NCBI RefSeq assembly: GCF_004345675.1 | Contig: NZ_SLWU01000008.1 | Location: 1 to 64,000, forward strand | DNA from: Caldanaerobacter subterraneus | GTDB lineage: Bacteria; Bacillota; Thermoanaerobacteria; Thermoanaerobacterales; Thermoanaerobacteraceae | DNA: 64,000 nt | Reading direction: 5' to 3' | Shown: positions 1-64,000 of the stretch, piece after piece | How positions within the stretch are numbered: the first letter of the stretch is position 1 | How the letters are laid out: the number at the start of each line of letters is the position of its first letter | Notes under the pieces: generated by a model | What the model saw: only the letters and a program-made list of their open reading frames with translations | Database searches by the model: none | Told to the model about the DNA's origin: nothing | Made by a program: the position numbers and the translations under genes

Positions 1-34
1 GATAACATCTTCCTTCTCCTCTCCTCTTTTGCTT

Positions 35-73
35 CATAAAAAACAAGGAACCCTTCTCATAATAACGGGTTCC
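35..73 (-). terminator. Intrinsic terminator after gpsA
   Basis: GGAACCC (47-53) pairs with GGGTTCC (67-73). Read on the minus strand, the stem is followed by TTGTTTTTTA. It lies 43 nt past the gpsA stop and probably ends the der-plsY-gpsA transcript. A second perfect hairpin without a T-run, AATCTCCGGC/GCCGGAGATT (95-104/108-117), overlaps the gpsA stop codon. Confidence 0.8.
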
Positions 74-115
74 CGATATTTTGTCAACAGTCTGAATCTC
101 CGGCAAAGCCGGAGA

Positions 116-1108
116 TTAAATTCCGTGTAACTCGTGCTTTTTATCTCTCGTCATCAAATTATAAACCGCCTCAAAAGGATTTTTATTTTCAAAAATTATA
201 GAATAAATCTCCTTGGTAATTGGCATCTCCACTCCATATATTTGAGAAAGCCTGTAGGCTGATTTGGTAGTATTTACGCCTTCCACTACCATCCCTATTT
301 CTTTTAACGCATCTTTTAAACTTTTCCCTTTGCCTATTAAAATCCCCGCTCTTCTATTTCTTGAATAGTTACTTGTACAGGTCACAATAAGGTCCCCGAC
401 CCCTGCCAATCCCAGGAAAGTCAAAGGGTCCGAACCCATAGCCACTCCCAGCCTTGTAATCTCGGCAAGCCCTCTTGTCATGAGAGCAGCTTTTGTATTA
501 TCCCCAAAGCCAAGCCCGTCGGAAATCCCCGCCCCTAAAGCGATTATATTTTTTAAAGCTCCTCCTAGTTCCACTCCTATTACATCGGTATTTACATACA
601 GCCTGAAAGTCTCGTTCATAAAAGCCTCCTGTATGAATTCGCAAGCCTTAACGTCCTCTGAAGCAAGTACACAGGCCGTAGGAATCTGTCTTACTACTTC
701 TTCCGCATGACTTGGTCCTGACAGCACTACCACAGGGTTTAAAAGGTATTCCTTTATTACCTCAGACATTCTCTTCAATGAAGAAGTTTCAATCCCTTTT
801 GCCAGATTGACAACAATAGCATTTTTAGAGATTTTCCCTTTTAATTTTTCGGATACTTCTCTTACAGCATGGGAAGGAACAGCAATGACCACTACTTCGG
901 AATCTTCTACTGCTTTATCTAGGTCATTGTACAGTAAAATGCTTGAAGGAAGATCCACGTCAAGGTATCTCGAATTGTGCCTTGTTGCAATAAGTTCCTC
1001 AAATTGCTCCTTACTTCTCATCCACAGCCTTACCTGATGGTTTAATTTATTAAGGTGAATAGCTATAGCAGTTCCCCAGCTTCCTGCTCCCAGTACCGCT
1101 ATTTTCAT
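116..1108 (-). CDS. gpsA: Glycerol-3-phosphate dehydrogenase [NAD(P)+]
   Basis: Reduces dihydroxyacetone phosphate to sn-glycerol 3-phosphate in the cytosol, giving the backbone for phospholipids. The 330-residue product has the usual family length. It opens with the Rossmann loop GAGSWGTA (residues 7-14), then [10 protein letters not shown] near residue 130, and the GGALKN segment with the catalytic lysine near residue 187. An AAGGGAAAGAG sequence precedes the ATG. It lies 15 nt downstream of plsY, whose product uses glycerol 3-phosphate as acyl acceptor, so the two form a short lipid-synthesis operon. The identification is secure. Confidence 0.97.
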
Positions 1109-1123
1109 TTCTCTTTCCCTTTC

Positions 1124-1720
1124 TTATTTTATTTGAGCTCTCTGCCCTATTTTAGATTCAGTCCCGTTTATCAACCTCTTTATATTAGAGCGATGCTGGA
1201 ATATTACTAACAACGCTAAGACTATTGCAAAAGTTAAAACTTGAACTGAATTAGGGAAAAATATGTTCAAAAGAGCAAAAGTAATAGCACCTGTCATAGA
1301 CCCCAAAGATACATAGCGAGTTATAGCAATTACCGCTACTCCAATCGCAAGAGCAATAAGTCCTAAAAGGGGATTTATAGTCATCACCACTCCTACGCTT
1401 GTGGCAACTCCTTTTCCACCCCTAAACTTTAAAAATATCGGCCAGTTGTGCCCGCACACAACAGCTATACCGGCAATCAACGCTCCAGGCATTCCTATGA
1501 AATACTTTCCAAGTAAGACTGCTACTACCCCTTTCAACACATCGAGCACAAAAACAGGCGCTGCTGCCTTAGGACCCAATACTCTTAAGACATTAGTAGC
1601 TCCAGCATTGCCGCTCCCATAATTTCTTATGTCAATATTTCTAGTGTATTTTGTGAAAATATATGCATTATTTATACAGCCAATTAAATAAGCCAAAACA
1701 GCAACGAGTACAAATTTCAT
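1124..1720 (-). CDS. plsY: Acyl-phosphate:glycerol-3-phosphate acyltransferase PlsY
   Basis: Integral membrane enzyme that transfers an acyl group from acyl-phosphate to glycerol 3-phosphate, the first step of phosphatidic acid synthesis. The 198 residues contain several membrane segments and the family motifs [12 protein letters not shown] (from about residue 36) and [15 protein letters not shown] (around residue 90). A GGGGGGAG ribosome site lies just before the ATG. It sits between der and gpsA with small gaps, an order seen in many clostridia. Confidence 0.96.
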
Positions 1721-1738
1721 CTTCTCCCCCCTTTCCCT

Positions 1739-3067
1739 TTAATCTTCTCCTCTTTTTTTAGTAGAAATCACAATAGGCACTCCCTCAAAACCAAAATTTT
1801 GCCTTATAGTGTTTTCAAGAAATCTCACATAAGAGAAATGTAATAATTCAGGCTCATTCACAAAAATTACAAAAGTTGGTGGCTTTGTTCCTACTTGTGT
1901 AGCATAGTATATTTTTACAGGTCTTCCTTTAGAAGAAGGTGGCGGAAACATGAGCATTGCTTCATTTAAGACATTGTTTAAAAGCCCTGTAGTAATTCTC
2001 TTATTATATTCTTCCCACACTTTATCTACAGTTTCCAAAACTTTGTGAATTCTTTGACCTGTCTTGGCAGATATAAATAGTATAGGAGCAAAAGAGATAA
2101 AAGCCAGTTTTTCTCTAATCATCTCTGTATATTCTTTATAAGTATTGCTATCTTTCTCAACAATGTCCCACTTGTTCACAAGAATTATAATTCCCTTCCC
2201 GTTTTCAAAAGCATAACCAGCAATTTTTGTATCCTGCTCCGTAGGACCTTCTGTAGCATCTATCATGAGAAGGCATATATCAGCCCTCTCAATTGCAGCC
2301 AATGCCCTTAAAACGCTGTACCTTTCTATTGACTCGCTTATCCTGCTTTTCCTTCTTATTCCAGCAGTATCAATTAATATATAATTCCTTCCATCTTTAG
2401 TAAAAGGAGTATCTATTGCATCTCGAGTAGTTCCTGGTATATCACTTACAATAACTCTTTCTTCCCCTAGTATGCGATTTACTAAAGAAGATTTTCCTAC
2501 GTTGGGTCTCCCAATCACAGCAATTTTAATCGTTTCTTCTTCATATTCTACATCATTTTCAGGCAACCTCTTTATCACTTCATCCAAAAGTTCACCTATT
2601 CCAAGCCCATTTGAAGCAGAGATGGGTATAGGTTCTCCTAAACCCAGCTTGAAAAAGTCATAAAAACTCGCAGGCATCTCTTTGAAACTATCCACTTTAT
2701 TGCAAACCAAAATCACTTCTTTTTTGGTTTTCCTTAGCATATTGGCTATTTCTTCATCTTCAGGGACAAGTCCCTCTCTCGCATCAACCACAAACAAAAT
2801 CAAGTCTGCTGCTTCAATAGCCGCTTCTACTTGCAATTTCACTTTCGAAAAGATCACGTCCTTTGGGTCAGGATCCAATCCACCAGTGTCTACCAAAATA
2901 AACTTCCTGTTAAGCCATTCTGCATTTCCGTATATTCTGTCCCTTGTAACTCCAGGTATGTCCTCAACAATTGATATCCTTCTTTTAAGAATTCTGTTAA
3001 AAAGAGTGGATTTCCCAACGTTTGGTCTTCCGACAATAGCTACCATCGCTCTTGACATTTGCCTCAC
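1739..3067 (-). CDS. der: Ribosome-associated GTPase Der (EngA)
   Basis: Tandem-GTPase needed for maturation of the 50S ribosomal subunit. There are two complete G domains: the first P-loop GRPNVGKS is at residues 13-20, the second identical P-loop near residue 187, each followed by DTxG and NKxD motifs. A KH-like domain fills the last ~90 residues. The GTG at 3065-3067 overlaps the stop of the preceding gene (GTGA), suggesting translational coupling. An ATG nine bases further in (3056-3058) is also possible, so the exact start is open. Confidence 0.96.
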
Positions 3068-4374
3068 CTACCTCTGTATATCTTTTGTAAAAACTCTCTT
3101 CCATCAACTTCGGAAACAATTACTTCCGCTCCCAAGGCATCCTCCACTTCTCTCACTTTTACATCGTCCAAAAATATATCTGAACCTTCTTTTAGCATCA
3201 CCCGAGGTATAACCAAAGTCTTGCCCTTTGCCTTGCCTTTGAGCTGTTCTATTATGTCTTTTCCCACTACAAGTCCTGCCACAGTTATGTTTTTTCCAAA
3301 GAACTTATTTACTATGGGCATAACTTCAATGTCAAATCCTATACTTTTAAGTTTTTGTGATATATTCCTCATAAAATCATAAGCAGCAATTCCCGTGACG
3401 ATTAAATAAGGCTTATTACTTCTTCTCACTAACCGCTTTCTTCTCTGAAAAGCTTCTTCAAACTGGTGCTTGAACAAAGCCATAAGCCCAACGCCATTTT
3501 CTATCTGCGGAAAATCTTCATAGTGGTCATAATCGGGAATCGGCAAATCCCCAATCACATAAAACTCGTCAGACAAAAAAACAAAAGACGTTCCCAATCT
3601 AGCTTTTAATTTTTCCTGCCAGGAAGAAACTTGCTCCACTACCTCCCTCGCCTCATCAATAGTAAAAGGGCGCAGTGGATAGAGGTTATGCCTGTGGTCA
3701 GTAAGCCCTACCGGCACCACAGCCACTGATTTTACTCCCGAATAAAGGTCAGATAAGTCTTTTATCGTCTTATCAAGCTTAGCTCCATCGTTGATTTCCG
3801 GGCACAAGACAATCTGCCCGTGAACTTCAATCCCATTATTTACTAGTTTCTTTAGGTTTTCCATTATATTTCTCGCGTTAGGATTTCTCATCATCCTTGC
3901 TCTCAAATCGCCGTCTGTGGTGTGAATTGAGACGTAAATGGGCGAAAGCCTGTATTTTATGATTCTATCAATTTCTTCCTCGTTCATATTAGTCAAAGTT
4001 ATGAAATTTCCCTGAAGAAAAGAAAGTCTGTAGTCATCATCTTTAAAAAGCAAAGACTTTCGAACTCCTTTTGGCAATTGGTCGATAAAGCAAAAAATGC
4101 ATTTGTTTCTGCACCTCTTTGGCCTATCAATTATCTCCTCTTCAAACACCAGTCCTATGTCTTCATTGTAATCTTTTTCAATTTCAAACACATATCTCTC
4201 ACCTGAAATTTTCTCAATTTCCACCTGTACAAATTCATTAGCCATCTCATAGCGATAATCTATTATATCAATGACTTCTCTTCCATTTAATGAAATTAAC
4301 TTATCGCCTTTTTGTATGCCCAATTCCTCTGCTATACTTCCTTTTATGACATCTTTTATGTTAATCTTCTGCAT
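3064..4374 (-). CDS. PDZ/radical-SAM/DUF512 protein
   Basis: Three modules: an N-terminal PDZ-like domain (about residues 1-65), a radical-SAM-like iron-sulfur motif CxxxCxxC (C88, C92, C95), and a C-terminal DUF512 region. The family (TIGR03279 type) commonly stands next to der in clostridia and cyanobacteria, as here, where the stop codon overlaps the der start. Its substrate is unknown. The der neighbourhood hints at a ribosome or translation role, but this is only inference. Start ATG with GGAGG five bases upstream. Confidence 0.88.
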
Positions 4375-4433
4375 ATTATTCCTCCTAAATCTCCTCCCCC
4401 TCTACTAAATTATGAATTAATCTTAAAAATACG

Positions 4434-4898
4434 TCAAGAGATTTTTTGCAACTTTGTTTTAATAGCTGTTACTAATTCCACAAAATTCTTATACCTTTTC
4501 AGTATTCCATAAACTGTTATTGGCCTTCCCAGTGAAATAATACCAAGTCTACGCGATGCAATCCCCCCAATTTTTGTAGTAATGCCAATGGCGGGCAACG
4601 CATCCACTACTAGCACTTCTTTTTCACTAATCCCATAAAGATTCAAAAAGCTGTAAATAGCTTTTGTCACAATATCTCTCCCATTTCTCGCCCCCACGAT
4701 ATAAACTTCATTTCCAAACTCGTCTTTACCCATATAAAAAAGAGTTCCAATCTCTTCATTGGAAGTCTTATCATAATAAGGAAGAGAAATAATTTCTCTG
4801 AAACTAGGTACCCTATCTGTAGGCAAAAGGCCAATGTGAATTGAAGCAGCAACAACAGAAGAATGTGCACTCCCATAGCACATGTAGATTATAACCAT
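4434..4898 (-). CDS. DUF3189 family protein (first of a tandem pair)
   Basis: A 154-residue protein opening with a beta strand and the CYGSAHSSVVAA motif, typical of DUF3189, a family found in spore-forming clostridia and usually of unknown function. Later sections (GKDEFGNEVYIVGARN, VDALPAIG) are shared in outline with the next gene, so the two are tandem paralogs. It is the last gene of a run that includes YIEGIA and spoIIP, which suggests a sporulation or germination setting. No catalytic motif is recognised. Confidence 0.75.
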   Translation of the reverse strand: MVIIYMCYGSAHSSVVAASIHIGLLPTDRVPSFREIISLPYYDKTSNEEIGTLFYMGKDEFGNEVYIVGARNGRDIVTKAIYSFLNLYGISEKEVLVVDALPAIGITTKIGGIASRRLGIISLGRPITVYGILKRYKNFVELVTAIKTKLQKIS

Positions 4899-4907
4899 TC
4901 TATCACC

Positions 4908-5339
4908 TCATAAAATTCTCTTATATTTTTCAACAAATTTTTTCATGTGTTTTCTTTTTTGGAGGTAGTAGCCATAAAAAAATTTCTCTACAGCATTTCT
5001 GAATATCTTATTTTCTCTTAGCCCCAGTAAAAAGCCAAAAAACTTAAAATCATACTGGGAGGTATCTATAAAAATCACATCATCATCGATGTCAAAAACC
5101 TTCATCAAGTCTTTTAAAGTCCTCTTTATGTTTTCACCAAAATTTTTCACTCCCATCACAAAAATTTCATTTCCACACCCATCTTTTCCCATGTATTTTA
5201 TATTCCCATAATCTACTTGGAATAAAAAGGGGATTTTAAAAAATTCCTCTTCTCCAATATCGAACTTCTCATTCAGATGAAGATAAGCGCAAATGGGAGA
5301 AGAATAGCATCCGTAGAAACTATAATAAATCGCTTTCAT
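4908..5339 (-). CDS. DUF3189 family protein (second of a tandem pair)
   Basis: A 143-residue paralog of its downstream neighbour. It shares the opening beta strand and SFYGCYSSPICAYLHL motif, the GKDGCGNEIFVMGVKN block and the FIDTS block. The C-terminus diverges and is rich in lysine and aromatic residues. Only 9 bp separate the two genes and 8 bp separate this one from the YIEGIA partner gene, so they are co-transcribed. Function unknown. Confidence 0.7.
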   Translation of the reverse strand: MKAIYYSFYGCYSSPICAYLHLNEKFDIGEEEFFKIPFLFQVDYGNIKYMGKDGCGNEIFVMGVKNFGENIKRTLKDLMKVFDIDDDVIFIDTSQYDFKFFGFLLGLRENKIFRNAVEKFFYGYYLQKRKHMKKFVEKYKRIL

Positions 5340-5347
5340 AACATCAC

Positions 5348-5551
5348 CTAATATTGCTTAACTAAAATAAAAACTCCGTTCTCAAGGTCATGAACTGCTG
5401 CTTTGAAAATTCTGCTCATGTACATAGATATTCTCTGTTGATCCTCTTCCGTATCGACGTAAATGATGGGAGCTGTCCCGCTTGATACATTGTCTTTGGC
5501 CCTCCTTAACGCTACTATCGCTACTACATAGCCTGTGACGTGAACTTCCAT
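5348..5551 (-). CDS. Small YIEGIA-partner ('capping complex subunit') protein
   Basis: A 67-residue soluble protein of alternating beta/alpha character that immediately precedes DUF3189 and follows a YIEGIA gene by 4 bp. Small proteins in this position are annotated as the capping subunit for YIEGIA in spore-formers. The assignment rests on size and context plus the conserved-looking VTGYVVAIVALRRAKDN start. No signal peptide or membrane segment is seen. Confidence 0.7.
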   Translation of the reverse strand: MEVHVTGYVVAIVALRRAKDNVSSGTAPIIYVDTEEDQQRISMYMSRIFKAAVHDLENGVFILVKQY

Positions 5552-5555
5552 TATA

Positions 5556-6461
5556 TCACCCCAAATTCCTTGTGGCTCCTCTAGATTTGGAAGGATATTT
5601 TCTCACAGTTTCTATAGCAGGAATATTCTTGATAATTTCAACAAACGCATCTACATCCGGCTTCATGACAACCATCACGACAATAACATCTCCATTTTCG
5701 CTGTTGTTCATGGTCATGGGAGCTAATTCAGGCGTATCTATGTTCATCCTAAGCCCCAGCTGGTTAGCTGTCTCATGAAGTATGGCCTGTCTTATCCCCA
5801 GGTTGTTTATAGAAATCAAACTGTCAAGACTTTTAGGTCGAATTATTGCAGCAACACCATACTTTTCAATAATCTCTCTTCCTTCTTTAAGGCCTATGTC
5901 CGCCAAAATCACATTTTCAACACTTAAGCGGGGCCCTTTAAATACTATTTTAGCTGGAATCACATCAGCGATATCCCTTATATAGGCAGTTTTCATCACA
6001 TAGCGAGATAAATAGATGGAAATTCCTCCCACTGCAAGACCGACTAAAGCGCTTTTCGCAAGGTAGGTAGAAAGAGAAGTTACTGCAGCCACTGCCATAG
6101 CGATATAATTTCTCGCTTCAAAAATCTTGGCTATATTTTCTATGTAAGCAGCTCCCCTTGGAACAAGCTCAGTAGATTCCATTTTCTCTAGGCTTGTCCT
6201 CTCTATCTCCCTCACGCCTTTAAACTGCTGTGCCGCTAAAGCAAGAAATGTCACAGCAGTGTACTGCTTTTCGATAAGGGCAGGAACAGAAAAGGCTCCT
6301 AAAGCTGCAGATATCACACCTAGTGTCAAATGTGTCATGTACCCTTGTGGATATGTGGGATATTGCCTGTAATCTACTCGCAAATATACAAATCGAGCAA
6401 GACTTCCCATAACAATTCCCATCAAAACAATTTTTATATAGAGGTCATGTCCTATGCTCAT
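5556..6461 (-). CDS. YIEGIA family membrane protein
   Basis: A 301-residue protein with several N-terminal hydrophobic segments (about residues 8-25, 45-65, 75-92, 118-155) and a soluble C-terminal half with two alpha/beta repeats. The signature stretch reads YIENIA rather than YIEGIA near residue 107, so the family name motif is altered by one residue. Its start overlaps the end of spoIIP by 4 bp and its stop is 4 bp before its small partner gene. A role in the spore envelope is inferred from context only. Confidence 0.8.
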   Translation of the reverse strand: MSIGHDLYIKIVLMGIVMGSLARFVYLRVDYRQYPTYPQGYMTHLTLGVISAALGAFSVPALIEKQYTAVTFLALAAQQFKGVREIERTSLEKMESTELVPRGAAYIENIAKIFEARNYIAMAVAAVTSLSTYLAKSALVGLAVGGISIYLSRYVMKTAYIRDIADVIPAKIVFKGPRLSVENVILADIGLKEGREIIEKYGVAAIIRPKSLDSLISINNLGIRQAILHETANQLGLRMNIDTPELAPMTMNNSENGDVIVVMVVMKPDVDAFVEIIKNIPAIETVRKYPSKSRGATRNLG

Positions 6462-7597
6462 TCTTCATCTCCTTTTTTTCGCTTAAATCTTCCTAAGTAG
6501 CTGGCAAATTCTCTTTTAGTCGCTTTAGAAAATTTGTACAGCATCTCCCTACCCCCGGTACTGAGAAGCATAAAGGCAACGGCAGAAACTATTCCTACTC
6601 CTACCAAAATCCATATGCCAGTAGCTGCAGCCTTATTCTGCCCGGGAAGTGGTTTCTGCGTTTTTGTAACTGTTCCCACCTGTTTTTGCTGATCCAACCC
6701 GTAAAGAGCTTTTGTAAGGACATCTGCCATAAACCCTGCTGAAACTTCTGCCCTTTGCCTCGTGTGAGGGTATGTCCCAAATTCTAAAAGAAGAGCATTG
6801 GGAGTCAGGTCCTGATTGAAGTCTCCTTCTCCAAAAAATATGTCTTTTATAAGGTGAGGATAAGTTTTGTCGGCAATGGCTTTAATCCTATACGCCAGAT
6901 TTTGATTAGCTTTTAAATTGGGGTTATTCCTCCCAAGGACAATTCTCACTCCTGCAGCATTTTTACCTGCAATTTTCCTTATGTATTCCTCCAAAGGAAC
7001 AGCATCTCTATGGACATCTAAAAGGAGATCTGGCTTAAATTCTTTCAGCAATTTCACAGCCCCTGCCCTTGAGCGGGTATATGCCATGGCATCGTGGGGA
7101 AGGTACAAGGTCCAATCCACTTTTACCTTTACTCCTTTGTCTTCCAATGCTTTCTGAAGAGCAGTATCTACCCTGTATATTCCTCCGTGTCCATTAATGC
7201 TAGCAGCGCCGTCAGATGGCAAGTAAGATTCGTCACTGTGAGTGGAGTATATTGCTATCCTTTTTTCACCTGTGTTTTGCGATACAGCTATCGCAGCAGA
7301 AACTTCTTCATCCACATCTGGAAGCTTTTCCGTCCGTATGTACTTGGCATAAGCAATTTTCTCTCCTTCATCTACCTCCACTATTTCGTACAGCTTGTTA
7401 TCCCCTGAAAGGTACATGTCTTTTTTGTGCACATCCATTGCTGTTCGAAACAGCACTTTATCTGTTTTAATGTCATATACTGTGTAGTATCCTGAATTTC
7501 CAAGCCCTTCAAAAGGAATTGACGCAAGAATTAATACAAAAGCTAAAAATGTAAAAATCTTATTCTCTATCCTTTTCACCTTCATCACCCTTTTCAT
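6458..7597 (-). CDS. spoIIP: Stage II sporulation protein P (peptidoglycan hydrolase)
   Basis: SpoIIP is the amidase/endopeptidase that, with SpoIID and SpoIIM, thins septal peptidoglycan so that the mother cell can engulf the forespore. The 379-residue product has an N-terminal signal-anchor (about 12-32), an amidase-type domain with likely metal ligands H120, E123 and H196 (in DVHRD), and a C-terminal hydrophobic segment near residues 325-345 followed by a basic tail. It overlaps the end of the upstream DUF1614 gene by 38 bp. The second ATG (7585) is an alternative start, because neither has a well-spaced Shine-Dalgarno sequence. Confidence 0.92.
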   Translation of the reverse strand: MKRVMKVKRIENKIFTFLAFVLILASIPFEGLGNSGYYTVYDIKTDKVLFRTAMDVHKKDMYLSGDNKLYEIVEVDEGEKIAYAKYIRTEKLPDVDEEVSAAIAVSQNTGEKRIAIYSTHSDESYLPSDGAASINGHGGIYRVDTALQKALEDKGVKVKVDWTLYLPHDAMAYTRSRAGAVKLLKEFKPDLLLDVHRDAVPLEEYIRKIAGKNAAGVRIVLGRNNPNLKANQNLAYRIKAIADKTYPHLIKDIFFGEGDFNQDLTPNALLLEFGTYPHTRQRAEVSAGFMADVLTKALYGLDQQKQVGTVTKTQKPLPGQNKAAATGIWILVGVGIVSAVAFMLLSTGGREMLYKFSKATKREFASYLGRFKRKKGDEE

Positions 7598-8258
7598 AAG
7601 TTATGTCAGTTAAACTGCTTGCCATCCCTTCTTTGGGTTCGAGATGCTTTTTACTCGTACCTCCCTGTAATTTTTCTCTCGCCTCTCCAATAACTTCAGA
7701 AAGAAATACCGCAATAATCATGGAAATGACCACAGAGTCAAAAAAACCTGCTCCTCCTATTGGAACTGCGCCTTTTATGCCTGTGATAGAGTTTATTATT
7801 GCTTGAGCTACATTTGCCAGTATCACTCCCATGACACCAGCTATAAAAGCGCTTCTCCTTGATCGAGAAAAAAGATAGGCAATCAATCCACCTACTATCC
7901 CGTAGACGTAATTAGGTTCAATTATCATCGCTTCAGGTTCCGCTGGCAAAATCCTCCCAGCAATATAAACAGCAACACCTGCCAAAATTGAGACAACAAT
8001 TGCATTTACTCTCTCTCTGGTGCTCTCAGCCTTCAAAAATAGATACAATGATACAGCAAAGGGTATTACTGCCCCTCCTATGTTTACAGAAACGTATTTA
8101 GTTACGTAAAGGCTGGGAAGAAAAGTTCCTATAATCATTCCCACAATAACCAGAAACGCCCACATATCTGTCATTTTCATTCTATCCAGCACTCTATGTG
8201 CAAATCCGAAAAGTATAGCAAAAGCTGTAATAGAGAGCAATATATAGCTAAGTGGCAT
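7560..8258 (-). CDS. DUF1614 family membrane protein
   Basis: A 232-residue protein with about seven hydrophobic segments over residues 1-190 and a charged cytosolic tail. The glycine-rich stretch IGGAGFFDSVVISMIIAVFL near the end of the membrane part resembles DUF1614 (small integral membrane proteins of unknown role). It is first in the spoIIP-YIEGIA-DUF3189 run and overlaps spoIIP, implying co-expression. No transport or enzymatic motif is recognised. Confidence 0.72.
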   Translation of the reverse strand: MPLSYILLSITAFAILFGFAHRVLDRMKMTDMWAFLVIVGMIIGTFLPSLYVTKYVSVNIGGAVIPFAVSLYLFLKAESTRERVNAIVVSILAGVAVYIAGRILPAEPEAMIIEPNYVYGIVGGLIAYLFSRSRRSAFIAGVMGVILANVAQAIINSITGIKGAVPIGGAGFFDSVVISMIIAVFLSEVIGEAREKLQGGTSKKHLEPKEGMASSLTDITYEKGDEGEKDRE

Positions 8259-8320
8259 AGTAATCCCTCCAATAAAATTGTCTCCTAAATTATCTTTTAC
8301 AGATTGAAGTGAAAATATAC

Positions 8321-8353
8321 AAAAAAGCGCCTGCTTTCCAGAAGGAAGCAGGC
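8321..8353 (-). terminator. Intrinsic terminator after phoU
   Basis: GCCTGCTT (8329-8336) pairs with AAGCAGGC (8346-8353). On the minus strand the stem is followed by GC and a run of six T (8321-8326). It closes the pst-phoU transcript. The + strand copy is also followed by T residues, but no + strand gene ends there. Confidence 0.88.
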
Positions 8354-8359
8354 ACTTTT

Positions 8360-9046
8360 TTATTGCTGCCCAGACCTTTTCTTTATGTTTTCAAACTTAA
8401 AGTCTATCCTTTCACCTGTTTCTAGATAAATCACCCATTCGCCTATGTTAGTGGTATGGTCGGCAATTCTTTCTAAGTACCTGGCAACAAATAAAAATTC
8501 AGCTGCCTGATGAATGTTTCTAGGGTCTTCTATCATGTAGGTCAAAAGCTCTCTAAAAATTTGGCCGTAAAGCGCATCTACTATTTCATCCTTTTCGCCT
8601 ATTGACCTCGCCAAATCTAAATCCTGCCTTACGTAAGAGTCTAAAGACAGCTTAACCATCTCTCTTACAACATCGCTCATCCTAGGGATATCTATCAACG
8701 GCTTTATATACTTCTCATCGGCAATTCTCAAAGTAGTCCTAGCTATATTAACCGCATAGTCTCCCATTCTCTCCAGGTCTGTTACAATCTTTAGACCTGT
8801 CAGCACAATTCTCAAGTCCTTTGCAATGGGATGCTGAGTAACCATTATCTTGGCACATTTTTCGTCTATCTCTATCTCCATCTTATTAATTCTGTCATCT
8901 TCATCTATAACCCTTTGAGCCATCTCTTTATCGTGGTTAACTAAAGAAGCTATAGAATTCCCAATAGCCTCTTCTACCAAACTCCCCATTTTGAGGATAT
9001 CGTAGTGAAGTTCTTCAAGTTCCTTTTCAAAGCGAGTTCTGTTCAC
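8360..9046 (-). CDS. phoU: Phosphate-signalling regulator PhoU
   Basis: PhoU couples the Pst transporter to the PhoR kinase and dampens the Pho response when phosphate is ample. The 228-residue, all-helical product has two PhoU repeats (about residues 15-105 and 120-205) with the ExxxDxxxN-like metal motifs of the family. The start is GTG, preceded by AAGGAGGTGAGAGG. It follows pstB by 14 bp. Confidence 0.95.
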   Translation of the reverse strand: MNRTRFEKELEELHYDILKMGSLVEEAIGNSIASLVNHDKEMAQRVIDEDDRINKMEIEIDEKCAKIMVTQHPIAKDLRIVLTGLKIVTDLERMGDYAVNIARTTLRIADEKYIKPLIDIPRMSDVVREMVKLSLDSYVRQDLDLARSIGEKDEIVDALYGQIFRELLTYMIEDPRNIHQAAEFLFVARYLERIADHTTNIGEWVIYLETGERIDFKFENIKKRSGQQ

Positions 9047-9060
9047 CCTCTCACCTCCTT

Positions 9061-9810
9061 TTAGCCGAATCTGCCAGTGATGTAATCCTCTGTCCTTTTA
9101 TCCTTAGGATTGTAGAACACCTGATCTGTAGGCCCCCATTCCACTAATTCACCGTTTAGGAAAAAGGCCGTGTAATCAGATACTCTTCCTGCCTGTTGCA
9201 TGTTATGGGTTACTATTATTATAGTATATTTTTTCTTCAACTCTTCAATTAACTCTTCGATCTTCATAGTAGAAATAGGATCTAGCGCCGATGTAGGCTC
9301 ATCCATCAAAATAACTTCTGGTTCCACTGCCAAAGTCCTTGCAATGCAAAGTCTTTGCTGCTGACCTCCTGATAAGCTCAAAGCAGAATGATGAAGCCTG
9401 TCTTTTACCTCATCCCATAAAGCCGCTGCTTTTAAGCTTTTCTCCACTATTTCATTCAAAGTCCTTTTATCTCTTATTCCGTGAATTCTGGGTCCATACG
9501 CTACATTGTCATATACTGTCATAGGAAAAGGATTTGGCTTCTGAAATACCATCCCCACTTTTTTGCGAAGCTCAATCACATCAACTTCCTTGTAAATGTC
9601 TTTGCCATCGAGCAACACAGTACCACTTATTTTAACGCCTTCAATTAAGTCGTTCATCCTGTTCAAAGTCCTGATAAAGGTAGACTTCCCACACCCGGAA
9701 GGACCAATAAGTGCAAGGACACTATTGGGCTCCACATCCAAATTTATCTTTTTGAGAGCCTGTACTTCTCCGTAAAATAAGTCCAAGTCTCTTACCTCTA
9801 TCTTCTTCAT
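9061..9810 (-). CDS. pstB: Phosphate ABC transporter ATP-binding protein PstB
   Basis: ATPase subunit of the high-affinity phosphate importer. The 249 residues show Walker [10 protein letters not shown] (about 35-43), a Q-loop in [10 protein letters not shown], the signature LSGGQQQR, Walker B with [13 protein letters not shown], and the switch histidine in [10 protein letters not shown]. The QKPNPFP and ALDP stretches are typical of PstB. It lies 43 bp after pstA and before phoU. Confidence 0.97.
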
Positions 9811-9853
9811 CTGCCAGTCATTCCCCTTCCTATTATCTATATATTATACCATT

Positions 9854-10741
9854 TTATCTTTCACCTGTCATTCTTCTATACAAAACTCCGCCTAACCACC
9901 TTGCAAAAAGGTTGAAAGTCAAAACTGCTAAAAGCAAGACCGCAGAAGCTCCATCCGCAATTTGCCTTGCATCAGGAGCTAAACCTTCGCTATTTACTTT
10001 CCAAATATATACAGCCAAAGTCTCTGCCGGCCTGAACAAATTCAAAGGAGAAGTTGGGCTTGAAGGATTTAAGTTTGAAAAATTCAGGGCAGGGCTACTC
10101 ATACCAGCTGTATAAAGCAGTGCCGCAGCTTCTCCAAAAATTCTTCCGGCAGTTAAAATTATTCCAGTTAAAATTCCAGGCATGGCAGCAGGTACAACTA
10201 CTTTTGTGATAGTCTGCCATTTTGTCGCCCCAAGGGCAAAACTCGCTTCCCTCAAGCTACTTGGAACACTCTTTATGGCATCCTCACTGACTCTTGTCAT
10301 GACAGGAAGGTTTAAAACTGTAAGAGCCAGAGCTCCCGCCATAAGTGAATAGCCCCAACCTGTCATTGTGACAAAAACCAAAAGTCCGAAAAGGCCAACG
10401 ACAATAGAAGGCATAGAAGACAAAGTCTCAACAGACAGGCGTATTACCTCTGTAAAAAGCCCTGGCCTTGCATATTCTGCCATGTATATTCCCGCTCCAA
10501 GTCCAATCGGAACAGAGATAATTAAGGTAATCACCAGAAGTTCAATTGAATTAAAAAGCTGAGGGCCTATACCTCCTCCTGCCTCCATAAACTTGGGAGG
10601 GGAAGTTAAGAAAGACAAATTAAGCCTTGTCCTTCCTTGATACAAAATATATCCTATGAGGGAAATCAAAAATGCCACTAAAAACCCTGCTACCACGTAA
10701 AAATATATTGTAGCAATTTTATCGTAAAGTTTTGCCTTCAT
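9854..10741 (-). CDS. pstA: Phosphate ABC transporter permease PstA
   Basis: One of the two membrane subunits of the phosphate importer. The 295 residues contain six predicted membrane segments and the cytosolic EAA-type loop REASFALGATKWQTI near residue 165 that contacts PstB. The start overlaps the pstC stop by 4 bp. Confidence 0.96.
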   Translation of the reverse strand: MKAKLYDKIATIYFYVVAGFLVAFLISLIGYILYQGRTRLNLSFLTSPPKFMEAGGGIGPQLFNSIELLVITLIISVPIGLGAGIYMAEYARPGLFTEVIRLSVETLSSMPSIVVGLFGLLVFVTMTGWGYSLMAGALALTVLNLPVMTRVSEDAIKSVPSSLREASFALGATKWQTITKVVVPAAMPGILTGIILTAGRIFGEAAALLYTAGMSSPALNFSNLNPSSPTSPLNLFRPAETLAVYIWKVNSEGLAPDARQIADGASAVLLLAVLTFNLFARWLGGVLYRRMTGER

Positions 10742-11631
10742 CTGTACATTCCCCTCCTGCCTACGAGTCTAATCAATATAATAAAGAAGAAGGATATGAT
10801 GAGCAGTAAAAGCGCAAGAGACCACAAAGCATTGTTCCAAGCAGTACCCATTACCGTATTTCCCATTTCCATTGTAATAATCGAAGTTATAGTTGACATG
10901 GGTTCAAGAAAAGATTTTGGTATCACCGGACGGTTTCCAATAACCATCTGCACTGCCAAAGCTTCTCCAAAAGCTCTCGCAAGCCCGAGTATAATCGCTG
11001 TCAAAATGCCGGGTTTTGCCGCAGGTATTAGCACATGTCTTATGGTCTGCCAGCGGGTTGCTCCAAGTGCGTAACTTGCTTCTCTTATTTCTACTGGCAA
11101 AGACCTTATCGTATCCGCACTTACACTCGTTATGGTAGGCAGAGTCATTATGGCTAAGACTAGTATACCTGCTAGCAAGCTAAAGCCGAGCCCTCCAAAA
11201 TGTTTACTTATGAAAGGAACTAATACGCTAAGCCCAAGCCATCCATAAACAACAGAAGGAATACCTACAAATATCTCTATAGCCGGCTGTAAGATTTTTT
11301 GCCCCATTTTTTTGCTTATCTCCACCATGAATATTGCCGAAGAGACACCTAACGGTGCACTTATCAATATAGCAAAAATCGAAACAAGAACAGAACCTAC
11401 AATAAAAGGTAAAGCTCCCACTTGCGGCACTTCTCTGTCAGGCCGCCATTCAGCAGAAAACAAAAATTCTTTCAATGGAATCTTGTTTACAATAAAAGTA
11501 GAAAGTCCTTTAGATGCCACAAAATAAAAAAGGGATATGACCAGAACTATTAAAAGCACTGCCGACGAGAAAACGATAACTTTCCCCAACATATCCTGGC
11601 GTTTTCTAGCTACTTCATACCTCTTGTCCAT
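10738..11631 (-). CDS. pstC: Phosphate ABC transporter permease PstC
   Basis: Partner of PstA. The 297 residues contain six membrane segments, a periplasmic loop between the first two, and the EAA loop REASYALGATRWQTI, nearly identical to that of PstA. Upstream are an intrinsic terminator after pstS and a separate four-repeat PhoP box, so pstCAB-phoU can be transcribed both by read-through from pstS and from its own phosphate-regulated promoter. Confidence 0.96.
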   Translation of the reverse strand: MDKRYEVARKRQDMLGKVIVFSSAVLLIVLVISLFYFVASKGLSTFIVNKIPLKEFLFSAEWRPDREVPQVGALPFIVGSVLVSIFAILISAPLGVSSAIFMVEISKKMGQKILQPAIEIFVGIPSVVYGWLGLSVLVPFISKHFGGLGFSLLAGILVLAIMTLPTITSVSADTIRSLPVEIREASYALGATRWQTIRHVLIPAAKPGILTAIILGLARAFGEALAVQMVIGNRPVIPKSFLEPMSTITSIITMEMGNTVMGTAWNNALWSLALLLLIISFFFIILIRLVGRRGMYR

Positions 11632-11714
11632 AGTATACTCTCATCCCCCGTTCAATTTATACCCATGTAAAACCATTACGCCTATTCAATAATACCAACC
11701 CGGAAAAAAACATT

Positions 11715-11753
11715 CATTAAATTTATGTTAAATCTATGTTAAATTTATGTTAA
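11715..11753 (-). promoter_or_regulatory. PhoP box upstream of pstC
   Basis: On the minus strand three exact TTAACA hexamers plus one TTAATG are spaced by 5 nt each (+ strand positions 11748, 11737, 11726 and 11715), a perfect 11-nt period. This matches the established PhoP box of Gram-positive bacteria (TTAACA-N5 direct repeats). A possible -10, TATTAT, follows at 11694-11689. Confidence 0.82.
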
Positions 11754-11775
11754 ATCCTTAAATTGGCAACCAATT

Positions 11776-11804
11776 AAAAAAGAGCTGGAAGTAAAATCCA
11801 GCTC
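11776..11804 (-). terminator. Terminator between pstS and pstC
   Basis: GAGCTGGA (11782-11789) pairs with TCCAGCTC (11797-11804), followed on the minus strand by six T (11776-11781). It stands 18 nt past the pstS stop. Partial termination here would keep the binding protein in excess over the membrane subunits, a usual arrangement in pst operons. Confidence 0.88.
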
Positions 11805-11821
11805 CCCCTTTTTTACGATAG

Positions 11822-12697
11822 TTACTTTACCGGTATAAACCCTAACTTTGGTATTAAATTCTTCTGAACCTCATCGGACAGCATAAAATCCAAGAAGGCT
11901 TTTACTGCACCCTTAGGTTCTCCTTTTGTGTACATGTGTTCATATGACCATATTGGGTATTTGCCGTCTATTATGTTCTGAACAGTTGGCTCAACTCCTT
12001 CGTATTTTAAAGCTTTGACAGAATTGTCTACATAAGAGAGTGCAAGATAGCTTATAGCACCCTTTGTATCTGCAACAGCTTTTCTAACAGCACCAGAGGA
12101 ATCCTCTGTTAAAGCTATACCCTGAGCTTCTTCCTGCCCTTTCAAAACGACCTTCTTGAATGTAGCACGCGTTCCTGAACTGGTTGGTCTATTGATTATC
12201 ACTATCTTCATATCTGGTCCGCCGACTTCTTTCCAGTTGGTTATCTTACCTGTGAATATGTCAATAAGCTGCTGCTGTGTTAAATCATCAACTGTGACGT
12301 CTTTGTTTACAACTACAGCAAAACCTACTTTTGCAACCTGATGGTCGACTAACTGTTTTGCAATATTTGGGTCCAATTTTTCTTCAGCAAAAATATCTGA
12401 GTTTCCTATGTCAATAGCTCCCTGGACTACCTGTGTCAAACCTGTGCCGCTTCCTCCGCCCTGTACAGTAATTGAAACATTAGGATATTTCTTCATAAAA
12501 AGTTTTGCTGCCTGCTCTACCAAGGGCTGTAACGCCGTAGAACCTGCAATTGTGATATTCCCTGAAAGTTCTTGAGAAGTAGAACTTTGAGAAGGAGTTT
12601 GGCTTTCTTGTGATTTCGTTCCACATGCCGACAAAGCAAATAAGCTTGCTATTATCAGTACTACAATAAATGTCTTTGCAAATCTACTGGTTAACAT
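11822..12697 (-). CDS. pstS: Phosphate-binding lipoprotein PstS
   Basis: Extracellular, lipid-anchored receptor that hands phosphate to PstCA. The ATG at 12697 is chosen because GGAGGTG lies 6 nt upstream; this gives 291 residues with a lipobox LSAC ending at C25. Phosphate-binding signatures are GSTALQPL after the lipid anchor, GGGSGTGLTQV and RPTSSGTRATF, as in PstS of other Firmicutes. A codon further upstream in frame would prepend 13 residues with no sense as a signal peptide. Expression is probably induced by PhoP through the box at 12751-12789. Confidence 0.95.
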   Translation of the reverse strand: MLTSRFAKTFIVVLIIASLFALSACGTKSQESQTPSQSSTSQELSGNITIAGSTALQPLVEQAAKLFMKKYPNVSITVQGGGSGTGLTQVVQGAIDIGNSDIFAEEKLDPNIAKQLVDHQVAKVGFAVVVNKDVTVDDLTQQQLIDIFTGKITNWKEVGGPDMKIVIINRPTSSGTRATFKKVVLKGQEEAQGIALTEDSSGAVRKAVADTKGAISYLALSYVDNSVKALKYEGVEPTVQNIIDGKYPIWSYEHMYTKGEPKGAVKAFLDFMLSDEVQKNLIPKLGFIPVK

Positions 12698-12735
12698 CAA
12701 AGCACCTCCACACTTTTTTGATTTTGTACAAGTCA

Positions 12736-12789
12736 ATTGTAACAGTTTAGTGTAAAGTCTGTATTAAGACAATGTTAAGTTTTTGTTAA
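12736..12789 (-). promoter_or_regulatory. PhoP box and -10 element of pstS
   Basis: On the minus strand TTAACA, TTAACA, TTAATA and TTTACA occur at + positions 12784, 12773, 12762 and 12751, again with an exact 11-nt period. TACAAT, an extended -10 preceded by TGT, follows at 12741-12736. The first two repeats overlap the final codons and stop of phoR, so regulator gene and target promoter interlock. Confidence 0.85.
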
Positions 12790-14145
12790 ATCCTTTCTGT
12801 TAAACCTTATAGTAAACTTTGTCCCTTTGCCGACTTCGCTCTCAACACTTATTTCGCCTTTCATCGATTCTACAATATGCTTAACAATTGCAAGTCCAAG
12901 CCCTGTACCTCCAAGCTTTCTCGAGCGACTTTTATCCACTCTGTAAAATCTCTCAAAAAGCCTCGGAATCTTATCCTTTGGTATCCCAATCCCGTTATCT
13001 TCAACTTCTATAATTATTTTCTCCCCTTCTAATCTAGTACTCACCTTAACAAAGCCGCCTTCTTGTGTATATTTTATCCCGTTATCTATAAGGTTAATCA
13101 TCATCTGGTGGAATCGATCCCTGTTTGCAATTATAGTCAAATTTCCACAATTTAAGTCCCTTTTTAATGTTATGCTTTTATCTTTTGCAGCTTTTTCCAT
13201 TATATAGAGGATGTCCTCAATCTCCTTATCCATTTCTATCTTTTCTACGGGGTATCCTTCTTTCACATTTTCAATCTCAGAAAGAGTCAAAATGTCATTT
13301 ATCAGTCTTGTAAGCCTTTCAGCTTCAAAGTCAATTATATCTAGAAATTTTTCTCTTGCCTCTGGGTTTTCAATGGCACCACTCCTCAGAGTTTCAATAA
13401 AACCCCTTATTGAGGTCAAAGGAGTTCTGAGTTCATGAGACACATTTGCTACAAATTCGCTTCTCATCTTTTCCAATTTCCTCATCTCAGTGATGTCGTC
13501 AATTACCAGAACAAAACCTAAATTCACATGGGAAACAGGGTGTAAGATGGGGCTTATATAGACTTTGAGGTGCTTGTTGAAAAAGTTAAGTTCAAGGCTT
13601 TTCGAAGAAAGGACTTTGTTCTTCCTCAACGTTTCAAAAACCTCATACAATTTGCTGCTCCTTATGACTTCAAAGACGCGCCTTCCCGTCAAATCTTTCT
13701 CTTCAATCCCCAAAATTTTTTTTGCCGAATCGTTCATCATTAATATCCTTTCTGCATTATCAAATGCTATAACTCCATTGGCAATGCTCTTTAAAATAGC
13801 TTCTAGTGTAGCATTTCTATCGTTTAATTCCTCGATGGTCTCTCTTAACTTGTGAGACATAGAGCTCACTGCAAAGTACAGTTCCCTTATCTCGTCAATC
13901 GAATTATCTTTTATGCCATGGTGATATATACCGTTGGCAATGTCTTTCGTTACTTCTGTAATTTCCTGAAGGGGTTCAATTATTCGCCGTAAAAACCTGT
14001 AACTTAAAACAAAAGAGATAAAAAGGGCAATTCCTACACCTATGAGCAAATTTTCAATTGAGACTTTGCCCCAAAAAAATAAAGCCAATGTCAAAATCCC
14101 TATGAGGTTTATAAAAAATAACCTGTAATAAGATTTCCTAAGCAT
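12775..14145 (-). CDS. phoR: Phosphate-responsive sensor histidine kinase PhoR
   Basis: Membrane kinase partner of PhoP. The ATG at 14145 has AAGGTGA at good distance; the in-frame GTG at 14166 does not. Order: two membrane segments (about 8-25 and 29-46) joined by only a few residues, HAMP (about 48-100), PAS (about 115-225), HisKA with VSHELRTPLTSI, and HATPase with DNGIGIP and GTGLGLAIVKH. Lacking an extracytoplasmic domain, it is unlikely to sense phosphate directly; a signal from Pst/PhoU is more likely. It overlaps phoP by 8 bp. Confidence 0.93.
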   Translation of the reverse strand: MLRKSYYRLFFINLIGILTLALFFWGKVSIENLLIGVGIALFISFVLSYRFLRRIIEPLQEITEVTKDIANGIYHHGIKDNSIDEIRELYFAVSSMSHKLRETIEELNDRNATLEAILKSIANGVIAFDNAERILMMNDSAKKILGIEEKDLTGRRVFEVIRSSKLYEVFETLRKNKVLSSKSLELNFFNKHLKVYISPILHPVSHVNLGFVLVIDDITEMRKLEKMRSEFVANVSHELRTPLTSIRGFIETLRSGAIENPEAREKFLDIIDFEAERLTRLINDILTLSEIENVKEGYPVEKIEMDKEIEDILYIMEKAAKDKSITLKRDLNCGNLTIIANRDRFHQMMINLIDNGIKYTQEGGFVKVSTRLEGEKIIIEVEDNGIGIPKDKIPRLFERFYRVDKSRSRKLGGTGLGLAIVKHIVESMKGEISVESEVGKGTKFTIRFNRKDLTKT

Positions 14146-14860
14146 CTTCTTCACCTTTGTCTTCACCCAAGTCTCTGAGTTTGTAACCTATCCCTCGCAC
14201 AGTCTCAATATAGACAGGCGCCTTGTCGTCATCCTCTATCTTCTTTCTCAAATGCCTTATGTGAACGTCAACAGTCCTCGTTTCACCAGCGTATTCGTAC
14301 CCCCACACCTTGTCCAGCAAATAGTCTCTCGTCAGCACTTTCCCTTTATTTTGAGAGAGGAGCTTTAAAAGCTCAAATTCTTTCAAAGTCAGATCCAGCG
14401 CCTTTCCTTTCTTGTACACTACATGCTTTCCAGTATCTATCACTATGTCCCCAAACTTTATTATTTCTTCTTTTTCTTCCTCTACCTGCTGCGTTCGCCG
14501 AAGAACCGCCTTTATTCTAGCTAAAAGCTCTCTCACACTAAAAGGTTTAGTAATGTAATCATCAGCTCCCAGTTCTAGTCCCAATACCTTATCAAATTCT
14601 TCACTTCTTGCAGTCAGCATTATTATTGGGATGTTCTTAGTATCCTCATTTTTCTTCAGCACTTTGCATATCTCTAACCCATCCATATCAGGTAACATCA
14701 AATCTAGTATCAGCAGATCCGGCTTTTCTTCCAAAGCTTTCTCCAAACCTTCTTTCCCATTTTCCGAAGCTATGACTTTATATCCTGCAGCCTCTAGATT
14801 ATATCTCAATAGCTCTAAGATATGGATTTCATCCTCTATCACCAGGACAGTATAAGGCAT
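14138..14860 (-). CDS. phoP: Phosphate regulon response regulator PhoP
   Basis: OmpR-type response regulator of 240 residues. The receiver domain has acidic pair E9-D10, phosphoacceptor D53 (in LDLMLPD) and K103-region AKPF-type motif (DYITKPFS). The winged helix fills residues 135-230 and ends with the conserved GYKL. GGAGG lies eight bases before the ATG. Co-transcribed with phoR. The two PhoP boxes in the neighbouring pst operon are the obvious targets. Confidence 0.94.
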   Translation of the reverse strand: MPYTVLVIEDEIHILELLRYNLEAAGYKVIASENGKEGLEKALEEKPDLLILDLMLPDMDGLEICKVLKKNEDTKNIPIIMLTARSEEFDKVLGLELGADDYITKPFSVRELLARIKAVLRRTQQVEEEKEEIIKFGDIVIDTGKHVVYKKGKALDLTLKEFELLKLLSQNKGKVLTRDYLLDKVWGYEYAGETRTVDVHIRHLRKKIEDDDKAPVYIETVRGIGYKLRDLGEDKGEEDA

Positions 14861-14881
14861 CTTTACCCCTCCAAATAGGCT

Positions 14882-15358
14882 TTACTCCTTCTGTTTTTTC
14901 TCCTCATTCTCTTTAAGAAGTTTTTTTAGCTCATCCATAAAAGTGTTTATATCCTTAAATTGCCTGTAGACAGACGCAAACCTCACATAAGCCACCTCAT
15001 CTACGCTCTTTAACTTTTCCATCACCATTTCTCCAATCTCAGCAGAGGTAATTTCCCTAACCATTGAATTTACTATCTTCCTGTCAATTTCATCAGTGAT
15101 TTCTTCCAGCACTTTTATAGGAACAGGCCTCTTTTCACAGGCTTTTATCATCCCTCTTAATATCTTTTCTTTGTCGTAAAGCTCTCTGCGGTTATCTTTT
15201 TTAATCACAAGTATAGGAAGTTGCTCTACCTTCTCATAGGTAGTAAATCTCTTGCCACATTTAAGACATTCTCTTCTTCTCCTTATAGCGGTATTGTCGT
15301 CTGTAGGCCGTGAATCTATCACCCTCGAATCAGGATAACCACAGTACGGACATTTCAT
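14882..15358 (-). CDS. nrdR: Ribonucleotide reductase repressor NrdR
   Basis: Zinc-ribbon/ATP-cone repressor of ribonucleotide reductase genes that senses (d)ATP. The 158 residues show zinc ligands C3, C6, C31 and C34, an arginine-rich loop RRRRE, and an ATP-cone from about residue 48 to 138. The product length is usual. It lies between ylmC and phoP, 21 bp before the latter, possibly in the same transcript. Confidence 0.96.
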
Positions 15359-15416
15359 GACTGTACCTCCAAAAATTCATCGTTTAATAAAATTATAATA
15401 AACTTGAGTTTGTTAG

Positions 15417-15668
15417 TCAAACTGAACCATTGGCACTCCTAAAATCCACTAATATTACATCTGAACCAATCTTTTTTATCGCTGCCCAAGGCAGATATAT
15501 TTCAGCTTCTTTGCTAAAAAACCTGAAAAAACCTGTTTCTTTTGGGAGAATTATGCCTTCTATTTTACCTTCTTCTAAGTTTACGTCTATATCAATTATA
15601 TTTCCTAGTTTTTCGCCCGTATTTATGTCAATCACTTCTTTATCCCTCAAATCAGACGCTTTTATCAT
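15417..15668 (-). CDS. ylmC: YlmC/YmxH family sporulation protein (PRC-barrel)
   Basis: An 83-residue, single PRC-barrel-type protein. The beta pattern DLRDKEVIDINTGEKLGNI followed by EGIILP and IYLPWAAIKKIG is characteristic of the YlmC/YmxH family. In Bacillus the homolog also lies downstream of sigG, as here. Its biochemical role is unknown. Confidence 0.85.
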   Translation of the reverse strand: MIKASDLRDKEVIDINTGEKLGNIIDIDVNLEEGKIEGIILPKETGFFRFFSKEAEIYLPWAAIKKIGSDVILVDFRSANGSV

Positions 15669-15707
15669 TTTCCTCTCCCCTTTTCACTTTCTTTTCTCTC
15701 ATTATAT

Positions 15708-15742
15708 GAAAAAATCTAGCTTATCATTCCTGATAAGCTAGA
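15708..15742 (-). terminator. Intrinsic terminator at the end of sigG
   Basis: A perfect 12-bp stem TCTAGCTTATCA/TGATAAGCTAGA (15715-15726/15731-15742) with loop TTCC is followed on the minus strand by six T (15709-15714). The stem includes the sigG stop codon. It isolates sigG from ylmC. Confidence 0.92.
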
Positions 15743-16514
15743 TGTACTTTCTCATATGATTTAATGCAGCTTTTTCCAGGCGAGAAACCTGCGCTTGTGA
15801 AATCCCTATCTCTTTTGCGACTTCCATCTGCGTTTTTCCTTCAAAAAATCTCATTGTAAGTATCATCTTTTCTCTCTCATTTAACTTCTCTAAGGCTTCT
15901 TTTAAAGCAATTTTCTCAAGCCATACCTCGTCTACATTTTTATCATCACTTACCTGATCCATCACATATATGGCATCTCCACCATCGTGATATATAGGCT
16001 CAAACAAAGAAACCGGCTCCTGTATAGCGTCCAGTGCCATCACTACTTCTTCGCTTGGAAGGTCTAACTCTTTAGCAATTTCTCCAACTGTCGGTTCTTT
16101 GGAATTCTCAGAAACGAGTTTATCCCTCACTTGAAGTGCTTTATAAGCTATGTCTCTCAAAGAACGACTTACCCTTATAGGAGTATTATCTCTTAAATAT
16201 CTCCTTATCTCTCCTATTATCATCGGAACAGCGTAAGTAGAAAACTTCACATTTTGATCTAAATCGAAATTGTCAATGGCTTTAATAAGGCCTATGCATC
16301 CCACTTGAAAAAGGTCATCCACAGACTCTCCCCTATTGTTAAATCTCTGTATAACGCTTAAAACAAGCCTTAAGTTGCTGTTTATAAACTCTTCCCTTGC
16401 CTTTTTATCGCCATTTTTCATCCTGATGAGAAGTTCCCTCTGTTTAGAGGGCTTTAAAACAGGCAATTTAGAGGTGTTTACTCCTGAAATTTCTACTTTA
16501 TTATTGTTATTCAT
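15738..16514 (-). CDS. sigG: Forespore sigma factor SigG
   Basis: Late forespore sigma factor (sigma-70 family). The ATG at 16514 is chosen because it aligns with known SigG starts (xNKVEISGVNTSKLPVLK) and GGAGG lies 11 nt upstream; the in-frame TTG at 16532 is less likely. The 258 residues hold region 2 (DDLFQVGCIGLIKAIDNFD), region 3 and region 4 with the helix-turn-helix MEVAKEIGISQAQVSRLE. Expression is probably controlled by an own sigma-F/G-type promoter and by a leader hairpin on read-through transcripts from sigE (see the leader feature). Confidence 0.97.
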   Translation of the reverse strand: MNNNNKVEISGVNTSKLPVLKPSKQRELLIRMKNGDKKAREEFINSNLRLVLSVIQRFNNRGESVDDLFQVGCIGLIKAIDNFDLDQNVKFSTYAVPMIIGEIRRYLRDNTPIRVSRSLRDIAYKALQVRDKLVSENSKEPTVGEIAKELDLPSEEVVMALDAIQEPVSLFEPIYHDGGDAIYVMDQVSDDKNVDEVWLEKIALKEALEKLNEREKMILTMRFFEGKTQMEVAKEIGISQAQVSRLEKAALNHMRKYI

Positions 16515-16586
16515 AGCCAATCCTGCCTCCAACCGCTAAGCTCATTTACAGTATTGCCGGCAGGATTGGAAAATATACTGTAAAAT
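16515..16586 (-). promoter_or_regulatory. sigG leader: forespore-type promoter plus ribosome-site hairpin
   Basis: The 72-nt gap between sigE and sigG holds two interleaved perfect inverted repeats. In transcript order they are A TTTACAGTAT (16584-16575), B CCAATCCTGCC (16569-16559), A' ATACTGTAAA (16554-16545) and B' GGCAGGATTGG (16527-16517). B' overlaps the end of the GGAGG site and ends 2 nt before the ATG. GTATA (16578-16574), 15 nt, then GGCAATACT (16558-16550) fits the sigma-F/G promoter pattern. A transcript from it would begin past A and B, leaving B' unpaired. Confidence 0.75.
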
Positions 16587-17312
16587 TTATACTAACCTGT
16601 TCATTTCTTTCTTTAGTCTTTTTAAAATTTTCTTTTCAAGCCTAGAAATGTAAGACTGAGAAATCCCTAGCATATCTGCTACTTCTTTTTGAGTTTTTTC
16701 CGTACCGCCCTCCAATCCAAATCTCAACCTGATTATCTTCTTTTCTCTGTCAGGAAGCTTCTTTAAGGCAGAGGTCAAAAGCTCTCTTTCAACCTCGTCC
16801 TCAATGTACTTATACACTGTTTCGTTGTCAGTGCCTAAAATATCTGAGAGCAAAAGTTCATTTCCGTCCCAGTCAACATTTAAAGGCTCATCAAAAGAAA
16901 CCTCCAGCCTTGTCTTATTATTCCGCCTTAAATACATCAAAATTTCATTTTCAATGCAGCGAGAAGCATATGTGGCCAATTTTATCTTTTTCCTGGGATT
17001 AAAAGTATTTATAGCCTTTATGAGTCCTATAGTGCCGATTGATATTAAATCCTCAATTCCCACTCCTGTATTCTCAAATTTTTTTGCTATATAAACTACC
17101 AGCCGCAAATTCCTCTCAATTAAAATGCTTTTTGCCTCGTTATCTCCCTTTTCCATTTTTGATATTAAATAACTTTCCTCTTCCACAGAAAGGGGAGGAG
17201 GCAAAGCTTCACTTCCGCCTATGTAGTATACCTCCTCTGCAAGGTCCAAAAAGTCTAGAAGTTTTCTCCATATCAACAGCAATTCTATTTTTAATTTTGT
17301 TTTAAGTTTCAC
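16587..17312 (-). CDS. sigE: Mother-cell sigma factor precursor pro-SigE
   Basis: Early mother-cell sigma factor, made as an inactive precursor. The GTG at 17312 is chosen: GGAGGTG stands 6 nt upstream and the resulting start ([18 protein letters not shown]) resembles the membrane-associating pro-sequence of known SigE. About 25 residues in, the conserved [16 protein letters not shown] begins the mature part. Region 2 ([19 protein letters not shown]) and the region-4 helix-turn-helix ([17 protein letters not shown]) follow; 241 residues in all. It follows spoIIGA, whose product is its likely protease, by 14 bp. Confidence 0.96.
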
Positions 17313-17326
17313 CAAAAACACCTCCA

Positions 17327-18139
17327 TCAATCCATAATTTCGGGGTTTAACAATGCAAACTCCATTTTGTCTGTAGAAATACCAAGTATGACCTCTTTAA
17401 TTTCTTTTTCGTTAATTATCAATCTGTCAGGCCTTATGCCAAGCAATAATCCTTTTGTTCCCACACCAGAAAAAGGTATAATTCCTATTCTAGAATGCCA
17501 TTTCTCATCTTTTATAATTTCCAAAACTTTTCCAAAATCAATTTTTCCCTCTGCTACAAATTCCTCTAAATCATAGGGCAAAAGACTTTTTACTGAAGAA
17601 TAAGCTACGACAACCACAGGCAGGTTAGAAAGCGGGTCAAAAAGCTTATTTCCTGTATCCACAAAACCATAGGTTTTCACTTTTTTCCCAAATATTTCTA
17701 TATAAATCTCGTACTTCATCTTGTCCTGTTTTGCTTTTTTTACTACATAATCCCAGTTAAGAAAAAGGAGCAATGCCGCAAATCCAATTCCTACTGGAAG
17801 AGCAGTTTCTCTTCCTTTCACAGCATATAAGAGTGCAAAAATTGTACCTCCCATCGCAAAGGAAACTAAATAAAAAACTGATAAGATTCTAAAAAATTCT
17901 TTTAATGTTTCTGGGCTAAACGCCATATATATTATTAAGAGGGATAAAAGGAACTTAGCCAAAAATTCTCTAAAAAAACTGTAAGGCGTCAAAAAGAAAA
18001 TCAGCACATATCCTGCCCCTATAAAAGCCCCCAACAGCAATTTAAAAGGAGTTGAATACTTTCTAGAAAATCTTTGCGTAAGAGAAAGAATGACATAATT
18101 GATGAGCAAATTTTCCAGAAAAAGTATATCAAGATACAT
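17327..18139 (-). CDS. spoIIGA: Sigma-E processing peptidase SpoIIGA
   Basis: Membrane aspartic protease that cleaves the pro-sequence of SigE after asymmetric division. The ATG at 18139 has GGGGAGG 7 nt upstream and starts [10 protein letters not shown], as in the family; a longer frame upstream lacks homology. Residues 1-135 hold about five membrane segments, followed by a soluble protease half with the catalytic DTG motif (D161) in [14 protein letters not shown]. Upstream, TATAAT at 18215-18210 is a plausible -10, and TTTTGTAGAA (near 18267) is one mismatch from a Spo0A box, but both need testing. Confidence 0.93.
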
Positions 18140-18282
18140 CAATTTTCCTCCCCGGGGACATTCTCGGTCCTTATACAATTTATATTCTCATTTTCTCATT
18201 TTATTCTTAATTATATCTCAAAAACGCCCTTTAGTTTGTAATATTTTGGAATGAATTTAAGGTAATTTTTGTAGAAATTTTG

Positions 18283-18315
18283 CAAAAAAAATCTGCAAAG
18301 TTGCCTTTGCAGATT
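18283..18315 (-). terminator. Intrinsic terminator after ftsZ
   Basis: AATCTGCAAAG (18290-18300) pairs with CTTTGCAGATT (18305-18315), loop TTGC. The minus strand then carries seven T (18283-18289). It marks the end of the long division and cell-wall cluster and separates it from the sporulation operon spoIIGA-sigE-sigG. Confidence 0.92.
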
Positions 18316-19387
18316 ACCGCCTTCCACGCCTTAAGAAGGTAGGAATATCTAAGTCATCATTATCTAGAATATCTTCTAGCTTCACATCCACCCCTTTAAC
18401 CTCTTTCTTTTTTGGCTCCTCTTTAGCTTTGCTGTTTTTCTCAAAGCCTGTCGCAATGACAGTGATGCGTATCTGGTCCTCTAGTGCTTCATCAATTACA
18501 GCGCCAAAAATTATGTTGGCATCTGGATCTGCAGCTTCATAAATGAAGTTGGCTGCCTCGTTCACCTCAAAGATTGTAAGATTAGGGCCGCCCGCAATGT
18601 TGAGCAAAATCCCCTTGGAGCCCTCAATAGAAGTCTCCAGCAAAGGACTGTGTATTGCCTGTTTAGCCGCTTCTGTGGCTTTATTCTCTCCGGAAGCTAT
18701 TCCTATCCCCATATGAGCAAGTCCAGTATTTACCATTATAGTCTTTACATCGGCAAAATCCACATTCACAAGCCCCGGGACAGCTATTAAATCAGAAATT
18801 CCCTGAACGCCCTGCCTTAAAACGTCATCTGCCAGCTTAAAAGCATCTAGCATAGATGTCTTCTTCTCCACTACCTGTAATAATCTATCATTAGGGATCG
18901 TTATGAGTGCATCTACGTACTTCTTTAAATCTTCTATTCCCATCTCTGCCTGCGCCATTCTCTTCCTTCCTTCAAAAGTGAAGGGTTTAGTCACAACGCC
19001 TACAGTTAAAATACCAAGTTCCTTTGCAATTTCAGCTACAACTGGAGCTGCTCCTGTACCTGTGCCGCCTCCCATGCCCGCTGTTATGAATATCATGTCA
19101 GCACCTTTTATCGCTCTTTCGATCTCTTCCCTCGACTCTTCTGCCGCTTTTTTACCAATTTCAGGATTGGCACCAGCCCCCAGACCTTTTGTCAATTTTT
19201 CTCCTATCTGGATTTTAGTTTCAGCTTTTGACAAAGAAAGAGCTTGCTTGTCTGTATTGATGGCTATAAATTCCACACCTTTAACTCCCGCTTCAACCAT
19301 GCGGTTTACAGCATTTCCTCCGCCACCGCCAACTCCTATCACCTTAATAGCAGCAAACTGTTGTACATCAGTCTCCAATCCTATCAC
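18314..19387 (-). CDS. ftsZ: Cell division GTPase FtsZ
   Basis: Tubulin-like GTPase that forms the division ring. The GTG at 19387 is preceded by GGAGGG at 6 nt; a TTG further upstream in frame is not supported. The 357-residue product shows the glycine loop [13 protein letters not shown], the tubulin signature [10 protein letters not shown], and the C-terminal tail [14 protein letters not shown] that binds FtsA and other partners. The usual linker between GTPase body and tail is short. Confidence 0.97.
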
Positions 19388-19401
19388 ACAAAACCCTCCT
19401 C

Positions 19402-20628
19402 TTACGCCCAAAAATCACTAAAAATTTCTTTTAACTTATCTAACAACCGAGAATTTTTCTTTTCCTTTTTGTCAGTGGATGTACTCGGATACATAAATCT
19501 CCTGTTGTTATATACATATTTTACCACTCCAACCCCTGCTGAGTAAATAGGGGTAGCCACTCCAATGTTTTGCGGGGAACCAATTCTCACATTTCTGTCA
19601 AATATTTTCTGAGCAAGCTCTACACTCCCTTTTAAAAAGGAAATACCTCCTCCTGTAATGACTACATTAGTCACAATGTCTTCTAAAACCCCAGCCTCTT
19701 CTAAGCGTTCATATACAAGAGTTAAGAGTTCTGACACCCTTGCCTCTATTATGTCAGCAATTTCATTTATATCGGTGGTAGTCTTTGACTTGCCTGCTAA
19801 ACTGGCAATTTTTATGGGTTCTAATCTGTCTGGATCCACTTTTTCCAAAGTGCCGTATTTTTTCTTTATATTTTCGGCTTCTTCAAAGGAAATCTTTAAT
19901 CCAACCGAAAGGTCATTGGTTATATGCCATCCCCCAACCGCTATCATAGAAGAATAAATGAGTCCGCCATTTTTAAAAACAGATATATCTGTAACCCCTG
20001 CCCCAACGTCAATAAGTGCAACTCCCAATTCTTTTTCATCCTTTAAAAGAACAGCTTCAGAAGTAGCAAGAGGCCCTACGATAATGCCATCTATTTCCAA
20101 GCCTGCTTTTCTTACACACTTTTCCATATTCTGTATAGCAGTGACACTCCCTGTCACCACAGCCGCGTTTACTTCCAACCGTATTCCTGACATTCCAACT
20201 GGGTCTTTTATCTCCCCATATCCATCCACTATGTACTCCAAAGGAATCACATCTATGATCTGTTTATCCGAAGGAAGGGCTATTATCTTAGCAGCCTGCA
20301 ATACCCTCTCCACATCCTGTCTTGTTATTTCTCTGTCTTCTCTTGAAACTGCTACTACTCCATTATTCTTGTATATAGTAGTAAGTCCACCGTATATTTT
20401 CAAGTACACAGATGAAATTTTTCTATTAGCCATTCTTTCAGCCTGTTCTACAGATTTCTGGATTGAGTAGGCAGTTTCATCTATATCCACTATAATGCCC
20501 TTTTTCACACCAGTAGAAGGATAATACCCTATGCCCACTATATGAAGTTCTCCCGTCTTATCCCCTTCCCCAATGATTGTGCATACCTTAGACGTGCCAA
20601 TGTCCAAACCTACTATCAAATCTCCCAT
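19402..20628 (-). CDS. ftsA: Cell division protein FtsA
   Basis: Actin-like ATPase that tethers FtsZ to the membrane. The 408 residues start with the phosphate-1 motif [17 protein letters not shown], include the SHS2 insertion (about 85-165), [13 protein letters not shown] and TGGG motifs, and end with a short amphipathic helix ([14 protein letters not shown]) for membrane binding. It lies directly before ftsZ. Confidence 0.96.
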
Positions 20629-20652
20629 TTGAAAATCCTCCTTAAAAGCCCA

Positions 20653-20997
20653 CTACCTTCGCCGCATCCTGTCTATCAAATACCTTCTTATGTAGGCAAA
20701 GTTTGAGAAAAGCCTGCTTCCAAACACAAACACAGCTGCTAGATAGATAGGAACTCCCAAAACATCTCCAATATACGCGAGCCCTCCAGCTAAAATTATA
20801 TTGCCAAAAAATCCTGTGATAAAAATTAGGTTGTCAAACTTTTCTTCAAAACTTGCCCTTATCCCTCCAAAGACCGAATCCAAAGCTGCAAGAATTGCCA
20901 CAGAAAGGTAAGGAGCATAGCTAAAAGGTATGTTAATGGGAAGTACAAAACCTATTATAAGTCCAAGCAACAAGCTCAAAGCTATTATATATGCCAT
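20653..20997 (-). CDS. sbp: Small basic protein Sbp (DUF1290)
   Basis: A 114-residue membrane protein with about three hydrophobic segments and an arginine-rich tail (RRYLIDRMRRR). The stretch YLSVAILAALDSVFGGIRA is typical of DUF1290/Sbp, which in Bacillus lies between ylxWX and ftsA in the same order. It shares one base with the end of the upstream DUF881 gene frame. Function unknown. Confidence 0.88.
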   Translation of the reverse strand: MAYIIALSLLLGLIIGFVLPINIPFSYAPYLSVAILAALDSVFGGIRASFEEKFDNLIFITGFFGNIILAGGLAYIGDVLGVPIYLAAVFVFGSRLFSNFAYIRRYLIDRMRRR

Positions 20998-21725
20998 TAC
21001 TTCTTCTCTCCCTCAACCAATGGTTTCGCATATCTAAATTTCAATACGCCATCGTACTTTTTTATGACTATCTTGTCTGACTTCTTTATATTTACTTCTA
21101 TTCCCCATGTAGCTAGGCTATCTACAACTCCGCCTTTCAATTTCAAGGCTGCTTCTAAAGTATCAGGGTCTCCTATAGCCTTTATCACATATGGAGCAGC
21201 AAATCGCACAGAATTTACTACCACAGTAGGTCCAACACATCTTATCTCTGAAGTTGCAATGAGCCTCTGGTCATTTAAAGAAATGGCTTCAGCTCCTGCT
21301 GCTCTTAACTCATTTACAATCCTCAATAAGTCCTCATCATGCACTAAAAACAAATTCGGGTCCTGTCCAGGTGGAACAGGCTGCTTGCTGTCATTTACCG
21401 TGACAATGACCCCTGGTCCCTGAAGGTCTGTAAGCCCAGCCAGCTCTTTGTACTTTTCAACTTCACTCTTTAAAGTCTGTGTAATCACACTGTTTTTAGA
21501 AGCCGAGTCCTCATACGCATTTATTTTGGCTTCCAATTCGCTTATTTGTTTCAACAAGGCTTCTTTCTCAGATTGCAATTGCTTTAATTGAGTAGCAAGC
21601 TCCTCTGCCCTCTGAGCTGTCACAACTCCACCTTTTTTTACAATCTTAAATTGTGTAGAAAGCATTATGCCCAACACAAGAGAAACCAGCGCAATCGATA
21701 TATATATACTAAAACCTTTTTTCAT
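20997..21725 (-). CDS. DUF881 (YlxW/YlxX-like) membrane-anchored protein
   Basis: A 242-residue protein with a single N-terminal membrane anchor (about residues 5-24), a coiled coil (about 35-75) and a conserved alpha/beta DUF881 domain (LTDLQGPGVIVTVND, then LLRIVNELRAAGAEAISLNDQR). The ATG at 21725 has GGGGG at a suitable distance; the ATG at 21737 would have none. Found between divIB and sbp in many Firmicutes; Bacillus has two such genes here, this window one. Role in division or wall growth is presumed from context. Confidence 0.87.
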   Translation of the reverse strand: MKKGFSIYISIALVSLVLGIMLSTQFKIVKKGGVVTAQRAEELATQLKQLQSEKEALLKQISELEAKINAYEDSASKNSVITQTLKSEVEKYKELAGLTDLQGPGVIVTVNDSKQPVPPGQDPNLFLVHDEDLLRIVNELRAAGAEAISLNDQRLIATSEIRCVGPTVVVNSVRFAAPYVIKAIGDPDTLEAALKLKGGVVDSLATWGIEVNIKKSDKIVIKKYDGVLKFRYAKPLVEGEKK

Positions 21726-21740
21726 ACGTACCCCCATCCT

Positions 21741-22439
21741 CTATTGCATAAATACGGCATTGCCATCTCCTATAATTTCTATCTTACCACTTTTGTAACC
21801 CTTTTTAAGCAAATCCTTTAATATTAATTCGGCAAACTTAAAGGAATAATTAACATCAGCAGGATTTTTGAGAAAAATATTTATTCCCTGCTTTGAAAGA
21901 AGTTCTACCTCATTCTCTTTTATATACCTGAGGGCATAATAATTACTTTTACTCTCAATCAAACCTAGCACTTCGCTGAGAAGAGTTTTATCAAAATTGC
22001 TATTTAACTTTTTCCCTATCTGATATCTTTCCACCTTAATTCCCTCGATCAATAGAAGGCCAGGTGCAAAACTCCCCTTTTCTACAATTACGCCCTCTTT
22101 GTCTATCTTCAAATAATCGCTTTTGTACCTGACTTGAGCAACCACACGCCTTTCTTCGACAAAAATTTCTACTCTGTTTGGATAAAGAATTTTAACTTTA
22201 CATTCTTTTATATAAGGATTTTCTAGGAGGTTTTTCTCCACCTGCTTTGGGTTGACTTTAAAAATATTAGTCCCTGCCTGTATTTTTGAAATCTCTTTAA
22301 TATCATTATAAGACAAAATTTGATTGCCTACAACTTTTATAGACTTTATTTTGAAATAATTTGTGTGAAAGGCAAAAACATAACTCAAAACTGCCAAAAT
22401 TAAAAGGAAGAAAATTACTCTAAAGGCTCTTTTGTTCAT
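21741..22439 (-). CDS. divIB: Cell division protein DivIB/FtsQ
   Basis: Bitopic membrane protein of the divisome. The ATG at 22439 follows AGGTGA at 6 nt. The 232 residues have a basic cytosolic start, one membrane segment (about 8-25), a POTRA domain (about 30-100, KSIKVVGNQILSYNDI) and a beta domain with the VEIFVEERRVVA segment typical of FtsQ/DivIB. Downstream of murA. Confidence 0.9.
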   Translation of the reverse strand: MNKRAFRVIFFLLILAVLSYVFAFHTNYFKIKSIKVVGNQILSYNDIKEISKIQAGTNIFKVNPKQVEKNLLENPYIKECKVKILYPNRVEIFVEERRVVAQVRYKSDYLKIDKEGVIVEKGSFAPGLLLIEGIKVERYQIGKKLNSNFDKTLLSEVLGLIESKSNYYALRYIKENEVELLSKQGINIFLKNPADVNYSFKFAELILKDLLKKGYKSGKIEIIGDGNAVFMQ

Positions 22440-22495
22440 AGTTTTCACCTGCTTGTACCTTTTTCCGCTAATATGTAAAACAGCATGACGCTGTT

Positions 22496-23749
22496 TTACA
22501 TAATTCTGACAATATCTGCTCCCACGCTCTTTAAAGCCTTTTCTAAAGATTCGTATCCTCTATCTATGTGTTCTGCTCCTTCTACAACAGTAGTCCCTTC
22601 AGCACCCAATCCAGCTATTACAAGAGCTACTCCTCCCCTTAGGTCTTTTGCCAAAACTTTCGCCCCTGTTATTTTGTCTACTCCTCTTATTACCGCTACT
22701 CTTCCTTCCACTTTTATGTCAGCTCCCATTCTCACCAGTTCTTCTGTGTATTTAAATCTATTGTCAAAGATAGTCTCTGTGACTATTGAAGTGCCTTCAG
22801 CAATAGAAAGCACAGAAACTATCTGGGGCTGCAAATCCGTAGGAAATCCAGGGTAAGGCAAGGTCACAATCATATCCACAGCTTTTGGCCTTTTATTGCA
22901 GGTAATTTTTATATAGTCATTTCCTGTTTTTAATTCACAACCTGTTTCTTTAAGTTTAGAAATTAAGGGCTCTAAATGCTCTTTTAAAGCTTTTACAACA
23001 GTCAGTTCTCCTCTTGTCATTGCCGCAGCACAAAGGTAAGTACCAGCAACAATTCTATCCGGAATTATAGTGTACTCGGTATCATGAAGTTTTTTCACTC
23101 CCTCAATCACAATAGTGTTTGTTCCTGCTCCAGTAATTCTAGCTCCCATGGAGTTTAAGAAATTCTGCAAATCTTCTATCTCCGGCTCTTTAGCCGCATT
23201 TCTTATAACAGTTATCCCATCAGCCAATGTAGCTGCTAACATTATGTTCTCTGTAGCTCCAACACTTGGAAGGTCTAAGTGAATCTCATTTCCCCTAACC
23301 CTTACCCCTTTACATCTTATATACCCGTAAGACTCTTCAATCTCGACCCCCAGTTTTTTTAAGCCTTTAAGATGCAAATCTATTGGCCTGTGACCTATAT
23401 CGCACCCTCCAGGAAAACTTATAAAAGCTTTTTTGTTTCGGGCAATTAAGGCTCCCATCAGAAAAATGGAAGACCGCATGGTTCTCATCAAATTGTCTGG
23501 AATTTCGCTGTCTTTTACATCTCTCGCATCTACTACGATGTCTCTCCCGCTAAAACTTACTTTGCAGCCTATGTGCTCAAGAATCTCAATCATGGAATCT
23601 ACATCCTTGAGCCTAGGGCAGTTGTGAATGACAGAAACTCCTTCATTTAAAATAGTAGCGGCAAGAATTGGCAGAATAGAATTTTTAGCCCCATGTACCT
23701 CTACTTCGCCATAAAGCCTCTTCCCTCCATTTATCTTGAATTTCCCCAT
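22496..23749 (-). CDS. murA: UDP-N-acetylglucosamine 1-carboxyvinyltransferase MurA
   Basis: Catalyses the first committed step of peptidoglycan synthesis, transferring enolpyruvate from PEP to UDP-GlcNAc. The 417 residues include the substrate-binding pair K22-N23 and the active-site cysteine C116 in PGGCDIGHRP, the residue attacked by fosfomycin. A perfect 12-bp hairpin without a T-run (22473-22501) overlaps its stop codon. It lies between murG and divIB in the cell-wall cluster. Confidence 0.96.
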   Translation of the reverse strand: MGKFKINGGKRLYGEVEVHGAKNSILPILAATILNEGVSVIHNCPRLKDVDSMIEILEHIGCKVSFSGRDIVVDARDVKDSEIPDNLMRTMRSSIFLMGALIARNKKAFISFPGGCDIGHRPIDLHLKGLKKLGVEIEESYGYIRCKGVRVRGNEIHLDLPSVGATENIMLAATLADGITVIRNAAKEPEIEDLQNFLNSMGARITGAGTNTIVIEGVKKLHDTEYTIIPDRIVAGTYLCAAAMTRGELTVVKALKEHLEPLISKLKETGCELKTGNDYIKITCNKRPKAVDMIVTLPYPGFPTDLQPQIVSVLSIAEGTSIVTETIFDNRFKYTEELVRMGADIKVEGRVAVIRGVDKITGAKVLAKDLRGGVALVIAGLGAEGTTVVEGAEHIDRGYESLEKALKSVGADIVRIM

Positions 23750-23822
23750 CTTATCCCCCCTAAAAAATTCCCGCTTACACCCATATACTATGCATGGATA
23801 AGATGGGGTGTTACATATATTA

Positions 23823-24917
23823 TTAAGTTATGGTTTTAACGAGTTGGTATATCTTGTAAGATGCATCTGTCCTGCTCATACTTTTAGCTTTTTCTCTCAT
23901 TTCATTAAGGAGGGAAGGCTCACTTAAAAGATATTCAATCTTTTCATAAAGCTTTTTGGCATCAAGGTCCTTTTCTAAAATCACATGGGAAGCTCCTTGC
24001 CTCTCTAAAAGGCGAGCATTATACTCCTGATGGTTGTTTGCAACGTAAGGAGATGGAATCAAAATCGATGGAACTCCCACTGCTGTAATTTCTGAAAGGG
24101 TTATAGCCCCTGCCCTGCAAATCATTATATCTGCTGCAGCATACACATACTGCATTTCATGGCTATATGGAACTATTTTCACTGAATCGTCCAAAACCAC
24201 ATTTTCTTTTTTAACTTTTTCCAACACTTTATCGTAGTTAGAAGAACCAGTTATTATAAGTACCTGAAACTTTCTATCCTTTATCTTTAACAATTCCACC
24301 ATGGTGGAATTGATTTTTTCTGCTCCTCTGCTTCCTCCAACAGAAACCACCAAAGGCTTGGACATAGAAAAGCCCAGCTTTTCTCTCCCCTCTTCTTTTT
24401 TTACTCTCAAAAGCTCCTCTCTTATAGGGTTACCTGTAACCACTACTTTTTTAGCTTTTTTGAAATACTTAACAGAATCTTCAAAACTGACAGCTACTAT
24501 ATCTACAAAAGGCGAAAGCAATCTATTAGTAAGTCCTGGAAAAGCATTCTGTTCGTGGATCAAAGTTGGTATTCTTTTTATCACTGCTGCCATCAAAACA
24601 GGCCCACATACATAGCCCCCTGTTCCGATCACCACATGGGGCTTGAAGTCTTTCAAAATTTTATTAGCCTGTTTAAAACCAGTAAAGGCCTTGTACACAG
24701 TCTTTAAAGTATCGAAAGATAGCTTTCTTTTAAAGCCTTGAACTTCTATGGTGACTAGCTCAAAGCCTTCCCGCGGCACCAGTTCTTTCTCCAAGCCCTT
24801 TTCTGTTCCCACAAATAGTATTTGGGCATCCTGTTCATTTTTTAAAATTTCCTTAGCTATAGCTACAGCCGGGTAAATATGCCCCCCTGTGCCTCCTCCT
24901 GCAAACAGATACCTCAA
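23823..24917 (-). CDS. murG: Lipid II synthase MurG
   Basis: Peripheral membrane glycosyltransferase that adds GlcNAc to lipid I. The 364 residues carry the N-terminal glycine motif GGGTGGHIYPAVAIA, a second glycine-rich loop VSVGGSRGAEKIN near residue 190, and the nucleotide-sugar site ICRAGAITLSEI. Six bp after ftsW. Confidence 0.96.
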   Translation of the reverse strand: MRYLFAGGGTGGHIYPAVAIAKEILKNEQDAQILFVGTEKGLEKELVPREGFELVTIEVQGFKRKLSFDTLKTVYKAFTGFKQANKILKDFKPHVVIGTGGYVCGPVLMAAVIKRIPTLIHEQNAFPGLTNRLLSPFVDIVAVSFEDSVKYFKKAKKVVVTGNPIREELLRVKKEEGREKLGFSMSKPLVVSVGGSRGAEKINSTMVELLKIKDRKFQVLIITGSSNYDKVLEKVKKENVVLDDSVKIVPYSHEMQYVYAAADIMICRAGAITLSEITAVGVPSILIPSPYVANNHQEYNARLLERQGASHVILEKDLDAKKLYEKIEYLLSEPSLLNEMREKAKSMSRTDASYKIYQLVKTIT

Positions 24918-24923
24918 ATGTCA

Positions 24924-26030
24924 TCAGCTCCTATCTAAATTTGCATGTCTCGATATATTCAAAAGTATCCCAACTCCAGCCATCATGATGAGCGTAGAAG
25001 TACCTCCATAGCTTATAAAAGGCAGAGAAACTCCTGTGGGCGGCATGGATGAGGTAACAACTGCTACATTAATAAAAGCCTGAATTCCGATTAAACTGGT
25101 AATACCCGTAGCTAAAAGGCATCCAAACATGTCTGGCGCTTTAGCTGCTACCCTCAAACCTCTTAAAATTATGTACAAGAACATGAGAAGAATAGTCACT
25201 GTACCCACAAGCCCAAGTTCCTCACCAATTATGGAAAATATAAAGTCATTATGAGGCATTGGAAGGTACATGAGCTTCTGACGACTGTTCCCAAGTCCTA
25301 CACCAAAAAGTCCGCCAGAGCCTAAGGCATAAAGTGATTGAACTATCTGGTAGCCAGACTTCTGTATGTCCTGCCACGGATTTAAAAAGGTTAAAACTCT
25401 TTCCCTCACATATTTGAAGGAAGAGATAACTAAAACTGCAACCCCTAATCCTGTACCAAGAAGAATTCCCATGTAGGATAGCTTAGCTCCTGCTACAAAA
25501 AGCATCACAACTGACACAATAAATATTATGCCTGCAGTACTGAAATTTGGCTGAAGCATTATCAGCCCAAAAAATACCCCTGCCAATCCCAAGACGGGAA
25601 TTACTCCTTTTTTTAAGCTCTTTGCATATTCAGGATGTTTGTCAAAGTACTTCGCCAGATATATTATAAGAGCATATTTAGCAATTTCAGAGGGCTGAAC
25701 AGTAAAATTACCTACTCCTATCCACCTCGTAGCATTGTACCTTTCAACTCCAATTCCTGGGATTAAAACCAGTACAAGCAGTACTATTGAAATCACAAGA
25801 AAAGCCCCTGCCCACCTTTTAAACCAAAGGTAATCTACATTCATTGTAAAAACCATGGCAAAAAAGCCTAATATTGCCCATACCAGCTGCCTCTTGAGGA
25901 AATAATAGGGGTCGTTGTACATGTACTCGGCAGTAGCAGCACTTGCACTAAAAACCATTACCACCCCTATTGCCACTAAAATCATCACCACAAGCAAAAT
26001 TCCGTAATCCACAGGGGGCTTTTTCTTCAT
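24924..26030 (-). CDS. ftsW: FtsW/SpoVE-type peptidoglycan polymerase
   Basis: SEDS-family membrane glycosyltransferase that polymerises lipid II. The 368 residues have about ten membrane segments, the GVERYNATRWI loop, and the C-terminal signature VVTSSMPPTGVSLPFISYGG. In spore-formers the copy in this cluster may serve vegetative division, spore cortex (SpoVE) or both; sequence alone does not decide. Confidence 0.93.
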   Translation of the reverse strand: MKKKPPVDYGILLVVMILVAIGVVMVFSASAATAEYMYNDPYYFLKRQLVWAILGFFAMVFTMNVDYLWFKRWAGAFLVISIVLLVLVLIPGIGVERYNATRWIGVGNFTVQPSEIAKYALIIYLAKYFDKHPEYAKSLKKGVIPVLGLAGVFFGLIMLQPNFSTAGIIFIVSVVMLFVAGAKLSYMGILLGTGLGVAVLVISSFKYVRERVLTFLNPWQDIQKSGYQIVQSLYALGSGGLFGVGLGNSRQKLMYLPMPHNDFIFSIIGEELGLVGTVTILLMFLYIILRGLRVAAKAPDMFGCLLATGITSLIGIQAFINVAVVTSSMPPTGVSLPFISYGGTSTLIMMAGVGILLNISRHANLDRS

Positions 26031-26034
26031 CTTT

Positions 26035-27387
26035 TTACCTCCTCAAATCCATTACAGCCTTTTTAAAAGCTTTGCCTCTCTCTTCGAAGTTTTTAAACAT
26101 GTCCCAGCTAGCACAGGCCGGCGACAGAAGAACGCTATCCCCCTTTTCTGCCACCTCATAAGCTTTTCTCACAGCCTCTTCTAAAGAATCCACCAAAAAT
26201 ATGTCTTCTTCAGGGTATGAATACTTAAGAGCAGTTTTCTTTATCTTTTGAGCAGTCTGCCCTATAAGGATTAACTTTCTCACTTTCTTATCAAATGTCT
26301 TTACAAACTCGTCAAACTCACTTCCCTTGTCATAACCGCCTGCAATTAGGACTATAGGAGTTTTAAGAGCCTGAATAGCCTTTATAGATGCGTCGGGATT
26401 GGTGCCTTTAGAATCGTTGTAAAACTTTATCCCCTCTATTTCCGCTACAAACTCTATTCTATGTTCCACACCCTTGAAAGTTCTCAAAGTCGTCTCAATA
26501 GCATCAACCTCAATTCCAGAAAGATAAGCTACCGATGAAGCCGCCAATGCATTTTCTAAATTGTGCTCTCCGGGAATGTATATATCCTCAACTTTAATCA
26601 CTTTCTTATTCTGTAAGTATAAAAAGCCTTCTTTTACATACGCTCCATTTTCCAGGACTTTCTTTCTACTGAAAGGAAAAACTTTCGCTTTTGCCCTTTC
26701 TTTCAACCCCCATGTGACAGGGTCGTCATAGTTTAAAACTACGTATTCTTCTTCCCTTTGGTTTTCAAAAATTCTTCCTTTTATATTTGCATAGTTTTCA
26801 AAGGTCTTGTGCCTGTCAAGATGGTCAGGCGTTATGTTTATTATACAGCTTATCTTAGGCCTAAATTCTTTTACAGTTTCAAGCTGAAAACTGCTGATCT
26901 CTGCTACAATATGGTCATTAGGTCCCGCTTCTAAAGCGGCATAGATGAGAGGATACCCTATATTGCCAGCTACATACACCTTCCTTCCAGCGTTTCTAAA
27001 CATCTCGCCTAACAGAGAAGTTGTAGTAGTCTTTCCATTTGTACCTGTGATTGCATAAATAGGGGCTTTTGAAAGCCTATAAGCTAGTTCTACCTCTCCC
27101 AGTATTTCAAGTCCCATGTCTTTAGCCTTTTTTACTATTTCCGATTCGAGAGAGATGCCTGGACTTAAAACTACCAGCTCTATTCCTTTCAAAAACTCTT
27201 CCTTAAACTCCCCCAGTTTTATCTCTACAGGCAAATCCTTTAACTCCTCTAAAGCTTCTTTTAAGGCTATTTCATTTTTCTGGTCATAAGCTATTACATT
27301 TGCTCCCAGATTTACAAGCACACGGCAGAGTGCTACACCACTTACGCCTAACCCTGCTACAAATACTCTTTTTTCTTTTAATTCCAT
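26035..27387 (-). CDS. murD: UDP-MurNAc-L-alanine:D-glutamate ligase MurD
   Basis: Adds D-glutamate to the peptide stem. The ATG at 27387 has AAGGAG at 8 nt; a GTG three codons upstream is less well placed. The 450 residues include a Rossmann start (FVAGLGVSGVALCR), the ATP loop TGTNGKTTTTSLLGEM and the family motifs ITPDHLDRH and YNDSKGTNPDA. Follows mraY closely. Confidence 0.96.
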   Translation of the reverse strand: MELKEKRVFVAGLGVSGVALCRVLVNLGANVIAYDQKNEIALKEALEELKDLPVEIKLGEFKEEFLKGIELVVLSPGISLESEIVKKAKDMGLEILGEVELAYRLSKAPIYAITGTNGKTTTTSLLGEMFRNAGRKVYVAGNIGYPLIYAALEAGPNDHIVAEISSFQLETVKEFRPKISCIINITPDHLDRHKTFENYANIKGRIFENQREEEYVVLNYDDPVTWGLKERAKAKVFPFSRKKVLENGAYVKEGFLYLQNKKVIKVEDIYIPGEHNLENALAASSVAYLSGIEVDAIETTLRTFKGVEHRIEFVAEIEGIKFYNDSKGTNPDASIKAIQALKTPIVLIAGGYDKGSEFDEFVKTFDKKVRKLILIGQTAQKIKKTALKYSYPEEDIFLVDSLEEAVRKAYEVAEKGDSVLLSPACASWDMFKNFEERGKAFKKAVMDLRR

Positions 27388-27399
27388 ATACTGCACTCC

Positions 27400-28350
27400 T
27401 TAACTCAGACTGTAAAAAGATACAAATAAAGCAATCAATGTAACCAACCAAAAGCTGTATACAACTTTCTCTTCTTTCCAACCCGAAAGCTCAAAATGGT
27501 GATGCAAAGGGCTCATTTTAAAAATCCTCTTTCCGAATAACTTGAAAGAAAACACCTGCAAAATAACTGAAATAGCCTCAGCCACATAAATTATCCCTAA
27601 AACAGGCAATATCAAAGGAAGTTTGGTAAGAAGCGCAACAGTCGCTACCGCTCCTCCAATCGCAAGAGAACCTGTATCCCCCATAAACACTTCAGCGGGA
27701 TGCTTATTGTACCTCAAAAACCCAAGCAGTCCTCCTGTCAAAGAAGCGCTGAATACTCCATAGGTCACATCGTTTAAAAACAGAGCAATCATTGCAAAAA
27801 AAGCCATGACAATAGTGGATACTCCTGCTGCCAATCCATCCAGCCCATCCGTAAGGTTGACGCTGTTCACAGTTCCAACAATTATAAACACAGCAAAAGG
27901 AATATAAAAATTCGCTAAATCAACAGACCTCTTAAAAAATGGGACGATTATCTCTGTGCCCACATTGCTCTTTATAAACCAAGAAATTACAATGGCCAGC
28001 AAAAACTGTGCCAGCAGTTTTTCTCTAGCGCGAAGCCCTAAAGACCTTTTAAAATACACCTTTAAAAAGTCGTCTGCAAAACCTATAAGTCCATATCCTA
28101 AAAATCCTGCTAGCAGTATAAAAAGATATTTATTCCACGGAGAGAAAATCAGAGATGTCAAAAAAGTAGCAACTACAAATATAATTCCTCCCATTGTAGG
28201 AGTGCCAGACTTTTTCAAGTGAGTTTTAGGTCCATCTTCTCTTACTTTTTGACTAAATTTTAGCTTTCTTAAGTATGGAATAAAAAATCTCCCAGATATA
28301 ATAGCTACAGTAAAAGACAATAAAGTCGCAAATATTATCTTTTGTATCAT
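27400..28350 (-). CDS. mraY: Phospho-MurNAc-pentapeptide transferase MraY
   Basis: Membrane enzyme making lipid I. The 316 residues have about ten membrane segments with the catalytic aspartates in GFADDFLKV and NSVNLTDGLDGLAAG, and the HHHF motif (PLHHHFELSGW). It directly follows murE; the murF gene that normally stands between them is absent. Confidence 0.96.
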   Translation of the reverse strand: MIQKIIFATLLSFTVAIISGRFFIPYLRKLKFSQKVREDGPKTHLKKSGTPTMGGIIFVVATFLTSLIFSPWNKYLFILLAGFLGYGLIGFADDFLKVYFKRSLGLRAREKLLAQFLLAIVISWFIKSNVGTEIIVPFFKRSVDLANFYIPFAVFIIVGTVNSVNLTDGLDGLAAGVSTIVMAFFAMIALFLNDVTYGVFSASLTGGLLGFLRYNKHPAEVFMGDTGSLAIGGAVATVALLTKLPLILPVLGIIYVAEAISVILQVFSFKLFGKRIFKMSPLHHHFELSGWKEEKVVYSFWLVTLIALFVSFYSLS

Positions 28351-28371
28351 CCTACCTTATCCTCTCCTGTC

Positions 28372-29820
28372 TTATTTTTCGCTTTCAGCTAAGATTTCCT
28401 TCACTATCTCTCTTTCATCAAAAGGAATGACTTTATCCCCTATGATCTGATACGTCTCATGTCCCTTTCCTGCTAATATAATGACGTCATCCTTCTGAGC
28501 ATTTGACAATGCATACCTTATCGCTTCTCTCCTGTCTTCAATGACGACGTACGGACAGTTTGTCTTTTTTATCCCCTCTTCAATCTGTGCAATTATCTCT
28601 TTTGGGTTCTCTGACCTCGGATTATCTGAAGTCAATATGCAGAAGTCAGCGTATTTACCTGCAACCTCTCCCATAAGAGGCCTTTTGCTCTTATCTCTAT
28701 CTCCTCCTGCTCCAAAAACCAATATCTTCCTTCCAGCTTCGTATTCCTTTAAAGCCTCCATTATATTTCGTATACCGTCTGGAGTATGGGCATAGTCAAT
28801 GAACACATAAAAATCTCTTCCTGTCTCAACAGGCTCAAATCTCCCCTTCACTGTCACATGGCTTAAAGCTTCTCTAACACTCCTTAGAGGAATTCCTAGA
28901 AAGTCTGCCACAGTAATAGCAGCCAGAGCATTGTACACGCTAAACAATCCAGGTATTTTTAAAGAAATCTCCTCCTTTTTATCCTGAATCTGGACTTTAA
29001 ATTTAACTCCACTTAGACTATTTTTTATTTCTTTTGCCATCACATAGGCAAAATCTTTTATGCCATATGTGAGCACTTTGCCCTTTGAACTCTCTATCAT
29101 CATTGAAGAATATTTGTCATCTATGTTTATCACAGAGGCCTTTTTGGCCATCTTAAACAATTTGCTCTTCGTCTTTGCATATTCTTCCATGCTTTCGTGG
29201 AAGTCAAGGTGGTCCTGCGATAAATTGGTAAAAACAGCTATGTCAAAATCGCAGCTGTCCACCCTGTGCAAAGCCAAAGAATGAGAGGATACTTCCATGA
29301 CAACATATTTAACTCCCTCATTTACCATGAGGCTGAAAAGCTCCTGCAAATCCAAAGACTCTGGGGTTGTGTGGGTGGTAGGTATCACCCTATCTCCTAT
29401 CATGTTTTGTATTGTTCCTACCAGCCCTACTTTGTTGTTCTGCTGTTCCAAAATAGCTTTAAGCATGTATGTCACAGAAGTTTTACCATTAGTACCAGTG
29501 ATACCTATCAATGTAAGTTTACTAGTAGGATTGTTGTAAAAATTAGAAGCAATTTTCGCCATAGCTGCCCTCGCATCTTCTACAAGCACCACCGTGACTC
29601 CTGGATATTCGCTTATATCCCTGTCAGTAACAACAGCCACAGCCCCATTTTTTATAGCCTCTTCTACATACAAAAGCCCGTCTGTCTTAAATCCCTTTAT
29701 AGCTATGAAAAGGTATTTAGGCTTAGCTTTTCTCGAATCGTAGCACACCCCGCTTATATCTACATTTGGATTCCCCTTTATCTCATGCTTTACCCCTTTT
29801 AACAAATCTACAAGTCTCAT
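28372..29820 (-). CDS. murE: UDP-MurNAc-tripeptide synthetase MurE
   Basis: Adds the third residue of the peptide stem. The ATG at 29820 has GAGGAGG at 6 nt; the ten-codon extension upstream is not supported. The 482 residues include the ATP loop GITGTNGKTSVTY and the motif DNPRSENP, whose DNPR indicates meso-diaminopimelate as substrate. Lies between the penicillin-binding protein and mraY. Confidence 0.96.
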   Translation of the reverse strand: MRLVDLLKGVKHEIKGNPNVDISGVCYDSRKAKPKYLFIAIKGFKTDGLLYVEEAIKNGAVAVVTDRDISEYPGVTVVLVEDARAAMAKIASNFYNNPTSKLTLIGITGTNGKTSVTYMLKAILEQQNNKVGLVGTIQNMIGDRVIPTTHTTPESLDLQELFSLMVNEGVKYVVMEVSSHSLALHRVDSCDFDIAVFTNLSQDHLDFHESMEEYAKTKSKLFKMAKKASVINIDDKYSSMMIESSKGKVLTYGIKDFAYVMAKEIKNSLSGVKFKVQIQDKKEEISLKIPGLFSVYNALAAITVADFLGIPLRSVREALSHVTVKGRFEPVETGRDFYVFIDYAHTPDGIRNIMEALKEYEAGRKILVFGAGGDRDKSKRPLMGEVAGKYADFCILTSDNPRSENPKEIIAQIEEGIKKTNCPYVVIEDRREAIRYALSNAQKDDVIILAGKGHETYQIIGDKVIPFDEREIVKEILAESEK

Positions 29821-29901
29821 AATAGGCCTCCTCGCACCGATACTGACCAATTGCTATCACTAATAGTATAGCACAATTATCTATTTTGCATAGAGGCTAG
29901 T

Positions 29902-31977
29902 TCAATTTTCCTTCGGCCTGAACTCAACTTCCACAACTTCTCCCCTTTTAACAAGCGTCCCCTCTTTAGGACTCTGGTCCACTGCAAATCCTGTACCTTT
30001 TATTTTTATCCTTAAGCCCAGGCTGTTCAAAATCTCTGTCGCTTCTTTAACACTTTTCCCTTTCAAATCAGGTACCACTACTTCCTCTGTAGAAACTCCA
30101 TTTAAATACAGTATAATTTTAGTATTCTCATTGACCAAAGCTCCAGGCTTTGGAACCTGGTCAAATACAGTATCTCCATTTCCCTGTAAAATAAAATCAA
30201 GCTTATTTTCAAGTATAATTCTTTCTGCTTCATACAATTTCATGTTCCTCACATCTGGCACCATTACCGTCTCGGGCTTTTTTACCCCTCTGGGCTGGAC
30301 TTCCAGATACTTTAAAGTATCGTCCAAAATGCTCTTCACAACAGGTGCAGCCAGCTGACTTCCAAAGTGGGTCTCTGGGTTGTTAGGCTCATCTATGACG
30401 ACAAGCACAATAACTTTTGGGTCATCTGCCGGCGCAAATCCTACAAAAGAAGCTACATATTTCCCCGGCATGTACTTCTCTGTGGTTCCTGTCTTCCCCG
30501 CCACGTCAAAGCCTTCAATATAACCTGCTTTGCCTGTACCTTCTGCCACCACACTTTTTAGTATTTCCCGCATTGTAGCAGAAGTTTCTTCTGAAATTAC
30601 ACGCCTTACAATCTTCGGCTTAAACTCTTTTACCACTTTCCCCTTTGAATCGACGATTGCCTTCACTATCTGCGGTTGCATCAATTTGCCTCCATTAGCT
30701 ATAGCAGCTACTGCTGTAATCATCTGAAGGGGAGTAACTGCAATGCCCTGCCCAAAAGAATTTGTTGCCAGTTCTACAGGTCCAACTCTTTCTTCCGGCA
30801 ATACAAGCCCGGGAGCTTCTCCAGGAAGAAGAATACCTGTAGTCTTTCCAAATCCAAAATCTCTTATGTATTTATATAGTTTTTCAACTCCCAGCCTCTG
30901 CCCTACAGTCACAAAGACCACGTTACAAGAATTCTGCACTCCTTTTACAAAATCCTCGCTACCATGTGTTGCCCAGCAATTAATCCTGTGCCCTGCAACA
31001 GTCGTATAGCCGGGGCAGTAGAACTGTTCATGTAAACTTACAACCTTTTCCTCTAGTGCAGCAGAAGCAGTTATAGTTTTAAAGACAGAACCCGGCTCAT
31101 AGGAGTCAGAAATTGCCTTATTCCTCCACCGCCTATACCATTCTTCTTCAGGACCTTCAAAGGGATTATTGGGATCGAAATTAGGCCTATTGGCCAAAGC
31201 CAGTATTTCGCCTGTTTTGGGGTCCATTACAATGGCCACTGCACCTTTTGAAGGCTTAGAATGTACCATAGCCTGATTCAAAGCCTTCTCAGTAAAATGC
31301 TGTATTGTCTCATCAATAGTGAGAACTACATTATATCCTGGAAGAGGTTCAAAATACTCTTCCTCTCCTGTGTCTATCTTTCGCCCTATGGCATCCATGG
31401 GAGTGGTAGACTTTCCAGGTATTCCTCTCAAAAAATTATCAAACACAAGTTCTACTCCGTCCAGTCCCTGATTATCAATTCCTGTAAAGCCCAAAACATG
31501 GCAGGCAAGTGTGCCTTCTGGATAAAATCTCTTCATGTCTTCAGAAACTATTACCCCATCTATATTAAGTCTCAATATGGCTTTCGCCTTTTCCTCATCT
31601 ACCTGCTTGGCAATCAATACCTCTTGCAAGTTTTTATTAGAAATTCTTTCCAAAACTTTTTGTCTATCAAGGCCAAGGATACTGGCCAAAGTTTCTGCCA
31701 CTACCTGCCTTTTAGAATCTGGAATTTCTTTTGGAATCACGCTAATTTTGCTCACACTTATATTTTCAGCCAAAACCTTTCCGTTTCTATCAAATATATA
31801 CCCTCTTTTGCCACTTAAAGACACATCCAACGTCCATTGAGGCAAAGCCATCTTTTGATATTCTTCGCCTTTTACCACTTGTATGAAGAAAAGTCTCATC
31901 ATAAGTCCAAACACAACAGCAAAAGACAGAAACAGCAAAAAAAGAATTCGCTTTTTCGTAGAAACCGTTGGATGTAT
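29902..31977 (-). CDS. Class B penicillin-binding protein (SpoVD/FtsI type) with two PASTA domains
   Basis: Transpeptidase partner of FtsW/SpoVE. It has an N-terminal membrane anchor, a dimerisation domain and a transpeptidase domain with SVFK (in YEPGSVFKTI), SCN and KTGT motifs. Two PASTA repeats follow (VPDVRNMKLYEA and VPDLKGKSVKEA). The start is unusual: AGGGGGG lies 7 nt before an ATA codon (31977-31975) that opens HPTVSTKKRILFLLF, matching the basic-then-hydrophobic start of SpoVD. The first ordinary start, TTG at 31938, has no ribosome site and would remove the cytosolic basic residues. Vegetative and spore roles cannot be separated here. Confidence 0.9.
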   Translation of the reverse strand: MHPTVSTKKRILFLLFLSFAVVFGLMMRLFFIQVVKGEEYQKMALPQWTLDVSLSGKRGYIFDRNGKVLAENISVSKISVIPKEIPDSKRQVVAETLASILGLDRQKVLERISNKNLQEVLIAKQVDEEKAKAILRLNIDGVIVSEDMKRFYPEGTLACHVLGFTGIDNQGLDGVELVFDNFLRGIPGKSTTPMDAIGRKIDTGEEEYFEPLPGYNVVLTIDETIQHFTEKALNQAMVHSKPSKGAVAIVMDPKTGEILALANRPNFDPNNPFEGPEEEWYRRWRNKAISDSYEPGSVFKTITASAALEEKVVSLHEQFYCPGYTTVAGHRINCWATHGSEDFVKGVQNSCNVVFVTVGQRLGVEKLYKYIRDFGFGKTTGILLPGEAPGLVLPEERVGPVELATNSFGQGIAVTPLQMITAVAAIANGGKLMQPQIVKAIVDSKGKVVKEFKPKIVRRVISEETSATMREILKSVVAEGTGKAGYIEGFDVAGKTGTTEKYMPGKYVASFVGFAPADDPKVIVLVVIDEPNNPETHFGSQLAAPVVKSILDDTLKYLEVQPRGVKKPETVMVPDVRNMKLYEAERIILENKLDFILQGNGDTVFDQVPKPGALVNENTKIILYLNGVSTEEVVVPDLKGKSVKEATEILNSLGLRIKIKGTGFAVDQSPKEGTLVKRGEVVEVEFRPKEN

Positions 31978-31989
31978 CTAAAATCCCCC

Positions 31990-32430
31990 CTATCTATTGA
32001 ACACCCCCAATAACCTCATGAAGAAACTGTCCTTTTTATGAGGTTCTTTTGGATTATCGCTTTCTGCAACTTTCGGGACCTCTCCTACTTTCACATACAC
32101 TATCTGGTCCTTCTCAGGGAGTTGCATTTTAAGCCTTTCCTTTGCAATCTCTTCAATCCTCGCCGGGTTGCTTAAAGAAGCAATTTCTGCCCTCAATTGC
32201 TGATTAATGCTTTCAGTATACTCAATTTGTTTCTCCAGTCTATCTAAAGCGAGGGATTTTTCATAAATAAGTGCATATCTATACAATACCAAGATGCTTA
32301 GAGAAGCCACTATTACGACTAAGATCAAATTTTTCAACTTGGCATTTGGCTTAGCTTTTTTGTCAGGCTTTTTGTCGTAAGAGGTATATGGGGGATATTG
32401 ATAATTATAATCTTTTTGAGCTACTATCAA
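31990..32430 (-). CDS. ftsL: FtsL/DivIC-like septum protein
   Basis: A 146-residue bitopic protein: cytosolic, lysine-rich N-terminus (about 1-32), one membrane segment (about 33-51), then a coiled coil (about 58-90) and a septum-initiator-like end (NPARIEEIAKERLKMQLPEKDQIVYV). This is the FtsL position between rsmH and the penicillin-binding protein. The start is TTG, with GGAGG 9 nt upstream. Confidence 0.85.
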   Translation of the reverse strand: MIVAQKDYNYQYPPYTSYDKKPDKKAKPNAKLKNLILVVIVASLSILVLYRYALIYEKSLALDRLEKQIEYTESINQQLRAEIASLSNPARIEEIAKERLKMQLPEKDQIVYVKVGEVPKVAESDNPKEPHKKDSFFMRLLGVFNR

Positions 32431-32458
32431 TTTATTCTACCTCCATTTCTTTTAGAAC

Positions 32459-33385
32459 TCACAGTTTCTCCGCCACTCTAAGCTTTGCACTCCTCGACCT
32501 AGGATTTTCTTCTACTTCTTCCTTGGAAGGCAGAATAGGTTTTTTTGTGATAATTTTTATAACAGGCTGTTTCCCACAAGTGCACGGCAAACCAGGAGGA
32601 CATGTGCAGGGATTTTCAAGCTTTTTGAAAGTATTTTTTACTATTCTGTCTTCCAAGGAGTGGAAAGTAATCACTGCTATCCTCCCTTTTCCCCTCAATA
32701 CCTCCACCATATCTTCCAAAGCTCTGTCTAAATCTTTAAGCTCCTCATTCACTTCTATCCTTATGGCTTGAAAAGTTCTTTTCGCTGGATGAGGCCCTGT
32801 TCTTCGTGCAGAAGCCGGAATAGCTTTCTTTATAATCTCCACCAGCTGAGAAGTAGTCTTTATATCTCCCTTCTTTCTCTCCTCCACTATAAACTTCGCT
32901 ATACGGGAAGCCCATTTCTCTTCTCCGTATTCCCTTATCACTCTCTCTAGCTCTTTTTCTGAATATCTGTTCACAACATCATAGGCGGAAAAAGGAGAAG
33001 TTTTATCCATCCTCATATCAAGAGGAGCATCCTTCATATAAGAAAAGCCCCTCTCCACTTCTTCCAGCTGGTAAGAGGAGACCCCCAAATCCAGAAGAAT
33101 TCCATCAACTTTTTCAATCCCCAAATTTCTCAATATCTCTTTTATATTCTTAAAATTGTCTTTAATGTAAATCACATTTTTGTAATCTTTTAGCCTTTCT
33201 TTGGCAGCTAAAATCGCTTCTTCATCTCTGTCAATTGCAATTAATTTCCCAGTAGTAAGCCTCTTTAATATTTCCTCTGAATGACCTCCACCGCCTAAAG
33301 TTCCATCCACATAAATACCTTCTGGATTTATATTTAAGTGCTCTATCGTTTCTTTGAGAAGTACGCTTTTATGAACATATTCCAT
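32459..33385 (-). CDS. rsmH: 16S rRNA (cytosine1402-N4)-methyltransferase RsmH
   Basis: SAM-dependent methyltransferase that modifies C1402 of 16S rRNA. The 308 residues show the SAM motif [14 protein letters not shown] (about 27-40), LLDLGVSS and the C-terminal block [12 protein letters not shown]. Second gene of the cluster, 15 bp after mraZ. Confidence 0.97.
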
Positions 33386-33400
33386 GCTCTCTACCCCAAA

Positions 33401-33832
33401 TTATATGTTAAAATTATCCAAATGCTCTGCAATCTCTTCAAAGGACACATCTGTGCTCTTGGAATACTCCTCCCAAACTTCTTTACTCCAAATCTCAACC
33501 CTAGTAGATACGCCTATAAATATCACATCTTTTTCTATTTTTGCGTGTTCCCTCAAATGAGAAGGTATAAGTATTCTTCCCTGTTTGTCTACCTCGCATT
33601 CAACAGCCCCAGCAAGGAAAAATCTAGTAAAAGCCCTTGCATCTTTCTTGGTAAGTGGAAGAGTTTTGAGCTTTTCTTCTATATTTTTCCATTCATCCAG
33701 TGAGTACACAAAGAGGCAGTTGTCCAAACCTTTTGTGAGCACAAACTTTTCCCCTAATTCCTCTCTGAATTTTGCAGGAATTATGACTCTTCCCTTTGAG
33801 TCAATTGTGTGTTCGTACTGCCCCATTAACAT
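33401..33832 (-). CDS. mraZ: Transcriptional regulator MraZ
   Basis: First gene of the division and cell-wall cluster and its autoregulator. The 143 residues contain two SpoVT/AbrB-type domains, each with the DxxGR motif ([14 protein letters not shown] and [14 protein letters not shown]). The ATG at 33832 has GGGAG at 6 nt. Ten-nt-spaced GTGG repeats lie just upstream. Confidence 0.96.
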
Positions 33833-33853
33833 GGCAAACTCCCAACTTTCCTT

Positions 33854-33890
33854 TCACATTCTCCCACTTACCACCACAATTCACCACTTA
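33854..33890 (-). promoter_or_regulatory. MraZ operator repeats
   Basis: On the minus strand GTGG occurs at + positions 33884-33887, 33874-33877 and 33864-33867, then GTGA at 33854-33857, an exact 10-nt period (one helical turn). MraZ is known to bind such tandem G-rich repeats upstream of its own gene. The array lies 22-58 nt before the mraZ start. Confidence 0.72.
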
Positions 33891-33934
33891 ATATGTTATT
33901 CTATATAAAATCAAAAAATCCTGCTAAAATTTTA

Positions 33935-33982
33935 TAAAAAAATAAAAAAACAGGTCTTTAGACCTAGAAGGTCCAAAGACCT
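33935..33982 (-). terminator. Intrinsic terminator after the M16 peptidase pair
   Basis: AGGTCTTT-A-GACC (33952-33964) pairs with GGTC-C-AAAGACCT (33970-33982) around loop TAGAA, with one mismatch. The minus strand then has GTTTTTTTATTTTTTT. It also insulates the mraZ promoter region. Confidence 0.92.
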
Positions 33983-35255
33983 ATTTAACAGGGTATATGA
34001 TAGACATCGCACTAGTTTCTTCATTTAAATGGCTTTCAACCCTCTCTGCTACATCCTTGAAGTTTATCTGATGTAAAACCGGTAAATAATCCATCAAATC
34101 TATGTCTTTCATGTACAGGTTTATAAAACTATAGGCTATGCTTTCCACCGAATTAAAAGTCCTGAGAAATTTTCCAATGTACTTCCTCTTTATTCTCTCA
34201 AAAGTCTCCCTGTCCAAAAAGCTTTTTTCTTTAAAAGCCTTAATAATAATATCCCTAACTTTGAGCGGGTCTTTTGACTGCCCACCTATTATAGTGTATC
34301 CATAATCTATCTCCCCCGTGTAATCAAAGCCAAAAGTGCTATCCACAAGACCTTCCTGATAGAGTTTTTCATAAAGTTCAGAACTCCTGCCGACAGCCAT
34401 TTCTAATCCTATCTGCACTTCCAAACTCTTTTTCAATAAATTCCTTCCGCCAAAGCCCACATCTGTGTCCTTGAACGCCAAATTGAAAAGAGGAATAGAA
34501 ACCTGCATATTCTGAACTACTTCTTTTTTGTGAACTTCTACAGGTTCATCTGGGTAAATCCTCTTTATTTCACCTTGTTTTTTAACTTGCCTTACATTTT
34601 CCTCTATAACCTGAAGAGTCTTGTCAACATCAATATCCCCTACAGCAAATAAGACCATATTTTCAGGATGATAAAAGGTGTAATAGCATTTGTACAAAAT
34701 ATCTTTGTCAATTCTTGAGATGGACTCAATAGTCCCTGCTATGTCCTTTTTCACAGGATAGACGTGATATAAAGCTTCCAAGGCGTTAAAATACACTCTC
34801 CAGTTTGGGTCATCCTGATACATCCTTATCTCCTGGGCTATAATCCCCTTTTCTTTTTCCACATTTTCATCCGTAAAATAAGGATTTTGCACAAAATGGA
34901 CCAAAAGCTTTAAATTTTCATAAAAATTTTCTGTACTAGAAAACAGATAGGCAGTAGTAGTAAAATTCGTATAGGCATTCGCAGATGCCCCAAGTTGAGA
35001 GAACTTCTCAAAAATGCTGCCTTCTTCTTCCTCAAACATTTTATGTTCAAGAAAATGGGCCACGCCATCAGGAACTTCTGTAACATAATCATCGCCCGGT
35101 GCGATAAACTTGCTGTCATTTGACCCAAATCGAGTTGCAAATATAGCAAACTGCTTTGTATATCCTTTCTTAGGCATCACATAAACTTTAAGTCCATTTT
35201 CAAGCTCTTCAAACAAAATCTTCTCTCTGACCTTTTCATCATAAACCTGCTGCAC
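33981..35255 (-). CDS. M16 family zinc peptidase, YmfH-like
   Basis: A 424-residue insulinase/pitrilysin-type protein. The inverted zinc motif HFLEH (H67, E70, H71) is intact, so this is the catalytic partner of the pair. In Bacillus the YmfF/YmfH proteins are linked to the 5-aminopentanol modification of EF-P; that link is family knowledge and not shown here. It follows the partner gene by 3 bp. Confidence 0.85.
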   Translation of the reverse strand: MQQVYDEKVREKILFEELENGLKVYVMPKKGYTKQFAIFATRFGSNDSKFIAPGDDYVTEVPDGVAHFLEHKMFEEEEGSIFEKFSQLGASANAYTNFTTTAYLFSSTENFYENLKLLVHFVQNPYFTDENVEKEKGIIAQEIRMYQDDPNWRVYFNALEALYHVYPVKKDIAGTIESISRIDKDILYKCYYTFYHPENMVLFAVGDIDVDKTLQVIEENVRQVKKQGEIKRIYPDEPVEVHKKEVVQNMQVSIPLFNLAFKDTDVGFGGRNLLKKSLEVQIGLEMAVGRSSELYEKLYQEGLVDSTFGFDYTGEIDYGYTIIGGQSKDPLKVRDIIIKAFKEKSFLDRETFERIKRKYIGKFLRTFNSVESIAYSFINLYMKDIDLMDYLPVLHQINFKDVAERVESHLNEETSAMSIIYPVK

Positions 35256-35258
35256 TGT

Positions 35259-36524
35259 TTATGCCTCCTTTTTATTCCTCATGAAGTAAACCGTATCCAA
35301 TTTCACTTTTTTAGATACTTCTACTACGTCTTCTTTACTGACTTTCTCTATTTTCTTTATGAATTCCTCTATTCCTAAATTTGTCCCTGCTATCTTTTGG
35401 GAAAGATAGTAGTCTGCTTTTGAAGTTGCATTGTCTTTTATAGCATTCAGCGAAGTGTATAAGGACTTTTTAGCAGATTCAAACTCATAATCCGATATAT
35501 TCCCCTTCTCCATCTCTCCAACCTCTTTAAGGATTATATCAAGGGCTTTGCTGTAATTTTCCACTTCAATTCCTGAACTTATCACCATAAGTCCTTTAAA
35601 CCTTTCAAGACGCGAATAAGCATAGTATGCAAGGCTTGCTTTTTCTCTCACATTCATAAAAAGTTTGGAAAAAGGTCCTCCTCCCAAAATAGTGCTGTAC
35701 ACCAAAAGAGAATAATACTCTTCGCTTCCTGGAGATACATTTGTCCTAAAACCTAATGTGAGCTTCCCTTGATTTACATCAAGCTCTTCTGTAACGTACT
35801 TTACTTCCTTTACTTCCTTTCTAACATCTGTAAAAGGAATTTCTAAAACCTCTTTTCTTCTTAAATTGAAATACTTCCTAAAAACTTCTTCGGCATATTC
35901 AGGATTTACATTCCCCACCACATATATATCTACTGGCAATGTGTCAATACACTTTTTGTAATATTCAAAAAGGTTTTTCTCGTCTATCAAGTCCAGGTCT
36001 TCCTTCTTACCCAATTCAAAAATTGCAAAAGGCTCTCCTTTGCACATTTCTTCATAGCAGCGGTCAACTGCATATTTGGTCTTGTCATTTATCCTTGACT
36101 CTATCAAATTCTTCTGCACTTCCTTCTCCTGTAACACATATTCCTTCAAAAATGCTCCATCCTGCGTAAAAGGTTCAAAAACCAATTCATACAAAAATTT
36201 TATCCCTTTTTCAAATACATTTTCCTCCACATATTCCTCCTGGGGCAATTCCAGTCTGTACTGCTGAAAATGCCTTTCTCCTTTTTTGTATACTGATACA
36301 GCCATAGTAGTGCCATAAAGCATTTCTAGATACTTTACCATATCTTTGTAAGTTTTAAGGGTGGAAGTCCCCCTTTTTAAAACAGAAGGTATAAGCGCAT
36401 ACCAAGTGGCTTCATCTCCCAATTTGTTCTGCACGTAGAGATTTACCGTCACCGTTTTAAACTTGTCCGTAACATCTAGGTATAGATTTATCCCATCTCC
36501 TAGCTCTTTATGTATAAGCTCCAT
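35259..36524 (-). CDS. M16 family peptidase-like protein lacking the zinc motif, YmfF-like
   Basis: A 421-residue M16-fold protein. The segment corresponding to HxxEH is replaced (ATWYALIPSVLKRGTST), so it should be catalytically inactive and form a heterodimer with the downstream YmfH-like enzyme, as in two-subunit M16 peptidases. The C-terminal half keeps the family R/Y region (LGGGPFSKLFMNVREKASLAYYAYS). ATG with a GGAG site upstream. Confidence 0.83.
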   Translation of the reverse strand: MELIHKELGDGINLYLDVTDKFKTVTVNLYVQNKLGDEATWYALIPSVLKRGTSTLKTYKDMVKYLEMLYGTTMAVSVYKKGERHFQQYRLELPQEEYVEENVFEKGIKFLYELVFEPFTQDGAFLKEYVLQEKEVQKNLIESRINDKTKYAVDRCYEEMCKGEPFAIFELGKKEDLDLIDEKNLFEYYKKCIDTLPVDIYVVGNVNPEYAEEVFRKYFNLRRKEVLEIPFTDVRKEVKEVKYVTEELDVNQGKLTLGFRTNVSPGSEEYYSLLVYSTILGGGPFSKLFMNVREKASLAYYAYSRLERFKGLMVISSGIEVENYSKALDIILKEVGEMEKGNISDYEFESAKKSLYTSLNAIKDNATSKADYYLSQKIAGTNLGIEEFIKKIEKVSKEDVVEVSKKVKLDTVYFMRNKKEA

Positions 36525-36596
36525 CAGATCAACTCCTTCTAAAATAATCCAGATATTTCATCACACGATAATTGTATCACAAATTTGATAATACAT

Positions 36597-36620
36597 AAAC
36601 CCGGGGAAACCCCCAGGTTT
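36597..36620 (-). terminator. Possible terminator hairpin after the YhcN/YlaJ-like lipoprotein gene
   Basis: AAACC-C-GGGG (36597-36606) can pair with CCCC-A-GGTTT (36611-36620), one mismatch. The T-run is on the + strand side only, so termination on the minus strand would be weak. Confidence 0.4.
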
Positions 36621-37181
36621 TTACATGCCAGGAGAGATGCGTTTGATTATCTCAGAAATTTGCTTTGCAAACTCCGACACAGGTCTTCCTTCAGAAATTC
36701 CCCTCGCTATATTGTCAATCCTTTTATAAAGGTCCGGGTCAGCAGTCACATACACTCTTGTTATAGACTTATCTGTATCTTTTACCGCTTTTTCTATTTT
36801 CTTCTTTACATCCTTTTCGTGAGTTCCCTGAACCTTTGCCTTCATGTCCACTCCTACAAGAGCAGTCGTACCTGATATGACGACAGTAGCCTTATTGACT
36901 TCGGGAATTCTAGCCACACTTGCCGCAACCCTTGAAGCCCTCATGCTCTCTGTAGTTGGCTTTCTAACAGGCGCAGGTGTCGGAGCTGTAGGAGCTGTTG
37001 GCGCAGGTGTAGTATATCCCGGCGTTGGAGTAGCCTTTGAAGGTGCCGGCGCTGGCCTTGTAGGCGTAGGAGTGTACCTTGCAGGAGCAGGCTTTTTTGT
37101 AGCAGTCTTACACCCTGCCATTGACGTCAGAATCATTACACCTATCAGCAAAACGGTTATTATATTTTTTATCTTTTTCAA
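36621..37181 (-). CDS. YhcN/YlaJ family sporulation lipoprotein
   Basis: Spore-associated lipoprotein family. The TTG at 37181 is chosen because GGAGG lies 9 nt upstream and the start MKKIKNIITVLLIGVMILTS leads into the lipobox SMAGC. After the lipid anchor comes a proline/threonine/alanine-rich low-complexity linker (about residues 30-75), then the YhcN/YlaJ domain (ASRVAASVARIPEVNKATVVI ... VYVTADPDLYKRI) of about 110 residues. The 186-residue product is single-copy between the M16 pair and the divergent ychF. Confidence 0.85.
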   Translation of the reverse strand: MKKIKNIITVLLIGVMILTSMAGCKTATKKPAPARYTPTPTRPAPAPSKATPTPGYTTPAPTAPTAPTPAPVRKPTTESMRASRVAASVARIPEVNKATVVISGTTALVGVDMKAKVQGTHEKDVKKKIEKAVKDTDKSITRVYVTADPDLYKRIDNIARGISEGRPVSEFAKQISEIIKRISPGM

Positions 37182-37262
37182 TGCTATACACCTCCTCAAA
37201 ATATATTTTTGCACGTTTATAAAAAAGTATTATGCTAAATTATGGAAAAGCATTAAAAACAT

Positions 37263-37291
37263 TTGAAAAATTTTTATGAGTAATATATAAT
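37263..37291 (+). promoter_or_regulatory. SigA-type promoter of ychF
   Basis: TTGAAA (37263-37268), 17-nt spacer, TATAAT (37286-37291). A start point near 37298 would give a leader of about 26 nt containing GGAGGGAG. This is the clearest housekeeping promoter in the window. Confidence 0.75.
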
Positions 37292-37323
37292 CCATATGTG
37301 TATAATTAATGGAGGGAGAATAA

Positions 37324-38415
37324 ATGGAAATAGGAATTGTTGGTCTACCAAATGTAGGAAAGAGCACACTTTTTAACGCAATAACCAAAGCTGGTGCAGA
37401 ATGCGCCAATTATCCTTTTTGCACTATTGAGCCAAATGTAGGGATTGTATCTGTCCCCGATGAAAGATTGGATTTTCTTGCTAAAATTGAAAATCCTCAA
37501 AAAGTAGTTCCTGCCACCATAAAATTTGTGGACATTGCAGGCCTTGTAAAAGGCGCAAGCAAAGGAGAAGGTTTAGGAAATAAATTTTTATCTCATATAA
37601 GAGAAGTAGACGCAATTTTAAACGTTGTGAGATGCTTTGAAGACAGCAACATAGTGCATGTGGAAGGGTCTATTGACCCCGTAAGAGATGTCGAGATTAT
37701 AAACCTGGAGCTCATACTGGCTGATTTAGAGACTGTAGAAAGGCGAATGCAAAAAACTTCAAAACTTGCTAGAAACGATAAAAAAGCCGCCTTTGAACTT
37801 GAAGTTTTGGAAAAAATAAAAAATACACTGGAAGAGGGAAAGCCTGCAAGGGCAGTTCAATTTGATGAAGAAGAAAAAGCCGTAGTAAATCAGCTGATGC
37901 TTTTAACTTCAAAGCCTGTGATGTATGTGGCAAATATATCAGAAGAAGATTTAATCTTAAGAGAAGAAAATCTACACGTAAAAAAGCTAAGAGAATATGC
38001 ATTAAAAGAAGGCTCAGAAGTTTTAGTAATAAGCGCAAAAATTGAAGAAGAGCTAGCAGCTCTTCCAGATGAAGAAAGAAATGAGCTTTTAAAAGAATAC
38101 GGGCTCAAAGAGCCCGGGCTTAACAATATAATAAGGCACGGATATTCTCTTTTAGGACTAATTACATTTTTCACTGCAGGGCCTAAAGAAGTACATGCCT
38201 GGACAATAAAAAGGGGAACTAAAGCTCCTCAAGCGGCTGGGAAAATCCACTCTGACTTTGAAAGAGGGTTTATAAGAGCAGAAGTAATCTCCTTTGAAGA
38301 TTTAGTCAAAGCAGGATCACAGGCAGCAGCAAGAGAAATGGGGCTTTTAAGGCTTGAAGGCAAAGACTATGTCATGCAGGATGGAGATGTTGTAGTATTT
38401 AGATTTAACGTGTAA
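37324..38415 (+). CDS. ychF: Redox-regulated ATPase YchF (Obg-like)
   Basis: Obg-family P-loop protein that prefers ATP and associates with ribosomes. The 363 residues carry GLPNVGKST (about 6-14), a G3-type DIAGLVKGASKGEGLG, a coiled-coil insertion and a C-terminal TGS domain (AWTIKRGTKAPQAAGKIHSD). One of only two + strand genes. Its stop lies one base from the stop of the convergent SHOCT-like gene, with no terminator between. Confidence 0.97.
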   Translation: MEIGIVGLPNVGKSTLFNAITKAGAECANYPFCTIEPNVGIVSVPDERLDFLAKIENPQKVVPATIKFVDIAGLVKGASKGEGLGNKFLSHIREVDAILNVVRCFEDSNIVHVEGSIDPVRDVEIINLELILADLETVERRMQKTSKLARNDKKAAFELEVLEKIKNTLEEGKPARAVQFDEEEKAVVNQLMLLTSKPVMYVANISEEDLILREENLHVKKLREYALKEGSEVLVISAKIEEELAALPDEERNELLKEYGLKEPGLNNIIRHGYSLLGLITFFTAGPKEVHAWTIKRGTKAPQAAGKIHSDFERGFIRAEVISFEDLVKAGSQAAAREMGLLRLEGKDYVMQDGDVVVFRFNV

Positions 38416-38416
38416 T

Positions 38417-38800
38417 CTACTCCAGGCTTATTTCCACATGTTCTCCATCCTCTTCATCGTATACATCCACGATTTTTCCTGTTTCTCCTTCTTCTATAGC
38501 TTTTAAAAGGTCATTAAAATTGATACCGTGCTCTTCTAATATGTCGCTGGGAGTAAATCTCCCGGCTATTCTCATGCCCCACGATAAAAGGCTGTAAGGT
38601 ATAGATAAATTAACCTTCACTTTGTTGGTATTCATATCTGTTACCCTAATTTTAAGCCACCTAATTCTTCTATGGGGCCTCCTTATCTCCTTTTCTTCCT
38701 CTACTTCCAGAGCCTTAAGAAGTTCAGCCGCCTCCTCTGCTGTTATCTTTTTTTCTTCTACCATCTTCAAAATCCTCAATCTTTCTTCCATAAAACCCAC
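38417..38800 (-). CDS. SHOCT-like domain protein
   Basis: A 127-residue protein with an N-terminal helical hairpin (ILKMVEEKKITAEEAAELLKALE) shared with the next gene, followed by a mixed domain (KVKVNLSIPYSLLSWGMRI) and an acidic end. Proteins of this type accompany DUF4097/DUF2089 genes and are often annotated as SHOCT-like. Function unknown; 1 bp separates it from the DUF4097 gene, so they are co-translated. Confidence 0.75.
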   Translation of the reverse strand: MGFMEERLRILKMVEEKKITAEEAAELLKALEVEEEKEIRRPHRRIRWLKIRVTDMNTNKVKVNLSIPYSLLSWGMRIAGRFTPSDILEEHGINFNDLLKAIEEGETGKIVDVYDEEDGEHVEISLE

Positions 38801-38801
38801 C

Positions 38802-39770
38802 TCACTCTAAGGTAATATCTCCACTTACTGAATTTACATGAATTTCCAGTTTCTTTTCTGATTCTCTGTAATTTTTTGTATTTCCTTTTAAATAGTGCCT
38901 ATTTCTTGTCGCCTGAGAGGTCCCTGGTAAATTTATGCTGCAATCCCCAGCTATCGTCTTCAATTTGTAATATACTCCCACATTTTTATCCTCTAATTTG
39001 ACCTCAACATCTCCGTTGATAGTATCTATTTTCAGAAAAACTTTCTGCAAATCGACCTTAAGGTTGTGAATAGAGACATCCCCATTTACCGTGGAAATGT
39101 CCGCTTCTTCCAAACATACATCTTTTAAGTCTACATCGCTGTTAATGCTCTTTAAAGCTACTTTTTTCATCTTTAGGTCCTCAGCAGAAATTTCCCCATT
39201 TACGGTCTCAAGTTTTACTTCATCGCACTTGACAGCTGGAAGGTACACTTCGATCTCTGCTTTTTTCACTCCCTTATCTCCTACTATCTTTAAATAATTT
39301 TCCTCATATTTTACATCTAAGCCTCCCCCTCTGCTTCTTATTGCATACTCCACCTTTGTCCGGATGTAATCTTTATCCCACCTCTTCAAAGTTATATTGC
39401 CGTTTGCAACGGCTATCTTTAAAGAAATGCTTTCTCCAACATCTTTAAATTCAAAATCTTTCTCAAGCTTTTCTTCCCTCCCCTCCCAGATAAAATCCAA
39501 TATCCTGTCAGCAATGCTGGTTCCAAAATCCTTTTTCTTTATTCCCTCAATTTTTTCTTCAATTTTATCAAGCCCTTTTTCTACTTCTTTCGGAATATCG
39601 GAAAGAGCAGTCATCCTTTCCTTAAATTTGTCTAATAAATTAAAACTACCTTCTTCCTGAAGATTCACTTCTCTTCTCCCTTCCAAAGCCTCCAAGAGAA
39701 TGGCTGCTTCTTCAGCAGTAATCTTGCCCTCCTCCAGCATTCTCAATACCACCATTTTTTCCTCTTCCAT
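38802..39770 (-). CDS. DUF4097 beta-repeat protein with SHOCT-like N-terminus
   Basis: A 322-residue protein. The N-terminal hairpin (VLRMLEEGKITAEEAAILLEALE) is the same module as in its neighbour. A charged linker follows, then about 200 residues of right-handed beta-repeat (VNGEISAEDLKMKKVALKSI, TVNGDVSIHNLKVD, TINGDVEVKLEDK). No signal peptide, so it is presumably cytosolic. The family (YvlB-like) is linked to envelope stress responses in Bacillus; that role is not shown here. Confidence 0.82.
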   Translation of the reverse strand: MEEEKMVVLRMLEEGKITAEEAAILLEALEGRREVNLQEEGSFNLLDKFKERMTALSDIPKEVEKGLDKIEEKIEGIKKKDFGTSIADRILDFIWEGREEKLEKDFEFKDVGESISLKIAVANGNITLKRWDKDYIRTKVEYAIRSRGGGLDVKYEENYLKIVGDKGVKKAEIEVYLPAVKCDEVKLETVNGEISAEDLKMKKVALKSINSDVDLKDVCLEEADISTVNGDVSIHNLKVDLQKVFLKIDTINGDVEVKLEDKNVGVYYKLKTIAGDCSINLPGTSQATRNRHYLKGNTKNYRESEKKLEIHVNSVSGDITLE

Positions 39771-39783
39771 TAAAAACCCTCCC

Positions 39784-40155
39784 TCATCCTTCTTTAAGAA
39801 GCTTTATAGCTTCATCTACAGTGATTTCCCCTTCTTCTAACTTCCTCAGCACCTCCTTCTTATCGACCACAGGTCTTCTTTCCACTTCATACCCTAATGC
39901 TGCAATCAAATTATCCAGTTTGTTCCTTATAGTCGGATACGACAGATTGAGTTCTTTTTCCATCTCCCTTATATTTCCTCTTGTCTTTATGAAAATCTCT
40001 AACAGCTCCCTCTGTTCCCTTGTGAGATAGCAAAATTTGCAAAGTTCAAATTGCCCCTCAATAGCAGTTCCACAGTGAGAGCACTCTAGTCTCGTAACCC
40101 TCATCTTTTCCCCGCACACAGGACAAATCCCTATCACTTCTTTCATAGGTTTCAC
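39784..40155 (-). CDS. DUF2089 family zinc-ribbon/HTH regulator
   Basis: A 123-residue protein: zinc ribbon with CPVCGEKM, CSHCG and a third pair C-x2-C (CKFC), then a helix-turn-helix (GNIREMEKELNLSYPTIRNKLDNLI), and at the C-terminus a hairpin (VLRKLEEGEITVDEAIKLLKEG) resembling the module of the two following genes. It is first in the operon and probably its regulator. Confidence 0.85.
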   Translation of the reverse strand: MKPMKEVIGICPVCGEKMRVTRLECSHCGTAIEGQFELCKFCYLTREQRELLEIFIKTRGNIREMEKELNLSYPTIRNKLDNLIAALGYEVERRPVVDKKEVLRKLEEGEITVDEAIKLLKEG

Positions 40156-40244
40156 CTCAAGTCATAAGCTTTGATTTCATTATAACACTTCCTTCAAAAA
40201 TGTCAATATCAATTTTAAATTTTTTAATTTTATCTAGCTAAAAG

Positions 40245-40295
40245 TTTAATTTTTAAAAAATAAATTTGAGTCAGGTTGCAACCTGACTCAAATTT
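40245..40295 (-). terminator. Intrinsic terminator after thiI
   Basis: A perfect 16-bp palindromic stem, AAATTTGAGTCAGGTT/AACCTGACTCAAATTT (40262-40277/40280-40295), with a T-rich stretch on the minus strand (ATTTTTTAAAAA). The stem includes the thiI stop codon. Confidence 0.9.
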
Positions 40296-41430
40296 CTATT
40301 ACTTCTTCTTCAAAATTGTCTATAAATTTTTGATAATCCATCTTCTCTTCTGCTTCTAAAACCTTCTCCAGCTTGGGCTTTGTAGCAGGATGTTTTGGAA
40401 CGAATATGGTACAGCAGTCCTCATAAGGCCTTATGGAGATTTCGTAGGTGCCAATTTTCTGAGCTATATCAATTATTTCCCTCTTATCCATCCCAATCAA
40501 AGGTCTAAAAACAGGAAGTGAAACAGAAGAATTGGTTACATACAGGCTTTCAATGGTCTGGCTTGCCACCTGTCCAAGGCTCTCTCCCGTTATAAGGGCT
40601 AGAGAGCCATTCTGCTGAGCGATCTTTTCCGCTATTTTCATCATCATTCTTCTCATTATTATCGTCGTTAACCTAGCAGGGCATTTTTCGTAAATTTCAA
40701 GCTGCAAGTCAGTGAAGTGGACTACATGCAGTCGCATTCCCCTTCCATATTGAGAAAGCACTTTACACAGGTCCACAACTTTTTCCTTCGCCCTATCTGA
40801 CGTGTACGGAGGGCTGTGAAAGTAAACAGCCTCTACTTCCACACCTCTTTTCATCATCATCCATGCCGCTACAGGGCTGTCAATTCCTCCCGAAAGAAGT
40901 ACAGTCGCTTTTCCATTCGTGCCAAGAGGAAGACCTCCTGCCCCTTCAATAACCCCTGCATATAAAAAGGCTTTTTCCCTTATCTCCACATTAAGGAGCA
41001 CATCAGGATTGTGTACATCCACTTTCATGTTTTTCACATTCTTCAAAACGGCTGCTCCTACTCTTCTGCTTATCTCCATGCTATTATAAGGAAAGGCCTT
41101 GTTGGGCCTTTTGGTTTCTACCTTGAAAGTCTTGCCCTGGTGACTTTTCATGAGATCTACAGCAGCTTTAAAAATTTCCTCAAGGTCAAGGTCAGCCTCT
41201 TTTGCCCTCGTTATCCCGACTATTCCAAAGACTTTTTTTAACCTTTCTATTGCCTCTTCAACATTTTTTTCGCACTCCACATAAATTCTCCCATGGGTTT
41301 TTTCGACTTTTACGCCATCAAAATCTCTTAGAGCGTATTTTATATTTTTTACAAGTGTATTTTCAAAAAAAGACCTGTTTTCTCCTTTCAATGCCAATTC
41401 TCCGTATTTTATGAGAAGTACGTCTTTCAT
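40288..41430 (-). CDS. thiI: tRNA 4-thiouridine synthase ThiI
   Basis: Makes 4-thiouridine at position 8 of tRNA and may serve thiamine synthesis. The 380 residues contain a ferredoxin-like/THUMP region (about 1-165) and a PP-loop domain with VLLSGGIDSPVAAWMM. The rhodanese domain of enteric ThiI is absent, as in most Firmicutes, where a dedicated cysteine desulfurase supplies sulfur; such a gene lies 4 bp upstream. Confidence 0.96.
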   Translation of the reverse strand: MKDVLLIKYGELALKGENRSFFENTLVKNIKYALRDFDGVKVEKTHGRIYVECEKNVEEAIERLKKVFGIVGITRAKEADLDLEEIFKAAVDLMKSHQGKTFKVETKRPNKAFPYNSMEISRRVGAAVLKNVKNMKVDVHNPDVLLNVEIREKAFLYAGVIEGAGGLPLGTNGKATVLLSGGIDSPVAAWMMMKRGVEVEAVYFHSPPYTSDRAKEKVVDLCKVLSQYGRGMRLHVVHFTDLQLEIYEKCPARLTTIIMRRMMMKIAEKIAQQNGSLALITGESLGQVASQTIESLYVTNSSVSLPVFRPLIGMDKREIIDIAQKIGTYEISIRPYEDCCTIFVPKHPATKPKLEKVLEAEEKMDYQKFIDNFEEEVIEI

Positions 41431-41434
41431 TATT

Positions 41435-42586
41435 TTACCTCCGTTTAAATCTTCTTAAAAAGTCAACTTTTTTCTTCAAAATATCCACTGTGTAATCTAT
41501 GTCTTCCTCAGTATTAAAAATCCCCAGAGAAAAGCGGATAGCCCCTTCTAGCAGGTCTCCTTTTAAGCCTATTGCTTTAAGGACGTGACTTCCTCCTCTC
41601 TTTTTCGATGAACAAGCAGATCCAGTGGAGACGTAAATACCCTCTTCTTCTAAAGCGTGTAAAAGCACCTCTCCTCTGACTCCACGGAAAGAAACGTTAA
41701 GTATATGCGGCGCGCCTTCTTCTACTTCAGGTCCATTCAAATGCACATCTTTTATTTCTGAAGAAATACCCTCCCACAACCTCTTTTTTAACCCCATGAG
41801 CTTCTGAGAAACTTCTTCTAAACTTTCTTTGGCCAGTCTGCTAGCAACTCCAAATCCTACAATACCGGGCATATTTTCTGTGCCAGACCTTATGTTCTTT
41901 TCCTGCCCTCCTCCAAATATTATGGGTCTTATTCTCACTTCCTCCGATAAATATAGCGCCCCTACTCCTTTTGGACCGTGAATCTTATGCGCACTTAAAG
42001 ACACCATGTCAAGCTTCTGCTTTTTTACGTCAACTTCTACTTTTCCAGCAGCTTGTACAGCATCCACGTGAAATAAAATTCCCTTTTCTCTTGCTATCGT
42101 ACCTATTTCTCCAATAGGCTCTATTGTTCCTATTTCATTGTTTACAGCCATAATTGAGATAAGTATTGTTTTATCATTAATAGCACTTTTCACATCCTCT
42201 GGGTGGACTCTTCCTTTTTTATCAACTTCAAGATAGGTAACCTCAAAACCATTTTCTTCTAAAAATTTGAGGACATTTAAAATAGAGGGGTGCTCGATGG
42301 TAGAAGAAATTATGTGATTGCCCTTTTTCTTAAGGCTTTCTGCCACTCCTATGAGAGCAAGGTTATTAGACTCTGTCCCGCCAGAAGTAAATATAATGCC
42401 TTCTGGTCTGCCGCCTATAAGACACGTAACATTTTCTCTCGCTTCTTTTAAGAGCTTTTCTGCTTGATAACCCTTTCTGTGAAGTGAAGAAGGATTACCA
42501 TATTCCTCTTCTAAAACTTCAAGCATTTTGTCTATGACTTCTTTTCTCACTTTTGTGGTAGCGCTGTTGTCCAAATACACTTCCAT
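41435..42586 (-). CDS. Cysteine desulfurase (NifS/IscS family)
   Basis: PLP enzyme releasing sulfur from cysteine as a persulfide. The ATG at 42586 is chosen (MEVYLDNSATTKV, AAAGGG upstream); codons further upstream are not homologous. The 383 residues hold the PLP lysine in SLSAHKIHGPKGVG and the active cysteine in TGSACSSKKRGGSH. The pairing with thiI and the lack of an IscU gene nearby suggest a tRNA-thiolation role, like Bacillus NifZ. Confidence 0.93.
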   Translation of the reverse strand: MEVYLDNSATTKVRKEVIDKMLEVLEEEYGNPSSLHRKGYQAEKLLKEARENVTCLIGGRPEGIIFTSGGTESNNLALIGVAESLKKKGNHIISSTIEHPSILNVLKFLEENGFEVTYLEVDKKGRVHPEDVKSAINDKTILISIMAVNNEIGTIEPIGEIGTIAREKGILFHVDAVQAAGKVEVDVKKQKLDMVSLSAHKIHGPKGVGALYLSEEVRIRPIIFGGGQEKNIRSGTENMPGIVGFGVASRLAKESLEEVSQKLMGLKKRLWEGISSEIKDVHLNGPEVEEGAPHILNVSFRGVRGEVLLHALEEEGIYVSTGSACSSKKRGGSHVLKAIGLKGDLLEGAIRFSLGIFNTEEDIDYTVDILKKKVDFLRRFKRR

Positions 42587-42599
42587 AATCATCATCCCT

Positions 42600-42884
42600 T
42601 TATTTTGCAAATTTAACTAAAAGGTTAATAATTCTTTGCACATCTTCATAAGTAGCCTTTCCATCTTTACTGGCAAGTATACAGTCTTTTGCATGCTCCT
42701 GTATTATTGACATGCCTACTTTTTCTAAAGATGCCTTTACTGCTGCAATTTGAAGTAAAATCTCCTCACAGCTTTTCTCCTCTTCCACCATTTTTTCTAT
42801 TCCAGCTATATGACCTTTTATGGTCCTTAATCTCATTAATATATCATTTCTCAAATTGTCCACCACTTGCAACACACCTTTCAA
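42600..42884 (-). CDS. CsoR/RcnR/FrmR-type metal- or sulfur-sensing repressor
   Basis: A 94-residue, all-helical DUF156 protein. C39, H64 and C68 reproduce the Cys-x24-His-x3-Cys spacing of copper-sensing CsoR. It is upstream of the cysteine desulfurase (13 bp to its ATG). The longest frame starts with TTG at 42884, but GTG at 42866 is better spaced from AAAGGTG. The effector (copper, persulfide or other) cannot be told from sequence alone. Confidence 0.85.
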   Translation of the reverse strand: MKGVLQVVDNLRNDILMRLRTIKGHIAGIEKMVEEEKSCEEILLQIAAVKASLEKVGMSIIQEHAKDCILASKDGKATYEDVQRIINLLVKFAK

Positions 42885-42943
42885 TAAGTTTGTTTTCCTA
42901 TATTAACTTTGCCATAAAATTTGCAAACAGTCAATTGTTATGT

Positions 42944-42967
42944 AAAAAAGCCAGCGAATTCGCTGGC
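42944..42967 (-). terminator. Intrinsic terminator after the 222-residue hypothetical gene
   Basis: GCCAGCGAATTCGCTGGC (42950-42967) is fully self-complementary; the minus strand continues with six T (42944-42949). It lies 3 nt past the stop. Confidence 0.88.
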
Positions 42968-42970
42968 AAA

Positions 42971-43639
42971 TTAAGGATTTTGGTACATCTGTGGCGGCTC
43001 AAAGGTTGGGAAGGGTTTTTTGTAGAAAATGTCACAGACGTCTGTAGCAAACTCTTCGCAGGCTGCAGGTGTAGGACAGAATCCGTAAGAAGGCACTAGC
43101 AATTGCACATCCACTGCAGATTTTATTATGATCCAGACGCCTATTATGACCTCTACAGTAGTAGTTACCCCTACATTCACTTTGCCGTATAAACCTTCTC
43201 CCATTGCTTCGTACTTCATTATAGCTACATTTGGATCAGGTACATAAAGCACGATGTCTTTACTAAAAGTAGTAATATTTCCCGGCAATGTTTGTGTTGT
43301 ACCATCAGGGTAATTTATGACGACATCAAAAGTTACCTGGAAAGTCGCTTCAACCCTTGCAAAACCAGGTCTTTCAGCGATAGGAGTTATCACAAAGCCT
43401 GGCGGCTCTACAAGGGAAATTTTTATATTTGTTATCTCACCAAAAGTAGGTGTCAAAGTAGTTAGTGTTGGGACAAAAGTAATTGGCGGTATATTATCCA
43501 GGCACAGCCTTTGAGAACAAGCATCGTATATTTTAGTGACTTCTATGCAGGCAATTTCTGTAGGTTCCGGAAGTTGCCCTGGTTGTACTGGCCCTGGCAC
43601 TATCTCCTGCTGTCCTAACAGCTTTCTAGTAAAAGCCAT
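42971..43639 (-). CDS. Hypothetical beta-rich protein, possibly SPOCS/DUF3794-like
   Basis: A 222-residue protein I do not recognise with certainty. It has no signal peptide, a proline-rich start (PGPVQPGQLPEP), a predicted beta core (VEATFQVTFDVVINYPDGT, then VEVIIGVWIIIKSAVDVQLL) and cysteines at both ends (C30, C38, C43; then CPTPAACEEF and VCDIFYKK). The alternating beta pattern recalls SPOCS-type spore proteins. GGGGG stands before the ATG. It forms a single-gene unit with its own terminator. A spore-surface role is speculation. Confidence 0.6.
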   Translation of the reverse strand: MAFTRKLLGQQEIVPGPVQPGQLPEPTEIACIEVTKIYDACSQRLCLDNIPPITFVPTLTTLTPTFGEITNIKISLVEPPGFVITPIAERPGFARVEATFQVTFDVVINYPDGTTQTLPGNITTFSKDIVLYVPDPNVAIMKYEAMGEGLYGKVNVGVTTTVEVIIGVWIIIKSAVDVQLLVPSYGFCPTPAACEEFATDVCDIFYKKPFPTFEPPQMYQNP

Positions 43640-43725
43640 ATTATTTCCCCCTTTTTATCTTTGAAAAGCTTAGCCTTCTTCTACTACTACAATATACGCA
43701 GATAAAGGGGGATGTGTTACAATTG

Positions 43726-44589
43726 TCAAAATTCAAATTTCATTCCCGTATGAAGGGGAACAAATCTTTCACCAAAAGCCTTGTATAGCTCTACCTGTGC
43801 TTTAAAGCCCGTACAATGACCAGCAGAAATAAGTTCTATGTCAAATTCTTTTAAAGCTTGCACTGTCTTTGAAATTCTTTCCGAAGAAGCATCAATTAAA
43901 TGAAGCCCTCCAATTATAGCCAAAATTTTATCCTCTCCAGTAAGTTTTACAGCTCTTTTTGTTATGTTTACAATTCCAGCATGACTACAACCCGAAATTA
44001 TCACAATCCCTTTCCCCTTTATATTTGCCACAAAAGATATGTCATCCTTCATTACATCTTCTACAATTCTTCCATCTTCAGTTATAGTTTTTAGAGAAAT
44101 GCCAACTTCTTCAAAGTCTGTGACCCTTTCAACTTCACCTGTAGTTATAACCCCTGGCATTATTTCTAGAGGATCTCTTGTCAAAAACAAGCGTCCCCCA
44201 TTCTCTTCTATTTTTTCTTTTATACCTTCCCTCATTACACCTACATGTCTTATAAATGGATCTGTTATGAAATTTAACCTAAAAATATCAGGATGAGCAA
44301 CAACAGACACTTCTTTTTTGCCAATTAATTCCAATACCTCAACAATCCCTTGAGTATGGTCATAATGGCAGTGAGTCAAAACAATAGCATCAATCTCCTT
44401 AAAAGAAATCCCCATTAGCTCCATATTATGAGCTATTGCCTGGATGTTTTGCCCTACGTCTATTAGTATATTTCTTTTCTCCTTTCCATATGCCTCTACA
44501 AAAAAGCAGACACCATGCTGCCCTAAAAAAGGACTTTCATATAGCACAGAATCTTCCGCTAAAACCGTAATAATAAGCTTTTCTAACAT
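43726..44589 (-). CDS. MBL-fold metallo-hydrolase (COG1237 type)
   Basis: A 287-residue metallo-beta-lactamase-fold hydrolase with the metal motif THCHYDHTQG (about 72-81), a second histidine in SGCSHAGI, and HCTGFKA near the end. This pattern fits the COG1237 group, some of which act in pterin/methanopterin chemistry; the substrate here is unknown. A stand-alone gene preceding the aco terminator. Confidence 0.83.
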   Translation of the reverse strand: MLEKLIITVLAEDSVLYESPFLGQHGVCFFVEAYGKEKRNILIDVGQNIQAIAHNMELMGISFKEIDAIVLTHCHYDHTQGIVEVLELIGKKEVSVVAHPDIFRLNFITDPFIRHVGVMREGIKEKIEENGGRLFLTRDPLEIMPGVITTGEVERVTDFEEVGISLKTITEDGRIVEDVMKDDISFVANIKGKGIVIISGCSHAGIVNITKRAVKLTGEDKILAIIGGLHLIDASSERISKTVQALKEFDIELISAGHCTGFKAQVELYKAFGERFVPLHTGMKFEF

Positions 44590-44644
44590 AAGGGTTACAC
44601 TCCCTTCAATATGTTAACTCTAATTATATCATAGTTTTTAAAAT

Positions 44645-44677
44645 ATAAAAGAAGCGAGCCTAAAATACATGGCCCGC
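44645..44677 (-). terminator. Terminator after the aco operon
   Basis: GCGAGCC (44654-44660) pairs with GGCCCGC (44671-44677) with one mismatch, and the minus strand continues TTCTTTTATATTTT. It follows the acoC-type gene. Confidence 0.65.
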
Positions 44678-44688
44678 CATTTAAAGAT

Positions 44689-45864
44689 TTAAATAAGCAT
44701 GGATACAGGATTTTCCAAAATTTTCTTTAGGTCGAGCAAAAACTTAGCAGCAGTAGCTCCATCAATCAGTCGATGGTCGAAAGAAAGACTAAGTTTCATT
44801 GTGTGCCGTATGACAATATTGTCTTCTATTACCACTGGTTCTTTGTATATTTTGTTAACTCCTAATATAGCACTTTCTGGAGGATTTATAATAGGAGTAA
44901 AGCTATCTATTTCATACATTCCTAGGTTAGTGATAGTAAAAGTACCACCTGTTATTTCATCAGGAGTTAGCTTATTCTCTCTTGCTTTTTCACTTAGTTC
45001 TTTAATCTCTTTTGAAAGTTCTAATAAAGATTTATTTTCAGCATTCTTCACCACAGGAACTATTAATCCATCCTCTAATGCCACTGCAATTCCTAAGTTG
45101 ATGTTAGGATTTTTAATTATTTCATCTCCCTCAATAGACCAATTTAAAACAGGATTTTTCTTTAATGCAATAACACAAGCTTTTGCAATCAAATCAGTGT
45201 AGGTAAATTTATGTTCTCCAGATTTGTTTAAATTCTCCCTTAAATTAACAAGTTCTGTCACATCTACTTTGATGTTTTCCGTCACATGAGGAATCTCTGT
45301 CCAGCTTTTTTTCATTCTTTGACTTATAGTCCTTCTCATAGTGTCCATTGGCACTCTTTCTGCTTTTTTGAGAATCTGTTCTTCTCTTAAAGCTATTTCC
45401 TTTTCAGTTTTCTCTGGTAAAGTACCAATTTGCTTTTCAGAAATATATCTCTTTACATCTTCCTCTGTAATACGACCTCCTGGACCAGTTCCTGTAATCA
45501 GAGAAAGGTCAATATTGTGCTCTTTAGCCAATCTTTTAGCCACAGGAGTAGCTTTTATAAATTTCTCTTCTTTTTCTTCTCCTTTAGTTTCTCCTTTCAC
45601 TTCTGAACCTAATTCCAATTTTTCTCCTTCTTGCGCAATTATCCCTATAGGAGCTGCCACAGGGACTGTTTCTCCTTCTTGTACTAAAATTTTGGCCAAA
45701 ATTCCATCTGCAGGTGCTTCCACTACATTAGTTATCTTATCCGTCGATATTTCTACTATCTCTTCTCCTTTTTTTACCTTTTCCCCTTCCCTCTTTAACC
45801 ATCTATCTACTCTTCCTTCCGTCATAGTAAGCCCCAGTTTAGGCATTACGACGTTCACTGGCAT
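44689..45864 (-). CDS. acoC: Dihydrolipoamide acetyltransferase (E2) of an acetoin/2-oxo-acid dehydrogenase
   Basis: E2 core of a dehydrogenase complex. The 391 residues are ordered as lipoyl domain (1-78, lipoyl lysine in STDKITNVVEA), an acidic linker, a peripheral-subunit-binding domain (about 107-142, VAKRLAKEHNIDLSLITGTG) and the catalytic domain with FDHRLIDGA. It closes the operon acoA-acoB-acoX-acoC. No E3 (dihydrolipoamide dehydrogenase) gene is present in the operon. Acetoin as substrate is inferred from acoX. Confidence 0.88.
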   Translation of the reverse strand: MPVNVVMPKLGLTMTEGRVDRWLKREGEKVKKGEEIVEISTDKITNVVEAPADGILAKILVQEGETVPVAAPIGIIAQEGEKLELGSEVKGETKGEEKEEKFIKATPVAKRLAKEHNIDLSLITGTGPGGRITEEDVKRYISEKQIGTLPEKTEKEIALREEQILKKAERVPMDTMRRTISQRMKKSWTEIPHVTENIKVDVTELVNLRENLNKSGEHKFTYTDLIAKACVIALKKNPVLNWSIEGDEIIKNPNINLGIAVALEDGLIVPVVKNAENKSLLELSKEIKELSEKARENKLTPDEITGGTFTITNLGMYEIDSFTPIINPPESAILGVNKIYKEPVVIEDNIVIRHTMKLSLSFDHRLIDGATAAKFLLDLKKILENPVSMLI

Positions 45865-45870
45865 TATTTT

Positions 45871-46869
45871 TCACCTCTTTTCAAAAAATCCTTTTTGTTG
45901 AGCAATTTCAAGTGTTTTTGTAACATTCACTCTACAAGGTCCCTTTCTTGATATTCTAAAAATCAATGTCTCTCCTTTTTTTACAATTATTTCTCTTTCC
46001 CCATCCAACGCTATTGTTCCCGTGTCTTTTACTTCATAAACATAATCCACATCGTTGTCTATTTTTTTAAACTCTTTTATCCTAACCTCCTCTACAACGC
46101 CCGGAGCAACAGGTGCCAGCACCCTCTCCGGGCTTTCTCCAATTTCAACCCATATGCCTCCTTCTTCCTCTTCAGAAAGTGTATACTTATATCCCACAAT
46201 AGAAGAAAAACCTATATTTTTAGGATGGGCTCTTGTCACAAAGATATCAGTAATTGTCGAAATATTCCATATTGCACGAGTGCCTATAAATTTTTCTTTA
46301 GACACCACCGCGTCAATTAATGCAATATCTACAAGCTGACCTTCTCTATATATTTCGATTCGTTTATCTTTTTTACAAAAAATTTCTCTATCAAATTTTC
46401 CCGATGCTACTACTGCCGCCACAATACCCGCAATTGTACCTTCTAACATGAGAGGATAAACATTGTTTGTCCCTGTTGAAATAGGCAAAAGCGGCGTTTC
46501 ATCTATCGCTTTTGCTATGACTCTATTGATACCATCTCCTCCTAAAGAAACGATACATCCGACTTTTAATTCTTCCATCTTTTGCGTAGCAACAAAAGTA
46601 TCTTTGAAGCTTGCAGTAACAGGCATTTTAAGTATTTCTACATCAGTTTTTAATTGATTTAGATAGCAGAGATTGTTCACAGCTTTATATCCAATTTCAT
46701 AAGTATCTGGCATTATATATATTTTTTCCACTCCAAATTCTTGTGCAGCTGCTATTATCCTTTCAACAATATTCACTTTTTCATAATTGTCAATAACCGT
46801 GGCATGAGCAACCAGCCTTCTAATGTCTTTTCCAGATGCAGGGTTTGCGATTATTCCTATTGTTTTCAT
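45871..46869 (-). CDS. acoX: AcoX-like NAD kinase-fold protein
   Basis: A 332-residue protein of the ATP-NAD kinase fold with GGDGINRV (about 103-110) and ISTGTNNVYP. Such AcoX proteins are found in acetoin catabolic operons of Firmicutes and proteobacteria, where their function is still unknown. It lies between the E1-beta and E2 genes. This gene is the main reason to call the complex an acetoin dehydrogenase. Confidence 0.85.
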   Translation of the reverse strand: MKTIGIIANPASGKDIRRLVAHATVIDNYEKVNIVERIIAAAQEFGVEKIYIMPDTYEIGYKAVNNLCYLNQLKTDVEILKMPVTASFKDTFVATQKMEELKVGCIVSLGGDGINRVIAKAIDETPLLPISTGTNNVYPLMLEGTIAGIVAAVVASGKFDREIFCKKDKRIEIYREGQLVDIALIDAVVSKEKFIGTRAIWNISTITDIFVTRAHPKNIGFSSIVGYKYTLSEEEEGGIWVEIGESPERVLAPVAPGVVEEVRIKEFKKIDNDVDYVYEVKDTGTIALDGEREIIVKKGETLIFRISRKGPCRVNVTKTLEIAQQKGFFEKR

Positions 46870-46894
46870 TTTTTCCTCCTTCTTACGGGCAAAT

Positions 46895-47866
46895 TTACAC
46901 TATTGACTTCACCGCCTTTATTATGTCCACTTCGTTAGGAATTACTACATTTTCTAAAACTGTCGTAAATGGTATAGGCGTATTCAAAGCACAGACTCTT
47001 ACTATCTGAGCATCAAGGTAATCAAACATTTCTTCCGCTATCATAGCTGCTAATTCTCCTGCCCAGCTACCTCTTTTAACTTCCTCTGTAACAATTACAA
47101 TTCTGTGAGTCTTCTTTAATGAACTGTATATCGTTTCTTTATCCAGCGGGAACAGAGTTCTGGGGTCTATTACTTCTGCTTCTATTCCCTCTTTAGCCAA
47201 TTCTTCTGCAGCTTTTAAAGCTTTGTGTACCATAAGGCCTGTTGCAACAATAGTAACATCCTCTCCTTCTCTCTTCACATCCGCTACTCCCAATGGTATA
47301 GGTTCATTAGTATCTGGGACTTCTCCTTTCATGCTGTATAAGACTTTATGTTCAACAAAAACCACTGGGTTGTCATCTCTTATAGCCGATATCAGTAGCC
47401 CCAATGCATCCTTGGGGGTAGAAGGATAGACCACCTTTAACCCAGGAACATGTGTAAACCATGCTTCTAGGCTCTGGGAATGCTGAGCAGCAGCCTGTAT
47501 CCCCGCTCCTGCAGGCATTCTTAAAACCATGGGAATTGTAATTTTGCCTCCGAACATATACCTCATTTTCGCAGCTTGATTCACTAACTGGTCCATAGCA
47601 ACAGTCACAAAATCCATAAACATAAGTTCAGCTACAGGCCTCATACCAGTAGCAGCAGCTCCAATAGCGACTCCTGTAATAGCTGTTTCCGAAATAGGAG
47701 TATCTCTTACTCTATCTTCTCCAAATTCTTCTAACAACCCTTTAGTTACACCAAATGTTCCACCAAAAACTCCAATATCCTCGCCTAAAAGAAATACCCG
47801 TGGGTCCCTTTTCATCTCATTTCTTAAGGCCTCTCTTAACGCCTCTGCGTAAGTCATAATCCTCAT
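46895..47866 (-). CDS. acoB: Acetoin/2-oxo-acid dehydrogenase E1 beta subunit
   Basis: A 323-residue thiamine-diphosphate enzyme subunit with the beta-chain motifs [31 protein letters not shown], the pyrimidine-domain [17 protein letters not shown], and the C-terminal transketolase domain ([16 protein letters not shown]). Its start overlaps the end of acoA by 4 bp, so the two subunits are made together. Confidence 0.92.
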
Positions 47867-48849
47867 CTTACCCTTACCTCCTCTACTATATCTGTATAAA
47901 CATCTTCTACCGCTGCTTCCTCTTTTGGATAAGGACTTTCTTCTGCAAATTTTACAGCTTCCTCTACTTCTTCGATTATCTTTGCCTCAATATCCTTTAA
48001 CTCTTTTTCGCTTGCTATATCATTGTCTAAAATATACCTTGTCAGTCGAAGTATTGGGTCTTTTGCCAACCATTCTTCAACCTCTTCCTTTGGTCTGTAC
48101 ACAGTTGGATCTCCTTCAAAATGCCCTCTGTATCTGTAAGTCTTACATTCTACTAAAGTTGGTCCAGCACCATTCCTGGCCCTATTTATAGCCTCTTTTG
48201 CTACTTCATATACCGCCAAGACATCGTTTCCGTCTACAGTAACCCCAGGAATTCCATACCCTACAGCCCTGTCTGCTATGTCTTTAATCGCTTGATGTCT
48301 GTCTTGTCTCATGGAAATGCCGTACAGGTTGTTTTCACATACAAATACAACGGGAAGCTTCCATATTGAAGCTATATTTAGGGCTTCATGGAAAGTCGCT
48401 TGGTTTGAAGCTCCATCACCAAAGAAACACACTGCCACCTGGTCAGTACCCCTCATTTTGGCAGAAAGAGCTGCTCCTGCGGCGATAGGAAAGCCTCCTC
48501 CTACAATTCCATTAGCTCCCAGAATACCTTTTGTAGCATCTGCTATGTGCATGGAGCCACCTTTGCCCTTACAATAGCCCGTTTCTTTTCCAAATAGTTC
48601 AGCCATCATGTACTTAAGGTCTCCACCTTTTGCTATCAAATGACCATGCCCTCTATGAGTACTCGTGATGTAGTCTTCTTCTTTTAAATTTTCACAAACT
48701 CCCACCGCCACTGCTTCCTCACCAATGTATAAGTGAACAAACCCTAAAACTTTCCCTTGTGCAAATAGCTCAGCGACCCTTTCTTCAAATTTTCTTATTT
48801 TAACCATTCTAGTGTACATATCCAAAAGAACTTCTCTTGAAATTTCCAT
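47863..48849 (-). CDS. acoA: Acetoin/2-oxo-acid dehydrogenase E1 alpha subunit
   Basis: A 328-residue E1 alpha with the thiamine-diphosphate motif [20 protein letters not shown]...ENN (about 160-190), STHRGHGH and the GKGGSMH loop. GGAG precedes the ATG. The alpha/beta arrangement is that of acetoin, pyruvate and branched-chain enzymes. Operon context favours acetoin. Confidence 0.92.
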
Positions 48850-48865
48850 AACCTTTCATCTCCTT

Positions 48866-49219
48866 TCATTTAATACTTACTGTCACACAAGCAACTGCCA
48901 CTTCGATAGAATCATCTTCTGTGTCTCCAAACTGTGGCTCCTTTATTCCCGGGACTCTCAATCCCCCTTTTACGGCTTTTACATACTTCTGACCAATTGG
49001 GAGCACAGCTTTTATGCCCTCTTCATCAATTTCCTCTGGCCTTGAAACTGCTACTATTGCTTCGACTATCACTTCATCTAGATTTACACCTAAAATCTCC
49101 TCAAGGCCACACAAACAGCTATGAGATATAGCATCCTTTACTGCTTTTTGAGCAGCTTTATTGACATCCTGTCCATGTAAATCTACTCCATATCCAAACT
49201 CCACTACATATCTTTTAAT
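48866..49219 (-). CDS. Lin0512 family protein
   Basis: A small protein of about 117 residues opening with KRYVVEFGYGVDLHGQDVNKAA, typical of the Lin0512 family (unknown function), often beside aco-type genes. GGAGGTG lies 6 nt before an ATT codon (49219-49217) that aligns with family starts. The only upstream ATG (49234) contains that ribosome site inside its own codons and has none before it. I therefore favour ATT, but ATG at 49234 cannot be excluded. First gene behind the presumed sigma-54 promoter. Confidence 0.78.
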   Translation of the reverse strand: MKRYVVEFGYGVDLHGQDVNKAAQKAVKDAISHSCLCGLEEILGVNLDEVIVEAIVAVSRPEEIDEEGIKAVLPIGQKYVKAVKGGLRVPGIKEPQFGDTEDDSIEVAVACVTVSIK

Positions 49220-49271
49220 AGATATCACCTCCATTTTTACTTAAGTAGTTTTTGCCTCATACTCAGTATTT

Positions 49272-49288
49272 ATGTAAGTTTTATGCCA
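49272..49288 (-). promoter_or_regulatory. Degenerate sigma-54 promoter of the aco operon
   Basis: The minus strand reads TGGCAT-AAAAC-TTACAT, with the correct 5-nt spacing between -24 and -12 boxes (consensus TGGCAC-N5-TTGCAT). The -12 GC is AC here, which would weaken it. A start about 11 nt downstream would leave a 40-nt leader to the Lin0512 gene. Confidence 0.6.
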
Positions 49289-49291
49289 AAA

Positions 49292-49315
49292 TAAAAACCC
49301 CCATAATCCTAGGGG
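49292..49315 (-). terminator. Short terminator after the acoR remnant
   Basis: On the minus strand TCCCC...GGGGG (49315-49311 with 49302-49298) is followed by TTTTTATTTT. The stem is only about 5 bp, so it is probably inefficient. Confidence 0.5.
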
Positions 49316-49329
49316 ACATAAAAGTAACA

Positions 49330-49368
49330 GTCTCAAAATGAGACATATATTGCGTCTCATTTTGAGAC
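49330..49368. promoter_or_regulatory. Paired palindromes, likely activator sites (UAS) for the aco promoter
   Basis: GTCTCAAAATGAGAC (49330-49344) and GTCTCATTTTGAGAC (49354-49368) are reverse complements of each other; each is also a near-palindrome with 5-bp arms. Centres are 24 nt apart. They lie 42-80 nt upstream of the -24 box, the usual place for enhancer sites of sigma-54 activators such as AcoR, whose remnant is adjacent. Confidence 0.65.
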
Positions 49369-49373
49369 TTAAA

Positions 49374-49751
49374 CTATTTTGTCTCAACTAGAGATGAAAG
49401 TTCTTTCAAATTTACTTTGTATTTCTTTATTTTTCTGTAAATAGTCGCTCTGCTTAAATTTAGCATCTTAGCCGCTTTGACAACGTCGCCCTTTGCAAGC
49501 CTTAATGCTTCTTTTATATTCTTCTCCTCAATAACATCAAAAGGAAGTACTGCAGTCACATTTATGTCTTCCTCACAATTTTTTCTCTCTATATTCTCGG
49601 GAAAATAATCTTCAGTGATTATTTCGCCTTCTGCCAGGTAATAGGCTCTGTCAATGGCATTCTGCAATTCTCTATATTGCAATTTATAATTAAAAAAATT
49701 TTTACCTACAAAATCTTGACACGGACAAATATCTGCCCCAACTCTTGACAA
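49374..49751 (-). pseudogene. acoR: Remnant of an AcoR-type sigma-54 activator (C-terminal part)
   Basis: The 125-residue frame matches only the end of a sigma-54 activator: the last helix of the AAA+ domain (YRELQNAIDRAYYLAEGEII) and a Fis-type helix-turn-helix (GDVVKAAKMLNLSRATIYRK). The GAF/PAS and ATPase parts are missing, and the first ~28 residues have no family resemblance, pointing to a deletion joint near 49670. If translated, it could bind the adjacent palindromes but not activate sigma-54 polymerase. Confidence 0.8.
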
Positions 49752-49832
49752 AGAACCCTTTTTTAACTATATTAAAAATTAAAAGTCTTAGAGAAATGTA
49801 TACTTTTTACATTAATCTGAGTATCTTCCATT

Positions 49833-50291
49833 CTACTCATCTTTATAGTCTAGCACTTTAATTATATCGCCCACTTTTATTTTTCCACTTTCTATAACTT
49901 TTGCAAAAACTATACGCGATTTTGCTAAACATTTATCTACTTCTATTTTCAATGAACAATTTTCTGGCTTTTCGCATTTCTTCCCTATCATTGTAATCTC
50001 CAAAAACACTTCTCCAACTTTTATTTTTGTACCAATAGGAAATCGGTAAAGTTTTATGTTTTTAGTTGTAATATTTTCGGCAATCATACCAGGTTTTAAA
50101 CCTTCTATTCCTAAAACTTTCATTTCCTCAATAGTCTCTATATCCAAAAATGTTACTTGCCGGTATATATCTACACCTGCGTGTCCATCACCTTCAAGCC
50201 CAAAATCCTTCCTAAAAAAACCTTCTGATATAGGTGTTTTAGGCTCACCCTTTTTTTCACTTATATTTATCGACAAAACTATTCCTTCCAT
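49833..50291 (-). CDS. MOSC domain protein (copy 1)
   Basis: A 152-residue stand-alone MOSC domain with the conserved cysteine in IGKKCEKPENC and additional cysteines near the end. MOSC proteins bind sulfur/molybdenum and are often associated with molybdenum cofactor sulfuration or carry sulfur; precise role unknown. It is paralogous to the MOSC gene at 52438-52878, and the two flank the broken transporter genes. Confidence 0.85.
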   Translation of the reverse strand: MEGIVLSINISEKKGEPKTPISEGFFRKDFGLEGDGHAGVDIYRQVTFLDIETIEEMKVLGIEGLKPGMIAENITTKNIKLYRFPIGTKIKVGEVFLEITMIGKKCEKPENCSLKIEVDKCLAKSRIVFAKVIESGKIKVGDIIKVLDYKDE

Positions 50292-50322
50292 ATTTCTGCC
50301 TCCTCTCTCATGTTCATATAGA

Positions 50323-51021
50323 TCATTTTTTGCCGTGTCCTGAAAAATATGATTTTTGAAAAACCTTATCTTCTATAAGCTCAAAGGCTTTAGATGCTGA
50401 ATCAATATGAATAAGCTCTCCATCATTCACAACTGCAAAGCTGTCTCCTATTAACCCTGCCTCATGGATATCATGTGTAACGGTATATTTCTGCTTTTCA
50501 GCAGTCTATAAAACTCAGGTAAAAGCTTTTCTTTAGCTGCACAGCATCAATTTCACTAAAAGGTTCGTCCAGAAGCATAATTTGCGGCTCATATACTAAA
50601 GCTCGAGCTAACGAAACTCGCATTTTATACCCTCCACTAAGTTGTCGTGGCTTATAATACAAATAGTCTTTTAGCCCCAATATCTCAATCATTCTTTCTG
50701 CTGTTTCCTTAGATCCTCGTCCATTTTTCAATGGATATATGATATTATCTTTTACTGTCAGATGACCAAAAAAAGGGCTGTGCGCTGCGGCACATATCCT
50801 ACCTTTCTGTGTTCGGGCGGCAGCATGGTTACATCTTAGCCGTTAATAATTATTCGCCCTTTATCAGGTTTTATTATTCCAGCTATGATTCTAAGCAATG
50901 TAGATTTACCACTTCCATTCAATCCTATTATTACTTTAATTTCAGAAGATATTTTGAATGTCACATCTTTTAGCACTTTTCGTTCTTTAAAACTTTTAGT
51001 CATCTCAATAATTTCAAGCAT
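50323..51021 (-). pseudogene. Broken molybdate/tungstate ABC transporter ATPase (ModC/WtpC type)
   Basis: The pieces of one ATPase are in different frames. In order they are Walker A GLNGSGKSTLL, an in-frame TAA (50835-50833) after RIIING, a frame change near 50776, then QLSGGYKMRVSLARAL with LLDEPF, another change near 50535 (KEKLLPEFYRLLKS), and a last one giving TVTHDIHEAG and an intact end at 50323. One nonsense codon and about three frameshifts make a functional product impossible. Its 5' end overlaps the permease remnant. Confidence 0.88.
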
Positions 51022-51659
51022 TTTTGATACTCCTCCTTCTTTATTAAATTAAGCAATCCAACAAGTATTAGGGATATTACGGCACAAAAAGCGCTAGCTG
51101 TCACAGCCATATCAAGTTCGCCCTCCTCAATTTTAGTAAATACATGAGAAGCTAAAACTTGAGTAACACCTGGAATATTTCCACCAAACATAATTACAGC
51201 AGGAAACTCACTTAAAGAATGAGCAAAGGTAAGTACTAGTCCTGAAAATATAGCCTCTTTCAAAAGAGGAAGGATAATTCGCAAGTAAACTTTGAAGAGT
51301 ATATCCCACAAGGTGCGCGCTACGTCTACTAGTTCTGGTTCTATTTGATCTGCTCCACTTGCTATTGCTCTTGCAGCTAATAGATATGATACAAAAAACA
51401 TAGCTAATACAACCGAAATCATCATGAAAGCAAGACCAGTATTGCTGATAAATCCCAAAACATTGCGTCCAAATGCCAAAAGCAGAGCAGCTCCGGCTAC
51501 TGTATGGAGCACAGCAACAGGCAAATCATTTATAAGATTGGCAAAACGATATATAAAAGAATTCTTAGAAAAAAGATGGTAATATCCAAATCCCAAAGCC
51601 AAAAAGGTGCTAAAATTGAAGCAAAAAAAGCAATTACAAAAGTGTTCTTAACGCTAGCT
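51000..51659 (-). pseudogene. Broken molybdate/tungstate ABC permease (ModB/WtpB type)
   Basis: The permease starts inside the fused frame near SVKNTFVIAFFASILAPF, shifts frame in a T-run near 51605 (one T short), and continues ALGFGYYHLF ... HTVAGAALLLAFG ... LSEFPAVIMFGGNIPG to its stop. The extreme N-terminus is gone. The HTVAG and SEFPAVIMFGG stretches are typical of molybdate/tungstate permeases. Confidence 0.87.
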
Positions 51660-52280
51660 ACACTTGAGTAAACAAAACCGGCATCAAGCTCAACATTTTT
51701 AACCATCATCGCAACCTGATTAACAGTTGCAGGTCGAGCTTTAAGATTTCCCGACAAAATTAATTTATCCCACAATTTCATTTTTCTTAAGTGCTGTTTC
51801 GGTATAAACACCGATAGGAGCTTTAGGATCAGCCACTCCCACTACTACATTCGGTTTTAACAAATCATCCACTTTTTGAACCTTGTTCTTGCCTTTTTCT
51901 GAAACTATAAGCACTACAACATCTTCCAAGAATTTCTGAGAAGTTTTTAGCATATCATCACTTTTTAGTTTATCAACATAAAGCCAATCAGCAGAAAAAT
52001 AAATATCGCAAGGCTGTCCACTTTTTATCTGAGAGTAAAGTTCACCGGAAGCTCCATAATTTGGTATTACTTTAGCTCCTGTTTTCTTTTCAAAGCTAAA
52101 AATAACTTCATCCATAGGTTTTTTAAGTGATGTTGGTGCATAAATGTAAAGTTTTTGTCCTGTGTAACTTGCACTTTTCATTTTTGGAGTCTCTTTTGAA
52201 CTCTTGCCCGCATTAACGCATCCATTGGTAAGGAACATTAACAATGCAAAAATCGCCAATAACCAAACATTCCTTTTCAT
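51660..52280 (-). pseudogene. Broken molybdate/tungstate-binding lipoprotein (ModA/WtpA type)
   Basis: It begins with a lipoprotein signal (MFLTNGC) and the ModA core (YGASGELYSQIKSGQPCDIYFSA, VGVADPKAPIGVYTETALK). The frame shifts in an A-run near 51790, continues LWDKLILSGNLKARPATVNQ to DAGFVYSS, then runs straight into permease sequence, so the C-terminal ~60 residues and the intergenic DNA were deleted. No ribosome binding site is seen before the ATG. Confidence 0.87.
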
Positions 52281-52437
52281 TTATAACACTTTAAACTTTT
52301 CATAATTTCTTCATCATTTTTGTTGAGAGTAATAGCTTCCTTTTATATACATACCTGCCATATTTGCTGCTTATCTCCTTGACATATAATTTAAAATTTT
52401 TAAAAGACAAAAATTATCTCTCGGAGTTACAGTAATT

Positions 52438-52878
52438 TTATCCATTTATAACTATAATTTCATCTCCGGGCTTTATAAACCCGCTTTTTAACACCCTTGC
52501 AAATACACCTTCTTTTGGCATTATACAATCGCCTGTAATCTTTCTGATCTCACAAGCTTCGTGACATTTTTTCCCTATTTGAGATATTTCAAGAATAACC
52601 TCTTCTCCTATTTTAAGTTTTGTCCCTACCGGCAAAGTGTGAAGTTCAATTCCTTCCGTTGTTATATTTTCTGCAAATTTTCCTGCAGCCAAATCCCAAA
52701 TGCCTTTTGCTTTCATTTTTTCTATACTCTCCTCTGCAAGAAGACTGACCTGCCTGTGTCCCCTTCCAGCATGAGCATCTCCTTCAAGCCCGTGGTTTTC
52801 CCTAAAATATCCCTTTTCTATAGGCTTTTTTACAGTTCCTTTCTTTTCGCTAATATTAACTGACACCACCTTTGCCAT
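52438..52878 (-). CDS. MOSC domain protein (copy 2)
   Basis: A 146-residue MOSC domain, clearly paralogous to copy 1 (SVNISEKKGTVKKPIEKGYF; GDAHAGRGHRQVSLL; IGKKCHEACEI). It follows moaC by 2 bp and so belongs to the cofactor operon, unlike copy 1. About half the residues match copy 1 by eye. Function presumably in sulfur handling for molybdenum/tungsten cofactor. Confidence 0.86.
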   Translation of the reverse strand: MAKVVSVNISEKKGTVKKPIEKGYFRENHGLEGDAHAGRGHRQVSLLAEESIEKMKAKGIWDLAAGKFAENITTEGIELHTLPVGTKLKIGEEVILEISQIGKKCHEACEIRKITGDCIMPKEGVFARVLKSGFIKPGDEIIVING

Positions 52879-52880
52879 TA

Positions 52881-53357
52881 TTAAACCTCCCTTTCATAAA
52901 GGCCTGATTTTCCACCACTTTTTTTCACAAGCATTATTTCGCTTATAACCATGTCTCTATCTATTGCTTTACACATATCATAAATCGTAAGAGCTGCAAC
53001 CGTAACTGCAGTCAATGCCTCCATCTCAACCCCTGTTTGTCCAACAGTTTTAACTACCGCTTTAATGTCAATCTTTGAATTTTCAAAATCCAAACTAAAA
53101 CTAATATCACACCCGGTTATCATGATAGGATGACACATTGGAATCATATGAGATGTATTTTTCGCAGCCATAATACCAGCAACCTGTGCAACTGCTAGGA
53201 CATCTCCTTTTTTAATAGTTCCTTCATGTATTCTTCTTAAAGTTTCACTTTTCATATAAATGCTTCCTATTGCAACAGCTTCCCTTTTTGTCTCATCTTT
53301 ATCGCTAACATCAACCATCCTTGCTCTACCTTCTTCATTAATGTGTGTTAAATTCAT
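52881..53357 (-). CDS. moaC: Cyclic pyranopterin monophosphate synthase MoaC
   Basis: Second enzyme of molybdopterin synthesis, converting the MoaA product to cyclic pyranopterin monophosphate. The 158 residues contain the family motifs [25 protein letters not shown] and [10 protein letters not shown] with the catalytic lysine and aspartate late in the chain (MCKAIDRDM). It follows moaA by 3 bp. Confidence 0.97.
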
Positions 53358-53360
53358 ATA

Positions 53361-54314
53361 CTATCCCCCTATTTGAAACATCATTTTTTGACTCTGGCTT
53401 ATTTCCTTTTCAAGATTATGCCCTGCCGGCTTACTTAAGATTGCATGTTCCAGCATTGCTCTTATCTTGTCTTCATCATTTAAAAAACTTTTAATATCTA
53501 CTTCATATTTTGAATGTAGACAAGGTTTTATAGTTCCAGCTGCAGTAAGTCTAATCCTATTACAACTTGAACAAAATTTACATGACAAAGGTGCAATAAA
53601 ACCAACCGTTCCCTTTGCTCCTTTTCTTTTAAAAACCCTTGCAGTGCTACCCGGTTCTGTTTCAACCGGAATCAGTCCGGGAATGCTACTTATTAAATCA
53701 TCCGACGATATATAGTTATCTTTAAATTTTGCTCCTTCACCTATCGGCATTATTTCAATAAATCTGATATGAAGCGGGTTTTCATCGGCAAGCTTCACAA
53801 AATCAAAAATTTCATCGTCATTTATACCTTTTATTACAACCGTATTAATTTTTACAGGTTCAAGTCCAATAGATAAACTTTTGTCAATAGCCCTAAATAC
53901 ATCATCAATATTCCCAAGCCTTGTAATCATACGGTATCGATCTTTTTTAAGACTATCAAGGCTTATGTTAACTCTTTTAAGTCCTGCTTCTTTTAAAGTA
54001 TCTGCCATTTCATAAAGTTTTGTTCCATTAGTTGTAAGTGCAATGTCTTCAATGCCTTTTATTTTTGATGTTTCATAAATTATGTTCTCAATTCCCTTCC
54101 TTACAAGTGGCTCGCCTCCTGTAAACCTTACCTTTTTAATGCCAAGTTCTGCTGAAATCCTAATTATTTTTAAAATCTCTTCGTTCCTTAGAATCTCATT
54201 ATGATCTTTTTTGGGTATTCCCTCCTCCGGCATACAATAAATGCACCTTAAGTTACATCTATCCGTAACAGAAACTCTTAAATAATCAACATTTCTTCCT
54301 AACCTATCTCTCAT
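53361..54314 (-). CDS. moaA: GTP 3',8-cyclase MoaA
   Basis: Radical-SAM enzyme starting molybdopterin synthesis from GTP. The 317 residues carry the N-terminal cluster motif CNLRCIYC, the SAM motif TGGEPL, the second cluster C-x2-C-x13-C (CKFCSSCNRIRLTAAGTIKPC) and a C-terminal Gly-Gly (IGG) needed for activity. AAGGAGAG stands before the ATG. 12 bp after the moeA-type gene. Confidence 0.97.
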   Translation of the reverse strand: MRDRLGRNVDYLRVSVTDRCNLRCIYCMPEEGIPKKDHNEILRNEEILKIIRISAELGIKKVRFTGGEPLVRKGIENIIYETSKIKGIEDIALTTNGTKLYEMADTLKEAGLKRVNISLDSLKKDRYRMITRLGNIDDVFRAIDKSLSIGLEPVKINTVVIKGINDDEIFDFVKLADENPLHIRFIEIMPIGEGAKFKDNYISSDDLISSIPGLIPVETEPGSTARVFKRKGAKGTVGFIAPLSCKFCSSCNRIRLTAAGTIKPCLHSKYEVDIKSFLNDEDKIRAMLEHAILSKPAGHNLEKEISQSQKMMFQIGG

Positions 54315-54326
54315 AAAAACTCTCCT

Positions 54327-56234
54327 TTACTCGATAATGATAATTTCTCCTAAATTGCTATAGTCATACCCTCCAAGCTTATCAAGCTCATTTTTAAATT
54401 CTTCTGAATTTATAACCTCCAAAAACTGCTTTACCCCTTCAAGTTCTAAGTACTCAACGGGAATTGCAATGTCATACTCTTCATTTGCTATCGGAATAAA
54501 ATCAAGGTCCATAATCTTAGCAGCAGAAAATACCCCAAGTCCAGCATCTGCATTTCCTTTAGCTATTTGTGCTGCAACCGAAATATGAGTATATTCTTCC
54601 CTATCATAACCTATGATGTCTTTGGGATTTATACCCAATCTTTTTAATTCATAATCAAGCAAAATCCTTGTACCAGATCCCTTTTGCCTGTTCACAAACC
54701 TTGCACCTTTTTTTACAATATCCTCCAAAGAATTAATCTCTAGTGGATTACCTTTTTTAACCATAAGCCCCTGAATTCTTTTTACAAATTTTATAAGGGC
54801 AATTTTTCTGTTTGGAATATATCTTTTCACATAAGATTTATTATACTCACCCGTTTCCACATCAAGAAGGTGAATTGTTGCAAAATGTGTTTCCCTATCC
54901 TTCAATGAGAGTATTCCCCCAATGCTTCCGACATGGGCTGAAGATAGCGTGAATTTTCCTCTTTTGGCAAGAAGATCTGCTGCAATATCAAGTATCAAAT
55001 CGTGGCTTCCTATACAAAGAATTGTATTTTTAATCTCGTCTTCGCTTTTTAATATGTTTACATTAACCCTTGTCCCTTTTTCATAACCCTCAAGCTCCTC
55101 AGGTATTTCCAAAACCCCATCAGCCCTTACAAGGCTCATTGTAGTACCTGCTCCCCGTTCAATTGGCGCTGCGATGTATTTACCGTCTATAAAACCAAGT
55201 TTTACTCTTACAAACTCAAGATATTTTGAAGATGACATAATTCTTTTTGAAAGAGTTGCTTCTATATATCTCTTATCCTTTATATCATATCCTTGAACAA
55301 AGTTGATAAGCTTCTTAACTATGTTTTCCATTATAAAATAAGCTGAAACAGGAAAACCTGGTATTCCAACAATAGGCTTATTGTTTACCTTTCCTAGTAT
55401 AACTGGCTTTCCAGGTTTTATAGCAATTCCATGAATATAGACTTCACCTAAGGTTTCAATAACCTTTTTAGAATAATCCTCACGTCCTGCAGATGAACCA
55501 GCATTTAATAGGATAATGTCGTATTCCTTTGAAGCTTTATCAACAGCAGCTTTCAATTTCTCAAAATCATCTCTTACAATATCAAATCTTGTTGGAATTC
55601 CGCCGTATTCTTCAACCTGCGCGGCAAAAACTCTCGAGTTAAATTCTATTATATCTCCAACTTTAAGTTCTTCCCCTGGTTCTACTAGCTCTGTTCCTGT
55701 TGGAATGATTGCAACTTTAGGCTTTTTATAAACTTCAACTTCAAATACTCCTCCTGCAATCAAAGCACCAATATCAACAGGTCTTATTCTATGGCTTTGA
55801 GGAAGTATAAGTTGTCCTTCTACTATATCCTCACCAATTTGTCGTATATTTTGCCATGGAATAGCAGGCTTTATTATCTCAACCTCATCTTGAGATACCC
55901 AAATTAAATCTTCAACCATAATTACGCAATCATATTCATCTGGAATAGGATCACCTGTATCAATAACTACATAATCAACTCCTTCTTTAAGCCTTACAGG
56001 ATTTTTGTCTGTTGCAGTAAATGTCTTTTTTGCTACTGTTGCAATCCCGTCAACAGCAGAACAGCTGTAAAAAGGTGATGAAATTTTAGCAAATATAGGT
56101 TTTGCTGTAACTCTACCATTTGCTCCATAAGTTTTTACATATTCTCTTCCAAGCTTAAAATCTTTTATTTTTTCAAGAAAAATATTTATTGCCTCATTCA
56201 AGCTTATATTTGAAAGATAGATATTTTGCCTCAT
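54327..56234 (-). CDS. moeA: MoeA-type molybdenumtransferase with C-terminal periplasmic-binding-like domain
   Basis: A 635-residue fusion. Residues 1-400 are a MoeA domain (inserts metal into MPT-AMP) with SSAGREDYSKKVIE and PGKPVILG motifs. Residues ~420-625 are a type-2 binding-protein-like domain (LDIAADLLAKRG, RFVNRQKGSGTRILLDYE, NADAGLGVFSAAK), as in molybdate-binding PBP_like proteins. Such fusions occur in clostridia and archaea and may sense or hand over the oxyanion. GGAGGG lies 5 nt before the ATG. A second moeA gene without the extra domain lies 1.8 kb upstream. Confidence 0.9.
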   Translation of the reverse strand: MRQNIYLSNISLNEAINIFLEKIKDFKLGREYVKTYGANGRVTAKPIFAKISSPFYSCSAVDGIATVAKKTFTATDKNPVRLKEGVDYVVIDTGDPIPDEYDCVIMVEDLIWVSQDEVEIIKPAIPWQNIRQIGEDIVEGQLILPQSHRIRPVDIGALIAGGVFEVEVYKKPKVAIIPTGTELVEPGEELKVGDIIEFNSRVFAAQVEEYGGIPTRFDIVRDDFEKLKAAVDKASKEYDIILLNAGSSAGREDYSKKVIETLGEVYIHGIAIKPGKPVILGKVNNKPIVGIPGFPVSAYFIMENIVKKLINFVQGYDIKDKRYIEATLSKRIMSSSKYLEFVRVKLGFIDGKYIAAPIERGAGTTMSLVRADGVLEIPEELEGYEKGTRVNVNILKSEDEIKNTILCIGSHDLILDIAADLLAKRGKFTLSSAHVGSIGGILSLKDRETHFATIHLLDVETGEYNKSYVKRYIPNRKIALIKFVKRIQGLMVKKGNPLEINSLEDIVKKGARFVNRQKGSGTRILLDYELKRLGINPKDIIGYDREEYTHISVAAQIAKGNADAGLGVFSAAKIMDLDFIPIANEEYDIAIPVEYLELEGVKQFLEVINSEEFKNELDKLGGYDYSNLGEIIIIE

Positions 56235-56270
56235 AGCACCCTCCTAAAATTTATAAACTTTTAGGTCTTT

Positions 56271-56308
56271 GCAGAATCCCAAAATCCTTATGGATTAAGG
56301 GATTCTGC
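56271..56308. other. Strong hairpin between moeA and the insertion sequence
   Basis: GCAGAATCCC (56271-56280) pairs with GGGATTCTGC (56299-56308), with an inner AATCC/GGATT stem and a TTAT loop. The + strand continues TATATATTTT. It could terminate stray + strand transcription ahead of the transposase or lie in the moeA leader on the minus strand. Its complement does not recur at the right side of the element, so it is probably not a terminal repeat. Confidence 0.6.
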
Positions 56309-56322
56309 TATATATTTTCAAA

Positions 56323-56388
56323 GGAATTCCTCCACTTTCGTCGAATTTATATAGAGAACCAAATCCCAAAAAGAAATGGAGGAAATCC
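56323..56388 (+). promoter_or_regulatory. Hairpin sequestering the transposase ribosome site
   Basis: GGAATTCCTCCACTTTC (56323-56339) pairs with GAAATGGAGGAAATCC (56373-56388), about 15 bp with one mismatch and one bulge. The right arm contains the GGAGG that serves the ATG at 56390. Transcripts entering from outside would fold and mask it. Confidence 0.65.
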
Positions 56389-56389
56389 T

Positions 56390-57808
56390 ATGAAAATCAA
56401 AGCTAAACAACTTTCTCTCTCCGATATTTACGATGATGTTCAATCCTTCTTTGAAGAAGATAAACCCAAGTTTATTAAACTCTTTGATTCCTTTGTTGAT
56501 TTATCTGAACTTATTCCATCTTCTTTTTATGCCCACTATTATTCCCACTTTGGACGTCATAGAGATTTTTCTCTTGAATCTATGCTCACTGCTTTGATTA
56601 TCCAAAAAATTCTCTCTATCCCTACTGTTCAACTCCTTGCACATGTTCTTAAACTATCTAAAGAATTAAGAGAGCTTTGTGGCTTTAAAAGAGTCCCTCA
56701 TCCTTCTCAATTCTCTAGATTTAAATCCATTTTCCTCAAAGATTTGGAGAATTTCTTCAATAATCTTGTTAATTTAACTGAGCCTATTTGTCAGGCTATT
56801 AATCCTTCACTTTCTAATATCCTCATCGCTGATACTACTGGCTTTGAACCTTATGTCAGAGAAAATAATCCTAAGTTCTTTGATTCCCTTTATAGAAATA
56901 TTAAAAAGTTCTCTAAATCTAATCCTGATTTTGATGCCCACTCTTATGCTTGTTCTAAAATGCCTAAGTTCGCTCACTCTAATCCTGATGCTAAATTCTC
57001 TTATATTAATGGCCATTATTGTTACTCTATCAAAGCTACCATCCTCACTAATGGCTTAGGCATTATTCAGCATATTAGTTTCTATGACGATGATTCTTTA
57101 AATGTCAATACTGCTAAATCTGCTGCCGAGTCTAAAGATTTGTACGATTCTAAAACTTTAATCCCTTCTCTTAAGGAATTCTTTAATTTACATCCTAATT
57201 TCTCTTATAGATACTTCTTAGGTGACGCTGGGTTTGATTCTTTTGATAATTATAAATACTTGTTCTCAAAGCTTGGCATAATCCCTATTATCCCTATTAA
57301 CCCTCGAAATTCTAAAAACTTACCTCAGCCTACTTTTAACTCTGATGGTATCCCTACCTGCCCCCGTGACCCTTCTCTTAAAATGTCCTATGATGGCATC
57401 GTTCGGGAAAAAGGTAGAGCTACCAGAATTAAATGGCTTTGCCCTATGTCCAAAAAAGTTAGACTAAATGGTAAAACTACTTATATCCTTCAATGTGATA
57501 ACCCCTGTACCTCTTCTAAATGTGGCAGAATATTCTATACTACCCTTGATATTGATTTTAGAAAAAATACTTTTGTCCCTCGTAACTCTAAAAAGTGGTC
57601 CAAACTTTATGAAAAACGCCCTATTATTGAAAAATCTATTTCTCTTTTAAAAAGTTCTATCGCTGTTGATAGCTTTAAACTCATAAATACCAGGTCAATC
57701 AAAGCTGATGTTTTTCTTGGGGCTATCACTCAACATATTGGTTTAATTATTACTGCAAAGCTTGGTACTTTTGAACATCCTTTATCTTTGAAAAAACTTT
57801 TGGCTTGA
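56390..57808 (+). CDS. IS4/IS5-superfamily (DDE) transposase
   Basis: A 472-residue transposase with an N-terminal DUF772-like helical region (SLESMLTALIIQKILSIPTVQLL), then a DDE domain: first aspartate in LIADTTGFEP, second in FLGDAGFDS, and a late glutamate region (YEKRPIIEKSISLLKSS). A zinc-ribbon-like patch (CDNPCTSSKCG) precedes the end. The frame is complete, so the element may be active. The family assignment within IS4/IS5/IS1182 is uncertain. Confidence 0.85.
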   Translation: MKIKAKQLSLSDIYDDVQSFFEEDKPKFIKLFDSFVDLSELIPSSFYAHYYSHFGRHRDFSLESMLTALIIQKILSIPTVQLLAHVLKLSKELRELCGFKRVPHPSQFSRFKSIFLKDLENFFNNLVNLTEPICQAINPSLSNILIADTTGFEPYVRENNPKFFDSLYRNIKKFSKSNPDFDAHSYACSKMPKFAHSNPDAKFSYINGHYCYSIKATILTNGLGIIQHISFYDDDSLNVNTAKSAAESKDLYDSKTLIPSLKEFFNLHPNFSYRYFLGDAGFDSFDNYKYLFSKLGIIPIIPINPRNSKNLPQPTFNSDGIPTCPRDPSLKMSYDGIVREKGRATRIKWLCPMSKKVRLNGKTTYILQCDNPCTSSKCGRIFYTTLDIDFRKNTFVPRNSKKWSKLYEKRPIIEKSISLLKSSIAVDSFKLINTRSIKADVFLGAITQHIGLIITAKLGTFEHPLSLKKLLA

Positions 57809-58005
57809 TAACTTGTTCTTATGATTTGATTTGTTTGTCATCTTTTTACATTAAAAAGGTGTGTTAAGTATTGTCTTTTTTGAATTTGTATCTTTCTTCC
57901 ATTTCTCTTTTTCCGTCTTGAGTGTGCCTTTAAAATATAATTTCTTTATTTTGTTCCTTGTAATGTAACTTTTTTACTCTAATATTTATCTCATTTTGCA
58001 ATCAC

Positions 58006-59226
58006 CTATTTATAAACTTTAACTATTTGTCCTTCAGATATGCCCTCTAATTCTTTTTCGATGTAAACATATCCAAAGGATTTTGCAAAACGAGATATAA
58101 GTCCTGATTCATAATAAGTGGGATACGCAATTAATTTTCCTTCCACTTCTTTTATACTAACAGGTAAAAATTCTGCTCTACCCTCAGCCTTATGATAGTT
58201 TACGGCAAACCTGCACTCAACCGGATATTCTTCTCTTTCAAAATTCCTTATCCTGTCCAAATAGTGAATAACAAGGGTTTTAAATATTACCGCACAGGCC
58301 AGTGGATGCCCTGGAAGTCCAAATATGAATTTATCACCTACTTTTCCAACAATCGTAGGTTTCCCAGGTCGTATAGCAACTCCATGAATAAAAATATTCG
58401 AATTTTCAAATGAACTTATAACCCTGAGAGTTTCATCTTTGTTGCCGGCTGAACTGCCACCCGACATCAAAACCAAATCGCATTCACTTATTGCCGCTTG
58501 CAATTTCTCTCTTAATTTTTCATAATCATCTTTAACAATGCCGTATAGAATAGGCTCTGCTCCTTCTTCAAGACACAGAGAGTATAACAGATAGCTATTT
58601 ATGTCCCTGACCTGTCCTTTATTAATTTTCTCCTTAGGGTCCACTATCTCATCGCCTGTGGAAATAATTCCAACCTTTACTTTTTTATAAACCTCCACCT
58701 CTAATATTCCAAGACTTGATAAAACCCCTATTTCGTAGGGTCTCAATTTTGTGCCTTTTTTTAAAATGAGTTCACCTTTTTTTACATCTTCTCCAATTTC
58801 AATTATGTTTTGAAAGGGCGCAGCTGGTTTATTGACTAAAATAGTTTCATCATCAAGTTTTTCTGTGTATTCAATCATAACAACAGTATCGGCACTTTTA
58901 GGAAGCATACCCCCTGTTGGAACATACATGCACTCTCCTGGCATTATATCCAGGGTTGGTTCCGTTCCTATCTTGACTTCTCCAACAAGCTTTAAAATTG
59001 CAGGTAAACTCTCACTCGCTCCAAAAACATCACTCGAAATCACAGCATATCCATCAACGGTTGATTTTCTAAAATCGGGAACATTTTCCGGTGCATATAT
59101 GTCTTCTGCTAAAATTCTTCCTAACGAATTTAAAATACTTATTTTCTCTATGCCAGGTTTAAAACTAATATTTTTTTCTATTATCTCCTTTGCCTCTTTT
59201 ACTGTAACAAGTTTTAAAAGTTCCAT
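58006..59226 (-). CDS. moeA: MoeA-type molybdenumtransferase (second copy)
   Basis: A 406-residue MoeA without the C-terminal binding domain. The ATG at 59226 has AAAGGA upstream and opens MELLKLVTVKEAKEI; an upstream extension is not supported. It has motifs DFRKSTVDGYAV, SGGSSAGNKDET, PGKPTIVGKVGDK and GLPGHPLACAV. Organisms that use both molybdenum and tungsten often have two MoeA proteins, so separate metal preferences are possible. Overlaps the stop of mogA/moaB closely. Confidence 0.92.
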   Translation of the reverse strand: MELLKLVTVKEAKEIIEKNISFKPGIEKISILNSLGRILAEDIYAPENVPDFRKSTVDGYAVISSDVFGASESLPAILKLVGEVKIGTEPTLDIMPGECMYVPTGGMLPKSADTVVMIEYTEKLDDETILVNKPAAPFQNIIEIGEDVKKGELILKKGTKLRPYEIGVLSSLGILEVEVYKKVKVGIISTGDEIVDPKEKINKGQVRDINSYLLYSLCLEEGAEPILYGIVKDDYEKLREKLQAAISECDLVLMSGGSSAGNKDETLRVISSFENSNIFIHGVAIRPGKPTIVGKVGDKFIFGLPGHPLACAVIFKTLVIHYLDRIRNFEREEYPVECRFAVNYHKAEGRAEFLPVSIKEVEGKLIAYPTYYESGLISRFAKSFGYVYIEKELEGISEGQIVKVYK

Positions 59227-59227
59227 T

Positions 59228-59725
59228 TTAATCGTCCTTTCTTGCACATTCTGAAGCTTCACCCTTTAAAATCTCAATTCCATGCTTAAGAGCAGGTAAA
59301 ACAACATTTAAGTTTTCAACAGCCCCCTTAGGGCTTCCTGGAAGATTTATGATTAAAGTGCTCTTTCTAATTCCTGCAACAGCGCGGGATAGCATAGCAT
59401 GTGGAGTTATTTCTAAAGACTTTGCCCTCATTGCTTCTGGAATTCCAGGAACCAATTTCTCAACCACAGCCATCGTTGCTTCTGGTGTTACGTCCCTCTT
59501 TGAAAATCCAGTTCCTCCATTTGTCAAAACAAGGTCAACTTTTAATTCATCACAAAATCTTACTAGTTCACGTTTTATATCTTCTATTTCATCTGGAACG
59601 ATTCTTATTTCTTCAATAGAATATATCGCTGGATCTAAAACTTCTTTTATAGCAGATGATGTTGTGTCAATTCTCTCTCCTCTAAAACCCTTGTCACTAA
59701 CAGTCAAAATAGCAACTTTAATCAT
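59228..59725 (-). CDS. moaB: Molybdopterin adenylyltransferase (MogA/MoaB family)
   Basis: Adenylates molybdopterin before metal insertion by MoeA. The ATG at 59725 has AGGGGATGA upstream; the in-frame extension to 59758 has none. The 165 residues show ILTVSDKGFRGERIDTT, the MPT-binding LTNGGTGFSKRDVTPEA and NLPGSPKGAVEN. First gene of the cofactor operon moaB-moeA-(IS)-moeA-moaA-moaC-MOSC. Confidence 0.93.
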   Translation of the reverse strand: MIKVAILTVSDKGFRGERIDTTSSAIKEVLDPAIYSIEEIRIVPDEIEDIKRELVRFCDELKVDLVLTNGGTGFSKRDVTPEATMAVVEKLVPGIPEAMRAKSLEITPHAMLSRAVAGIRKSTLIINLPGSPKGAVENLNVVLPALKHGIEILKGEASECARKDD

Positions 59726-59910
59726 TAATTTATCATCCCCTTTCTTGCTTTCCCCCACTAATTTATTTTTTTATCCTGCCTTCATTTATAATAAAAGTAT
59801 AGTAATTAGTATTCCTTCTACTTGAAATAAAAAACTTTTTTCGCAAACTGCTTAAATAAGTATGGTATAGAGTAGAGACATATTGAGCAACCTTTGTATC
59901 CCGAAAAACT

Positions 59911-60672
59911 TTACTCCGGAAAAATCTCACGCACGAGTGGAGATTGTATGCGCAAAGTTTGGGTTTTACCTTGTGCAACAATGTGCCCATCCAAAAGAAC
60001 CAGCGTGCGCTCAGTAAGATCGAGAAGGTCACGAAAATCATGACTAATAAGAAGCAGTGAAACCTTGTTTTTTGCCAGAATCTCCCGAAGAAGGGCCTTT
60101 AGTGGACTCCGTGAAGTAGCATCCACTGCTGCAAAAGGTTCATCAAGGAACAAAATTTCCGGTTCCATAGCAAACGCCCTTGCTAGCTGAAGACGTGCAA
60201 GTTCTCCCCCAGAAAGTGTATGTATCCGCTGAAAAGCAAGCTTTTCTAAATCAAAACACTTAAGCCACTCATATGCCCGCTTGGTTGCTTCTCGGGCAGA
60301 AAGTCCTCGCATGCGCAGGGGAATACTCACGTTTTGCAAAACACTCCCTGTGAGCGTCGTCGGTTGTTGAAAGACGATAGACATCTTTCGGCGAACAGTC
60401 ACTGAAGACCGCCCGTCTCCCATAAAGCCAAGAACTGTAAGCCTCCCAGAAGACGGTGGAATTAGTAAGGATAAGACTTTAAGGAGCGTACTTTTTCCTG
60501 AACCATTGGGACCCGCAAGTCCCAAACGTTCCCCTTGATGCAAAACGAGGCTTATGTTTCGCAGGATAAAGCGTTCATTGCGCCGTACACTAATATCTTC
60601 GGCTATAATAACCGGCGTTTGATTCTCTATATCCCGAAAATCGGTAGCTTTGCGTTCAAACATATAATTCAT
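59911..60672 (-). CDS. tupC: Tungstate/molybdate ABC transporter ATP-binding protein (TupC type)
   Basis: A 253-residue ATPase with Walker A GPNGSGKSTLLK, Q-loop VFQQPTTLTGSV, signature LSGGELARLQLAR, Walker B EILFLDEPFAAVD and LISHDFRDLLDL. The longer-than-usual N-terminus of ~25 residues is retained because GGAGG precedes the ATG at 60672. Third gene of tupA-tupB-tupC. Codon and base composition here look richer in G+C than the cofactor genes next door. Confidence 0.85.
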   Translation of the reverse strand: MNYMFERKATDFRDIENQTPVIIAEDISVRRNERFILRNISLVLHQGERLGLAGPNGSGKSTLLKVLSLLIPPSSGRLTVLGFMGDGRSSVTVRRKMSIVFQQPTTLTGSVLQNVSIPLRMRGLSAREATKRAYEWLKCFDLEKLAFQRIHTLSGGELARLQLARAFAMEPEILFLDEPFAAVDATSRSPLKALLREILAKNKVSLLLISHDFRDLLDLTERTLVLLDGHIVAQGKTQTLRIQSPLVREIFPE

Positions 60673-60722
60673 ACTCCTCTACCTCCTTTCTTTAATCTAA
60701 TTATTTCTTGTTTTTCCCGCTT

Positions 60723-61421
60723 CTACTTTAAGTTTTGTTGATACTGAAGATGGGTAATAAAGGCAGTAATAGAAAACGATAAGGCAAGAAGTACAAAACT
60801 TATCGCTAACGCGCGGTCAAACTCACCCTTAGATACTTCAAGAACAATAGCGGTGGTAAGCGTGCGGGTTTCCCCAGCGATGTTCCCTCCTACCATCATT
60901 GCTGCTCCTACCTCCGAAATTGCACGTCCAAAACCGGCAATGATTGCTGTTAAAACTGAGCTACGAATTTCCCGAAGTAAAAGCCACATATATTGAAGAG
61001 GGTTCAACCCTAAAGAAAGAAAAAAATCGTGTAATTTAGCTTTTTTATCCGACGCAGCTGCAGCTACCAAAGCTATAATAATAGGCACGGTAAGAATTAC
61101 TTCAGCAATGATGATGGCAGTAGGAGTATAAATCAGCTTTAGTCCTCCTAAAGGGCCGGTACGCCATAGCACAATAGCTACCCAAAGCCCCACAACTGTC
61201 GGTGGAAGTCCCATGCCGGTATTGGCTAAAGTCAGAAGAAAATCCCTGCCACGGAACGTGCTTACTCCAAGTGCAATCCCAAGTGGAAGGCCAATGGCTG
61301 AACTTATCCCTATAGCCCACGCAGCAATCCTAAGAGAAAGAAGAGTAATTTCTCTGATTTCTGGATCCCCATGAAAAAGAAATTTGAATGCTCCTTTCAG
61401 GCCTTCCCAAATAAGTTCCAC
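60723..61421 (-). CDS. tupB: Tungstate/molybdate ABC transporter permease (TupB type)
   Basis: A 232-residue permease with about six membrane segments and the inner-loop motif AIIAGFGRAISEVGAAMMVGGNI, typical of tungstate/molybdate permeases of the Tup group. The start is GTG, with AAGGAG 10 nt upstream. Follows tupA by 14 bp. Confidence 0.87.
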   Translation of the reverse strand: MELIWEGLKGAFKFLFHGDPEIREITLLSLRIAAWAIGISSAIGLPLGIALGVSTFRGRDFLLTLANTGMGLPPTVVGLWVAIVLWRTGPLGGLKLIYTPTAIIIAEVILTVPIIIALVAAAASDKKAKLHDFFLSLGLNPLQYMWLLLREIRSSVLTAIIAGFGRAISEVGAAMMVGGNIAGETRTLTTAIVLEVSKGEFDRALAISFVLLALSFSITAFITHLQYQQNLK

Positions 61422-61435
61422 TTTTATTCAACTCC

Positions 61436-62320
61436 TTATTCTACTTCCCCTTTTTGGGCATTGGGGAAAAAGAGCGGCACTCCGTATTTGTCTACCCCAA
61501 ATTTGCCAATAAGTTCCTGCGTTCTGGGCGAAATCATAAACTCCACAAAAGCTTTGGCTCCATCGCTGTTTATGTGTTTCCCAGGATGTTTCTCGGGGTT
61601 AACCTGCATGACGTGATAAATATTAAGAAGACCCTTATCTCCTTCTCGAACAATGGTAAGATCTAATTTATCGCGGTATGCAAGGTATGTTCCCCGATCA
61701 GTTAGTGTATACGCCCGTTTTTCGTTAGCAATAAGGAGCGTTTGTCCCATTCCTGTGCCGCTTTCTATATACCACGACTTTCCCTTGGGATCAATCCCTG
61801 CTGCTTTCCATAAACTCAATTCCTTTTTGTGTGTACCCGAATCATCACCCCTCGAAACAAACGGTACACCTTTTTCAGCAATCGCCTGAAAGGCTGCTTC
61901 TACTGAAACCGCATTCTTAACTTGCGCTGGATCCTCTGAAGGACCAACCACAATGAAATCATTGTGCATTACCAACTGATAGTTTATAACATCCTTGTTG
62001 TCCACAAGTTCTTTCTCTGCCGCAGGAGCATGTGTAAGAAGAACATCTGCTTCCCCCCTTTTTCCCATCTCCAAAGCCTGTCCTGTCCCCACGGCAACCA
62101 CTTTTACTTTGTATCCTGTTTCTTTCTCAAAGATCGGTAAAAGGTAATCCAAAAGCCCACTATCCTGCGGGCCTGTTGTTGTCGCCAAAATTACATCTCG
62201 ATTACCTGGGGAAATCTTCTCTGAAGTTTTAGAACCTGTACAACCGTTCAGAGAAAATAAACTAAACAACAAAATAGAATATAAAAGGATCATCAAAAAC
62301 TTCTTTGATATTCTTGCCAT
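61436..62320 (-). CDS. tupA: Tungstate-binding lipoprotein (TupA type)
   Basis: Extracellular receptor for the Tup importer. The ATG at 62320 has GGAGG 9 nt upstream; an ATG at 62329 does not. The 294 residues have a lipoprotein signal (lipobox SLNGC), then the TupA signature ATTTGPQDSGLLDYLLP and the anion-binding RGDDSGTHKKE, found in tungstate-selective TupA proteins. Tungstate over molybdate is thus favoured from family knowledge, not proven. Preceded by a probable cofactor riboswitch. Confidence 0.9.
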   Translation of the reverse strand: MARISKKFLMILLYSILLFSLFSLNGCTGSKTSEKISPGNRDVILATTTGPQDSGLLDYLLPIFEKETGYKVKVVAVGTGQALEMGKRGEADVLLTHAPAAEKELVDNKDVINYQLVMHNDFIVVGPSEDPAQVKNAVSVEAAFQAIAEKGVPFVSRGDDSGTHKKELSLWKAAGIDPKGKSWYIESGTGMGQTLLIANEKRAYTLTDRGTYLAYRDKLDLTIVREGDKGLLNIYHVMQVNPEKHPGKHINSDGAKAFVEFMISPRTQELIGKFGVDKYGVPLFFPNAQKGEVE

Positions 62321-62431
62321 GGTATTCATCCTCCATCATCACTATTAGTTTTTGTTTAAACCTTACCCATTAAAACTGGAAAGATTCCATTCTTTAGCTT
62401 TTACCATTGAAATTAGTCCCTAACAAAGGTA

Positions 62432-62456
62432 CAAAAAAATGCCTTCCGGAGAAGGC
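62432..62456 (-). terminator. Expression-platform terminator of the tup riboswitch
   Basis: GCCTTC (62441-62446) pairs with GAAGGC (62451-62456), loop TCCG on the minus strand, followed by A and seven T (62433-62439). It lies between the aptamer and tupA, about 110 nt before the tupA start. Confidence 0.88.
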
Positions 62457-62645
62457 ACTGCATCGTTTTCGCAAAGCAAGGACACAATTACTTTACCTTA
62501 CGCATTCTTGCTTTGCATAAATGCAAATGCATTGCCTCTCCTTTCCAACACGGGAGGCATTGATGTTTCCATCAATACCCTATCGGCCTTTATCTCATAG
62601 GGCTCTTCGCCCCTTAGACATAAAGGCTCGGAGAGTTATTCTCCT
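62457..62645 (-). ncRNA. Probable Moco-type riboswitch controlling tupABC
   Basis: The minus strand forms P2 (62620-62627 with 62586-62593, arms ATAAAGGC on the + strand), a hairpin ATTGATG-GAAA-CATCAAT (62576-62559) with a GNRA loop, directly followed by GCCTCCC pairing with GGAGAGGC (62558-62534). It is preceded by CTCTCCGAGCC. This order, GNRA hairpin then GCCTCCC stem, is that of the Moco RNA motif. A further 10-bp stem GCAAAGCAAG/CTTGCTTTGC (62471-62480/62507-62516) lies before the terminator. TTGACG (62687-62682), 17 nt, TAAAAA is a possible promoter. The remaining 62646-62860 holds nothing else recognisable. Confidence 0.75.
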
Positions 62646-62860
62646 TACTTTAATAATTTTTTTATCTCGATTAATTAGCTTCGTCAAGCGATCTTAGATA
62701 CATAATTTTTGTCCACCCCAACATTATTTATAGTAAGAACACCAGCATTGGTTAAAAAGACTAATAACACTTCACATTACTCTTCCTGTCATAAGATCCT
62801 TAAGTCTGTGGTAATTATCCTAAACTAATAATTTCAATTCATCTATGCGTTTATGGTGCA

Positions 62861-63553
62861 TTATTCATAATTATTTCTTATAATTAACTCAACCTTCTCA
62901 ATTTCGTGGTTTTTCATGTCAAGTGCATCGATCATACCAAGAACTGTTTTTGATATAAATTCCTGTACAAATGGATTCATAGGTACCGGGTGACCATTTA
63001 TTCTCAGAAGAGCCCTTTTTGGCTGGCTCTTACAGTTTATATCATCTGCAGCTCCCTGGACCTTTGCCATTGCAAAGTCCCTGCATGATTCAAAACCACA
63101 CTTTTTACAGTTAAGCCCCTGCAGCAAACAGTAACTTCTGTTCTTTATGACTTCAATGAGTTCATCCAATTCTTCCTCCTTAAGGGAGAATGGATCCACC
63201 TTTCTTATCGTGAATTCATTTTCAGTGGAAGTAGAAATGTTTGCATGGGGCATCTCTTTAAAACCCTCGATAACCAGGAAATCGAAATCCCCAAGAAGCT
63301 GGATAGTACCTACAAGTTCATCAAGCACCATTTTCCTACCAAGAAGAAAAAAGGTTTCTTCTCCACTACCGACTACAAGCTCTGCCCCTGCTTCTCTGTG
63401 TTTACCAGTGTCTTTATCTGCAAAATCAAAGCCTGTATGGGTGTGTTTCAGGGTGGCAACCCTGTACCCCTCATCCACTAATTTTCTAACAATTTTTGTT
63501 ACAAGAGTGGTTTTACCTGTATCTTTTGTTCCTATAACACCTATTATCTTCAA
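62861..63553 (-). CDS. mobB: Molybdopterin-guanine dinucleotide synthesis protein MobB with iron-sulfur-like C-terminus
   Basis: A 230-residue GTP-binding adaptor with Walker A GTKDTGKTTLV, LKHTHTGFDF and FLVIEGFKE. Residues ~148-175 hold CKKCGFESC plus further cysteine, resembling a 4Fe-4S motif; this extended form resembles archaeal MobB more than the short bacterial one. The start is TTG, with AGGAGG 8 nt upstream. It is separated from tupA by the riboswitch region. No mobA is visible in the window. Confidence 0.87.
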   Translation of the reverse strand: MKIIGVIGTKDTGKTTLVTKIVRKLVDEGYRVATLKHTHTGFDFADKDTGKHREAGAELVVGSGEETFFLLGRKMVLDELVGTIQLLGDFDFLVIEGFKEMPHANISTSTENEFTIRKVDPFSLKEEELDELIEVIKNRSYCLLQGLNCKKCGFESCRDFAMAKVQGAADDINCKSQPKRALLRINGHPVPMNPFVQEFISKTVLGMIDALDMKNHEIEKVELIIRNNYE

Positions 63554-63689
63554 TTTTAATACCTCCTAGGGTATTGACAGTTTGTCAGATATGCTTCCTC
63601 CTTTAAGGGCTATCAAACCTTACAACATTTGATACCAAAAGATTTGAGAAAATTTGAGAAAAAAGAAAGATTCCCTCCCCTTGGAGTCG

Positions 63690-63990
63690 AAGTTGGTAGT
63701 TGTCGAATGTCAGGCACATTAAGCCTCCTGAAGTAGATGTCGATGAATGTCCTGTATGCAGCACTCCTCCTCTCTTTTTGCGCAGTTTCGGCAAAGACCT
63801 TGAGGACTACCAGAAGCTACAACGTAAAGTGTATAAACATAAGTGGGCACCTGAAAAGCCCTCTCCTAAAAAATCATCATACTTATCGTTGCCCTTTCTG
63901 CGACTATGCTCTAAATCTGTAGAAAGCCACTTTTACTATTATAAAACATTCTCGCAAGTTCAGGTTTCTCACAGCTCTTCTACAAGCATT
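63690..63990 (+). pseudogene. Possible degraded zinc-ribbon transposase fragment at the window edge
   Basis: Two overlapping frames give pieces of what may once have been one protein: VDVDECPVCSTPPLFLRSFGK in one, then YRCPFCDYALNL in the other, followed after a stop by FTIIKHSRKFRFLTALLQAF. Paired CPxC motifs suggest the start of a transposase-like zinc ribbon. No frame is complete and no family is assigned. Between 63554 and 63690 I see only the mobB leader. Confidence 0.3.
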
Positions 63991-64000
63991 TGAAACCTCA

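Follow-up and report, generated by a model that had tools for sequence, protein, structure and literature searches.

Introduction

A block on read-through expression is known for the sigG gene (spoIIIG) of Bacillus subtilis (PMC5942855, citing Masuda, 1988 and Sun, 1991). Complementary sequences have been proposed to block translation of the read-through mRNA, by a pairing that cannot form in mRNA from the gene's own promoter; another, smaller hairpin at the sigG ribosome-binding site (RBS), less common in Clostridia, is detailed by Mearls (2018; PMC5942855). Published work on B. subtilis and C. acetobutylicum describes read-through into sigG, in a three-transcript pattern; for C. difficile, the authors concerned deduced it. 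No description of a read-through sigG hairpin outside B. subtilis was found in the literature searched.

Insertion sequences of the IS10/IS50 type are protected against outside transcription: RNA begun beyond the element includes an arm masking the RBS of the transposase, and RNA from the element's own promoter is made without the arm. Sporulation relies on proteins being made in the proper cell and at the proper time, and many sporulation genes follow others without a terminator. A leader that made only correctly initiated mRNA translatable would solve this read-through problem.

The sigG Locus

In the window (the whole 64,000-nt stretch of Caldanaerobacter subterraneus DNA that was analyzed), spoIIGA, sigE, and sigG form a single minus-strand run, with 72 nt separating sigE and sigG. 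As in B. subtilis, sigG lies behind spoIIGA-sigE on the same strand, with a sigma-F/G promoter between. The intergenic sequence reads ATTTTACAGTATATTTTCCAATCCTGCCGGCAATACTGTAAATGAGCTTAGCGGTTGGAGGCAGGATTGGCT-ATG. The features are:

17327..18139, minus strand: spoIIGA, first gene of the operon reading into sigG (TIGR02854, 292.5 bits)
16587..17330, minus strand: sigE (TIGR02835, 445.6 bits)
16589-16587, minus strand: sigE stop codon, TAA
16575..16584, minus strand: A1, 5' arm of the second inverted repeat, TTTACAGTAT, overlapping the -35 box; pairing not conserved
16574..16578, minus strand: -35 box GTATA of a sigma-F/G-type promoter, a motif common to the surveyed sigG leaders
16559..16569, minus strand: B1, anti-RBS arm CCAATCCTGCC, entirely within the promoter spacer; in the same place in relatives
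16550..16558, minus strand: -10 box GGCAATACT of the sigma-F/G-type promoter, by motif, after a 15-nt spacer
16545..16554, minus strand: A2, 3' arm of the second inverted repeat, ATACTGTAAA, overlapping the -10 box; pairing not conserved
16543..16546, minus strand: probable transcription start of the own-promoter mRNA, from promoter geometry
16526..16530, minus strand: Shine-Dalgarno (SD) sequence GGAGG, its 3' end within B2
16517..16527, minus strand: B2, RBS arm GGCAGGATTGG, pairing perfectly with B1 (base-by-base check and folding)
15738..16514, minus strand: sigG, ATG at 16514 (TIGR02850, 515.5 bits, above cut-off)
15714..15743, minus strand: intrinsic-terminator-like site 3' of sigG, from a terminator scan

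The promoter between sigE and sigG was recognized by its motif, GTATA-N15-GGCAATACT, which matches the surveyed leaders and on which its putative sigma dependence rests. Base by base, the repeats are interleaved in the order A1-B1-A2-B2, as a sequence-only reading of this DNA had said; the perfect 11-bp pairing that it gave for 16569-16559 with 16527-16517 is likewise exact. It had also described the arm as overlapping the sigG ribosome site. This stands for the position of B2, which stops 2 nt short of ATG 16514, but only in part for the SD: the last two bases of GGAGG are in B2 and the rest lie just outside the stem.

The Pairing and Its Predicted Effect

By pairing energy between the region from -75 to -25 and the RBS, the sigG leader ranks first among the 337 genes with a recognizable SD in a 464-kb sample of the organism's genome, and it is also first by helix length; ranks in this study rest on those 464 kb and on 800 kb of one congener. 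When the sigG upstream region was shuffled, at least 11 contiguous pairs with the RBS appeared in about 1e-4 of trials. The long leader, as it would be transcribed by read-through, has a folding z of -3.4 against shuffles, and the predicted short leader from the gene's own promoter showed no significant structure (minimum free energy -4.0 kcal/mol, z +0.9 to +1.9). At 37°C the predicted unpaired fraction of the 14 nt before the sigG ATG is 0.57 in the short leader and 0.20 in the long one; the corresponding values at 70°C are 0.67 and 0.23. A similar calculation for sigE-adjacent leaders gave lower predicted SD accessibility in the long form for 68 of 80 (median unpaired 0.17 vs. 0.52). A search of Rfam returned a single match, far under its cut-off, and none above gathering score.

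Very probably, the leader permits ribosomes to use sigG mRNA only when it was started at the forespore promoter that belongs to the gene itself. Between the -35 and -10 boxes, the spacer encodes an arm complementary to the ribosome-binding region of sigG. A polymerase reading through from spoIIGA-sigE would copy both arms, and the resulting hairpin would hide the message from the end of the SD to 3 nt before the ATG. RNA from the sigma-F/G promoter would start at about 16543-16546, downstream of the arm, leaving the RBS open. In this organism, such read-through and repression would keep sigma-G out of cells transcribing spoIIGA-sigE without an active forespore promoter. With the arm housed in the promoter spacer, the arrangement takes up no extra DNA. 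The same placement means that own-promoter mRNA should lack B1, and to this extent the earlier proposal of a promoter between the arms, giving a transcript without the upstream one, is borne out, with the start placed by inference. That only the gene's own promoter gives translatable mRNA is sound as regards the absence of the arm from the predicted own-promoter mRNA; it is a strong form of the claim, which would allow no leakage. The "timing device" of that reading is better described as promoter-specific, and therefore compartment-specific, translation.

An RBS-hiding hairpin in what is probably a thermophilic lineage could also suggest an RNA thermometer, in which the hairpin itself senses temperature. 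This is extremely unlikely here, and was rejected in silico: the B1/B2 hairpin, at a predicted -25.2 kcal/mol at 37°C, is predicted still to be folded at 65-75°C; the same design is found in Bacilli; and the arm is missing from the own-promoter mRNA. A strong hairpin between two genes might also be a transcription attenuator, ending read-through RNA between sigE and sigG, but this is barely conceivable for a hairpin that spans the RBS and has no T-run after it, the absence on which the idea was rejected. The terminator scan detected no terminator-like site in the sigE-sigG interval, and one after sigG.

The Second Repeat

The sequence-only reading took the interleaved 10-bp repeat to mean competing folds or a pseudoknot. 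Each repeat is indeed improbable alone in this species (A1/A2 has a z of -5.3), and an H-type pseudoknot could form with loops of 5, 4, and 17 nt; both could then be functional, as a pseudoknot or as two folds switching sigG translation. In the congeners that were looked at, however, mismatches interrupt the A1/A2 helix, and over 205 leaders its median z is 0.07, with z < -2 in nine. With each fold enforced, A1/A2 is 13 kcal/mol weaker than B1/B2, and its core, GTAT/ATAC, is supplied by the -35 and -10 boxes. Since the pairing is absent from relatives, the pseudoknot idea fails, and a function for both repeats is very unlikely; A1/A2 is most likely incidental. B1 starts 17 nt past the sigE stop codon, so that, judging from footprint size, a stopping ribosome should cover A1 and leave B1 free.

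Conservation and Co-variation of the sigG Arm

Leaders of sigG were drawn from the genus, family, order, class, and phylum and from Bacilli, with a second set from named genomes. The arm is kept at the same position in 10 of 10 genomes of the genus (ATCCTGCC/GGCAGGAT; in L015, GTCCTGCC/GGCAGGA). Compared with its congeners, the window species has CCA for TTT in the spacer and TGG inserted at the RBS, so that changes on both sides add three pairs to a helix of 8 bp, making it 11 bp long. Elsewhere among the clades the arm differs in sequence, yet matches the local RBS: examples are AAAACTTCCCCCTGT/ACAGGGGGAAGTTTT; at the order level CTGTCCCTC/GAGGGACAG and CCTCCCG/CGGGAGG; at the class level TTGCCTCCC/GGGAGGCAA and TTACCTTCCCC/GGGGGAGGTAA; and a perfect 15-bp arm/RBS pair in one family (f38). 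Most sampled Bacilli have TTTTCCCTCCTA-type arms. Clade by clade, an arm is a better match to its own RBS than to the RBSs of related leaders (permutation P ≤ 0.0005, or 0.009 for class family f4), in a test for which the control without adjacent sigE was also slightly in excess (P 0.016).

Thermoanaerobacterium-like members of the same family (genera g2 and g3, L016-L025) have a weak sigG arm or none. These genomes have kept the sigG promoter and lost the sigG arm; g3 retains an arm on its spoIIP, spoIIM, PBP2-like, and M23 genes.

The sequences thus support a sigG pairing that is conserved in the genus, co-varying in distant clades of Bacillota, and lost in some lineages. Of the four arms that had been put forward for comparison in relatives, B1 and B2 co-vary and A1/A2 pairing is not conserved. 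An old and conserved device, as first suggested, fits B1/B2 in being genus-wide, co-varying, and commoner beside sigE; it does not fit g2 and g3, where the arm is lost, or the interleaved repeat, which is unconserved.

Association With an Adjacent sigE

Where sigE lies no more than 150 nt upstream, pairing between spacer and RBS is significant in 53 of 78 distinct leaders (median z -2.76); where it is farther off or was not found, the counts are 7/37 and 5/30 (together 12/67), with median z of -0.34 and -0.10. With close relatives collapsed, z < -2 is found in 22 of 47 sigE-adjacent clusters vs. 8 of 57 others (P 4e-4), and among matched neighbors 61 of 90 pairs have the stronger pairing beside sigE; for both clusters and pairs, the proxy for relatedness was the N-terminal 44 residues of SigG only. 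The later set of named genomes points in the same direction more weakly, and is not significant alone (13/36 sigE-adjacent vs. 6/24 others, P 0.18), so that the association is lineage-dependent. In L089/L184 (L184:3985-4773, plus strand), sigG lies behind a transporter gene, away from sigE, and still has a 13-pair arm, which points to protection against any read-through.

The position of B1 within the promoter spacer could conceivably reflect a DNA operator, or constraints of promoter function, with RNA pairing incidental. This is very unlikely: the arm sequence turns over fully between clades with complementarity retained, one arm is the RBS itself, and pairing accompanies an adjacent upstream sigE. 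For promoter-specific translation, the survey widens what was one case in B. subtilis to a pattern seen by comparison, for which nature supplies the control: the arm is usual beside sigE and rare elsewhere.

Similar Leaders at Other Genes

In the 800 kb of congener sequence, 19 of 746 genes pair their upstream region with the RBS at -20 kcal/mol or lower, vs. 1.6 after swapping of upstream regions. The strong-pairing genes fall mostly into two classes, insertion-sequence transposases (several families confirmed) and sporulation genes. The latter include SpoIIP, SpoIIM, and YunB, identified by curated models, together with an M23 peptidase and a PBP2-like protein, which are classed with them solely on promoters and analogy. 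Borderline for such a leader is a D-Ala-D-Ala carboxypeptidase gene.

Three further observations may be recorded here. In the window, an IS1182-type transposase gene (56390-57808, plus strand) has an upstream TTCCTCCA-type sequence that pairs with its RBS at -21.7 kcal/mol, a read-through-proof layout like that of sigG. A beta-propeller protein gene (L338:8168-9085, plus strand) has one of the strongest such leaders, at -28.7 kcal/mol. The window also encodes a second SpoIIP-family domain (6704-7258, minus strand; E 1.6e-54).

Leaders of spoIIP, spoIIM, and the M23 and PBP2-like genes resemble that of sigG in having an anti-RBS arm that co-varies with the RBS, and differ in that some of their promoters look sigma-E-type. 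Within the order, each shows turnover of arm sequence and a better fit of arm to own RBS in the own-versus-foreign test (P ≤ 0.0005 each, in sets that leave out a few leaders that were not extractable); for spoIIM and the PBP2-like gene, the pairing weakens in the families farthest away. The gene's putative promoter contains the arm or is overlapped by it, and the gap to the upstream gene is 41-70 nt. The gene upstream of spoIIP encodes Gpr; for the others, sequence inspection points to a U32 peptidase, a methylglyoxal synthase, and further proteins with no known sporulation role.

Throughout the family, and also in a single f3 genome, the spoIIP gene directly behind gpr has an anti-RBS arm that co-varies (L290-L313; own genome L282:13788-14948, minus strand). 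There the arm would block forespore read-through from gpr and leave a mother-cell promoter, in a mirror image of sigG. Beyond the order it is sporadic, clear in L432, L454, and L459 and absent in most, and no phylum-wide claim is therefore made for spoIIP. The spoIIM arm spans a sigma-E-like -35 box and spacer (by motif, GAATATT-N14-CATAAATT) and is conserved with turnover in the family (L377-L400). The M23 gene, behind a methylglyoxal-synthase-like gene, has a conserved arm with complete sequence turnover across the order (L401-L423), and the PBP2-like gene, behind a U32-peptidase-like gene, combines a sigma-F/G-like promoter, again by motif, with an anti-RBS arm (L314-L336). The yunB leader (AAAACACCTCC/GGAGGTGTTTT, with CATAAAAT between the arms) comes from one genome (L374:1287-1982, minus strand).

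It seems reasonably likely that in Thermoanaerobacterales sporulation is subject to a further, general level of control by own-promoter-only leaders. Several forespore and mother-cell genes (sigG, spoIIP, spoIIM, the M23 and PBP2-like genes, and probably yunB), at about 40-70 nt behind other genes, would each have an arm against the RBS within a developmental promoter, and transcription in the wrong cell or at the wrong stage would then yield untranslatable mRNA. A multi-gene read-through-proof pattern of this kind was not found in the literature searched. If the extension to further sporulation genes holds, operon RNA-seq is predicted to overstate their expression; it also yields a list of candidate leaders.

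Comparison With Known Systems

The precedent cited in the sequence-only reading, a translation block on read-through sigG mRNA in B. subtilis, is correct (PMC5942855). As in the block described there, an arm upstream of the gene's own (here inferred) start pairs with the RBS, and the predicted short leader has no such hairpin. The details differ: the helix is 11 bp here rather than the 20 or more pairs reported for B. subtilis, the arm sequence is different, the start codon is ATG rather than GTG, and the spacer is 15 nt. The small B. subtilis hairpin in own-promoter mRNA (Mearls, 2018) also hides the RBS by means of upstream leader sequence, but its role is dampening rather than exclusion of read-through; a hairpin of that type (about -6 kcal/mol or lower) is absent here, the minimum free energy of the short leader being -4.0 kcal/mol.

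Unlike the transposases of IS10/IS50-type elements, sigG is a host developmental gene, and the place of its arm is the promoter spacer, not an IS end. The sigG leader described here is a further case of the kind of leader known from B. subtilis.
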